DNA of 39,455 bases, from positions 1 through 39,455 of IMG/VR virus record IMGVR_UViG_3300022150_000087, one strand, 5' to 3'. This document shows positions 1 through 39,455 of the stretch, in pieces. Under the pieces are notes generated by a model. That model saw only the letters and a program-made list of their open reading frames with translations, made no database searches and had not been told where the DNA came from. Origin of the DNA: a virus. A program made the position numbers and the translations under genes. Positions within the stretch are counted from its first letter, which is position 1. Every line of letters starts with the position of its first letter.

Positions 1-186
1 CTAGGCTGTTTCGTATCGGACCGAAGCGCGGATCTCGTCTTGTTCGCGTGGATCCCCGTTGTTTGGCGCTTTGCTAAAAGAGATCCGGATCCCGTTCGGC
101 ATCACCTTGCCGCCGGTCTTTTCCTCGACGAAAGCGCGCAGGGCATCCTTGATCTCGGCTTGCTCGAGCTCTGCGGTGGTTCTCAT
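1..186 (-). CDS. Small hypothetical phage protein, 61 aa
   Basis: A short acidic-helical protein with no family I recognise. The first half (MRTTAELEQAEIKDALRAFV) looks like an amphipathic helix and the second half is strand-like. Its start codon overlaps the stop of the upstream P-loop gene by four bases, so translation is probably coupled. It is the last gene of the leftward operon that starts near 1790. The stop codon lies exactly at the window edge. Confidence 0.6.
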   Translation of the reverse strand: MRTTAELEQAEIKDALRAFVEEKTGGKVMPNGIRISFSKAPNNGDPREQDEIRASVRYETA

Positions 187-488
187 GCGCGCACCTCGAT
201 CTCGGCCATTGCCTTTGCAAAGCTGGTGCAGCCGGCATTGAGTTTCGACGCGACCTTTTGCGCGATTGGTTCGGGCATGTTCGTCAAGATCAGGATCCCG
301 GCGTCTTGGTCCTCGCTGAGCTCTGATAGGTCCAGCTTTCGGTTGCTGTCGTCGCGAAACTCCTTGAGGCGATTATTTTTCGCCGAAAACCCGTCGATGC
401 AAATCGCTGCAGCGTAGTGTTTTGCGAGTTTAGATTTGTTGCGGGTTTTGCCGCATGCGCCGGGGCCGTAAACGATCTGGATAGTCAT
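183..488 (-). CDS. P-loop NTPase-like phage protein, 101 aa
   Basis: The protein opens MTIQIVYGPGACGKTRNKSK, a textbook Walker A motif (GPGACGKT, residues 7-14) right after the first beta strand. A later hydrophobic strand (AGILILTNMPEP) could be the Walker B or sensor strand, so this may be a minimal nucleotide-binding protein. At about 100 residues it is shorter than normal kinases or helicases and resembles small phage ATPase-like accessory proteins. The ATG at 488 is preferred over upstream in-frame starts because AAAGGAAA sits just before it and the motif is N-terminal. Substrate and role are unknown. Confidence 0.7.
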   Translation of the reverse strand: MTIQIVYGPGACGKTRNKSKLAKHYAAAICIDGFSAKNNRLKEFRDDSNRKLDLSELSEDQDAGILILTNMPEPIAQKVASKLNAGCTSFAKAMAEIEVRA

Positions 489-508
489 ATGGTTTCCTTT
501 TGGGTTGG

Positions 509-715
509 TTACTGTTGGAAAAGGTGGGGGTGTATCTGGCGTGCCGATTGCTCGAGCCATGGGGCGCGGTGCGTGATGCAGATGCGCCAAAGTTGCCAGC
601 GCATGAAATTCGCCCCCCTGAACCTTGCCCAATAGGGTTTTAGGTAAAATCCGCCTCTCTCGATCGAAATCAGCTTTGCCTTGGGCAGCTTCTTTTTTAC
701 GGTTCTCGGGATCAT
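509..715 (-). CDS. Small basic aromatic-rich phage protein, 68 aa
   Basis: Begins MIPRTVKKKLPKAKLISIER and continues with a Trp/Arg/Phe-rich stretch (KPYWARFRGANFMRWQLWR). The high basic and aromatic content suggests nucleic-acid or membrane association, but I recognise no family. The start is set by an AAGAGG ribosome site six bases upstream of ATG 715. It lies between the HNH gene and the P-loop gene in the leftward operon. Confidence 0.55.
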   Translation of the reverse strand: MIPRTVKKKLPKAKLISIERGGFYLKPYWARFRGANFMRWQLWRICITHRAPWLEQSARQIHPHLFQQ

Positions 716-728
716 GGTGCCTCTTGGT

Positions 729-1541
729 TTAGTTGCTGTTGATGTTGCGCGCGGCATGCTCGAGCTTGGCGATCGCGAGGATCGTCGGCTTTAGAGCATC
801 GGGGGCTGCGTCATAGTTGCGACCGCTTTTGCCGTTGAGGCGGGAGAGCAAGCCGCGCGGCACCAGCTCCCAATTGCTCGGATCGCAATCGGTGCGATCG
901 GCGCTTAGGCATTTGAGCACATGATCTTGCGGAATCGTGCCGTGTTGCTGTTTCCATAGGTAGCGGTGCTTTTGCACAAATCGGGTCGGTGCCCCGGTGT
1001 GGGGATTTGGAAGGGCGACCTTGATCTCGACATAGCCCTCCGAGATCCGTTCGGATCCGAGTGGCACGCGATTGTAAGGCCGGTTGCCGGGCTTGAATTG
1101 GGTCTTTGCCGTGTTCGGATTGGGCGGCATTTGTTTGCCCTTGTTCCAGCTCTTTTGCCCTGGCGCAAAATGACCGCTGCGCCCCGTCTTGATCCCGTGC
1201 CGTTTGCGATATCCGACGATCTGCGCGCGGGTGATGTCGGTGCCGGCAAAGCGCTCGACAAAGGCGGGGTGCACCTCGGCGCGCGACAGGCTGGCATTGT
1301 CTTTGATCCATTTGACTTGTGCCGGCGAAAACACCCGGCGAGACGCCCTTGCCGCGCGTCTTGCCGGCCGCGCCGACCAGCCATTGTTCGCGCTTGCAAA
1401 GTGCCGCGATGTGCTCGAGCTCGACATCTGGCCGATCGAATTTCTTTGAAAACTTGCGCGCGAGCTCGGCACGCGGCTTGGTGCTGTTGCGCTTGATCCA
1501 GGCGCGCTCTGGGTCGCTATATGAGATCCGTTTACCCTTCA
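729..1541 (-). pseudogene. HNH endonuclease split by an apparent frameshift
   Basis: The N-terminal part starts at 1541 (MKGKRISYSDPERAWIKRN) and encodes a roughly 60-residue helical DNA-binding repeat ending near LVGAAGKTRGKGV. A second copy of the same repeat (FSPAQVKWIKDNASLSRAEV, then GIKTGRSGHFAPGQKSWNKG) and the HNH nuclease domain (KHRYLWKQQHGTIPQDHV, TDCDPSNWELV) continue in a different frame, ending at 729. The frame change falls around 1330-1365. Removing one C in the TCTCGCCGGG stretch would join the halves. Family knowledge: phage HNH nucleases of this type carry one or two such repeats before the HNH. It could be a real pseudogene, a sequencing error or, less likely, a recoding site. 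Confidence 0.75.
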
Positions 1542-1789
1542 TTTGACGGCTCCTTGCTCGGTCCGATTTGGGGCAGCATCGGCAACACGGTTTTGCCGTA
1601 CTCGGCGAAAAGCTTGGCCGCGACCAGTTTGGTTTTGGCATTCTCTGTCACCTGGTCGGCGATCTTTACGACCGCCTCGGCGCGCTTGGCCTCTGTCTCG
1701 ATCTGCTCGGGGGTCAAGTCGGTTCCGGCCAGGCGATCGAGCGCTGCGAATAGGTGATCGTCCAGGCTGCTAAGCATTTTTTTGGGCAT
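1532..1789 (-). CDS. Conserved small phage protein upstream of HNH, 85 aa
   Basis: Starts MPKKMLSSLDDHLFAALDRL; the rest is a long helix rich in Glu, Lys and Ala (ETEAKRAEAVVKIADQVTEN). I recall this small coiled-coil-like family as a frequent partner of HNH genes in phages, but its function is unknown. The start at 1789 has a GAGAGGA site upstream. It overlaps the HNH gene by ten bases and is the first gene of the leftward operon, directly downstream of the operator-like palindrome at 1819-1850. Confidence 0.7.
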   Translation of the reverse strand: MPKKMLSSLDDHLFAALDRLAGTDLTPEQIETEAKRAEAVVKIADQVTENAKTKLVAAKLFAEYGKTVLPMLPQIGPSKEPSNEG

Positions 1790-1818
1790 TTCAAATCCTC
1801 TCCAATGGGCTGATGCAA

Positions 1819-1850
1819 TTTGCATTGCACACATAAATGTGCAATGCAAA
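1819..1850. promoter_or_regulatory. 13-bp-arm palindrome, repressor operator candidate (site 1)
   Basis: Two perfect 13-bp inverted arms (TTTGCATTGCACA and TGTGCAATGCAAA) flank a 6-bp AT-rich spacer. The core is CACA-N6-TGTG, as at three other places near the lysogeny switch. It lies between the divergent leftward operon (start 1789) and the rightward gene at 1902, so it could control both. The binding protein is presumed to be the XRE repressor of this phage. Confidence 0.7.
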
Positions 1851-1901
1851 CAAAATGGAGATGCGGCGCAATCACGCGGCGCGCAGAAAAGGGGTTTGAA
1901 T

Positions 1902-2318
1902 ATGGATCATTTCGGGATCGGCAGTGCTATTTCGGGGGCCTGCAAGGTCGCGTGCATTGCCGGCCGGCGTAGCGGCCGCACCACGTCGCTTGTCGAAAGT
2001 TTAAAGAGTGGCGATCGGGTTGTGTTTCTCTCGGAGCGCGAGGGCCGTCGCGTCCAACCGCTGTGCCTCGAGCGGGATGTGAAGATCGAAATCATCGTTA
2101 CGGATCCTCGGTCGCTGGATAGGCTGACTGCCCGGCCGCCGTCGCCCCATGATGGCAGGACGATTTTTGATCATGGGTGGGTTGAGCAATTCTACAGGAT
2201 CGCGATCGAGCAGGCATCGAGCGACATCGACAGACTTCAAACTATGCTTTCGGGGTATGGTGCTCCGCATCGGGCAACCCGGCGGCAAGCTGAACAATTT
2301 TCGAAGTGGGATTTTTGA
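1902..2318 (+). CDS. Conserved Rhodobacterales phage protein, 138 aa
   Basis: Begins MDHFGIGSAISGACKVACIA and has a GRRSGRTTSL segment (about residues 22-31) followed by a hydrophobic strand. This resembles a degenerate Walker A loop that lacks the usual GK[ST]. The central DGRTIFDHGWVEQFY block matches my memory of a protein common in Rhodobacteraceae phages, usually annotated hypothetical. Start ATG 1902 follows a GGGG-containing site, and the gene runs almost directly into the next one. Function is unknown; a nucleotide-binding or DNA-processing role is only an inference from the loop. Confidence 0.65.
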   Translation: MDHFGIGSAISGACKVACIAGRRSGRTTSLVESLKSGDRVVFLSEREGRRVQPLCLERDVKIEIIVTDPRSLDRLTARPPSPHDGRTIFDHGWVEQFYRIAIEQASSDIDRLQTMLSGYGAPHRATRRQAEQFSKWDF

Positions 2319-2319
2319 A

Positions 2320-2538
2320 ATGTCAGGAAACGCTAAGGCTAATCATATTGACGCAAGTCGCGGCAAGTGTGGGTTTTCATCCCGCAGCGATAGCGGTCCG
2401 GAAATTCACAAGTTGCCTACACCGAGTAGCAGCGCCGACGCGCGGAGCCTGACTGATCGGATACGTGATGTTTTGCAAACTGGTGAAGTATTGAATAAGG
2501 ATCAGGGCATGAAAAACGGCGGTGGGAATACGAGTTGA
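2320..2538 (+). CDS. Small hypothetical protein, 72 aa
   Basis: Starts MSGNAKANHIDASRGKCGFS one base after the stop of the preceding gene, so it is probably translated from the same message. It is polar and low in hydrophobic residues, possibly disordered, with one short helix (SLTDRIRDVLQTGEVL). No family recognised. The operon ends at the hairpin terminator 45 bases downstream. Confidence 0.5.
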   Translation: MSGNAKANHIDASRGKCGFSSRSDSGPEIHKLPTPSSSADARSLTDRIRDVLQTGEVLNKDQGMKNGGGNTS

Positions 2539-2581
2539 TGTATCCCGATATTCTCGAATTGTTGAAATCCAAATAATGAAG

Positions 2582-2604
2582 GCGCGCCGCTGTGGCGCGC
2601 TTTT
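2582..2604 (+). terminator. Rho-independent terminator
   Basis: A perfect 7-bp GC stem (GCGCGCC / GGCGCGC) with a 5-base loop is followed directly by TTTT. It ends the rightward pair of genes and separates them from the convergent integrase gene. Confidence 0.8.
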
Positions 2605-2608
2605 CTGC

Positions 2609-3676
2609 CTACTTGATCACGCGCAGCCCTGGCGCTTGCGGTGCCGGCTCGATCTGGGCCTCGGCACGCTCGCCTAGCATCGTGAAATCCCAACCTCTGC
2701 GGCGTAGCCGGCTGCCGAGATCCGCCGGCGCAATCTTGCGATAGCGCTGCGCCATATCCGCCTTTTGCCAGCCGCCGAGATCGAGCAGCCCGCCGAAATC
2801 CTTTGTCTGGGCGTAAAACCATGTTGCCCATGTGTGGCGCAAAACGTGGGGCGTGACCTCTTTCGGATCCAGGCCGGCGGCTTCGCACGCTTTGGTGAAC
2901 GCGCCTGAGATCTGGCCGCCCCCATTGGAGCGCATCACATAGGCTTTGCCCCGTGGTGTTCGGCAAATCGGGCCATCATCGGGCAGGGGTAGCGCGCGCA
3001 CCAGCTCGAGCGCGCGATCGGGGAGCTGGATCATGCGCGGCCGGCCGTTCTTTGTGTCTGGCAGCCATGCCTCGCCCGTGGCGGGGTAGAAATGCCGCAT
3101 CTGGATTGTGAGCGCCTCTGCACTTCTGCAGCCGCCCCCAAGCATGAAGCCGATCGCGGGCAGGATATGGGGCGCTGCGGCCGAGATCAGCGCCTCGGCT
3201 TCCTCGGGGGTCAGCCAGCGGGTGCGGATGTTGTCGCCCTTGCGCCTCTTTAGTTTTCGGGAGGTCGCTAAGCCTTCCTCTGCAGCCATGTTGATCACGG
3301 CCGAAACTGGCGTGATTAGCTGGCGATTGATGGTCGAGTTTGCAGAGTTTGGGTAGAGCTTTGATGCAGCCGCATTTATCGCGGCGTTGTCAATTTGGGC
3401 AAGCATCATATCTGGCCCGAAATAATTCAAGATAGGTAAGAGGAATCGAGCCTCGCCGCCGGCCTTCATGTAGGCCAGTGCAGCTTCGGCAAATGTTAGG
3501 GTTTGGGCTTTGCCATACGCACCACGCTCGAGGATCTCTGCCTCGCGCCGGATCCGGATCGCGTCTGCTTGCGCTGCGATGCTTGTGCCAGTGCTTTCGT
3601 AAATGTGCTGTCCCTGGACGGTGCCGCGGATGTAGTAGTTTCCCTGGCCGTTTCGTCTGAATTTTTTGAGGGGCAT
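2609..3676 (-). CDS. int: Tyrosine-family phage integrase, 355 aa
   Basis: Catalyses site-specific integration and, with an excisionase, excision of the prophage. The N-terminus (MPLKKFRRNGQGNYYIRGTV) is the three-strand arm-binding type. A core-binding domain spans about residues 58-150 and the catalytic domain 155-325. Visible catalytic residues are R184 (GGCRSAEAL), K209 (TKNGR), H277 and R280 (HVLRHTW), W303 in the position often held by His, and nucleophile Y312 (RYRKI). All expected residues are present, so it should be active. Start ATG 3676 has an AGAGGAAAG site. It is the last gene of a leftward operon and its start lies inside the preceding HTH gene. Confidence 0.95.
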   Translation of the reverse strand: MPLKKFRRNGQGNYYIRGTVQGQHIYESTGTSIAAQADAIRIRREAEILERGAYGKAQTLTFAEAALAYMKAGGEARFLLPILNYFGPDMMLAQIDNAAINAAASKLYPNSANSTINRQLITPVSAVINMAAEEGLATSRKLKRRKGDNIRTRWLTPEEAEALISAAAPHILPAIGFMLGGGCRSAEALTIQMRHFYPATGEAWLPDTKNGRPRMIQLPDRALELVRALPLPDDGPICRTPRGKAYVMRSNGGGQISGAFTKACEAAGLDPKEVTPHVLRHTWATWFYAQTKDFGGLLDLGGWQKADMAQRYRKIAPADLGSRLRRRGWDFTMLGERAEAQIEPAPQAPGLRVIK

Positions 3677-3879
3677 TGCGTTCTTTCCTCTGTCAGCGCG
3701 GCAAGCAATGCTGCCGGGCGGTATAGGATCCTGACCTTGCCGCGCGCCTTTACCCAAGGCAGCTCGCCCTCGGTGCGGAGCTGGTCGAGCAGCCGGCGCG
3801 AGGTTTGGATCCCGTTATCAGACAAAAACGCGATTGCCTGTTCGGTTGATAGGAGCGGGGCCGGTGCGATCGCATTCAT
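3496..3879 (-). CDS. Excisionase-like helix-turn-helix protein, 127 aa
   Basis: The N-terminal domain (about residues 8-63: LSTEQAIAFLSDNGIQTSRR, then ELPWVKARGKVRILYRPAAL) looks like a MerR/Xis-type winged HTH with the helix order used by phage excisionases. The remaining 60 residues are polar, low-complexity and Ser/Arg-rich. The C-terminal tail overlaps the integrase start by 181 bases in another frame, while the folded domain ends where the overlap begins. Its ATG overlaps the stop of the upstream gene (ATGA). A role as directionality factor is inferred from position and fold, not proven. Confidence 0.7.
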   Translation of the reverse strand: MNAIAPAPLLSTEQAIAFLSDNGIQTSRRLLDQLRTEGELPWVKARGKVRILYRPAALLAALTEERTQCPSKNSDETARETTTSAAPSRDSTFTKALAQASQRKQTRSGSGARQRSSSVVRMAKPKP

Positions 3880-4112
3880 GGTTGCACCCGCGCGATCGCT
3901 TTCCGGCGCCAGTCGCGCGCCGCGCCAAGTAGTCCAGGGCCGGTGCCCGTGATGCCGCCGATCTTGACCTTGTAAAGTTGTAGTTTCGGAAAGCCTTGCA
4001 TTTCGAGCACCCACCCCTGATAGGCGAAGCCGCCTTTCGACTTGATGGTGTCGATTAGCTGACCGTCGCTGAGATCGAGATCCAACAGCTCCCTGCAGAT
4101 CTGAATACTCAT
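3876..4112 (-). CDS. Hypothetical protein of the integration operon, 78 aa
   Basis: Starts MSIQICRELLDLDLSDGQLI. The middle part (GGFAYQGWVLEMQGFPKLQL) is strand-rich with aromatic residues. No family recognised. No strong ribosome site precedes the ATG, but it overlaps the stop of the upstream small membrane gene (ATGA), so translational coupling explains the start. It shares the same overlap arrangement with the HTH gene downstream. Confidence 0.6.
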   Translation of the reverse strand: MSIQICRELLDLDLSDGQLIDTIKSKGGFAYQGWVLEMQGFPKLQLYKVKIGGITGTGPGLLGAARDWRRKAIARVQP

Positions 4113-4252
4113 GAGAGCACCGCGAGAAAACCGTGCCATGCGGCAAGGCCAGCCAGCCCTGAAACGGCGATGATTTGAACGGCTCGGCATGCCCGATCGA
4201 GCGCCTTTGCGATGGCCTCGATATGCGCGATATCTGAAAATTCATGTGACAT
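4109..4252 (-). CDS. Small single-span membrane protein, 47 aa
   Basis: Reads MSHEFSDIAHIEAIAKALDR and ends in a hydrophobic segment (VQIIAVSGLAGLAAWHGFLA, about residues 25-44) that could span the membrane once. A clear GAAGGA site precedes the ATG, and the stop overlaps the next start by ATGA, which strongly supports a real gene despite its length. It is the first gene of the leftward integration operon. Possible roles such as superinfection exclusion or modulation of lysogeny are speculation. Confidence 0.65.
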   Translation of the reverse strand: MSHEFSDIAHIEAIAKALDRACRAVQIIAVSGLAGLAAWHGFLAVLS

Positions 4253-4284
4253 CTGAAATCCTTCATTGATAGCCTATGAAGGAA

Positions 4285-4303
4285 TTGCACACAATAATGT
4301 GCA
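4285..4303. promoter_or_regulatory. Operator-like palindrome upstream of integration operon (site 2)
   Basis: TTGCACA, six bases, then TGTGCA forms the same CACA-N6-TGTG core as the other three sites. On the reverse strand a TTGACA -35-like hexamer (4305-4310) immediately precedes it, so a protein bound here should block transcription toward the integrase operon. The AT-rich flanks also face the small rightward gene at 4403. Confidence 0.65.
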
Positions 4304-4402
4304 GTGTCAACAAAAAGTATGGTTTGCATCATCTGCCTTAATTTTGCTACGTTTCAACCGTACAGAGCGAAAATTTGAGATAGATCTACTTGGGGGAAGT
4401 AT

Positions 4403-4570
4403 ATGCAAGATTCGATTAGTAAAAGTTTCCATATGAATGAGTTTCACAAAGCCACCGCAAAGCTAAGCGAGCAACAGCTAAACCGGCTCGCCGAGAAGCT
4501 CGAAAAAATGGCAGATAAAAACGACAATGCCGAGGGAGATCCCGGCATCATCGCTCAATCCTCCGATTGA
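4403..4570 (+). CDS. Small helical protein converging on the repressor, 55 aa
   Basis: Begins MQDSISKSFHMNEFHKATAK and continues as a charged amphipathic helix (LSEQQLNRLAEKLEKMADK). A strong GGGGGAAG site lies five bases before the ATG. The 3' end overlaps that of the convergent repressor gene by 16 bases, so the two transcripts could interfere. It resembles small helical regulators or antitoxin-like peptides only in general form; no family is recognised. Confidence 0.6.
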   Translation: MQDSISKSFHMNEFHKATAKLSEQQLNRLAEKLEKMADKNDNAEGDPGIIAQSSD

Positions 4571-4893
4571 ATTTTAATATCTTTAAGAGCCTCGGCTAAC
4601 TTTTCAGTTGAAAGTCGGTCGAGGGCTTTTTGAAGTCTCAAGCGCCCCTCAGTTACGCCATCTTCGATGTTGAGCAGGCCGATCGGTATGTCGAGGACAT
4701 CGCAGATCTTGAGCATGTTTGCGTAAGAGAGAGTTGTGCGTTTGCTAACAAATTGAGAGACGGCATTTCTCGAAAGTCCAGCGGCGCGCGCGACTTCTGA
4801 AAAATTGGTGTTTCTAAGCGCGATAGCAATCCGAATGTTTCGGCGCGCAACGTCCAGATTTGGGTTAAATTGTTCCATCGGCTCCATAAGCAT
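4555..4893 (-). CDS. XRE-family phage repressor (CI-like), 112 aa
   Basis: An N-terminal helix-turn-helix of the lambda repressor/Cro type is clear (FSEVARAAGLSRNAVSQFVS, about residues 31-50) and a conserved third-helix block follows (TLSYANMLKICDVLDIPIGL). The C-terminal 35 residues are helical and may dimerise; there is no LexA-type S24 peptidase domain, so SOS autocleavage is not expected. The start at 4893 has a GGAGA site about ten bases upstream; in-frame ATGs at 4887 and 4878 are alternatives. It is divergent from the Cro-like gene, with two palindromes between them. Confidence 0.88.
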   Translation of the reverse strand: MLMEPMEQFNPNLDVARRNIRIAIALRNTNFSEVARAAGLSRNAVSQFVSKRTTLSYANMLKICDVLDIPIGLLNIEDGVTEGRLRLQKALDRLSTEKLAEALKDIKIQSED

Positions 4894-4927
4894 TTTTCTT
4901 TATCTCCGTTTCTATGTCTTTGCTTAG

Positions 4928-4941
4928 CACATTATAATGTG
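4928..4941. promoter_or_regulatory. Perfect 14-bp operator overlapping the repressor promoter (site 3)
   Basis: CACATTATAATGTG is a perfect palindrome. Read on the reverse strand it contains TATAAT, a consensus -10, about 38 bases upstream of the repressor start codon. Binding here would make the repressor autoregulated. Confidence 0.75.
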
Positions 4942-5021
4942 AAGTTGTACAAATCAAATACAGTTACCAACCCCTTACCAGCTCCTCGATCTAGCGTGCA
5001 GTGGTAAGAAAATGATTGATA

Positions 5022-5039
5022 CGCACAGTATTGTGTGCA
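5022..5039. promoter_or_regulatory. Operator-like palindrome in front of the early genes (site 4)
   Basis: The sequence carries CACA-GTATTG-TGTG with GCACA/TGTGC flanks, matching the other three sites. It lies 70 bases before the Cro-like gene, with a TATA-rich CATATAAG element just downstream that could be a -10. It is the natural place for repression of the rightward lytic operon. Confidence 0.65.
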
Positions 5040-5108
5040 ATGCCTCATATAAGCACCGCATCTAGCGGTTTTTCCGGCCCTGAGGGCTCGTAAAAAAAAT
5101 GAGGCAAT

Positions 5109-5390
5109 ATGCAAGATACTAAAAATCAAAAGAAATTGACGCATTCTGCCCTACCAGATCCCGAGAGTTTTCGCGTTTGGTTAAAAAAAGCGCTTTTTGA
5201 ATTGGGCCTGAAGCCAAGTTCCTATGGCCTCTCTTTGGGCTTGGGGAGAAATACACTCGGCCAATTCTTGCAAGGCGAGAGCCGGGATCTACGCCTCGGG
5301 ACGGCCTCGACACTTACAAAAGATTTGCAAGAAAAAGCGAATAAAGAAGGCAAGGTTTTGGCCGAGCTCGAGGGGATCCGACATGCGTGA
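5109..5390 (+). CDS. Cro/C1-type HTH regulator, 93 aa
   Basis: First gene of the rightward early operon. The core (FRVWLKKALFELGLKPSSYG, then SLGLGRNTLGQFLQGESRDL, about residues 21-60) has the XRE helix spacing, with the recognition helix in LGRNTLGQFLQG. The N-terminal 20 residues and the C-terminal tail are charged. The start has a GAGG site and is preceded by the divergent operator region. By position it should be the Cro counterpart of the repressor, though a CII-like activator is also possible. Confidence 0.8.
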   Translation: MQDTKNQKKLTHSALPDPESFRVWLKKALFELGLKPSSYGLSLGLGRNTLGQFLQGESRDLRLGTASTLTKDLQEKANKEGKVLAELEGIRHA

Positions 5391-5586
5391 TCCGATGCAA
5401 GATCTCGAGCCCCGCATTCGCCGAGACATTGAGGATTTGGCCGCCTCGCATCAAGTCTCCGCCGATGCCCTGATCATTGAATTTGTTTCCGCCTACATTC
5501 GCCTTTTGCGCGATGTGCCGGGGGCATTGCCGCGTAATCCTCTCGAGCCGATCGTTTCGGGTGCGCGTCGGAGATCACAGCAATGA
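5383..5586 (+). CDS. Hypothetical early protein, 67 aa
   Basis: Starts MRDPMQDLEPRIRRDIEDLA and is mostly helical with a hydrophobic central helix (ADALIIEFVSAYIRLLRDV). It resembles small regulatory or ribbon-helix proteins in size, but no motif is clear. It overlaps the Cro-like gene by eight bases and the next gene by four (ATGA), so it belongs to a tightly coupled operon. Confidence 0.6.
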   Translation: MRDPMQDLEPRIRRDIEDLAASHQVSADALIIEFVSAYIRLLRDVPGALPRNPLEPIVSGARRRSQQ

Positions 5587-5813
5587 TCGGAGACAACGCC
5601 CTTGACAGCGCCAGCCGCTCACGCACGTTTGCAAAACGCCTAGACGATCCTCGGGATCCCAAATGCCCGATGCACCTGCGCCGGATCTGCGGCACCTGTG
5701 ATCATTTCGACGGACATCTGCGCCAGGCCGGCCGCGCGCTGTGTAAAGTGTTCGATGTCGAGCAAAGCCCGAGCAAAGGCGCGAAAAACTGCAAGCAATG
5801 GGTGCGTAAGTGA
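5583..5813 (+). CDS. Cys-rich putative zinc-binding protein, 76 aa
   Basis: Five cysteines (residues 28, 36, 39, 54, 70) include CGTC followed by DHFDG, suggesting a small zinc-binding fold. The first 25 residues look disordered. Start ATG overlaps the upstream stop and its own stop overlaps the GTG start of the winged-helix gene. Role unknown; DNA-binding accessory proteins of this size are common beside phage primases. Confidence 0.6.
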   Translation: MIGDNALDSASRSRTFAKRLDDPRDPKCPMHLRRICGTCDHFDGHLRQAGRALCKVFDVEQSPSKGAKNCKQWVRK

Positions 5814-6220
5814 GCGCGGCCGCAGCGCTCGCTGCTGAAATCATGGCACGCCCCGCTACCGACCGCCTCGGCTATGCCCTGGATCTGATCGACTACTATC
5901 TCGATCCCTTGCCGCCATTCTTTGATGCATTGCACGACATCGGCCTGCGCCTGTCGGCCAGCGATGCGCGTTTGCTGCATCTGCTTTACCGCCGGCGCGG
6001 TTCGTTTGTCTCCCTGCAGGCTTTGCTCGCCGCTGCTATGGGCGATCGGCCGGTTGCGGATTGGCCGGATATCTCGACCGTATATGCCCGGCTCTCAAAT
6101 CTGCGCCGTGCCTGCAAGTGCGCCAGCCTGCCGATCGCCATTCGTGCCTGGGCCGGTATTGGCTACCGCCTCGAGGCTCCGGTCGATTTTGAACTCGAGG
6201 GGATGCGCCATGCGGGATGA
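5810..6220 (+). CDS. OmpR/PhoB-type winged-helix protein without receiver domain, 136 aa
   Basis: The region from about residue 47 to 130 follows the OmpR-family effector pattern: LSASDARLLHLLYRRRGSFV as the first helices, then STVYARLSNLRRAC as recognition helix and AGIGYRLEAP as the C-terminal wing hairpin. The first 45 residues (helical, LDLIDYYLDPLPPFFDALHD) replace the usual receiver domain, so phosphorylation control is unlikely. The GTG start overlaps the upstream stop, and the 3' end overlaps the primase gene by 11 bases. It probably regulates phage transcription or takes part in replication initiation. Confidence 0.7.
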   Translation: MSAAAALAAEIMARPATDRLGYALDLIDYYLDPLPPFFDALHDIGLRLSASDARLLHLLYRRRGSFVSLQALLAAAMGDRPVADWPDISTVYARLSNLRRACKCASLPIAIRAWAGIGYRLEAPVDFELEGMRHAG

Positions 6221-7325
6221 TCCACGCCTCGAGCAATGCCGCGCGATCCCGATCGGGGATATCGCAGATCAGCTTGGCCTCGAGCTCAAGCGCGTTACCG
6301 CGACCGAGCGCGCGGGCGGATGCCCGAGCTGCGGATCATCTGGGGCGCATTCCGACCGCTTTGCCGTCAATACCGCGCGCAATGTCTTTAACTGTCGCAA
6401 ATGCGGCGCGGCCGGTGATCAGCTCGCCCTGGTGCAGCTTGCCCTCGGGTGTGATTTCAAATCAGCGCTGGCGCACCTGGCCGGCGAGCGGGATGTTTCG
6501 CTAGATCCCGAGGAAGCCGATCGCCGGCGCAAGAAAGCGGCCGAGGCGCGGGCGCAAAGCGAAAAGATCGAGGCCGAGTTTCGCGCGCGCGCCGTCAAAG
6601 ACGCGCGCGAGATCTGGACGCGCGCCGAGGGCGGGGATCTCGATGCCGTCGAGGCATATCTCGAGGGGCGCGGGATCCGTTTCGATCGCTGGCCGCCGAC
6701 CTTGCGCTGCATTGTCGATCATCCTTACCGCCGCAAAATCAAAGGCACCTGGCGCGAGCTGCATCGCGGGCCGTGCATGATCGCAGCGGTGCAGGACGCG
6801 CAAGGCCGCGTGCGCGCGGTGCATCAAACATGGATCGATCCGAGCAACCCCGGCCAAAAGGCCGCGATCGTGGATCTCAAGGGCGCGCCGATGCCGTCAA
6901 AATTGGTGCGGGGCAGCAAGAAGGGCGGGGCAATCCGTCTGACATCTGCGCCCGGCCTTGGCGGGGTTCTGGTGATGGGCGAGGGCATCGAGACAACGGC
7001 AAGCCTGCTGATGGTCGATGCCTATCCTGGCGCGTCTTTTTGGGCGGGTGTGGATCTTGGCAATCTTGCCGGCCTGCAAGTCAAAGAAGCCGGCAAGCGC
7101 GGTCACAGCGGGATCCCGAAAATGGACGATCCCGATGCCTTCGTGCCCCCGGCGCATATCGGCCGCCTGGTCTTTCTCGAGGATGGCGACAGCGCGCAGC
7201 CGGCAACCCGTCTGCAGCTCGTCTCGGGGCTGCGCCGCGCCATGGCTTTGCAGCCGCAATTACAAACCGAAATCGTCACCGCCCCCGAGGGCAAGGATTT
7301 TAACGACCTGATCAAAGGAGATTGA
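6210..7325 (+). CDS. CHC2 zinc-finger/Toprim primase-like protein, 371 aa
   Basis: A zinc ribbon of CHC2 type lies near the N-terminus (C38-x2-C41 and C62-x2-C65), then a charged helical linker (about residues 95-145), then a Toprim domain (VLVMGEGIETTASLL, residues 253-267; LEDGDSAQ, 323-330; GKDFNDLI, 361-368). This is the DnaG-like arrangement of phage and plasmid primases that act with a separate D5-type helicase. The start MRDD is chosen because it places the zinc ribbon at the usual distance and overlaps the upstream gene by only 11 bases. It should make RNA primers for phage replication. Confidence 0.88.
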   Translation: MRDDPRLEQCRAIPIGDIADQLGLELKRVTATERAGGCPSCGSSGAHSDRFAVNTARNVFNCRKCGAAGDQLALVQLALGCDFKSALAHLAGERDVSLDPEEADRRRKKAAEARAQSEKIEAEFRARAVKDAREIWTRAEGGDLDAVEAYLEGRGIRFDRWPPTLRCIVDHPYRRKIKGTWRELHRGPCMIAAVQDAQGRVRAVHQTWIDPSNPGQKAAIVDLKGAPMPSKLVRGSKKGGAIRLTSAPGLGGVLVMGEGIETTASLLMVDAYPGASFWAGVDLGNLAGLQVKEAGKRGHSGIPKMDDPDAFVPPAHIGRLVFLEDGDSAQPATRLQLVSGLRRAMALQPQLQTEIVTAPEGKDFNDLIKGD

Positions 7326-7329
7326 GACT

Positions 7330-7533
7330 ATGGCCTCGCCTTACAAAATGAATCGGATGCCTCTGTTACCGCCTGACTGCGATCGCGAGCTGCGCGCGCG
7401 GTCGGTATTCGTCAACGGCCGCCGCGTGCCGCGTGCAAGCCTCGGCGTGCTCTTTCTGGCCGCTGTCGGTGCTTTGTCGATCGCCGGTTTTCTGGTCTTT
7501 CTGATTATTCGCTCGATCGGGGTGCCACTATGA
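7330..7533 (+). CDS. Small single-span membrane protein, 67 aa
   Basis: A basic N-terminal half (VFVNGRRVPRASLG) precedes one transmembrane helix (VLFLAAVGALSIAGFLVFLI, about residues 41-60). It starts four bases after the primase stop and overlaps the HD gene by four bases. No family recognised. A membrane protein in a replication operon could tether the replisome or exclude other phages, but nothing in the sequence decides this. Confidence 0.6.
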   Translation: MASPYKMNRMPLLPPDCDRELRARSVFVNGRRVPRASLGVLFLAAVGALSIAGFLVFLIIRSIGVPL

Positions 7534-8078
7534 GCGGGCGGCGCATGGTCGCTCCTGGCGCGATCGAATTGGCCTCCGGCGGGACATTCCCGTTTCAAGC
7601 CCCGTGGATGTCCGAGTTTACGGTCGAGGATGTCGCCAAGGGTCTAAGCCAGATCTGCCGGTTTACCGGGCAATGTGAGCGTTTCTATTCGGTCGCGGAG
7701 CATTCGGTGCATTGCTCTTACATCGTGCCAAAGCACCTCGAGCTGACGGCGCTTTGCCATGATGCCGCCGAGGCGTTTCTCGGTGATGTCTCGCAACCGC
7801 TCAAGGCGCTGTTGCCGGATTACAAGGCGCTCGAAAGTCTGGCCGAGGCATATGTGCTTCCCAAATTGGGCGCGCGCTATCCGCTGCCGGCCGACATCAA
7901 ACGCGCCGATGTCGAAATGCTCGCGCTCGAGAAAATGCACGTTTTGCGATCGCTCCGGATCTGGCCGTCGCTGGCCGGTGTCAGTCAGGCGGCCGCGCGC
8001 ATCGAGCATTGGGATCCTGAAACCGCCGCCAAAAAATGGCTCGAGCGATACGCCGAGCTCGGCGGCGAGAATTTCTAA
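7530..8078 (+). CDS. HD-domain nucleotide phosphohydrolase (YfbR-like), 182 aa
   Basis: The metal-binding HD signature is complete: H58 (SVAEHSVH), H77-D78 (ALCHDAAEAFLGD) and D127 (ADIKRADVEML). This matches the YfbR/5'-deoxynucleotidase branch of HD proteins, which hydrolyse dNMPs, and the phage versions that sit in replication operons. Length is close to the usual 180-200 residues. It may adjust the nucleotide pool during phage replication; substrate preference cannot be read from sequence. ATG overlaps the upstream stop. Confidence 0.85.
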   Translation: MSGRRMVAPGAIELASGGTFPFQAPWMSEFTVEDVAKGLSQICRFTGQCERFYSVAEHSVHCSYIVPKHLELTALCHDAAEAFLGDVSQPLKALLPDYKALESLAEAYVLPKLGARYPLPADIKRADVEMLALEKMHVLRSLRIWPSLAGVSQAAARIEHWDPETAAKKWLERYAELGGENF

Positions 8079-8105
8079 GAAAAACGGCAGGCAGGGGAAA
8101 ACGAT

Positions 8106-9947
8106 ATGGGTATCGAAGATATTAAGCAGGCCGTGGCATCGGCCGAAGCGATCGCGCCGGATCCGGATCTCAGGATATCTCCGGAGCGCGATGCCGATCG
8201 GATGCAACCCGACGATCGCCTAGATCGCGAGGATCCGACCGTTGAGGAAATAGCAGAGGTTTTTGCCGGTGAGTTGCCGCTCAATGACTACGGCAACGGC
8301 CAACGGCTTTTGCACTATTACGGCTCCGATATGCTGTTCGTGCCGCGCCTCGGTTGGTATCGCTGGAAAGAGCAGCGCTGGCTCGCCGACGAGGACGAGC
8401 TCACGGTGCGCCGCGATGCGCAGCGGGTTGCGGGCCGGATCCTCGGCGAGATCGAGCACCTGGCCTTACCGCCGGTCGAGCGTAACGCGCTGGATCTGGC
8501 GCTCGAGACAAAAGACCAGTTGAAAGCATTAGAGGCCCAAGCCTCGGGCGTGATGAAAGCCAAGGCGCGCGGCAAGGGCGAAGAAGCCCCCGAGCTGAGC
8601 GCCGAGGATCAAAAGTGCTTGCTCGAGCTGCGCGAGATCGCCAGCCGCGCGATCGAGATCCGCGCCGCATTCGGCCGGCGCAAGGCATCGCATCGGAACC
8701 ACGCGAAAAGCTCGGGCAACACGTCGAAAATTACCAATATGCTGATCGAGGCGCGCCCCGAGAAAGCCTGCTCGATCAATGATCTCAATAAAGATCCGAT
8801 GATGGTCAACGTCGCAAACGGCACGCTTAAATTCTCCCTCGATCTCGATCCGCACGATATCGAATGGGGGCAGCGCGAGCCGCGCTGGCAAGTGAGCCTG
8901 CTCGATCACAATCGCGACGACATGATTTCAAAGCTGATGCCGGTTGAGTATGACCCAACGGCCAAATGCCCGAATTGGCGCAAGTTCCTCGACACCGTAC
9001 AGCCCGAAATCGAAATGCAGGAATTTCTGCAGCGGTATTGCGGCTATTGCCTGACGGGTTTGACCCGAGAACAAAAGATGGTGTTCAACTATGGCGGCGG
9101 TCGCAATGGCAAATCGACCTTTGTCGATACCCTCGCTTGGATCTTTGCAGACTACGGCACAACGGTCCCGATCGAGACGCTAACCGGCACCGAGCAGCGC
9201 AAGGGATCCGATGCGACACCGGATCTTGTCAAGCTGCCTGGCGCGCGGTTCGTGCGCGCCTCTGAGCCCGAGCAGGGAACGCAGTTCAAAGAGGCTTTGA
9301 TCAAAGCGCTTACCGGCGGCGAGGCCATAATGATCCGGCGCATGATGCAGGAATTTGTCGAGGTTGTGCCCGAGTTCAAGTTGATGATCTCGGGAAACCA
9401 TAAGCCCGAAATCCGCGGCTCAGATGATGGGATCTGGCGTCGGGTGTTGCTGATCCCCTGGCTTGTCCAGATCGCAAAAGAGGATGTCGATCGCAATCTG
9501 CCTGACATCCTCAAGCAAGAGGCACCGGGCATCCTGACTTGGCTGGTCGAGGGCTGCCTGCGCTATTTGCAAGAGGGGCTCGAGGAACCCGAGCAGATCC
9601 GCGCCGCGACCGAGGAATATCGCCAGGAAAGCGATAAGCTGCGCCTATTCTTGCAAACCGAGTGCCTAATCACCGGCGCGCCGGATGATTTCGAGCGCGG
9701 CCGAGATCTCGCCGATGCCTTTAACGCCTGGATGCTTGATCGCGGCGATGCGGTATGGGGCAAGCGGCAAATCGCAAAAGCTCTCAAAGCCCGCGAGGGC
9801 GTAGTCCAAGGGCCAGACGGGCAAAAATTCGCTTGGAAAAAACGCAGTGATAGCGGCTATGGCGGGATCCAGCTTACCAAGCCGGCGCGCAATCGCATTG
9901 CCGAGTATGGCGAGGAGCTGCGCTATGGCGCGGCACGCAAAGGCTGA
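8106..9947 (+). CDS. D5/P4-type primase-helicase C-terminal protein, 613 aa
   Basis: Superfamily 3-like replicative helicase. Visible motifs are Walker A GGGRNGKST (330-338), an acidic Walker B region (RFVRASEPEQG, about 382-391), motif C with sensor Asn (KLMISGNHKPEI, 425-436) and paired arginines (WRRVLLIPW, 444-452). Residues 1-270 are a helical N-terminal region with a long charged coiled coil (about 130-195). Residues 515-592 form the small C-terminal domain with LITGAPDDFERGRD and KKRSDSGYGGIQL. It works with the CHC2/Toprim primase encoded upstream and probably loads at the phage origin. Confidence 0.92.
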   Translation: MGIEDIKQAVASAEAIAPDPDLRISPERDADRMQPDDRLDREDPTVEEIAEVFAGELPLNDYGNGQRLLHYYGSDMLFVPRLGWYRWKEQRWLADEDELTVRRDAQRVAGRILGEIEHLALPPVERNALDLALETKDQLKALEAQASGVMKAKARGKGEEAPELSAEDQKCLLELREIASRAIEIRAAFGRRKASHRNHAKSSGNTSKITNMLIEARPEKACSINDLNKDPMMVNVANGTLKFSLDLDPHDIEWGQREPRWQVSLLDHNRDDMISKLMPVEYDPTAKCPNWRKFLDTVQPEIEMQEFLQRYCGYCLTGLTREQKMVFNYGGGRNGKSTFVDTLAWIFADYGTTVPIETLTGTEQRKGSDATPDLVKLPGARFVRASEPEQGTQFKEALIKALTGGEAIMIRRMMQEFVEVVPEFKLMISGNHKPEIRGSDDGIWRRVLLIPWLVQIAKEDVDRNLPDILKQEAPGILTWLVEGCLRYLQEGLEEPEQIRAATEEYRQESDKLRLFLQTECLITGAPDDFERGRDLADAFNAWMLDRGDAVWGKRQIAKALKAREGVVQGPDGQKFAWKKRSDSGYGGIQLTKPARNRIAEYGEELRYGAARKG

Positions 9948-10333
9948 TGTCGCTGCGGCCGATCGTTGAGGGGCTGCCGTGCCGTGTCTGGGGCGGCGAG
10001 GATCCTGGCGGGCCTTATACGCATTTTGGGCAACGCGCCCTCGAGCGCGGGATCCGGTCTATACCCGGCGATGCCCTAAAGAGGCTGATCGAGCATTTCG
10101 CGCGTGAAGGCCATAGCGACATGCTCGAGCCGGTTTTCAATCTGCGCGGGGCTCATTGGTCCACATTGCAAGTGATGCGATTCATTGCGCCCGAGGGCGT
10201 GTTCTTAGCGGTGCTGTCCGAGGATCTCGACGCGGTAACGCTTTACGATCGAGATCTTATGCGATCGGTGCGCGCCAAGCGTAAATGGCAACGCCGAGGC
10301 GGCATGCGCAACCTGCAGCGCGCCGACCTATGA
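9947..10333 (+). CDS. Hypothetical protein, 128 aa, possible RelE/DUF4258-like fold
   Basis: The segment THFGQRALERGIRSIPGDAL followed by alternating strands and the C-terminal VLSEDLDAVTLYDRDLMRSV recalls DUF4258/RelE-like proteins, where an N-terminal His/Arg helix precedes a small beta sheet. The match is weak and no catalytic set is certain. The basic tail (RAKRKWQRRGG) suggests nucleic-acid contact. ATG overlaps the helicase stop by one base, so it is co-translated with the replication genes. Confidence 0.55.
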   Translation: MSLRPIVEGLPCRVWGGEDPGGPYTHFGQRALERGIRSIPGDALKRLIEHFAREGHSDMLEPVFNLRGAHWSTLQVMRFIAPEGVFLAVLSEDLDAVTLYDRDLMRSVRAKRKWQRRGGMRNLQRADL

Positions 10334-10584
10334 CAGCCAAGGAACCCCCGCGCGAGCCGCTCCCGTGCGACATCTGCGGTGCGCCGCATGCGCCTTTCGG
10401 CTTTCAGTATCCAGGCGGGCGCAAGGCGCAGCGCCCTGGCAAGCGGTCGCTTTGGTCCTGTCGCGATTGCCGCGACCAGGCGCAAGAGCGCCGACGCAAA
10501 GCGATACAGCCGGCCGGGCTGTCCGATCGCGCACCAGATCAGCCCGCGCGGCGAGATCCTCCACCCTCCCTATTCGACAGTTAG
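10330..10584 (+). CDS. Zinc-ribbon-like protein, 84 aa
   Basis: CDICG (C13, C16) and CRDCRD (C44, C47) frame a 30-residue basic linker, as in small treble-clef or ribbon proteins. The tail is Pro/Arg-rich and ends SLFDS. The last 18 bases of the gene are repeated exactly at the end of the BRO gene 1.3 kb downstream. It is the last gene of the replication operon before a non-coding gap. Confidence 0.6.
   Translation: MTAKEPPREPLPCDICGAPHAPFGFQYPGGRKAQRPGKRSLWSCRDCRDQAQERRRKAIQPAGLSDRAPDQPARRDPPPSLFDS
10567..10584 (+). repeat. 18-bp direct repeat, left copy
   Basis: TCCCTATTCGACAGTTAG encodes the last residues and stop of the zinc-ribbon gene. The identical sequence, in the same reading frame and also ending at a stop codon, closes the BRO gene at 11884-11901. 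The two copies bound a 1317-bp segment. Confidence 0.85.
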
Positions 10585-10620
10585 CTTTAGAGCTGCCAAT
10601 AGCGCCCCAAAACATAGCGG

Positions 10621-10650
10621 TTGACATGAATCCGGTCTTTGCGCCATAGA
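10621..10650 (+). promoter_or_regulatory. Promoter candidate for the BRO cassette region
   Basis: A consensus TTGACA (10621-10626) is followed after 18 bases by CATAGA (10645-10650). It lies just inside the segment bounded by the 18-bp repeats and points at the structured non-coding stretch that follows. Confidence 0.5.
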
Positions 10651-10743
10651 TTCAGGGCAGGTTGCGAAATGGTGGCCTGTCGGGATTGGCATCCTGAACA
10701 ACGTAGGCGCTCGACAAGCCGCGCTATTCAGTGCGGCTTTTTT
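10651..10743 (+). ncRNA. Possible small RNA between promoter and terminator
   Basis: About 90 bases lie between the TTGACA promoter and a strong terminator and contain no convincing reading frame. TTCAGG (10651) can pair with CCTGAA (10693), enclosing CAGG/CCTG, so the transcript should fold. It carries GATTGGCATC, which recurs in the leader of the next gene (10823) and is complementary to ATGCCAAT at 10793. Alternatively this is only the untranslated end of the replication operon. Confidence 0.4.
10716..10743 (+). terminator. Rho-independent terminator with T6 tail
   Basis: AAGCCGC and GCGGCTT pair, extended by a G-T wobble and a C-G pair to nine base pairs around a 6-base loop. Six T residues run from the end of the stem. 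Confidence 0.8.
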
Positions 10744-10753
10744 ATGGTCGGGC

Positions 10754-10832
10754 GGCCGGAAGCTCTTCGGAGCGCCGCTTCCTACGGGCGGTATGCCAAT
10801 TCCGTGTCGTCCGGCCACCAGAGATTGGCATC
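10754..10832 (+). promoter_or_regulatory. Structured leader upstream of the 92-aa gene
   Basis: GGCCGGA (10754) pairs with TCCGGCC (10810), enclosing a GCTC-TTCG-GAGC hairpin with a stable UUCG tetraloop (10762-10773). ATGCCAAT (10793) and ATTGGCAT (10824) can also pair, which would compete with the outer stem. This could be a leader that switches fold or an antisense target of the upstream RNA. No promoter after the terminator was identified with confidence. Confidence 0.4.
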
Positions 10833-10868
10833 TTAGTGGTCGGTTAACCCTGATCGTAGGAGGCCGCT

Positions 10869-11147
10869 ATGAGCGCCCACCCCCTTTATTGTCTTGAAGA
10901 TTTCCAAACCAAACTTGCCCGCGCGCAATCGCTTGCTCGGCAGATCCAGAATATCGCGTTGAATACCGACGCGAGGGATGCAGCGGAAGATCTGGATATG
11001 ATCGACGCGATTTCCGAAGCGTTAAGCCATCGCATGGCGTCGATGATTGAGGACGCGCATGCCGCGCACCGCCAATTGTCTCATGCGCTCAATAGTTTCG
11101 ATGCGCTGTCGGATGCCTTTGCCGAAATGGGGGGTGATAATGAATAA
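10869..11147 (+). CDS. Helical hypothetical protein of the BRO cassette, 92 aa
   Basis: Starts MSAHPLYCLEDFQTKLARAQ behind a strong GGAGG site and is almost entirely helical with heptad-like leucine and alanine spacing (IDAISEALSHRMASMIEDAH), so it may dimerise or bind the BRO protein. Its 3' end overlaps the BRO start by eight bases, indicating coupled translation. No family recognised. Confidence 0.65.
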   Translation: MSAHPLYCLEDFQTKLARAQSLARQIQNIALNTDARDAAEDLDMIDAISEALSHRMASMIEDAHAAHRQLSHALNSFDALSDAFAEMGGDNE

Positions 11148-11901
11148 TCTAGCATTCTCATTCGGAGCTTATGCCTTGCGTGTCCATGTAGACAGTGAAG
11201 GCTTTCCCTGGTGGGTTGGCGCGGATGTATGTGCGGCTCTTGAAATTGCCAACAACCGCGACGCTTTGGGTGGACTGCCCGAGAGTGAAAAGGGTGTCGA
11301 AATTATCGACACCCCTGGCGGCCGACAAAATATGCTGACTGTTAATGAGCCGGGTCTGTATAGGTTGATTTTCAGGTCGCGAAAACCGGCGGCCGAAGCG
11401 TTCAAGAATTGGGTGCTTCATGAGGTATTGCCACAAATACGCCGTGCCGGGCGCTACGAGATCCCGGTCGACGCCGCGCGGCATGACCCCCCCTTGTCGG
11501 CCGATTACTGGCTTGGCCTTGTGCGGGAGGTGCGCCTGACCCATGGGCGCGCGGCCGCTGCGCGTATTTGGTCAAACAGCCCTCTGCCTCAGGTGCCAGC
11601 TATGACGTCAACGCTGTCTGACGTCGATCAGCTCTGCGTCGACTACCTCGAAAATCACTGCAGAATAACCGGAAAACGTCATGATTTCGTTAGATCGAGC
11701 GTGTTGATCAATGAAATCGAAAACTACTGCATGCGTCGGGCTGTGCCTTGGCCAGGTGATCGCTCGGTGTCTGTCGCGCTGCGGCGTGTTGCGGTCATGT
11801 ATCGAGATCGGGAAACAGGCTTAAGCATGTGGCCAGTCAAGCGATCGGACACCGGATATAGCGGCATAAAAATTCACTCAGTTTCCCTATTCGACAGTTA
11901 G
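11140..11901 (+). CDS. BRO-N antirepressor fused to a primase-helicase-like C-terminal domain, 253 aa
   Basis: Residues 1-105 are a clear BRO-N domain (FPWWVGADVCAALEIANNRD, then LTVNEPGLYRLIFRSRKPAA and FKNWVLHEVLPQIRRAGRY). Phage proteins with this domain often antagonise repressors or regulate by DNA binding. Residues 118-155 form a helix-loop-helix linker (LGLVREVRLTHGRAAAARIW). Residues about 163-246 match the C-terminal domain of the phage's own primase-helicase (CRITGKRHDFVRSS, WPVKRSDTGYSGIKI). Translation starts inside the upstream gene's end. It may influence both lysogeny and replication; the second role is inference from the shared domain. Confidence 0.85.
   Translation: MNNLAFSFGAYALRVHVDSEGFPWWVGADVCAALEIANNRDALGGLPESEKGVEIIDTPGGRQNMLTVNEPGLYRLIFRSRKPAAEAFKNWVLHEVLPQIRRAGRYEIPVDAARHDPPLSADYWLGLVREVRLTHGRAAAARIWSNSPLPQVPAMTSTLSDVDQLCVDYLENHCRITGKRHDFVRSSVLINEIENYCMRRAVPWPGDRSVSVALRRVAVMYRDRETGLSMWPVKRSDTGYSGIKIHSVSLFDS
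11884..11901 (+). repeat. 18-bp direct repeat, right copy
   Basis: Exact second copy of TCCCTATTCGACAGTTAG; it forms the last codons and stop of the BRO gene. See the left copy at the end of the zinc-ribbon gene. Confidence 0.85.
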
Positions 11902-11951
11902 GCGGCCCCGCGGGCCGCTCTCTTATGAATACTTCGCGGCCGTAGGCCGCG
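11902..11951 (+). terminator. Two tandem GC-rich hairpins after the BRO gene
   Basis: First hairpin: GCGGCCC-CGC-GGGCCGC followed by TCTCTT. Second hairpin: CGCGGCC-GTA-GGCCGCG followed by GCTTTCT. The first directly follows the BRO stop and is the likelier terminator; the second may be a back-up. Confidence 0.65.
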
Positions 11952-12075
11952 GCTTTCTGATCGCCTTACCAAAGATCGAGCCGGCGCTTGACGGGGTGCG
12001 GGCCGGCCGCTGCGCGCGCCCCGATTCCCCACAAACTCCCCTCCCTCTCCCCCTCTCCCCCCTAAAATATCATGC

Positions 12076-12391
12076 GTCGATCCCATGGATCCCGCTTTGC
12101 GGGATCAACGAAATGGGTCGATCGGCAAACTTTGGCGATAAAAATCAAGCGCTTGCGGATTTGAAATGGCGTTACGGGATCGACGGGAACGACTTTCGGG
12201 AGGATCCCTATTATGAAACGGGGTAAGGGGGGGAAGGCGAAAAAGAAAAGTTGGTTCTGCGTGTAGCCTCTGGTTTTCGTTCCCGTCGATCCCGTAAAGC
12301 GAACATTTGCGTTTATTATCAAAGTATTGCGTCTTTCCCGTCGATCCCGTTTCGATCCCCGTCAATCCCATAAAGAGACAGTCGATCCCAT
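12076..12391. repeat. Iteron-like GTCGATCCCRT repeats, replication-origin or operator candidate
   Basis: The 11-mer GTCGATCCCRT (or its complement) occurs at 12076-12086, 12285-12295, 12340-12350 and 12381-12391, with a one-mismatch copy at 12361-12371. Inverted copies lie at 12174-12184 (exact) and near 12114 (degenerate). The last three rightward copies are 20-21 bases apart, two helical turns. A GATCCCGC-TTT-GCGGGATC hairpin lies at 12088-12106, and an AT-rich tract with a 7-bp palindrome (AGATATT-CTA-AATATCT, 12407-12423) follows. The 550-bp gap 11902-12449 has no credible gene. Iterons beside AT-rich DNA and close to replication genes suggest an origin. Confidence 0.6.
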
Positions 12392-12449
12392 AAGAAAACT
12401 AGATATAGATATTCTAAATATCTCTTGTCTAAATATGGAGATTGATTGA

Positions 12450-13175
12450 ATGGCTTATGCTGATGTTGCTCTAAACCGTGATCGCGCTCGGGCTCGGTCT
12501 GTTGTCGAAAGCCTCTCGCGCCGCCTGCTTTCGGCTGTCGCTGCGCGCCGCCAAGGCATCGGATCCGGCGAGGGCGCGCGCGCGCCCCTGGCGCTCGGTC
12601 AGCCGCGCCGCTCCCTCTCGGCCATCACAGAAGCCAAAGCCGGCCCTACCGGCCCCGTTGAGGCTGCGGTCACGCCTCTAGGCTATAAGACGGCACGGGC
12701 CGCCATGCCGCCGTTCCTGGCACAGATGGACCGGCACGATCCAAAGCTGCAGGCCGCGACCATGCTCGCCGATGCCGTCGAGCGGATCGGCTCGATCAAA
12801 GGCGGTGACATGGGGGGCGGTGACCTTAAGGGCGGAATATCTGACGGCGGTGCAACGACCCGCGTTAAGCACGCGGCGCGGCTGCGATTGATCGAGGCGC
12901 TGGCGAATGGCTGGCCTGTCGATCGCAGTCATGGGGCTATCATGAAGGGCGCTGAGTGCGTTGTGATGGAGGTGCGTCGACAGCGTGGAATTGCCAAGGA
13001 TATAAGGGCGATGCGGCTGCTCGAGCTGATCTGCATCGAGGGCTTGGATATGCGTCAGATCCTCGACCTACACGGTTGGTCAGGTCATAGCAGAGAACGC
13101 AAGGCGCTTGGTGCGGCTGCGTCTGTTCTGCTCGATGATGTGGCCGAGGGGCTTGGCTTGGGCCGTGGTCGCTGA
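12450..13175 (+). CDS. DUF6456-like putative DNA-binding protein, 241 aa
   Basis: The first 110 residues are Arg/Ala-rich and poorly structured. A Gly-rich stretch (MGGGDLKGGISDGGATTR) leads into a helical C-terminal domain (about residues 140-236: KHAARLRLIEALANGWPVDR, then GLDMRQILDLHGWSGHSRER). That domain recalls the HTH-like domain found in alphaproteobacterial DUF6456 proteins and their phage relatives. GGAG precedes ATG 12450. It lies between the iteron field and the packaging genes, so it could bind the iterons or act as a late regulator. Confidence 0.6.
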   Translation: MAYADVALNRDRARARSVVESLSRRLLSAVAARRQGIGSGEGARAPLALGQPRRSLSAITEAKAGPTGPVEAAVTPLGYKTARAAMPPFLAQMDRHDPKLQAATMLADAVERIGSIKGGDMGGGDLKGGISDGGATTRVKHAARLRLIEALANGWPVDRSHGAIMKGAECVVMEVRRQRGIAKDIRAMRLLELICIEGLDMRQILDLHGWSGHSRERKALGAAASVLLDDVAEGLGLGRGR

Positions 13176-13298
13176 GAAAGAGCTCTTGACGCTTAAGGTC
13201 AGCCAAACCTAGAAACAAAACAACGGTGATGATCTGCGCCTCGAGGGGTTCAAGGATCATCACCGCGAAATCAACTTACATTTTGCGGGGCAAGTCAT

Positions 13299-13664
13299 GT
13301 GTCACGTCTAAAGACGGTGCCGAGCCGCTTAACGGCACCAGCGCCGCGCCTCGGCGCGGTTGCGGCAAGTCCAAAGGAACAAGATCGAGCGCGCGACCAG
13401 CTCAAGCCCTGGCGCGCTTGGTACAGCCTCAAGCGTTGGAAGGATCTAAGGCGAAAGATCCTGGCGCGCGATGCCTACACCTGCACGCAAACCGGCGTTG
13501 CACTGGTGGGCAAGGCACCCGCCCCAAACAGCCCCGTTGTGGACCACATTCGCGAGCACAACGGCGATCCCTTCCTGTTTTGGGATGAGGATAACCTGCA
13601 GGCGGTAAGCAAGCAGTATCACGACACCGAAAAGCAGCGCATCGAGCGCGCCCGGCACGGCTGA
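13299..13664 (+). CDS. HNH endonuclease next to terminase genes, 121 aa
   Basis: The nuclease core is visible: WYSLKRWKDLRRKILARDAY (residues 41-60), CTQTG, the HNH start VVDHIREHNGDP (81-92), then WDEDNLQAVSKQYHD (95-109). Small HNH proteins encoded just before the terminase subunits take part in DNA packaging in HK97-like and related phages by cutting with the large terminase. The GTG start at 13299 is used because no in-frame ATG fits and GGGGCAA precedes it. Confidence 0.85.
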   Translation: MSRLKTVPSRLTAPAPRLGAVAASPKEQDRARDQLKPWRAWYSLKRWKDLRRKILARDAYTCTQTGVALVGKAPAPNSPVVDHIREHNGDPFLFWDEDNLQAVSKQYHDTEKQRIERARHG

Positions 13665-13756
13665 CCTCTCCGCCCTCGCGCATGGGGGGTGGGTCAAAAG
13701 TCAGAAAAGCCCGGCACGCCACACCTGTTATGCCCTAAGTCGGAGAATTTTTTCCC

Positions 13757-14236
13757 ATGGCCGATGAATTTCCGCCCCAAGGGGCATCTGTTGACCTGTT
13801 CGGGAATGAGATCTTGCCGATGCGCGATCGCCGCGGTCGGCCAAGTTTTAAAAAAACTAAGGAAAATCAAGACTTTGTGGCGGTTCGCGCCGCTGCAAAT
13901 TGGAATCAGGACATGATTGCAGAGGCGCTCGGCTGTGATCCTAAGACCTTACGCAAGAATTTTTCCCGCGAGCTGTCGCAAGGGGCTTTGCTGATCGACG
14001 GCCTATGCCTCGACGTGTTGCTACGCGGCGCGCGTGAAGGGCACACGCCATCGGTCAAAGCGCTGCAGGCGCGGCTCGATCGCGTCTCGCCTGGCGCGCC
14101 GCGTGCGGCTGGAAAGGAAAAACCTGAGCAGCCGGTGAAAGCTGAAAAGCTCGGCGTCAAAGAAAAGCGCTTGAATGATGCGACCAAGCCGCAGGCCGAT
14201 TATGGATCGCTCTATGATCGTATCCCGCGACAGTGA
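13757..14236 (+). CDS. terS: Terminase small subunit, 159 aa
   Basis: Recognises phage DNA and recruits the large terminase. After a disordered N-terminus with GRPSFKKTKENQDFV, a helix-turn-helix is visible (NWNQDMIAEALGCDPKTLRK, about residues 49-68) followed by long helices for oligomerisation. The C-terminal tail (Lys/Glu-rich, ending DYGSLYDRIPRQ) is the part that usually contacts the large subunit. Length and position directly before the large subunit, with a four-base overlap, support the call. Confidence 0.8.
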   Translation: MADEFPPQGASVDLFGNEILPMRDRRGRPSFKKTKENQDFVAVRAAANWNQDMIAEALGCDPKTLRKNFSRELSQGALLIDGLCLDVLLRGAREGHTPSVKALQARLDRVSPGAPRAAGKEKPEQPVKAEKLGVKEKRLNDATKPQADYGSLYDRIPRQ

Positions 14237-15957
14237 GCGATCTTTCCTGGGCCGCGTGCCCTGACTGGTGGGAAAAGCTACAAGCCGGCGCAACGCCAAT
14301 CCCTGCGCTAGATCTCGATGAAAATCTCGCCGAGATTGCCGTTGCCTTGTTCGACAAGCTTGTTGTGCCGGATATTCCAGGCCAGCCGACAATGGGCGAG
14401 GTGGCCGAGGAATGGACACGCGACATCGTGCGCGCGGCCTTCGGTTCGGTCAATTCCGATGGGGCGCGCCTGGTCGGTGAAATCTTTACGCTGGTGCCTA
14501 AGAAAAACACCAAGACGACGCTCGCGGCGTGCATCGGCTTGATCGCATTGCAGATGAATACGACGCCCAACATTCGCGGGATCATTGTCGGGCCAACGCA
14601 ATCGGTTGCCGACACTTGCTTTGCCCAAATGCAGGGCATGATCGAGGCCGACGAATGGCTTTCAAAGCGGTTCAAAGTTGACGAGCACAAAAAGACGATC
14701 ACCGATCACTATCCGGATCCCAAGACGGGCCGGCCGCTTAACGCAAAATGCAAAGTCACCAGCTTTGATCCTGCAGTAACAACCGGGTCGATCCCGGCTT
14801 TTGCAATCCTCGACGAGCTGCACCTGATGGCCGAGCGGCATTTTGCGGCGCGGGTGATCGGTCAGATCCGGGGCGGGATGATTACGAACGCGCGTAGCTT
14901 GCTGGTGATCATCACGACGCAAAGCGAGATCCCGCCGCAAGGGGTTTTCAAAAGTGAGCTCGAATATGCGCGCAAGGTGCGCGACGGCAAGATTGTCGAA
15001 GATGTCCGGATGCTGCCGGTTCTCTATGAGTTCCCGCAAGAAATGCAGGGCGACGAAAAACAGCCTTGGAAAGATCCGGCAACCTGGGGCGCGGTGCTGC
15101 CAAATCTCGGCCGGTCAATCACGATCGAGCGGCTGATCCCCGAGTTTCGCAAGGCCGCCGACACCAGCGCCGAGGAGCTGGCACGGTGGGCAAGCCAACA
15201 CTTAAACATCGAGATCGGCCTCGGGCACCATACCGGCGGTTGGGTCGGTCAAACCTATTGGCCCAAAGCTGCAGATCCGGAGCTGAGTTTAGAGGCTCTG
15301 CTCGAAAGCTCGGAAGTTGCGACGATCGGGATCGACGGCGGCGGCATGGATGATTTGCTCGGCCTCGCGGTTCTCGGCCGGCACCGCCAAACAAAGCGTT
15401 GGCAATTATGGGTCGCGGCATGGGCACACGACATCGTGCTCGAGCGGCGCAAAAGCATCGCGGCGCGCCTGCAGGATCTCGAGCGCGACGACGCGCTCAC
15501 GATTTGCACGCATCCGACGCAGGATGTCGATCAGCTTGTCGAGATCGTGCTGCGGGTTCACAGCGCCGGCATCCTGCCCGAGCGCGGCGGCATCGGCCTC
15601 GATCCCGAGGGTGTCGCGGCGATCGTGGATGCGCTGCAGGGCGCAGGCATACCGCACGATACGCTCGCGAGCGTAACGCAAGGCTACAAGCTCAACGGTG
15701 CAATCAAGGGCACCGAGCGCAAACTATTTGACGGATCCTTGCGCCATTGCGGCCAGCCCTTGCTTGGCTGGTGCGTGGGCAATGCCAGGACCGAGGCAAG
15801 GGGAAACGCGGTGATTGTCACAAAAGCAGTAAGCGGCGCGGGCAAAATTGATCCGCTGATGGCCGCCTTTAACGCGGTTTATCTTATGAGCCTGAACCCG
15901 GCCGCTGCGCGTCGGGATCTGTCGGCGTTTCTGTCCAATCCGGTGATGTCCGTATGA
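14233..15957 (+). CDS. terL: Terminase large subunit, 574 aa
   Basis: Packaging motor ATPase plus nuclease. The N-terminal ATPase has the variant Walker A typical of HK97-group terminases (VPKKNTKTTLAA, lysines at 90, 91 and 94), a helical insertion, Walker B FAILDELHLM with D194 and E195, and the coupling segment LLVIITTQS (about 223-231). The C-terminal RNase H-like nuclease starts with TIGIDGGGMDDLLGL (D368), and a further acidic site is likely near GGIGLDPEGVA. Full length for the family. The GTG start overlaps the stop of the small subunit. Confidence 0.93.
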   Translation: MSDLSWAACPDWWEKLQAGATPIPALDLDENLAEIAVALFDKLVVPDIPGQPTMGEVAEEWTRDIVRAAFGSVNSDGARLVGEIFTLVPKKNTKTTLAACIGLIALQMNTTPNIRGIIVGPTQSVADTCFAQMQGMIEADEWLSKRFKVDEHKKTITDHYPDPKTGRPLNAKCKVTSFDPAVTTGSIPAFAILDELHLMAERHFAARVIGQIRGGMITNARSLLVIITTQSEIPPQGVFKSELEYARKVRDGKIVEDVRMLPVLYEFPQEMQGDEKQPWKDPATWGAVLPNLGRSITIERLIPEFRKAADTSAEELARWASQHLNIEIGLGHHTGGWVGQTYWPKAADPELSLEALLESSEVATIGIDGGGMDDLLGLAVLGRHRQTKRWQLWVAAWAHDIVLERRKSIAARLQDLERDDALTICTHPTQDVDQLVEIVLRVHSAGILPERGGIGLDPEGVAAIVDALQGAGIPHDTLASVTQGYKLNGAIKGTERKLFDGSLRHCGQPLLGWCVGNARTEARGNAVIVTKAVSGAGKIDPLMAAFNAVYLMSLNPAAARRDLSAFLSNPVMSV

Positions 15958-17168
15958 TCGGCCGCGCGCTCAAAGGAGCCTGGGCCGGCATGCGCATGGC
16001 GCTCGCCGAGGGTGAAAGCGGCTGGGAAAATGTTGATCTCGATGCGCTGCGCGCGGGCGGCGGGTTTAAAAGTCACGCCGGGCAACCTGTCACAGCGTCA
16101 ACGGCGATGTCGATCTCGGCCGCCTGGTCTTGCGTTAAAAGCAATTCGCAGCTCGTCGGATCCTTGCCGCTCGCCTTGTATGAGAAAGACAGCAACGGCA
16201 AGCGCGTCAAGATCGAGGATCGTCTCGCCGAGATCCTGACGGTATCGCCGAACTCGGATCAAACGGCATTCGAGTTTTGGGAAAGCCAGGAAGCGCAAAA
16301 GCTTTTGCACGGCAACAGCTACGCCGAAAAACTTTTTATTGGCGATCGGCTTGTCGGATTACGGCCGCTGCTCGACACAACGCCGGTGCGCAATGCTGAC
16401 GGCCGGTTCGAGTATCGCTACCGCGACCGGGGCAAGATGTACACGCTGCCGGCGAGTAAGGTGTTTCATATGCGCGGCTTTGGCGGCGGCGACGGCCTCG
16501 GCCTCTCGGCGATCAAGCATGGGGTGCATAGCTTTGGATCGGCTTTGGCGGCAGATCAAACAGCCGGCACCATGTTTAAAAATGGCATGGTCGCGAGCGG
16601 CGTTTTGAAATCCGACCAGGTGCTCGATGAAAAGCAACGTGCGCAGCTTCAAAAGTTGCTCGATCACTACACGTCGAGCGCCAAGGCCGGCAAGATTATG
16701 ACGCTCGAGGCGGGGCTCGAATACCAGCCTTTGCAGATCAATCCCGAGGATGCGCAGCTTTTGGAGACGCGCCGCTTTCAAGTCGAGGATGTCTGTCGCT
16801 GGTTTGGCACGCCGCCGGTGGTGATCGGTCACGCGGGCCAAGGTCAAACAATGTGGGGCTCGGGCGTCGAAGCGATAATGCTGGCTTGGCTTACCCTGGG
16901 GATCAATCCGCAACTGCGACGCAACGAGGCACGGATTGCAAAAGACCTGATCCCGCCGGGCAAGCGCGGCCGCTGGTATGTCGAATGGAACCGCGAGGCG
17001 ATGCTGCAAATGGACAGCAAAGCAAAGGGCGAGTTCCTAAGCAAAATGACCACTACCGGAATTATGAGCCGAGACGAGGGTCGCGACAAATTGAACATGG
17101 CGCGCCGTGGTGGTGCTGCCGACGAATTGACGGCGCAAACAGCCCTCGCGCCGATCGACAAACTTTGA
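15954..17168 (+). CDS. HK97-family portal protein, 404 aa
   Basis: Dodecameric ring at the packaging vertex. Family hallmarks are MSISAAWSCVKSNSQLVGSL near residue 50, LLHGNSYAEKLF (about 117-128), VFHMRGFGGGDGLGLSAIKH (about 170-189), and the late ARIAKDLIPPGKRGRWYVEW. The usual C-terminal tail with MSRDEGRDKLNM is present. Length fits the family (380-450). It overlaps the terminase by four bases, the standard order for this head module. Confidence 0.93.
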   Translation: MIGRALKGAWAGMRMALAEGESGWENVDLDALRAGGGFKSHAGQPVTASTAMSISAAWSCVKSNSQLVGSLPLALYEKDSNGKRVKIEDRLAEILTVSPNSDQTAFEFWESQEAQKLLHGNSYAEKLFIGDRLVGLRPLLDTTPVRNADGRFEYRYRDRGKMYTLPASKVFHMRGFGGGDGLGLSAIKHGVHSFGSALAADQTAGTMFKNGMVASGVLKSDQVLDEKQRAQLQKLLDHYTSSAKAGKIMTLEAGLEYQPLQINPEDAQLLETRRFQVEDVCRWFGTPPVVIGHAGQGQTMWGSGVEAIMLAWLTLGINPQLRRNEARIAKDLIPPGKRGRWYVEWNREAMLQMDSKAKGEFLSKMTTTGIMSRDEGRDKLNMARRGGAADELTAQTALAPIDKL

Positions 17169-17181
17169 AGGATCCGCACCG

Positions 17182-18036
17182 ATGACAAAACGCAATTTAC
17201 CAACCGCAAAAATCTCTGCCCGGTCGGGCGTTTCGTCGGATATTTCGCCCAAAGCTTTGCAGCGCTGGTGCCCCGAGGTGCGCGCGGCGCTCGAGGGCGA
17301 TCAGCCGACGATCTCGGTGCTGGATCCGATCGGCTCGGATATGTGGGGCGATGGGGTGACGGCAAAGCGGATCGGTGCAGCTCTGCGCGCGATCGGCTCG
17401 GTGCCGGTGACGGTGAACGTCAACAGCCCCGGCGGTGATTATTTCGAGGGGCTCGCGATCTACAACTTGCTGCGCGAGCATCCCGAGCGGGTGACGGTCA
17501 ACATTCTGGGGATCGCGGCCTCGGCCGCTTCGGTGATTGCCATGGCGGGCGACGAGGTGCGGATCGCGCGCGCCGGGTTCCTGATGATTCACAATACCTG
17601 GATCGGGGCGGCTGGCGATCGGCACGGGCTGCGCGAGGTTGCCGATTGGCTCGAGCCATTCGATGCGACGGCCGTCGAGATCTATGCGGCGCGCACCGGC
17701 ATCGCGACAGCGGATCTCGCAGTGATGCTCGATCGCGAAACCTGGATTGGCGGGCAATCCGCGATCGACCAGGGTTTTGCCGACACTTTGTTGCCTGCTG
17801 ACATGCTCGACACCGCCGATGATGCGGGCACGGCCTCGATGCGGGCCGAGCGTAAATTTGACCTGCTCGCGGCGCGCGCGGGTCTAACAAATTCTGCGCG
17901 GCGCGAGCTGCTGCAGGATCTCAAGACCGGCAAGCCAGGCGCTGCCGGAAACGACACGCCGGGCGCTGTCGAAGTTGAGCAGGGGCTTTCGGAGCTGCTG
18001 CAATCGTTCAAATCCTTTGGAAAGGAAAACCCATGA
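17182..18036 (+). CDS. ClpP-like prohead protease, 284 aa
   Basis: Serine protease that processes the capsid precursor. The ClpP fold is evident: VTVNVNSPGGDYFEGLAIYN (76-95), nucleophile S114 in GIAASAASVIAMAG, H137 in FLMIHNTW, and probable third residue D184 in LDRETWIGGQSAID. The N-terminal 45 residues and C-terminal 70 residues (SARRELLQDLKTG onward) are extensions often found in phage versions, where they may act as scaffold. It starts 13 bases after the portal stop and overlaps the capsid gene by four bases. Confidence 0.92.
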   Translation: MTKRNLPTAKISARSGVSSDISPKALQRWCPEVRAALEGDQPTISVLDPIGSDMWGDGVTAKRIGAALRAIGSVPVTVNVNSPGGDYFEGLAIYNLLREHPERVTVNILGIAASAASVIAMAGDEVRIARAGFLMIHNTWIGAAGDRHGLREVADWLEPFDATAVEIYAARTGIATADLAVMLDRETWIGGQSAIDQGFADTLLPADMLDTADDAGTASMRAERKFDLLAARAGLTNSARRELLQDLKTGKPGAAGNDTPGAVEVEQGLSELLQSFKSFGKENP

Positions 18037-19343
18037 AAAAGATGATGATGCCAGCCGTTTCGCTGGCCGCCCTGGCTGCAGCAACGGCCATGCCATCGGC
18101 TGTTGTCGGCGCGCCCCGCATGGAAGCGGCCGGCGGTGTCGAGGCGCTGCTGAAACAGGTTCAGCAAGAGGTGAACCGCGTCGGCGATGATGTGCGCCGC
18201 GCCGGTGAGGATGCGCTTAAACAGCAAGCCAAAACCGGCGAAGTGACGGCCGAGGCGAAAAACACCGCCGATAAGGCGCTGAAACAATACCACGAGTTGA
18301 ACAACGCGGTTAGCAACCTGACGGGCAAGCTCGAGGCGCTGGAAACGCGCAACACGGATCTTGAGCAACACTATGCCGGTCAAGGCCGGGGCGGTGCAAC
18401 TGCGGTGTCGGTCGGTCAGGAAATCGCAACTAGCGAGGATCTGAAAAACTACATCGAGCGCGGTGCGCAAGGTGGTTTGACGCTGCGCCCGACCAACGCG
18501 ATCACAACGGTCAGCGGTGCGACAGGTGGTTTGATCGTGCCTGATCAGGATCGCCAAGTCACAAGCATGCCGATGCAGCGCCTGGCCGTGCGCAGCCTGT
18601 TGTCGCAAGCGACGACCGAAAGCGATCTGGTCAAATACGCGCGCCAAACGGTGCGCACGTCTGGCGCGGCACCAACGGCCGAGGGCGGCACCATGCCCGA
18701 GCTGGTGGTCAAATGGTCTGCAGAAGAAGCGGCCGTGCGCAAGATTACTGCGATTGTGCATGCGTCCGATGAAGCGCTCGCCGATTCCGGCCAGCTTCGG
18801 TCTTTGATTGATCAAGAGCTGAACTATGATCTCGATCTGGAAGAAGAATCACAGATTGTCGCGGGTGACGGCGTGGGTCAAAACCCTCTGGGCATGCTTT
18901 CGGTTGCTGCAACTTTTGCCGCCCCTGCTGGCCTGCCCAACGAAACGCGGATTGACCGCCTGCGATTGGGGTTGCTGCAAATCGCGCTGTCCAACTATGC
19001 CGCCGATGGTGTGACGATTAACCCGATTGATTGGGCGGGGATCGAGCTGCTGAAAGATGCGCAAAAGCGCTATATTTTCGGCAACCCGAATGAGCTGGCA
19101 ACGCCGCGCCTTTGGGGTCTGGATGTGGTGCCAACCCTGTCGCATGCGCAAGGCGAGTGGATGGTCGGTGCGTTCCGCATGGCCTCGACAATCTACGATC
19201 GCCAGGAAAACGAGATCCTGATCTCGAGCGAGCACGGCACCAACTTTGTCGAAGGCATGAAAACCATTCGCGGCACCAAGCGGATCGCCCTGGCGCATAA
19301 GCGCCCCGGTGCTTTGGTTACTGGCGACTTTACGTTCATCTAA
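18033..19343 (+). CDS. HK97-type major capsid protein with unusual N-terminal leader, 436 aa
   Basis: Residues about 140-436 follow the HK97 capsid pattern: TLRPTNAITTVSGATGGLIV, the E-loop and spine region (TSGAAPTAEGGTMPELVVKW), LDLEEESQIVAGDGVGQNPL, and the A-domain end FVEGMKTIRGTKRIALAHK. Residues 30-130 are a helical delta-domain likely removed by the ClpP-like protease. The first 28 residues are odd: basic start, then AVSLAALAAATAMPSAVVGA, which looks like a Sec signal peptide. The start is well supported by AAGGAAAA just upstream and the four-base overlap with the protease gene. Confidence 0.93.
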   Translation: MKKMMMPAVSLAALAAATAMPSAVVGAPRMEAAGGVEALLKQVQQEVNRVGDDVRRAGEDALKQQAKTGEVTAEAKNTADKALKQYHELNNAVSNLTGKLEALETRNTDLEQHYAGQGRGGATAVSVGQEIATSEDLKNYIERGAQGGLTLRPTNAITTVSGATGGLIVPDQDRQVTSMPMQRLAVRSLLSQATTESDLVKYARQTVRTSGAAPTAEGGTMPELVVKWSAEEAAVRKITAIVHASDEALADSGQLRSLIDQELNYDLDLEEESQIVAGDGVGQNPLGMLSVAATFAAPAGLPNETRIDRLRLGLLQIALSNYAADGVTINPIDWAGIELLKDAQKRYIFGNPNELATPRLWGLDVVPTLSHAQGEWMVGAFRMASTIYDRQENEILISSEHGTNFVEGMKTIRGTKRIALAHKRPGALVTGDFTFI

Positions 19344-19376
19344 TCGACAGGCCGCTTTGCGGCGGTGAATGAGCCA

Positions 19377-19401
19377 GGCTGCGGCAATACGTGCCGCAGC
19401 C
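19377..19401 (+). terminator. Strong hairpin after the capsid gene
   Basis: A perfect 10-bp stem (GGCTGCGGCA / TGCCGCAGCC) with a 5-base loop lies between the capsid gene and the next gene. A smaller GCCGC-TTT-GCGGC hairpin sits at about 19351-19363. The stem is followed by GATCGCAAC and only then by TTTTCC, so partial termination or RNA stabilisation is likelier than a full stop; it would keep capsid expression above that of downstream genes. Confidence 0.6.
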
Positions 19402-19430
19402 GATCGCAACTTTTCCTTTAGGGGGTTCCC

Positions 19431-19751
19431 ATGCTTTTGAAGATGAAGCGCACACAAAAGACCATTATCGGCCGGCTGCTGATGGGTGAAACCTACGGTT
19501 TTGACCAATCAAACCCGAAACAGAAAGAGGTAGCGGCGAGCCTGATCAAACGCAGTATGGCCGAGCAAGTGGATGCCAAACAGCACGCCAAGGATCTCGC
19601 CAATGTCAAAAGTCTTGTGTCTCCGGATCAAGCCGCTGCTGACAAGGCCGCTGCTGACAAGGCCGCTGCTGACAAGGCCGCTGCTGACAAAGCCGCTGCT
19701 GACAAAGCCGCCGCTGACAAAGCTGCAGCCGATAAGGCCGCCGCGAAGTGA
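19431..19751 (+). CDS. Head-module protein with AAADK repeat tail, 106 aa
   Basis: The first 65 residues (MLLKMKRTQKTIIGRLLMGE to NVKSLVSPDQ) look like a small conserved head-module protein. The last 37 residues are seven copies of AAADK plus AAAK, a Lys/Asp/Ala helix comparable in composition to TolA-type rods. A GGGGG site precedes the ATG. The stop overlaps the next GTG start. A decoration, spacer or head-tail role is possible; none can be assigned. Confidence 0.7.
   Translation: MLLKMKRTQKTIIGRLLMGETYGFDQSNPKQKEVAASLIKRSMAEQVDAKQHAKDLANVKSLVSPDQAAADKAAADKAAADKAAADKAAADKAAADKAAADKAAAK
19632..19736 (+). repeat. 15-bp tandem repeat, seven copies, in frame
   Basis: Unit GCCGCTGCTGACAAG. The first three units are identical, the next two differ only in the last base, and the last two are progressively diverged. 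The graded decay suggests recent slippage or unequal crossing-over at the 5' side. Confidence 0.9.
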
Positions 19752-20044
19752 GCCAGCTCACGATCGCAGATATCAAACGCCATTGCTCGGCGTTTGATTT
19801 TGACGACGACGACGCGCTGCTCGATGATTTGCACAAACAGGCCGAGGAATTTGTGCAAAAGTATCTGCGCCGCGATCTCGACATCGAGCTGCCCGGCCAA
19901 TGGCCCTTAGGCTGCACCGGCGCGGTCAAGATGCTGGTGGCGCATTGGTACGATCACCGCTCTGCCGTCTCGGAGGTTTCTAATTTCGAGGTGCCCTTTG
20001 GCGTGCGAGATTTGCTTGCGCAGTATCGGGATTTGAGCGGATGA
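19748..20044 (+). CDS. Head-tail connector (gp6-like), 98 aa
   Basis: The pattern LTIADIKRHCSAFDFDDDDA, then LLDDLHKQAEEFVQKYLRRD and AVKMLVAHWYDHRSAV, followed by VPFGVRDLLAQYR, is the helical fold of HK97 gp6/DNA-packaging connector proteins that sit under the portal. Length matches (about 100). The GTG start overlaps the upstream stop. It opens the usual connector series of three to four genes. Confidence 0.88.
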   Translation: MSQLTIADIKRHCSAFDFDDDDALLDDLHKQAEEFVQKYLRRDLDIELPGQWPLGCTGAVKMLVAHWYDHRSAVSEVSNFEVPFGVRDLLAQYRDLSG

Positions 20045-20391
20045 AAGCGCCGCGCGCGGGCGAGCTGAAATGGGTTGCGCAATTTCGGCGCGCGAGCCTG
20101 GTCGATGATGGCTTTGCAGATGTCGAGAATTTTGCCGATCACGGCACGACCAAGCGGGTCAAAAAGCTTGAGGTCAGCGACGGCGAGCGCTGGCGTGCCG
20201 CGCAAGTGAGCGCGACGATCACGGCGCGGTTTCAGATCCGCAGCACGGCATTCGCGCGCGATCTTACGCCGGCCGATCGCTTGATTGTCGAGGGCGTCGA
20301 GTATGGCATTAACGGGATCCGCGAAATGGACGCCGGCCGCCAACGGTGGCTTGAGATCTCGGCAACTGCAGAGATCAAAACCGCGACATGA
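20041..20391 (+). CDS. Head closure/head-tail adaptor protein, 116 aa
   Basis: An all-beta protein in the SPP1 gp16-like group: GELKWVAQFRRASLVDDGFA at the start, central EVSDGERWRAAQVSATITAR, then DLTPADRLIVEGVEYGINGI and a final strand WLEISATAEI. These spacings are typical of phage head-tail adaptors that close the connector. It overlaps both neighbours by four bases. Confidence 0.85.
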   Translation: MKAPRAGELKWVAQFRRASLVDDGFADVENFADHGTTKRVKKLEVSDGERWRAAQVSATITARFQIRSTAFARDLTPADRLIVEGVEYGINGIREMDAGRQRWLEISATAEIKTAT

Positions 20392-20837
20392 GCATGACGG
20401 TCAAGCTCTCCGGATTTTCGGAGCTCGAGAAAAAACTCGACCAGCTCACGAAAGCCGCCGGCAAGGGTGTCTTGAGCCGCGCGCTGAAAAAAGCGGCGAT
20501 GCCGATCGCTGATGCCGCCAATGATTTCGCGCCGGTTGGATCGACCGGCGGCTATGCGCAATCCTTCAGCTACTCGACCAAGCTCACAAAGCGGCAACGC
20601 GGTTTGCATCGCAAGATGTTTCGCGACGACAAGGCCGCCGTCGAGGGGTTCGTCGGCACGTCAGATCCCGCCGGTGTCCAGCAAGAATTTGGCAATATCA
20701 ATCACGGGCCGCAGCCCGCGCTGCGCCCGGCATGGGATGGCGGCCGCGAGAAATTGCTCGAGGATCTCGGGCGCGAGCTCTGGACCGAATTCGAGAAATC
20801 AGCGGCTCGAGCTGCGCGCAAAGCAGCAAAAGGGTAA
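20388..20837 (+). CDS. HK97 gp10-like tail-completion protein, 149 aa
   Basis: Opens with the family signature MSMTVKLSGFSELEKKLDQL and continues with LSRALKKAAMPIADAANDFA, a glycine-rich VGFxG-like strand (EGFVGTSDPAGVQQEFG) and the PALRPAWDGG motif that marks gp10-like proteins. Length is normal. It follows the adaptor with a four-base overlap and acts at the head-tail joint. Confidence 0.88.
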   Translation: MSMTVKLSGFSELEKKLDQLTKAAGKGVLSRALKKAAMPIADAANDFAPVGSTGGYAQSFSYSTKLTKRQRGLHRKMFRDDKAAVEGFVGTSDPAGVQQEFGNINHGPQPALRPAWDGGREKLLEDLGRELWTEFEKSAARAARKAAKG

Positions 20838-20840
20838 CCG

Positions 20841-21224
20841 ATGGAAGAACAGATCAGGGCGCTACTGCGCGGCGATGTCGCTGTCGCAAGCCATGTCGCG
20901 CAGCGGGTCAATTTTGGCGCGCATCCCCAAGGCCAGCCTTTGCCGGCAATCGTGCTCAATACGATTAGCGACCTAGAAGGTGTCACGCTCTCAGGCCCTA
21001 GCGGGCTGAGCGACGGCCGGATCCAGGTCGATTGCTATGCGCTGCAATATGGTGCTGCCAAACTACTTTCTCGCGCCGTCAAGAAAGCCTTGAACGGATA
21101 CAGCGGCGACGGGATTCAAGGTGTCTTTCATGCGGGATCGCGTGACAGCCGCGAGGGCGGAACGAATGAGGCCGATCGGCCTTATCGCGTCTCGCTCGAT
21201 TTCACTCTCACTTACTCAAACTAG
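20841..21224 (+). CDS. DUF3168-like tail terminator/completion protein, 127 aa
   Basis: MEEQIRALLRGDVAVASHVA is followed by a strand pair (QPLPAIVLNTISDLEGVTLS), a DGRIQVDCYALQYGAAKLLS motif typical of DUF3168, and a final strand (RPYRVSLDFTLTYSN). Proteins of this family cap the tail tube. Start ATG follows AAAAGGGTAA. Position between the gp10-like protein and the tail tube fits. Confidence 0.85.
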   Translation: MEEQIRALLRGDVAVASHVAQRVNFGAHPQGQPLPAIVLNTISDLEGVTLSGPSGLSDGRIQVDCYALQYGAAKLLSRAVKKALNGYSGDGIQGVFHAGSRDSREGGTNEADRPYRVSLDFTLTYSN

Positions 21225-21236
21225 GAGGCTCTACAC

Positions 21237-21680
21237 ATGAGCAAACAAATTATCGCGTATGGGGCTACCGTTGAGCGCTCCATTGATGGCGGGACAACTT
21301 TTCTGCCGATCCCCGAATGTGATGGCATTGCGATCCCGATGGTCGAAACCGACTTTCAGGACGTGACCAGCCTCGACAGCCCGAACGGGTTTCGCGAATA
21401 CATCAAGGGCTTGAAAGATGCCGGCGTGATCAGCTTGCCTTGCGGCTATACCTCGGCGGGTTACGAGCAACAGCTCGCGGATCAAGCGCTAGATGTGCCG
21501 GTGCAATATCGCACCACGTTGAAGGCAGCGCCCGGCCAAAGCTCGGGCGATGTGTTCGAGTTCAGCGGCTTTCCGACGCCTCAAGTCGAAGGCGGCGACA
21601 TCGGTGCGCCCGTTAAAATGAGCGTGTCGATCCGGACAACCGGCGATGTGTCCTGGGTGAAAGGGGCGGCCACAGTATGA
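21237..21680 (+). CDS. Major tail tube protein, 147 aa
   Basis: The start has a consensus AGGAGG, as expected for a highly made structural protein. The sequence reads as a beta-rich tube protein: YGATVERSIDGGTTFLPIPE, then VTSLDSPNGFREYIKGLKDA (a motif shared by lambda gpV-like and GTA-like tube proteins), and the last strand PVKMSVSIRTTGDVSW. It overlaps the first tail chaperone gene by four bases. Confidence 0.85.
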   Translation: MSKQIIAYGATVERSIDGGTTFLPIPECDGIAIPMVETDFQDVTSLDSPNGFREYIKGLKDAGVISLPCGYTSAGYEQQLADQALDVPVQYRTTLKAAPGQSSGDVFEFSGFPTPQVEGGDIGAPVKMSVSIRTTGDVSWVKGAATV

Positions 21681-22030
21681 CCTCTAAGCGCGGCACAGTA
21701 AGCTTTAAAGCGGGGGGCGTGTCTTATCAGGCACGCCTTACCACAAACGCAATGATCCGGTTTCAGGACGCAACCGGGCAAAGCGTGATCGACGCCTTTG
21801 CGTCGATGGATGGCAAGAGCGCCGATATCAAAGGCATTCGCGATCTACTTTGGGTCAGCCTGGAAGGCGATCACACGCAAGAAAACGTCGGCGATCTGAT
21901 GGATGAAATCGGTTTTGTCGAGGCGGGCCGGATCATCGGCGAGATCGGCCGCGCTGCTTTCCCGTCCAGTGAGCCCGAGGATGGGGCGGCGGATCAGGGA
22001 AACGGCAAGGCGGGCAAGAAAGCCCGCTAA
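21677..22030 (+). CDS. Tail assembly chaperone, unshifted product, 117 aa
   Basis: Begins MTSKRGTVSFKAGGVSYQAR with a beta hairpin, then helices (DIKGIRDLLWVSLEGDHTQE). It corresponds to lambda gpG in position: directly after the tube and before the tape measure. The end of the frame is a Gly/Lys/Ala-rich tail (NGKAGKKAR) that carries the slippery heptamer. It helps the tape measure fold and polymerise the tube. Confidence 0.85.
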   Translation: MTSKRGTVSFKAGGVSYQARLTTNAMIRFQDATGQSVIDAFASMDGKSADIKGIRDLLWVSLEGDHTQENVGDLMDEIGFVEAGRIIGEIGRAAFPSSEPEDGAADQGNGKAGKKAR

Positions 22031-22344
22031 ATCAGGATCCGATCGACAGCCTGCTTTCGGATTGGCTGGCGCAGGGTCAAAACTATCTGGCGTTCTATGA
22101 TCTGACACCGCGCGAGATTGTGATGATCTTGCGCGGTGGCGTTGAAAAGGCGCGTGCCGAGAATGACATCGCGCAGCAACGCAACTATGAGCTCGCGACC
22201 CTGGTCGCCTTTGCGTTTCACGAACCGGACAATATCCCAAAATTTGGCGGATCCGCGCAGGATGAAAAACAGGTGTCCGATGAAGTCGCGCAAGCTCAAG
22301 TGCGCGGTTTCTTTATGGCCCTGGCGAACAAATCAGCCGGCTAG
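21677..22344 (+). CDS. Tail assembly chaperone, -1 frameshift fusion product, 222 aa
   Basis: A canonical slippery heptamer G-GGA-AAC lies at 21997-22003 in the correct phase for the upstream gene. Slipping back one base joins it to the second frame, which is open from 21973 to 22344 and has no good start of its own. That second part (DSLLSDWLAQGQNYLAFYDL, TPREIVMILRGGVEKARAEN) is the lambda gpT-like domain that contacts the tape measure. Predicted fusion: 109 residues of the first frame plus 113 of the second. The coordinates given are the span; the frame changes at 22003. Confidence 0.85.
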
Positions 22345-22727
22345 ATCTCTCGCAAGTTGACCAGGCGAAGATCTTGGCCGTCTGCTTTCAAGCTGCAATC
22401 CCATTTTGAAATAATTCGTGCGCCGAAACTGTTCGATGCGCGGAATTCGGGTGCAACCCTGACGTCGCTGCCATTGATTGAGGCGGGCCAGGTTGCATAC
22501 CAAGTGCCGCTGCTCATGCCCCAATCTGCGCTGTCGGGATCTTTAAGCCGGCGCGCGATTTCATCACGGCAGATCAGCCGAGCATTCGACTGTAATTTTT
22601 CCGCCTCCGAGATTTCGGGCTCAGTGTCAGCGCTACGCATGATCCCAATGAAAAGAGCCGAAAAAGCCACAAACACCAGAAACACGCAGATCGCGGCCGT
22701 TTTCAAAATCAGTTTCAAAGCTCGCAA
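22341..22727 (-). CDS. Reverse-strand membrane-anchored protein (moron candidate), 128 aa
   Basis: The only leftward gene in the structural region. An N-terminal transmembrane helix (LKTAAICVFLVFVAFSALFI, about residues 8-27) is followed by an outside domain with two Cys (LICRDEIARRLKDPDSADWG, and SFGARIISKWDCSLKADGQD). This pattern recalls small secreted or lipoprotein-like phage morons linked to superinfection exclusion, a loose resemblance only. It starts with TTG behind AAGGATATTT; no ATG upstream of the membrane helix exists. It converges with the chaperone gene (four-base overlap) and diverges from the tape measure. Confidence 0.65.
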   Translation of the reverse strand: MRALKLILKTAAICVFLVFVAFSALFIGIMRSADTEPEISEAEKLQSNARLICRDEIARRLKDPDSADWGMSSGTWYATWPASINGSDVRVAPEFRASNSFGARIISKWDCSLKADGQDLRLVNLREI

Positions 22728-22759
22728 CTAAATATCCTTTTTTGAAGGGGGTTATGTAT

Positions 22760-25700
22760 ATGGCACAATCAGTTATTGGCGCGCTACGTGTCAACCTCGG
22801 GCTCGACAGTGCCAAGTTTAGCCGCGGCTTGTCGGAAGCCCAAAAAAGCATGCAAGTGGCGCGCAAGCAGTTTGCGGCCGTGGCTGGCGTTGCGGCCGCC
22901 ATGGGTGCTGCGATCTCTGCAGCGGCACTTGCCGGTGCGCGTGACATCGACCGCGCTGCGAAATCCGCGCGCCGGCTCGATAGCACGGTCGGGGCATTTC
23001 GGGCGCTCGAGCTGGCAGCCGGCGAGGCGGGGGTAAACCTTTCTGGCCTGGCGAATGATGTCCAGACAATGAACCGCGAGCTTGCCAACGTGGGCAAGAC
23101 AGGCAACGCCAAGCGAGCGCTCGATGCCTTGGGGCTGTCGGCCGGTGAGCTGCAGGGGCTCGATGCCGACGAAAAGCTCGCCACGATCGCGGATCAGGTG
23201 AAAAAGCTCGGCCTCGATGCCGGCCAAACGACAGCCGTTTTGCGCGACTTGGGGATCCGCAATCGTGAAATGGCGTTGCTTGTCCTGGGCGGCGGCGATG
23301 CGATCCGCGCCGCGCGCGGGGATATCAAGGAATATGGCCTCGAGCTGACTAAAATCCAGTCGACCGGCATCGAGCGCGCCAATGATCAGATCGGCCGTTT
23401 GGGGCTGATCACGCAATACGCCGGGCAACAGCTTGCACTGTCTCTTGTGCCTGCAATGGGCCAGCTCGCCGAGGCGCTCACAAACAGCTTGCGCGAGGGC
23501 GGCGCATTGCGTGCCATGATCGACGGTCTGGTCGGGAACCTCGATCGGCTTTCGACCTATGTCGCGGTTGCGGTCGCGGGTTTTGGGGTCAAATACGTGG
23601 GCGCAATGGCGATGGCGGCGCTTTCGACGGCGAGCTTGTCCAAGGCGCTGATGTTTTTGCGCGGTGCCTTGATCCGGACGGGGATCGGCGCGCTGGTGGT
23701 CGGTGCCGGCGAGCTGGTCTATCGGTTCGCGCGCCTGGTGAAAGCCTCGGGCGGCTGGGGCAATGCGCTGTCGGCGCTTGGGGATCTCGCGGCCGGCGTT
23801 TGGCAAGGTATCCAGACAAGCGCGAGCGCGATCCCGCCGGCATTGGGCGCGGTTTGGAAAATGGTCGCCTCGAGCTTTTACGGGATGATGTCGGGGCTGC
23901 AGGAAAGCTGGTCGCGTTTCCTCGGCAGCTTGGGCGCGGATCTGTCCGACATCCCCGGCATGGGCAAGTTTGCCGATGCAATCCTCGAGACATCGGGCAA
24001 GGCTGCGGCCGGGATGTCCGAATTTGATGCGAAGGCGCAGGCTGCGGCAAACAGCGCGTCGGCATTGAAGGCCGAGGCATCGGCGCTTGCGGCCGAGGGG
24101 TTCCAGCAAGCCAAGGACGCGGCGGCCAAGCTTGCCGCGATCGTATCCAACACGGCCGACGAAACGGACGGCGGGGCCGAGGCAACCGAAAACCTAAACG
24201 ACGCGCTCGAGGATCTCGGCGGCTCGACGGGATCCGGCGGATCCGCTGGCAAAGCAGCTAAAGCGCTCGAGAAGGTCAAAACAGAGGCCGAGGCGTATCA
24301 GGATGCTTTGAAAGAGGCCGCCAATACATCCGAGGACATCGGCACCGAAAAGGCGCGGATCCTGGTCGGTGGGATCGACAGCATTGCAAACGCCTTTGGC
24401 GATTTCATTGGCGGCGGCTTGAAGGGGTTCAAGGGCTTTACAGAGTCGATCCTCGACGGGTTCAAGGGCATGATCAGCCAAATGATCGCGCTGGCCGCGA
24501 AAAACCGGATCATGTTCAGCCTGGGCATCGCGCCCGCAGGGGTGGGCGGTGCAGCGGCTGCAGGCGTGCCAGGCGTTGCCGGTATGCCTGGCGCGGGCGG
24601 GATCCTGGGCAGCCTCGGGGGCGGTGCCGGTGGCGGCGGGCTGCTTGGCGGGATTACAAGCGGCATCGGCGCTTTGACAAGTGGCCTCGGGGCAGGTTTC
24701 AACATGGCGCTCGGCGGGTTTGCTTCGGGCGGCATTGGCGGCCTGGGCAGCGTGATCTCGACGCAGCTCGGCGCTGCAACCGCGTCCGTTGGGGCATTTG
24801 GCGCGGCACTCGGCGCGATTGCTTTGCCGGTTGCTGCGGTGGCGGCCGTGTTCAGTTTCTTTAAGAAGAAAACAAAGGAGCTCGACGCGGGCTTGCGCGT
24901 GACGATCGACGGGCTCGATGGTCTGGTCGAGACGTTTAAGGTAATCGAAACCAAAAAGTTTTGGGGGCTGAGCAAGAAGGTTAGCACGTCGTATCAGGCG
25001 GCAGCCGATGAAACCGCAAAGCCGCTGCTTTCGGCGATCGACAGCATTGCGCAGAGCGTGATCGGCCTCGGCGATGTCTTTGGCTTTGCCAGCTCCAACA
25101 TCGACAACGCAAGTTTTCAGTTCAAGATCTCGACCAAGGGCAAGAGCGACGAGGAAATCCAAGAGGCGATTGCCGAGGAAATGGATCGGCTCGGCGATGT
25201 CTTTGCGGATTCGATCGTCGGCACGTTCGATGAAGTCGTGACAAAGGTCACCAGCAACGGCAACTTGACCGGCCTCGCGGCGCTTTTCTCTAAATCCGGC
25301 GGGGTGGTCACGGAAACGATCAGCCATGTAAACGAAGAATTCGAGGCGCTTAAGAAAGAGGGCGAGGGATCTTTCGAGGCGCTAAGCCGGCTTGTCAGCT
25401 CTTTGACATCGGTCAATGCCGTCATGGATACCCTGGGGGGCACGCTTTACGAGGTGAGCCTTGCTGGCGCTGATATGGCGAGCGGTCTAGTCGATATGTT
25501 TGGCGGGCTCGAGGCGATCCAATCGGCAACCTCGGCCTATTATCAGGCATTCTACACCGAGCAAGAGCGCCTCGATATCCTCACGCGCCAGCTTACCGGC
25601 ACGCTGTCGGATCTCGGCCAGGTAATGCCCGAAACGCGCGCGCAGTTCCGCGCGCTGGTCGAGGCGCAAGATCTCACGACCGAGGCGGGCCGGGCGATGT

Positions 25701-28114
25701 TTGCGGCGCTGGTCGGGCTGGCTGGTCAGATCGACAGCATTTTGCCAGCTTTTGACAGCCTGTCCGACAAGCTCGGCGATCTGGTCGCGAATGCGATCGA
25801 CGGCGCGCTTGCACCGATCGACGCGCAGATCGAGGCATCGAATGCGGCCGCAAATCAAGCGCGCCAATCCGCAACCGCATTTTTCCAGTTGGCGGAAAGC
25901 CTGCGATCGACGGCGAGCAGCATCGGGGGCGTTCAATCTGCATCGGATCTCGCGGGGGCAAGCCAGCGGTTTGCATCCCTGTTTGCGCAAGCGATCGGCG
26001 GGGATCTCGATGCTCTGGGGGATCTCGGCGGCGCGGGGTCTGCCCTGGCGACAGACAGCGCGGGCTTTGCCCAAACGGCAACCGAGCTGCGCCGCATCGA
26101 GGCGAGCATTGCAAGCCAGCTCGGCCAGGCTGCGGCGGTATCCGAGGCGCTTGGCCTGGGCGCTGATTATCAAGCGCTGTTGTTTGACGTTCAAACGGCC
26201 GCGCTCGAAGAAACGCGCGCGCTATTAACGCAAGGCGACATCACGCAAGAGATCCTGCTCGAGCAGGCGGCCTTGCTTGAAAACATAGCCCGCCAAATCG
26301 TCAACAGCACTGATCTACAAGTTGCCGTCAGTCGAGACGCCTCGGGCAAAGCTTTGGCGGCGCTGGTCGATAATGCCGGCTCTATCATCGGATCTCTGTC
26401 GGCCGAGGGTGCAAAAGGCATTGCCGCACTGCAGGGCCAAACCGCAAACGTCAACGCCGCGACAGCGGCCGCTGCTCTGGGGCTGTCGGCGCGCATTGTC
26501 TCGAGCCTGGACGGTAACAGCGACGGGATCATTTCGGCGCAAGAGCTGCAGGCCGCCTCGATCGTTAGCACGTATCGCAGCACGGTGAATTCGCTTGCGG
26601 CCGCGATCGACAGCAACGGCGCAATGACGACCGCGCAGATCCGCGCCTCGCTTGCCGGCAAGGCAACGGATGCCGAGATTTCGGCCGTGATCTCTGCCGT
26701 CGATCGGAACAAGGACGGCGTGGTTTCGGCCGAGGAAATCGCAGCCGCGCGCGTGCTGTCGGGGATCAATCAAGGCACGCTCGAGCAAGTGCGCGCCCTG
26801 GCCGGTGTCAACACCGCGACAGCGGCCGCAGCTCTGGGGGTGTCGGCGAGCATTGTCTCGAGCCTGGACGGTAACAGCGACGGGATTATTTCGGCGCAAG
26901 AAATGCAGGCCGCCTCGATCGTCAGCGCCTATCAAAGCACGGTGATTTCGCTCGCATCCGCGATCGACCGCAACGGTGCAATGACGACCGAGCAGATCCG
27001 CACCTCGCTTGCCGGCAAGGCATCTGATGCCGCGATCTCGGCCGTGATCTCTGCCGTCGATCGGAACAAGGACGGGGTAGTTTCGGCCGAGGAAATTGCG
27101 GCCGCGCGTATGCTGTCGGGGATCAGTCAGGGCACGCTCGAGCAAGTGCGCGCCATGGCCGGGCAAAACGGTGTTTTCGCAAATGCGATCACCGGCCAAA
27201 CGGCCAGCGTCACGGGCAGCCAAAACCTGACCAACGCCGAGCTCGGCAAGGTGCAGGATCTACAAGGCGAGACGGTCAGTATTACCGAGCTGGTCGAGCG
27301 CGCTGTTGCCGGCAATGAAAACCTGACATCTGCCTTGCTCAATCGTATGGCGGCGGGGATCTCTGTCGCGGGCGTGCCGTCGATGGTGTCGGGGCTAAAC
27401 TCGATCGGATCCTTGATCGGCCGGATCGTCTCGGTGCAAGAGGCATCGCTCGCGGCGGCCGAGGCCGAGGCCGCGCGCCAGGCGGCGCTGACCAACGCGC
27501 AGCGCGAGCTCGAGGCGACGGCGCTCGCGCAGGGATCCGCGATCGAGCAGGTTTCGGCCGCGTCTGCTGAGATCTTTTCCCTGGCCTCGCGCTTTGGTGT
27601 CTATTTGAACGCGCAATCGGGCGCGACGCAGATGGCGCAAACGGCAAAGTTTGGCGTTAATGACCAGGGTCTTTTTGATGCTCAATATAATCAGATCAGC
27701 TATTCGGGCAGCTCGAGCAAGGCGACTAACTTTAAGAGTGAATTTTACGGTGACGGCGGGCTTTATGGTCAAACCTACGGCCGCGCCGCCGAGCTCAAGG
27801 GCCTGGCCGAACAACTGCAGGCGCAGCGCCAGGCGGTGATTGATCTCGGCGGGATCCCGCAATTTGCGCGCGGTGGCCGGCACTATGGCGGGCTGCGGAT
27901 CGTCGGCGAAAACGGCCCCGAGCTGGAATATACCGGGGCAAGCCAAATCTATAATGCGCGGCAAACGCGGGACATGCTGTCCGGAGCTGCAGGCGATCCA
28001 GCTCAAGCCGAGGATCTGCGCCGGCTCCTGCTCGAGGTGGTCAAAAATACCAAGCGCACCAGCGACATTGCACGCAAGCATGATGTCGATGGCATGCCGC
28101 CGGTGAGGGACTAA
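22760..28114 (+). CDS. Tape measure protein with EF-hand-like repeats, 1784 aa
   Basis: Sets tail length and is ejected during infection. Start MAQSVIGALRVNLGLDSAKF (AGGGGG eight bases upstream) is the usual N-terminus, followed by coiled coil and hydrophobic helices (about residues 40-60, 270-330), a Gly-rich hydrophobic segment (about 595-700), further coiled coils, and a C-terminal RGGRHYGGLRIVGENGPEL motif common in tape measures of this type. Unusual are two tandem 119-residue units (about 1231-1468), each with two loops of EF-hand form: DGNSDGIISAQE (1251, 1370) and DRNKDGVVSAEE (1315, 1434). Confidence 0.93.
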   Translation: MAQSVIGALRVNLGLDSAKFSRGLSEAQKSMQVARKQFAAVAGVAAAMGAAISAAALAGARDIDRAAKSARRLDSTVGAFRALELAAGEAGVNLSGLANDVQTMNRELANVGKTGNAKRALDALGLSAGELQGLDADEKLATIADQVKKLGLDAGQTTAVLRDLGIRNREMALLVLGGGDAIRAARGDIKEYGLELTKIQSTGIERANDQIGRLGLITQYAGQQLALSLVPAMGQLAEALTNSLREGGALRAMIDGLVGNLDRLSTYVAVAVAGFGVKYVGAMAMAALSTASLSKALMFLRGALIRTGIGALVVGAGELVYRFARLVKASGGWGNALSALGDLAAGVWQGIQTSASAIPPALGAVWKMVASSFYGMMSGLQESWSRFLGSLGADLSDIPGMGKFADAILETSGKAAAGMSEFDAKAQAAANSASALKAEASALAAEGFQQAKDAAAKLAAIVSNTADETDGGAEATENLNDALEDLGGSTGSGGSAGKAAKALEKVKTEAEAYQDALKEAANTSEDIGTEKARILVGGIDSIANAFGDFIGGGLKGFKGFTESILDGFKGMISQMIALAAKNRIMFSLGIAPAGVGGAAAAGVPGVAGMPGAGGILGSLGGGAGGGGLLGGITSGIGALTSGLGAGFNMALGGFASGGIGGLGSVISTQLGAATASVGAFGAALGAIALPVAAVAAVFSFFKKKTKELDAGLRVTIDGLDGLVETFKVIETKKFWGLSKKVSTSYQAAADETAKPLLSAIDSIAQSVIGLGDVFGFASSNIDNASFQFKISTKGKSDEEIQEAIAEEMDRLGDVFADSIVGTFDEVVTKVTSNGNLTGLAALFSKSGGVVTETISHVNEEFEALKKEGEGSFEALSRLVSSLTSVNAVMDTLGGTLYEVSLAGADMASGLVDMFGGLEAIQSATSAYYQAFYTEQERLDILTRQLTGTLSDLGQVMPETRAQFRALVEAQDLTTEAGRAMFAALVGLAGQIDSILPAFDSLSDKLGDLVANAIDGALAPIDAQIEASNAAANQARQSATAFFQLAESLRSTASSIGGVQSASDLAGASQRFASLFAQAIGGDLDALGDLGGAGSALATDSAGFAQTATELRRIEASIASQLGQAAAVSEALGLGADYQALLFDVQTAALEETRALLTQGDITQEILLEQAALLENIARQIVNSTDLQVAVSRDASGKALAALVDNAGSIIGSLSAEGAKGIAALQGQTANVNAATAAAALGLSARIVSSLDGNSDGIISAQELQAASIVSTYRSTVNSLAAAIDSNGAMTTAQIRASLAGKATDAEISAVISAVDRNKDGVVSAEEIAAARVLSGINQGTLEQVRALAGVNTATAAAALGVSASIVSSLDGNSDGIISAQEMQAASIVSAYQSTVISLASAIDRNGAMTTEQIRTSLAGKASDAAISAVISAVDRNKDGVVSAEEIAAARMLSGISQGTLEQVRAMAGQNGVFANAITGQTASVTGSQNLTNAELGKVQDLQGETVSITELVERAVAGNENLTSALLNRMAAGISVAGVPSMVSGLNSIGSLIGRIVSVQEASLAAAEAEAARQAALTNAQRELEATALAQGSAIEQVSAASAEIFSLASRFGVYLNAQSGATQMAQTAKFGVNDQGLFDAQYNQISYSGSSSKATNFKSEFYGDGGLYGQTYGRAAELKGLAEQLQAQRQAVIDLGGIPQFARGGRHYGGLRIVGENGPELEYTGASQIYNARQTRDMLSGAAGDPAQAEDLRRLLLEVVKNTKRTSDIARKHDVDGMPPVRD
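26450..27163 (+). repeat. Tandem 357-bp in-frame duplication in the tape measure gene
   Basis: Units 26450-26806 and 26807-27163 are exactly the same length (119 codons) and largely identical in protein. Most differences are conservative (for example ARIV/ASIV, AQI/EQI). The equal unit length without gaps points to a fairly recent duplication. Confidence 0.85.
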
Positions 28115-28117
28115 TCT

Positions 28118-29014
28118 ATGAAGATCATCACGCCGATCGAGATCTCGGAAAGCAATCTGTTTTCGAGCAACATCCCCGAAACCGACGCGCCGCTTTGGGA
28201 TGTTGAGACAGAATATGCGGAGAAAGCGAAAGTGATCTTTGCGCATGCTGTCTATGAAAGTCTCGAGGCCGGCAATCTCGGGAACCAGCCTGACCAGGAT
28301 AGCGCGCGCTGGCTGCGCCTGGGGGCGACCAACCGCTTTAAGGCGTTCGACAAGCGGATCAGCGATCGCGCTGCCCTGGCGGATCAGGTTACCTATACGA
28401 TCGCGCACGGCGGCGCTTTTGTGAGCGGGGTCGCGGTCTTTGGCATCGCCGGGGGCACGCTCGAGATCGAGGTCACGGATCCGATCGACGGGGTGGTTTT
28501 CTCGAAAACCTACAGCCTGTTTGACGACACCGGCGTTGTCGATTGGTACACCTATTTTTTCTCGCCCGTGGGGGTCCAGCGCGAGGAAGTGATCGAGATC
28601 GAGATCCCGCCCTATTTGAATGCCTCAACGCGGATCACTGTCACCAACACCGGCGGGATCGCGCAAGTCGGGCAGATCGCGATCGGGCGGGTGCTGGATC
28701 TCGGCGTGACGGCCTACGGAACCAATATCTCGATCGAGGATTACAGCCGCAAGGAACGCGATGCTTTTGGCAATGCGATCATTGTCGAGCGCGCCTTTGC
28801 GCAGCTCATCGACTACTCGCTCAAAGTCACCACCCAAACCGCGCGCCGGCTGCAAAGCACCTTGGCCGAATATCGCACGATCCCTGTCGTGTGGATCGGC
28901 TCGACGACCGAGGAGCTCGGCACGTTGGTTTATGGATATTATCGCAGGTTCGACATCGTGCTTTCAGGGCCGAACGTTTCGGATGCCTCAATCGAAGTAG
29001 AAGGACTAATCTAA
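28118..29014 (+). CDS. Tail-tip protein following the tape measure, 298 aa
   Basis: The N-terminus (MKIITPIEISESNLFSSNIP, then DAPLWDVETEYAEKAKVIFA, AHAVYESLEAGN, WLRLGATNRFKAFD) fits a family I recall in many siphophage tail modules, with a carbohydrate-binding-like first domain. The remainder is strand-rich and ends in a domain with VWIGSTTEELGTLVYGYYRR. It probably forms part of the distal tail or fibre base. Starts three bases after the tape measure stop. Confidence 0.7.
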   Translation: MKIITPIEISESNLFSSNIPETDAPLWDVETEYAEKAKVIFAHAVYESLEAGNLGNQPDQDSARWLRLGATNRFKAFDKRISDRAALADQVTYTIAHGGAFVSGVAVFGIAGGTLEIEVTDPIDGVVFSKTYSLFDDTGVVDWYTYFFSPVGVQREEVIEIEIPPYLNASTRITVTNTGGIAQVGQIAIGRVLDLGVTAYGTNISIEDYSRKERDAFGNAIIVERAFAQLIDYSLKVTTQTARRLQSTLAEYRTIPVVWIGSTTEELGTLVYGYYRRFDIVLSGPNVSDASIEVEGLI

Positions 29015-31678
29015 ATGGTTACTGCACCAAAAATTAGCAATTTGCCGGCCGCGCCAAACCGTCAACAGCCGGCAAGCTTCACTCCAAAGAGTGACGCGCT
29101 TTTGTCAGCGTTGCCAGGGTTTGTCAGCGAGACAAACGCAGTAGCCGACTACGTGGAAGGTGCTGCCGGGCAGGTGGCGATCGACAAAGCGGCCGTCGAT
29201 GCGAATGTGCCGCTTTTGAACGATGCGAAGGCAGCCGCGCCCCTGTCGCTTGGGTATCGTGACGCGGCAAAGGCTCATAAGGATTCTGCAGCTGCGTCCG
29301 AGGCGCTGGCGCGGCAGCACAAAGAGGACGCAGCAAGCGCGGTAGTGTATCAGGATTTGGCGTCCATCGCGTTGACCAAGGGCATCGAAATGGTTTCGGG
29401 GTATATCGACACGTCGCCCAATCCGCCGCTTTCGGTTCAGATGGCAAACAGCCTTTGGAATGAGCCGCTTAACACCGTGACACGGGGCGGGCGCAAAGAG
29501 CTGCCGTCAAAGCGGGTTTGGATATGTACCGCAAACGGTATTTACATGTTCGATGGTGACGATCCAGCCTTACCCCTTTGGAGAGACTTTAGCCTAGGTC
29601 TGCCGTCACGCGGGACCACGAAATTCGGATGGATCAAGGCATGTAACGGCAAGGTGTGGGTTGCAGACACAGTAGGCTATCCTGCAATTTTGCATTTAGA
29701 CTTCACCAATGACGTTTGGTCCTGGGAAGGGGGCGGACAGGGCGGCGGAGGCACAGGCCAGTTCACGGGACGCATCTACAACCGGCTTTTGACTAACGGC
29801 GATAGAGTTCGAGACACAGCCCGAAGTGGTACACTCTATATCCCGTCATTCTACCCCCTCACTGGTGCCATTAGCACACGCGAAACCCTTTGCGCGGATA
29901 TTCGGGTTTACCCTTGGGCGGAGATTGATCCTCGCAGCGGCTTGCCTATCCCCACATTGGCTTTCGGTACGATCAATGGCTTGGTTTTTGTTAATGGCCC
30001 TGCGGGTGCAGGTACGGTGGTGACCCTCGCGCACGCACTCTATACGATTATTCGCAGTGTGTGCCTCCGAGAGGATGGGTCTGTCATGTATGCAGCCGAT
30101 AATGGCAACTCGGGGCGCTTCCTTGTTGTGCAACCTGAAATTCCGTTCGATAACGAGGTTCGGGGCAATCCCTTTGGCGACGAGGTGTTTTTTCACAGCG
30201 TGCCCGGAGCGGTCTACGCTTCGCAAGCGGGAACTGTCATCGACGGTGCCGCAAATATCGTCATGGATGGCGCGATTGCCAACAACTACGGTCTAACGCT
30301 GCTCAACCTTAACCACCAAGAGCCGTCGGAAAGTCTGACGGCGTTCATTAAGGCTTACTCTAGCACGGGCTGGATGAACAAAGGTACGCGCATGGCGCTT
30401 ATGGGCACAACCGTCCAAGGCGCTCTAGACAGTGTGAACCGTTGTTCCGACCCCACCGCGTCGACCACCACTGGTCGCAATGCCTCGTCTGTGGATTGGA
30501 AGACTGCCCCTAATTCTGACGTAAATACGACCACGGTGGGCAAGATTCACTTCGACGGATCGGGAACAGGTTATACGAAAGCCCTGTCCAGCGTCTTAAT
30601 CCCAAAAGGTGTGGGCGGCATTGTGCGGTGGAAACAGACGGGGTTCTCTGGGACGTCTGACAGCGGGCTTCGGGTCCACGCCTGTAACGAATCTGGTTTC
30701 AACCTGCACACTGTAGAGACGGCGACTTCGGCTTCCGGTTCGTATTTCCCCTCGGCTGACGGGACTTACGAGGCTTATATTCCATCGGGCATGATTGAGC
30801 AGGATTATACGTTCCAATTCTACAAGCATTCGTTCGATTCCGCTTTCGATATCGACAGCATAGAATTCATCCCCGTGATCGGTGATCTTTCGCAAAACCT
30901 TAGATACGCAACAATTCGTGGTGTGGTTCAGCAGGTTCAGGTCGCAGACGGCGCTGAGTTGACCGCACTTGAGTTTGGGGGAAACAACGCCAACTACCTT
31001 GAGTTCGAGGACGCAAGTTTCCTTGACGTGGGTTTAGGTGATTTCAGCTTCTCGTCTTGGTACTACAGTAACGTTGAACAGGGTAGCACCCAGTACCTAC
31101 TATTCGCGGACCTCGGGGGCAGCAACTATATCCAATGTTACAGGGGTTCCTTGGGTGGACCCGTGTCTTTCACGATACGCGGCAATACGGGGGACATAGG
31201 AGCAGTCTCGTCACCGACAGGGGTTAATGTCCAAACTTGGGTTCTCATAAACGCCGTACGTAAAGACGGGGTGCTTAAACTTTACATCAATGGTAGAAAA
31301 GTTGCCGAGGACGCAACCGCCGCTGCTGATGTATCGGGGCAAGTGACCAACGCATTTATAGGTCAAAGGTCCAGCTTAGACCGACCATTCTGGGGCAAGA
31401 TTTCAGAATGGCGGTTCTCTGAGGAAGCCCTCACCGACGAAGAAATCACCACGATGTATAAAGACGAAGCTCCGATGTTTAACCCCGATACGGCGGTTTC
31501 CATCGCAGGCGGCAAGAGCTACGTGGCGGCGGCAACTGATGATCGAGCGCAAGGCACTATTAGCACAGGTACAGACGAAAGCCGATCCACGTTTAAGCGC
31601 CTCATTCGGGTAAGCGAAAACATGGAAAAAGTGGGCACCGCAATCGTCGCTCATGACGGGATGATCTTGGAGGATTAA
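29015..31678 (+). CDS. Tail fibre/receptor-binding protein with LamG-like domain, 887 aa
   Basis: Residues 1-140 are a helical attachment region (PAAPNRQQPASFTPKSDALL) like other fibre N-termini in this phage. Residues about 150-460 are a propeller-like beta region (GRKELPSKRVWICTANGIYM). Residues about 645-800 form a concanavalin/LamG-like fold (YLEFEDASFLDVGLGDFSFS, WVLINAVRKDGVLKLYING, then WRFSEEALTDEEITTMY), which usually binds glycans. From about 29,500 the base composition and codon choice differ clearly from the neighbours (GATC becomes rare), so this part was probably exchanged. It likely determines host range. Confidence 0.8.
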   Translation: MVTAPKISNLPAAPNRQQPASFTPKSDALLSALPGFVSETNAVADYVEGAAGQVAIDKAAVDANVPLLNDAKAAAPLSLGYRDAAKAHKDSAAASEALARQHKEDAASAVVYQDLASIALTKGIEMVSGYIDTSPNPPLSVQMANSLWNEPLNTVTRGGRKELPSKRVWICTANGIYMFDGDDPALPLWRDFSLGLPSRGTTKFGWIKACNGKVWVADTVGYPAILHLDFTNDVWSWEGGGQGGGGTGQFTGRIYNRLLTNGDRVRDTARSGTLYIPSFYPLTGAISTRETLCADIRVYPWAEIDPRSGLPIPTLAFGTINGLVFVNGPAGAGTVVTLAHALYTIIRSVCLREDGSVMYAADNGNSGRFLVVQPEIPFDNEVRGNPFGDEVFFHSVPGAVYASQAGTVIDGAANIVMDGAIANNYGLTLLNLNHQEPSESLTAFIKAYSSTGWMNKGTRMALMGTTVQGALDSVNRCSDPTASTTTGRNASSVDWKTAPNSDVNTTTVGKIHFDGSGTGYTKALSSVLIPKGVGGIVRWKQTGFSGTSDSGLRVHACNESGFNLHTVETATSASGSYFPSADGTYEAYIPSGMIEQDYTFQFYKHSFDSAFDIDSIEFIPVIGDLSQNLRYATIRGVVQQVQVADGAELTALEFGGNNANYLEFEDASFLDVGLGDFSFSSWYYSNVEQGSTQYLLFADLGGSNYIQCYRGSLGGPVSFTIRGNTGDIGAVSSPTGVNVQTWVLINAVRKDGVLKLYINGRKVAEDATAAADVSGQVTNAFIGQRSSLDRPFWGKISEWRFSEEALTDEEITTMYKDEAPMFNPDTAVSIAGGKSYVAAATDDRAQGTISTGTDESRSTFKRLIRVSENMEKVGTAIVAHDGMILED

Positions 31679-31681
31679 GCA

Positions 31682-31975
31682 ATGGTTAAGATTACTGCGC
31701 CAGCATTGAATTTGCGGGCCGCGCTGGCGGCCGATCCTAAGCCGCAAGCCGGTGTTATGGCGTCGCGTAAACAGATCCTGGCTGATGGGGTTCAAGTCGC
31801 GTTCAAGGTTCCCGTTGGCTTTAAAGCCTATGCCGTCGATTCCGCCGGCCTGATCCGCGTCGAGGGCGCGCTCGAGGAATTTACCCAAAAATTTGACGGG
31901 TTTCAGTGGGTAGTGATATTCGCGCAAGCGCCGGCCAATGGCGCGATCGTCGGTATCTGGCCGGTGGGGGTTTAA
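31682..31975 (+). CDS. Small tail-fibre-associated protein, 97 aa
   Basis: Begins MVKITAPALNLRAALAADPK, a short helix, then a beta-rich body (ADGVQVAFKVPVGFKAYAVD, RVEGALEEFTQKFDGFQWVV). It resembles small fibre accessory proteins by size and place; no family named. Starts three bases after the fibre stop, and its stop overlaps the next ATG. Confidence 0.65.
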   Translation: MVKITAPALNLRAALAADPKPQAGVMASRKQILADGVQVAFKVPVGFKAYAVDSAGLIRVEGALEEFTQKFDGFQWVVIFAQAPANGAIVGIWPVGV

Positions 31976-32487
31976 TGATGGGTATTCTCGAGGATCTCAA
32001 GCTCGACAAGGGTCGGCCGCCAATGAATGCGGGGCAGTTTCAACGCCGGGTGCTGGCCTATAACGAGAACATATGGCCGCAGGCTTTGCGCGAGCAGTAC
32101 ACCGATGCTTTCGAGCTCTGGAAAGATGAAATGCGCCCGATCTTGGCCGAGGCTGAGGCGAATTATGCTTTCAATCACAAGCTCGCGGCTTACCAGACGG
32201 CACGCGCGCGCCTGGGGCGGTATCGCCTTGCCGATGGGCGGCCGGAAATCACCGACTTGATCGACACGGGCAAGATCAATCCCGATGGCTCGCCTTATCT
32301 CGAAAGTGTCGTTGTGCAGCCCGCGATCGAGCCGCTGCCGGCAACGATCGAGACGATCAATGAATCGGGGCAAACCGTTGTTTCGCCCAATCCCGCGATC
32401 GTGCAAGACGATGCCGATCGCGCAGCGGCGCAGGCGGTGATCGACGCCACGCCGGCCGATGTCGTGGAATTTTACGAGGGCTTGTAA
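31975..32487 (+). CDS. Hypothetical tail-region protein, 170 aa
   Basis: Starts MMGILEDLKLDKGRPPMNAG (a second ATG three bases later is equally possible). The central part is helical with Trp/Tyr residues (VLAYNENIWPQALREQYTDA, AAYQTARARLGRYRL), and the C-terminal third is Pro/Ala-rich. It could be a fibre-assembly chaperone, judging only from position after the fibre and before the lysis genes. Stop and next start share one base. Confidence 0.6.
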   Translation: MMGILEDLKLDKGRPPMNAGQFQRRVLAYNENIWPQALREQYTDAFELWKDEMRPILAEAEANYAFNHKLAAYQTARARLGRYRLADGRPEITDLIDTGKINPDGSPYLESVVVQPAIEPLPATIETINESGQTVVSPNPAIVQDDADRAAAQAVIDATPADVVEFYEGL

Positions 32488-32837
32488 TGAGCGCTTATAC
32501 GACCGCCTCGGATTGGTATGCCCATGATGTCGGGATCCTGCACCGCGTCACTAAGCCGCTTGCCTGGTGGGTCGGCAGCCCGATCACCGGCGCGCTCTAT
32601 GTCGTGCCGGTCGGGGCTCAATTCGATGTCTCGGTGCCTCGGGGCCTGCGGTGGATCTGCAATCCCCTAGATCCGCGGTACTTCAAAGCGGCCGCGTTGC
32701 ATGATCACTTTTTGTCGATCGGCTGGGATCGGTTCACGGCCGGCGCGCAGTTTCACCAGGCGTTGAAAGCTGACGGCGTTCCAAAGCTGCGGCGGGCTCT
32801 GATGGCCCTGGCCGTGCTGTTTTTCAAATATCAATAA
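32487..32837 (+). CDS. DUF1353 phage protein, 116 aa
   Basis: The pattern ITGALYVVPVGAQFDVSVPR followed by AALHDHFLSIGWDRFTAGAQ and FHQALKADGVPKLRRALM matches DUF1353, small proteins frequent between tail and lysis genes. The HDH motif could bind metal. The DUF1353 function is not established. Confidence 0.8.
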   Translation: MSAYTTASDWYAHDVGILHRVTKPLAWWVGSPITGALYVVPVGAQFDVSVPRGLRWICNPLDPRYFKAAALHDHFLSIGWDRFTAGAQFHQALKADGVPKLRRALMALAVLFFKYQ

Positions 32838-32870
32838 AGGCGGCGCTTTCGGGTAGTCGGATGGTGAGCA

Positions 32871-33140
32871 GTGAGCGAGCATAAGCCCGCATCGAGCCTT
32901 GATGCGTATCGAATTAGTCAGCTCGAGCATTCCGTCTCGAGCTTGCGCCAAGCCAACACAATCCTTGCGGCCGAGTGGCGCGAAGAAAGCCGCGCGCTGC
33001 ATCAGGAAATTACCGACATGAAATCCGCCGAGGCCGCGAAAGAGCGGCAACTTCTTTTGGTGGGCATAACGACTTTGGGCGGAATCGTGACGACGCTTTT
33101 CGGGGTGCTTTGGGCTTACAGATCGGTGATCTTTAAATGA
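32871..33140 (+). CDS. Coiled-coil single-span holin-like protein, 89 aa
   Basis: A helical N-terminal part (RISQLEHSVSSLRQANTILA) leads to a C-terminal membrane helix (LLLVGITTLGGIVTTLFGVL, about residues 61-80) and a short basic end. This layout is the XhlA type found beside holins. The GTG start follows a G-rich site. It lies in the lysis module directly before another membrane protein, overlapping it by four bases. Confidence 0.7.
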   Translation: MSEHKPASSLDAYRISQLEHSVSSLRQANTILAAEWREESRALHQEITDMKSAEAAKERQLLLVGITTLGGIVTTLFGVLWAYRSVIFK

Positions 33141-33571
33141 AACAACTGTTCTACTTACTCGCCCTGGTCTGTTTGATCCTGTCAGGCGTCTTGGGGTTTC
33201 TGGCGATCAAATACGAGCGCCTCGATCGGACGCAGCCGATCTCGAATTTTAAGCGGGTTGAGACGCTCAATAGTCCGGTAAAGGCCGGCGAGCCGCTGCG
33301 GCTGCGGATCTGGCGCGACAAAGAGCGCGACGATTGCCCGGTGCAATCCGAGCGTACGGGGATCAATCAAGATGGCGTTGTGTTTGATATGCCGGATGCC
33401 GAATGGGCGGGCGGTCCAGCGCATACCGACTACCTCGATCTCAACTATCCGACGCTGCCCTATATGCCGGGCGGGGAATATGAGCTGCGCGTCGAGCTGA
33501 CTTATACTTGCCCCGGCGGGCTCGAGTTTAACTATACGCAGCCCTCGGCGCTGTTCAGGATCGCCGGCTAG
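33137..33571 (+). CDS. Membrane-anchored protein of the lysis module, 144 aa
   Basis: An N-terminal signal anchor (LFYLLALVCLILSGVLGFLA, residues 4-23) is followed by a periplasmic beta-rich domain with two cysteines (DKERDDCPVQSERTG and LTYTCPGGLEFNY), which may form a disulfide. No family recognised. Location between the XhlA-like protein and the endolysin suggests a lysis or envelope role; it could also be a moron. Confidence 0.6.
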   Translation: MKQLFYLLALVCLILSGVLGFLAIKYERLDRTQPISNFKRVETLNSPVKAGEPLRLRIWRDKERDDCPVQSERTGINQDGVVFDMPDAEWAGGPAHTDYLDLNYPTLPYMPGGEYELRVELTYTCPGGLEFNYTQPSALFRIAG

Positions 33572-33635
33572 TCACTTTCGATTTTTAAACCTTATTGGAT
33601 CGCCTCGGCGGTCCTTTTTGCATTGGAGAAAGCAA

Positions 33636-34535
33636 ATGAAATTTATTCCGGATGTCTGGGGGGTGCTCGGGCGCTCCTATTCTATGTGGTCGATCTATCT
33701 CGGGCTTGTCTGTCTGATCCTGCCCAATGCGCTTTGGGGGGTGCTGCAGATCGAGACGGATCCCTATCCGATCGGATGGGCGGCGCTGGTGTTTTTGATC
33801 GCTGGCCTGTTCGGCCGGATCATCGACCAAAAGCGCAGCGGGGCGATCGCGCGGCTTGTGTTCCTGGGGGCGTTTGGCTTTGGCGCGGTGATGTTGGGGC
33901 TGTCTTTGGGCGGGGCCGTGGCCGAGGATCTCTATCTCCCCGAACAAACATCGACGGCGCTCGAGTCTGACGAACAGGCGCAAGCGCGCCAGGGCGTGCG
34001 GATCTGGGGGCAGGCGTCGATCGTGCCGGCGATGGCCGAGCGGCTGGATCCGGAGCCTATCGCGTCAGGCTTGGCCTCGGCATCGGACTTTCTCGAGATT
34101 GCGGTGCCCTATGTCGGCAAATGGGAAGGGCTGCGGCTGGCCGCATACCGCGATGTCGTCGGGGTCTGGACGGTCTGCTATGGCGAGACAAAAGGGGTAA
34201 AGCCTGGCGATCGCTATACCAAGGCGCAATGCGACGCCATGCTCGCGCGCGAGCTGATCAGCTACCGCGCGCGGCTGCACCGCTATTTCTCGCGCGAAAC
34301 GCTGGCCGGCCGGCTGCCGGTGCATCGCGATACCGCCTACACAAGCCTAGCCTACAATGTCGGCGTCGGGGGGGCAGGCGGGTCGACGGCGGTGCGCCGG
34401 TTGAATGCCGGGGATATCGCCGGCGGATGTAAGGCAATCACCTGGTGGGATAAGGCCGGCAATCGGGTTTGGCGCGGGCTGGTACTGCGCCGGGGCGAGG
34501 ATTACGCGCTTTGCATGATCGGGGTGGTCGCATGA
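33636..34535 (+). CDS. Holin-like membrane domain fused to GH24 lysozyme, 299 aa
   Basis: Residues 1-98 hold three probable membrane helices (YLGLVCLILPNALWGVL, GWAALVFLIAGLFG, LVFLGAFGFGAVMLGLSL) and resemble small phage holin-like proteins (a DUF7940-like start KFIPDVWGVLGRSYSMWS). Residues 150-299 are a T4/RrrD-type lysozyme with the E-8-D-5-T triad: E164, D173, T179 (WEGLRLAAYRDVVGVWT), plus GDRYTKAQCDAML and AYTSLAYNVG. It cleaves the murein glycan strand. ATG 33636 is preferred over an upstream TTG because GGAGA sits before it. Confidence 0.88.
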   Translation: MKFIPDVWGVLGRSYSMWSIYLGLVCLILPNALWGVLQIETDPYPIGWAALVFLIAGLFGRIIDQKRSGAIARLVFLGAFGFGAVMLGLSLGGAVAEDLYLPEQTSTALESDEQAQARQGVRIWGQASIVPAMAERLDPEPIASGLASASDFLEIAVPYVGKWEGLRLAAYRDVVGVWTVCYGETKGVKPGDRYTKAQCDAMLARELISYRARLHRYFSRETLAGRLPVHRDTAYTSLAYNVGVGGAGGSTAVRRLNAGDIAGGCKAITWWDKAGNRVWRGLVLRRGEDYALCMIGVVA

Positions 34536-34843
34536 TGGGCGGGTTTAGCATGATCGAGATCCTGATTTTCGGGATGTTTGTCCTGGCGCAGCTCGCCGAT
34601 GTTTACACGACGCTGCGCGCTCTGAAGCTCAAAGGTGCGACCGAGGCCAACGGCTTTATCGCGTTGCTGATGGACAAGCTCGGCCGGGGCTGGATCCTGG
34701 TCAAGCTCGGGATCAGTTTCGGCGCGGCCTATGTGATTTGGTCGGAGGGCAGCCTATGGCTTTTGGTGCTGCTCGCGGCCGGCGTGTTCGCGGTTGCGGT
34801 GTCAAACTACCGGATCATCAAAAAGCTCGAGGGGCAGCGCTGA
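34532..34843 (+). CDS. Multi-span small membrane protein, holin candidate, 103 aa
   Basis: Three hydrophobic segments are visible (IEILIFGMFVLAQLADVYT, WILVKLGISFGAAYVIW, LWLLVLLAAGVFAVAVSNY) with a charged C-terminus (IIKKLEGQR), a holin-like topology, and partly like DUF5658-type proteins. Its ATG overlaps the lysozyme stop by four bases and the i-spanin gene follows after one base, so a lysis function is likely. Confidence 0.7.
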   Translation: MMGGFSMIEILIFGMFVLAQLADVYTTLRALKLKGATEANGFIALLMDKLGRGWILVKLGISFGAAYVIWSEGSLWLLVLLAAGVFAVAVSNYRIIKKLEGQR

Positions 34844-34844
34844 C

Positions 34845-35186
34845 ATGCTCGGCGGGGGTGCCGTAGCCCGCTGGGGTCTGATGGCGCTCCTGGCCGCGCT
34901 TTTGCTGCTCGGGGGCTATGCCTGGATCCTCGATCGTCGCAACGGCGCGCTCGAGCTGCAGGCCGCGCGCGATGCGCGCTCGATCACCGCGTTGGAAGCC
35001 GCGCGGGCGCAGGCGCGCCTTGCGGCCGATGTTGCCGTTGCGCGCGCCAAGGGGGCGGCCGTGATGCGCGACCAGGCGACGGCCGGCATCGAGCGGATCC
35101 GAAACTTGCAATTGGAGGGGTGCGCCGATGCGCCGATTGATCCTGATCTTTCCCGTGCTCTTGATGGGCTGCTTTGGGAAAACTGA
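34845..35186 (+). CDS. i-spanin (Rz-like), 113 aa
   Basis: N-terminal membrane helix (WGLMALLAALLLLGGYAWIL, about residues 10-29) followed by a long Ala/Arg/Glu coiled coil (ELQAARDARSITALEAARAQ) and a short tail. This is the inner-membrane spanin design. The o-spanin frame is embedded in its 3' end in another frame, the lambda Rz/Rz1 arrangement. Together they fuse inner and outer membranes in the last lysis step. Confidence 0.85.
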   Translation: MLGGGAVARWGLMALLAALLLLGGYAWILDRRNGALELQAARDARSITALEAARAQARLAADVAVARAKGAAVMRDQATAGIERIRNLQLEGCADAPIDPDLSRALDGLLWEN

Positions 35187-35367
35187 ATATGTGCAGTTGC
35201 GCGACGAGATCCCGGCCGAGCTGCTCGCGCCGACACCGATCTCGACACGCCGGCCGGCAACCTACCGCGAGCTTGCGATCCTGGCGACCGAGCATCTCAC
35301 TTCTGCGCGCCAAGCGAATGCAGACAAGGCGGCGATCGCCGAGATCCTCGGCGCGCGGCCGCAATAG
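35128..35367 (+). CDS. o-spanin lipoprotein (Rz1-like), 79 aa
   Basis: Signal peptide MRRLILIFPVLLMGC with a lipobox ending at C15, then a short Pro-rich periplasmic segment (PAELLAPTPISTRRP) and helix. It overlaps the i-spanin by 59 bases in a different frame and continues 180 bases past it. It should be anchored in the outer membrane by its lipid and bind the i-spanin. Confidence 0.85.
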   Translation: MRRLILIFPVLLMGCFGKTEYVQLRDEIPAELLAPTPISTRRPATYRELAILATEHLTSARQANADKAAIAEILGARPQ

Positions 35368-35385
35368 GGGGTAGGCAAAGAAAAA

Positions 35386-35411
35386 CCCCGATCGCTGGGG
35401 GGCGATCGGGG
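35386..35411. terminator. Terminator ending the late operon
   Basis: A perfect 10-bp stem (CCCCGATCGC / GCGATCGGGG) with a 6-base loop stands 18 bases after the o-spanin stop. AAAAA precedes it, so it would also act on transcripts entering from the right. Confidence 0.75.
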
Positions 35412-35678
35412 TCTAGTCGGCAGTGTACAGGCAGATCCGAGGAGATCCGATAGGGGCATTAAATGCACATATAAAAAGGCAATGCAAATAAAAAAATGCA
35501 AGCCAAGTAGAACAAAGCAGGTTTCGCCCTGCACGGATTTTGCACGGATTGCACGGATAAAGCGGGTGAAAAGGTGCGAAAACGGGGGAAAAGCTGCAAA
35601 ATCAGTGACTTAGGATTTTCGCGAATTTCCTGAAAAAAAGCATTGCAGATCATAGGTTTGCACGGCATACACGTCAGC
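35412..35678. other. Probable prophage right end and attachment region
   Basis: No gene is supported here. The stretch is AT-rich compared with the phage and contains three copies of TGCACGGAT (35530-35538, 35541-35549, 35550-35558) plus a fourth partial copy (TTTGCACGG, 35657-35665). It also holds, at 35465-35493, a sequence matching 24 of 29 bases of 1827-1855 near the left operator. Closely spaced short direct repeats at a prophage end suggest integrase arm or excisionase sites. The exact crossover cannot be fixed without the other end. Confidence 0.5.
35643..35671 (+). promoter_or_regulatory. tRNA-Ser promoter candidate
   Basis: TTGCAG and CATACA are separated by 17 bases and lie just upstream of the tRNA 5' end, with seven bases to the first tRNA nucleotide. 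If correct, the tRNA keeps its own promoter next to the prophage end. Confidence 0.4.
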
Positions 35679-35768
35679 GGAGACGTGGCCGAGTGGTCGA
35701 AGGCGCTCCCCTGCTAAGGGAGTAGGCCCGGAAGGGTCTCGAGGGTTCGAATCCCTTCGTCTCCGCCA
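35679..35768 (+). tRNA. tRNA-Ser, anticodon GCU
   Basis: A 90-base class II tRNA. Acceptor stem GGAGACG pairs with CGTCTCC, the anticodon loop CTGCTAA carries GCT, a long variable arm (about 35725-35744) is present, the T arm is GAGGG-TTCGAAT-CCCTT, and the gene encodes CCA after discriminator G. It reads AGC/AGU codons. The gene is complete; the prophage lies on its 5' side and the second element on its 3' side. Confidence 0.95.
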
Positions 35769-36081
35769 TTATATGGCTTATGTATTTGATATGCTTCGTT
35801 TAATTCGTGTATCCCCAAGCTTTGCCGCCATCCTTGCCACCATCAGAATCTCATTGGTAGGCAGACCTGCATAGGGGCGGTGCTACTTCATCACTTGTGC
35901 TAAATCTGTCACGAACCTTGTAAGGTTTACACAGGCTGCATGAATCTTGGTGAATTCCGCCGCGATCTGTGGTCTAAGAAGTTTCCTTTATCAAAATGAC
36001 GTTCACAAGATGCCGCCCCCCGATGCCCCACATGGCAGCGGGAACATTTTTGTGTGCGTGGCCCAACTGGAGCTATCGTTT
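35769..36081. other. Non-coding gap between tRNA and AlpA-like gene
   Basis: I see no convincing gene in this 313-bp stretch. It holds a 6-bp-arm palindrome AACCTT-GT-AAGGTT at 35914-35927 that could be an operator for the following gene. The junction of the second element with the tRNA 3' end should be at its left side, but no duplicate of the tRNA 3' end occurs inside the window. Confidence 0.5.
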
Positions 36082-36306
36082 ATGACTGCGACCTCTGTAA
36101 ATATCTACCTGTCTGTTGAACAAGTTTCTGTTCGTTTCGGTGTGTCGAAGGACACGATCTGGCGGTGGCGCAGGGAGGGAGACTTTCCAGCACCAGTCAG
36201 GCTAGGCGGCCGCACGTCGCGTTGGCGTATGAGCGATCTTGAAGCCTACGAGGCCCAGTGCCCGTGTTGCCTCATCACCAGCTTTCCGCTGCTCCTAGCG
36301 GTGTGA
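36082..36306 (+). CDS. AlpA-family HTH regulator, 74 aa
   Basis: Starts MTATSVNIYLSVEQVSVRFG and carries the AlpA/MerR-like winged motif VSKDTIWRWRREGDFPAPVR followed by LGGRTSRWRMSDLEAYEA. AlpA proteins act as excision activators or regulators in P4-like elements. The C-terminal 16 residues (hydrophobic, with CPCC) are unlike typical AlpA ends. The ATG at 36082 is chosen because it gives the normal domain start; the frame is open upstream to 35947 without further similarity. Confidence 0.8.
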   Translation: MTATSVNIYLSVEQVSVRFGVSKDTIWRWRREGDFPAPVRLGGRTSRWRMSDLEAYEAQCPCCLITSFPLLLAV

Positions 36307-36434
36307 CCATCCAAGGCCGTTCCCTCACATCATAAGCAACTCTGGGACCGGCATCCTCATCATCTTTACACAGCCACAGGCTGCGGAACTTGTTTCGCGG
36401 CGCTCGAGGGCTATTGACTTCGAAAGGACGAACT

Positions 36435-38219
36435 ATGGACTACGACTCTTCCACCTCTCGTGACACCGTGAAGAATTCCTCCAACGTCACATTCCTCCCC
36501 GGTTGCGAGAATCCGGTCACATCGCGTCATCAGCAGGTGCCCGTATCGACTGATGGTTTGCGTCTGCCCGAGGGCTACTTTGCCAAAGCGGATGGGATTT
36601 ATTTCTATAATCAGGATGATGATGAGGACCAAGAAGGTCCAGTGCGGATCTGTTCACCGGTCACCGTCGTCGGTCTCTGCCGTCGGTCTGAAGGCAAGGG
36701 GTGGAGCCGCGTTCTTGACGTCGTCGACGCGGACCGTAGGACGCAGCGGTTGCTGCTCGATGAGGCGCTCTTCAACGGGGCTCCTGCCGCCCTGCTTCGT
36801 CCTCTGCTAGACGCTGGGCTCTCCATCGAACAGGGTGCCAAGGCACGGAAGCGTTTGGTCGACTTGCTGTGCATATGGCGTCCGAGGGACATGTTCGTGC
36901 GTGTTTCGAAAGTGGGCTGGGTCGACGATGACTTTGACACCTATGTATTCGCGGACGGGACAATCGTGGGTAGCAAAAAGGCTATCTTGGACCGCGACAC
37001 CGGCATCTTCGGTGAGATGGGTGGGGTAAGCGGCTCACTGAACGATTGGAAACAAACAGTTGCCGCGCCGTGCGTGGGTAACCCGCTTATGCTGCTCGCA
37101 GTTTCACAGGCCTTCGTTGGTCCGATGCTCGGGCCGCTTGGACTGGATGGTGGAGGTTTTCATTTTCGTGGTGCGTCTTCGCGCGGCAAAACAACACTGC
37201 TTAGCCTGAGCGCATCCGTCTGGGGTGCGCCTAAATTTGTCCAAAGCTGGCGGACCACGGATAACGCACTTGAGAACATGGCGTCATCCTGCAGCAGTGG
37301 GCTCCTCGCTCTTGACGAGTTGCACTTGGTATCGGCTCGGTGTGCCGGTGACATCGTCTACATGCTGTCCAATGGCCGGGGAAAGCAGCGCATGGGCGTC
37401 GCTGGCAAAGGGAAGCCAGTTGATACTTGGGTCGTCGCGACCCTGTCGAGTGGCGAGATTACGCTCGAAGATCATTTGGCAACCGGTGGGAGGAAAATTC
37501 ACGCGGGTCAGGAGGTCCGGTTGATCGACATTGAAGCTGATGGACAGAGGTTCGGCTCATTCGACGTCCTGCATTCAGAGGAGAATCCTGGGCATTTTGT
37601 CGAGAAGCTGCTTCAGGCTTCCATCCGCAATCATGGGCATGCCAGTCGGGTTTTCGTCGGGAAGTTGATAGCAAATATGGACCGCCGTGACAGCTTCAGG
37701 AAAGCCGTGTCGAATATCATGGATCGGGCAATCAAGGGTCACGACCTTGGACAGGATAGCCAGGTTCGCCGCGTCCTGAAGCGGTTCGCTCTCGCTGCAA
37801 TGGCAGGTGAATTGGCGACAGCTTTCGGACTGACGGGTTGGGAAAAGGGTGAAGCGATGAATGGCATTCTCAGGGTTGCTGGCAACTGGATCGCAGAGCG
37901 CGATGTTGCCAAGGCAAAACCGATCGCTGCGGCGCTGGATCGGACAAAAAAATACCTGACAGAGCATTTGGATCGTTTTGTGCCGTGCGGCTCAAGCGGA
38001 GATCCGGATGGATGGCGGGATGGCACATGGATCTATATCCGGCCGGACACGTGGTCGCGGATCCACGGTGCCGAGGGGGCCCTTGAGGCAGCACGCTTGC
38101 ACAATGCCGCGAACATGCTGAAGACGGACAAAGGTGAGACACTGCAGCTGAAGATGGGTCGTAGCGTCCCCGGTCGCCCGAAAGTCTATGCAGTGAGCGC
38201 GGGGGTGCTCGACGCCTAG
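36435..38219 (+). CDS. DUF927 superfamily ATPase/helicase-like protein, 594 aa
   Basis: After about 150 variable residues, the DUF927 core includes MFVRVSKVGWVDDDFDTYVF, DWKQTVAAPCVGNPLMLLAV, Walker A GASSRGKT (246-253) and Walker B GLLALDELHLVS (D294, E295), then MLSNGRGKQRMGVAGKGKP and an Arg-finger-like region. The family resembles the helicase part of P4/D5-type primases and is common in mobile elements, where it probably drives replication. It is not part of the phage; codons and GATC density differ. AAGGAC precedes ATG 36435. Confidence 0.85.
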   Translation: MDYDSSTSRDTVKNSSNVTFLPGCENPVTSRHQQVPVSTDGLRLPEGYFAKADGIYFYNQDDDEDQEGPVRICSPVTVVGLCRRSEGKGWSRVLDVVDADRRTQRLLLDEALFNGAPAALLRPLLDAGLSIEQGAKARKRLVDLLCIWRPRDMFVRVSKVGWVDDDFDTYVFADGTIVGSKKAILDRDTGIFGEMGGVSGSLNDWKQTVAAPCVGNPLMLLAVSQAFVGPMLGPLGLDGGGFHFRGASSRGKTTLLSLSASVWGAPKFVQSWRTTDNALENMASSCSSGLLALDELHLVSARCAGDIVYMLSNGRGKQRMGVAGKGKPVDTWVVATLSSGEITLEDHLATGGRKIHAGQEVRLIDIEADGQRFGSFDVLHSEENPGHFVEKLLQASIRNHGHASRVFVGKLIANMDRRDSFRKAVSNIMDRAIKGHDLGQDSQVRRVLKRFALAAMAGELATAFGLTGWEKGEAMNGILRVAGNWIAERDVAKAKPIAAALDRTKKYLTEHLDRFVPCGSSGDPDGWRDGTWIYIRPDTWSRIHGAEGALEAARLHNAANMLKTDKGETLQLKMGRSVPGRPKVYAVSAGVLDA

Positions 38220-38266
38220 CGTTCCGCTAACCTGCGGAGACGTTCCTACGCGTTGCAAAATTCATA

Positions 38267-38432
38267 GGGACCACAAGGACCAGCGTGCTAGAGCACCCAG
38301 TCCCAGTGGTCCCTATGGTCCCGGTGGATCTCGACACCGGAGCGGTCCAGTAGATCGCAACGGTCCTAGTGGCCTAGCACACCTGGCGAACTGACGCCGA
38401 AGCGGTCTTACTGGTCCCGATGGTCCTAGCGG
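38267..38432. repeat. GGTCC iteron field with 9-bp phasing, possible origin of the second element
   Basis: GGTCCN occurs at 38308, 38317, 38344, 38362, 38413 and 38422, plus GGTCTT at 38404. Spacings are 9, 27, 18, 42, 9 and 9 bases, all multiples of nine but one. A near-perfect 16-base inverted repeat (38267-38282 and 38307-38322, 14 of 16 pairs) encloses a smaller GTGCT/AGCAC palindrome. The 365-bp gap between the DUF927 gene and the XRE-like gene has no credible gene. Repeats directly after a replication ATPase resemble iteron origins. Confidence 0.6.
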
Positions 38433-38584
38433 CCGGCGATGCGGCCGAGCCGGAATAGGCGTTCGAGTGGCCGTTTAATGATCTCTGAGCGGTCTGTAAC
38501 TCCCGACGCAATCCCAACATTTCTTATTCTATAAGTAAATCAAGCAGTAACGATGCTGCGAGATTTTTAGAAACGGAATGACAG

Positions 38585-38989
38585 ATGGCGAGAACTAAAC
38601 CCTATGGCGGCACCGAGCTGTCGAAATTCATCACCCACCGGATTGCCGAACTCAAGCCACGTAAAAGCCAGGCTGAGGTTGCATCTGAAGCAGGATTCAT
38701 CAACCCGAACATGATGTCCATGATCAAAGCCGGCACGACCAAACTAGCGCTCGACCGAGTTACAGATCTGGCGCGCGCATTGGATACCGATCCGGCGCGG
38801 CTGTTCCGGATGGCGATGCTTCAGTCGGGGCACGAGACGACGCGTCCAGTAGTCGATGAGGTGTTCGGCACCCTCGTCAGCCGGAACGAAGTCGATTGGA
38901 TAAAGACGATACGCGAAGCTTCAGGCGAAACTGACCCAACGCTGACAGCGCGTGCAAGGGCTGCCATCCGGGGGATCTTTGGCAAATGA
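38585..38989 (+). CDS. XRE-like HTH protein of the second element, 134 aa
   Basis: The N-terminal domain (ELSKFITHRIAELKPRKSQA, EVASEAGFINPNMMSMIKAG, KLALDRVTDLARALDTDPAR) has the five-helix XRE layout with the recognition helix around NPNMMSMIKAG. The C-terminal 60 residues are helical and may mediate dimerisation. GGAATGA precedes the ATG. It is translationally coupled to the next gene (ATGA). It may regulate the island or help initiate replication at the repeat field next to it. Confidence 0.75.
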   Translation: MARTKPYGGTELSKFITHRIAELKPRKSQAEVASEAGFINPNMMSMIKAGTTKLALDRVTDLARALDTDPARLFRMAMLQSGHETTRPVVDEVFGTLVSRNEVDWIKTIREASGETDPTLTARARAAIRGIFGK

Positions 38990-39186
38990 CCGACGCCCCA
39001 CCTTCTATCTTCCTTCCTGAGTTTGAAGACCTGACGGAGAACGAGCGAGCATGGGTCGGATTTCTACGGCTGATCACTCAGGACACGGATCCAGCACCGA
39101 CGCTCGCTCGCGTCCAAGCCCTGCGCAGTGTGTTTTCAGATTGTAGCTCTTCCCGCAAGGCTACCGACTGGGGCGCGGCGGACTAG
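38986..39186 (+). CDS. Small hypothetical protein, 66 aa
   Basis: Begins MTDAPPSIFLPEFEDLTENE; a mainly helical protein with WVGFLRLITQDTDPAPTLAR. Its start overlaps the upstream stop by four bases, so it is likely a partner of the XRE-like protein, as in two-gene regulatory or toxin-antitoxin pairs. No toxin motif is visible. Confidence 0.6.
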   Translation: MTDAPPSIFLPEFEDLTENERAWVGFLRLITQDTDPAPTLARVQALRSVFSDCSSSRKATDWGAAD

Positions 39187-39352
39187 ATTTTCAATTTGAT
39201 CCGCCGGACAAAAAACGTGGTTGGCTCAACGTGTTCTCACACGAAAACGACAACTCAGGTGCCACCGTCGGTGCCCCTATTAAGTGATAGTGAACTCTCA
39301 CCACCTGTCACATAGAAGTAAGTTTACATATACTCCAAGGCCTGAATTGCCC

Positions 39353-39368
39353 TGAGGGTTTACCCTCA
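39353..39368 (-). terminator. Palindrome at the end of a reverse-strand gene
   Basis: TGAGGGT-TT-ACCCTCA has perfect 7-bp arms and includes the stop codon of the partial reverse-strand frame. No T run follows, so a terminator role is tentative. The stretch 39187-39352 between this and the upstream gene shows nothing I can name. Confidence 0.35.
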
Positions 39369-39455
39369 AATCACTTTGCATTCCTTGAGCGATACGACGC
39401 GGAAGTTGTCGGTGACGGTGTCGCGGAATTCGGGCCATTTTGCTGGCAGGGTTGT
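39366..39455 (-). CDS. C-terminal end of a gene running off the window
   Basis: One reverse frame reads TTLPAKWPEFRDTVTDNFR then VVSLKECKVI and a stop. Most third codon positions are G or C, as in real genes of this DNA, but the other two reverse frames are also open over most of this length. The fragment is too short to name a family. Confidence 0.35.
   Translation of the reverse strand, partial: TTLPAKWPEFRDTVTDNFRVVSLKECKVI

Follow-up and report, generated by a model that had tools for sequence, protein, structure and literature searches.

A temperate phage genome, analyzed here as a window of 39,455 nucleotides (the whole stretch of DNA under study), encodes a Bro-N regulator whose last ~85 residues are, by profile comparison of the sequences, homologous to the C-terminal end of the primase-helicase from the same phage. 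The regulator tail may bind the iterons to which the primase-helicase of the phage would also bind, and thereby act at the replication origin, a reading to which we assign a probability of about 0.45. The usual view is that repressors are the targets of antirepressors and origins those of initiators. An initiator's DNA-reading domain carried by a regulator would provide a physical route from the decision protein to replication.

Domain organization of the Bro-N regulator

The phage belongs to the temperate type and encodes an integrase and, on the minus strand, a Cro/CI-type repressor. The BRO gene (11140..11901, plus strand) is situated between the primase gene and the candidate origin and encodes a 253-aa antirepressor-type protein (Bro-N E 1e-19; phrog_130 anti-repressor Ant E 6.7e-40). 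The N-terminal Bro-N domain (residues 14-98, 11179..11433, plus strand) matched Pfam PF02498 with 71.4 bits against a curated cut-off of 25.6 (E 1e-19), and its model resembles the N-terminal domain of granulovirus Orf22 (4ye7, Z 10.6). It is followed by a helical linker, WLxLVREARxxxGRxAAxxxWxxSPLP (residues 121-152, 11500..11595, plus strand), which is conserved in related proteins that have either a Bro-N or a weakly Bro-N/Rha-like N-terminus. From these family matches the protein is presumably an antirepressor in activity, and it may be linked to the lysis-lysogeny choice.

The remaining part of the protein is the winged-helix tail (residues 161-246, 11620..11877, plus strand), delimited from BLASTP, hhalign, the predicted fold and a structural match to 1dp7. 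Within the tail a recognition helix was predicted at residues 207-220 (11758..11799, plus strand), from secondary structure and from the alignment with helix 3 of the primase tail, and a wing carrying KRSDTGYSGIKI at residues 229-246 (11824..11877, plus strand), from the predicted structure and the alignment to the primase wing. Bro-N was the sole Pfam match above cut-off in the whole protein, and no nuclease domain was detected among the Pfam families.

The regulator tail and the primase tail are homologous

The primase-helicase (8106..9947, plus strand) belongs to the P4 family (PF08706 E 1.1e-23; TIGR01613 E 1.2e-69) and consists of a D5_N region, an SF3-type helicase and a winged-helix tail, with the core of the tail at residues 511-590 (9636..9875, plus strand). 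The original prediction held that the C-termini of the two proteins align, and that the motif pairs CRITGKRHDF/CLITGAPDDF and KRSDTGYSGIKI/KRSDSGYGGIQL correspond. This was confirmed by BLASTP (E 2e-7, single comparison): the alignment pairs BRO residues 169-245 with residues 515-590 of the primase and has 77 columns, one gap and 30% identity. Both motif pairs fall within it. The Smith-Waterman score was 85, as compared to a maximum of 62 among 1000 shuffles. Profile-profile comparison of five antirepressor-type tails with nine primase tails from related phages gave a probability of 99.3% (E 2e-20), and with enlarged sequence sets the values were 99.5% and E 1e-22 (hhalign). In addition, HMMs built from either set of tails recovered most of the other set (E 1e-8 to 1e-14). 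When the BRO protein was searched against the record of the window, its own gene and the primase tail were the only matches.

A chance likeness of two small basic domains could be suspected from the low identity of the single pair. The profile E-value, the reciprocal HMM matches, the same predicted fold and the recent copies of own-primase tails in relatives (described below) all argue against it; the profile comparison together with the shuffles rules it out, and we regard its probability as negligible. Outside these sets, tblastn with the window tail against the phage collection gave no match, and a sequence search with the primase tail in the PDB gave chance matches only.

Both tails are predicted winged helices of the P4 type

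AlphaFold2 models of both C-termini showed a helix, a short strand, two helices, a strand, the wing and a final strand, in the same order, and both tails are thus predicted to be winged helices (mean pLDDT 74 for the BRO model; pLDDT 83.7 and pTM 0.80 for the primase tail). The primase tail model matched the origin-binding domain of P4 (1ka8, Z 8.2, 2.8 A over 86 residues), a viral PrimPol tail (Z 8.4) and the RFX DNA-binding domain (Z 8.1). The BRO tail model matched the RFX DNA-binding domain (1dp7, Z 7.0) and also Orc1/Cdc6 winged helices, with 1ka8 absent among the matches listed. A common arrangement of elements can reach Z values close to these, and it is therefore the sequence homology that carries the argument.

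The tail had been assigned to the small domain with which D5/P4-type helicases end, and this is supported by the 1ka8 match of the primase tail and by the Pox_D5 family (PF03288) in two relatives. In the window, neither the BRO protein nor the primase matched PF03288 at E<=1; above the gathering cut-off of 21.4 were the Ant protein of Rhizobium phage RR1-A (26.4 bits, E 9.7e-6) and, barely, that of a second relative (L024, 21.6 bits). The 1ka8 domain is used by P4 alpha to bind its origin repeats (PMC4234260). The tail of C962R has been described as resembling the P4 origin-binding domain and Rfx1, whereas the vaccinia D5 tail has a different fold (PMC10516667), and "P4-type" is therefore a better name than "D5".

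A T5orf172-domain protein of Bodo saltans virus (BFVD A0A2H4UUN4) resembles the primase tail fold (Foldseek E 0.044), which gives a hint that the domain may be shuffled in giant viruses too. In the window itself, an ORF at 5810-6220 encodes an OmpR-type winged-helix domain on its own (Trans_reg_C, E 9.1e-7), which is unusual for the early region of a phage.

The fusion recurs in related phages

Scans of viral contigs gave 138 distinct primase tails, and for 117 of these at least 4.5 kb of downstream sequence was available. A partner protein with the same kind of tail near the primase gene was present in 13 of the 138, and most phages with this primase are thus without the fused protein. The fused tail was found on two N-terminal families. 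Other Bro-N proteins with this tail do exist: besides the window, Bro-N partners are encoded by L006, L011, RR1-A, L044, L045, L127 and L177. Partners with a Phage_pRha N-terminus are encoded by L050 (E 1.7e-25) and L059 (E 1.4e-10), and the partners of L008, L009 and L024 have an N-terminus that is weakly like both families. The C-terminal end of the anti-repressor family PHROG 2011 is the same domain. That the fusion has been made more than once in related phages suggests that the switch may act directly on replication.

With the RR1-A tail as query against the phage collection, the clearly annotated matches were primases, besides RR1-A itself, and a tail search of 385 whole genomes of one class gave a Salipiger primase as the sole match. 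When an RR1-A-like fused protein was used as query, one full-length but divergent match was obtained in a whole genome of the searched class (L291). The genome is bacterial, and the protein found there is of the Bro-N type and ends in a strongly diverged version of the tail (domain E 5e-4).

Some fused tails are recent copies of the own primase tail, the window's is older

In the maximum-likelihood tree, the tail of the Rha-type regulator of L059 (8918-9646) was sister to the primase tail of its own phage (support 100/96, 72% identity), as was that of L050 (9742-10587; support 98/95, 53% identity). By the original prediction the BRO tail in the window, too, is copied from the primase of its own phage, and this did not hold literally: a clade of the BRO tail and its own primase tail (with that of the close relative L004) was rejected (p-AU 1.5e-6), and the BRO tail clustered, weakly, with BRO-protein tails from other phages (L018, L006 and L011; 87/77). 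Pairing with the own primase was likewise rejected for L006, L011, L024 and L008/L009 (p-AU 4e-5 to 0.03). Hence, the fusion in the window is older, and a recent duplication inside this phage is ruled out by the tree. A single origin for all antirepressor tails was also rejected (p-AU 0.02), in a test weakened by long branches, and the same long branches leave the deeper splits of the tail tree uncertain. The two sister pairs and the other rejections together indicate at least two recent captures of the own domain, plus older ones that are common to several phages.

Predicted DNA-contacting parts are matched within genomes

We compared the similarity of the predicted recognition helix and wing within and between genomes, with permutation within the two main groups. 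Over twelve genomes, helix and wing were more similar in own pairs than between genomes (1.79 vs 1.34, P 0.0002). With the two recent copies left out, the own pairs still scored 1.49 vs 1.22 (P 0.006), as compared to P 0.23 for the remaining domain. The same was seen for five old pairs in the window's group, each of which was rejected as an own-copy (p-AU 1e-6 to 0.03): here the values for helix and wing were 1.84 vs 1.33 (P 0.016), and P was 0.63 for the remaining domain. Omission of any single genome left P at <=0.034. The test covers few genomes, and as the match had been seen by eye prior to testing, all of these within-genome P values should be read as optimistic. The match was absent within genomes of the Rhizobium RR1-A-like group (P 0.62).

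At the level of single residues, 8 of the 12 wing residues in the window are identical to those of the own primase wing, with an identical codon at just one of these eight positions. The L050 wing likewise has 8 residues identical to its own primase and shares 1 of those codons. A match in protein with differing codons fits selection on the protein, and the codon count in the window argues against a recent gene conversion of its wing.

Where the match sits also bears on the possibility that the tail acts by protein contact, that is, by pairing with the primase winged helix so that helicase assembly or origin binding is blocked. Such a mode of action would give a copy-number control like that of P4, where cnr controls copy number (PMC8628076); Cnr, a separate protein encoded by the phage, controls how an element with a P4-type primase replicates, and it is likened to the BRO protein by role. 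The common ancestry of the tails could have preserved a dimer interface. In the old pairs, however, it is the predicted DNA-contacting helix and wing that are matched and not the remaining domain, and we find protein contact unlikely.

A candidate origin lies next to the regulator gene

Just downstream of the BRO gene (12.08-12.45 kb) we found iterons of the type GTCGATCCC that adjoin an AT-rich stretch. The array (12076..12391) contains seven GTCGATCCCRT sites with at most one mismatch and further units with a TCCC core; in the window as a whole there are 11 such sites vs 1.6 expected, 7 of them within the array. The AT-rich stretch (12362..12475) includes the 50-mer with the highest A+T content in the window (78%) and is a candidate unwinding element. 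Judged from this layout, the array and the AT-rich element (12076-12475) are probably the replication origin of the phage. Directly downstream of the iterons lies the gene of a conserved 241-aa protein (12450..13175, plus strand) with homologs in 101 loci and without a match in Pfam, PHROG or NCBIfam; a role in replication or at the origin is possible.

Most relatives have an array at the same place, directly upstream of the 241-aa family, made of either TCCC-core or lineage-specific repeats, often with paired units ~9 bp apart. In L011 the units are CTCCCTGA instead. The arrays of L008, L009, L013 and L018 are weak by the [AG]TCCC pattern, and the weak array of L008/L009 lies kilobases away from the fused gene. 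The layout is the same in L004, L007, L010 and L012, and since such arrays occur in relatives both with and without the fused protein, the array belongs to the replicon and not to the BRO protein. Such a conserved array marks a probable origin in a set of phages that share this primase.

Over 43 phages iteron similarity tracked primase similarity (r 0.30). Once the helicase body was accounted for, the recognition helix and wing gave a weak partial correlation (partial r 0.087, P 0.04), and the helicase body itself correlated better. A wing-to-iteron code was thus set aside: the contribution of helix and wing is small, and we claim no recognition code.

These observations allow for a mechanism in which the protein is a two-part regulator, with an antirepressor-type Bro-N N-terminus and a P4-type winged helix that would read origin repeats. 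The BRO tail would bind the iterons at 12.08-12.39 kb, a target shared with the primase-helicase, and the regulator would compete with, or modulate, the loading of the helicase, and so tie the early genetic switch to replication. If the regulator reads the iterons of the primase-helicase it would act at the origin, most simply by competition, and limiting replication through competition for sites is then likelier than stimulating it. DNA binding by either tail, the origin function of the array and an effect on replication or lysogeny are what we infer. The original prediction, that the two proteins may share DNA targets, among them the 12.1-12.4 kb repeats, gains indirect support from the conserved origin-like array, the own-tail captures in L050 and L059 and the matched residues predicted to contact DNA in the window's group. 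Weighing against the mechanism are the small share of phages with this primase that have the fused protein, the lack of a within-genome match in the RR1-A-like group, the small contribution of helix and wing to iteron similarity, and the weak and distant array of L008/L009. The mechanism makes a testable prediction, namely that the same iterons are bound by both tails.

The strongest competitor of this mechanism is ordinary domain shuffling, where the tail is another DNA-binding module and has as its targets operators or further sites that have nothing to do with the origin. Proteins of the Bro network exchange domains freely (PMC10111431), the window tail is no recent copy of the own primase, and the RR1-A-like group is without a within-genome match, which all fit shuffling. 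Against this, two phages have taken the tail of their own primase, the predicted DNA-contacting parts are still matched in the window's group, and in several genomes the iteron array directly adjoins the fused gene. We consider shuffling doubtful, while taking it seriously. Binding of the tail to the iterons of the own primase-helicase is the reading that we prefer, and only tentatively can it be generalized to temperate phages as a whole. In these, switch proteins would time and again have received the origin-reading domain of the phage's own initiator, with the DNA-reading surfaces kept matched, and the regulator would either compete with the primase-helicase at the origin or steer it, as a general direct link between switch and replication.

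Relation to known systems

Exchange of domains in the Bro network is known (PMC10111431), as is capture of an initiator's DNA-binding domain by Odn of phage ICP1 (PMC8263062). Apparently new are antirepressors whose tail is of the P4 origin-binding type, in some cases recently copied from the own primase. The literature searched described no primase tail on a Bro-N or Rha protein, and an early mention is possible in a 2002 Genome Biol survey of KilA-N/Bro-N domain shuffling outside that literature. The closest replication protein is P4 alpha (1ka8), which like the window primase is a P4-family primase-helicase with a C-terminal winged helix, in a system with an iteron origin. In contrast to P4, the window has the domain twice, on the primase and on the Bro-N regulator, as deduced here from sequence and models.

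Odn is, like the BRO protein, a chimera with the DNA-binding domain of a replication initiator, and its action at iterons is proven (PMC8263062). It differs in being a T5orf172 nuclease directed at the origin of a satellite, whereas here a Bro-N regulator has a tail like that of the own initiator. The precedent is that Odn carries a relative of the origin-binding domain of the satellite initiator and acts at iterons (PMC8263062), and one could accordingly picture the BRO protein as a weapon or decoy in superinfection, where the regulator of a lysogen would occupy the origins of related incoming phages and block their replication. However, the BRO protein has no nuclease domain by Pfam, its gene adjoins the candidate origin of the phage itself and its tail resembles the own primase, which makes such a role quite improbable. 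Capture of an initiator domain is seen here outside the conflict between satellites and phages.

Among regulators, those of the Rha type in L050 and L059 are like that of the window in being fused to a homologue of the phage-primase tail, and differ in that their N-terminus is Phage_pRha rather than Bro-N and that the tail is a recent copy of that in the own primase. The nearest annotated relative, taken together with PHROG 2011 (phrog_2011 C-terminus, E 1.4e-9), is Ant of Rhizobium phage RR1-A (NC_021560.1), which like the window protein consists of Bro-N, a helical linker and a Pox_D5/P4-type winged-helix tail and has the primase gene ~1 kb upstream. As compared to the window, its tail is divergent and shorter, is not annotated as primase-like and belongs to the group without a within-genome match. 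Origin binding would provide a candidate function for the C-terminus of antirepressors of the PHROG 2011 type.
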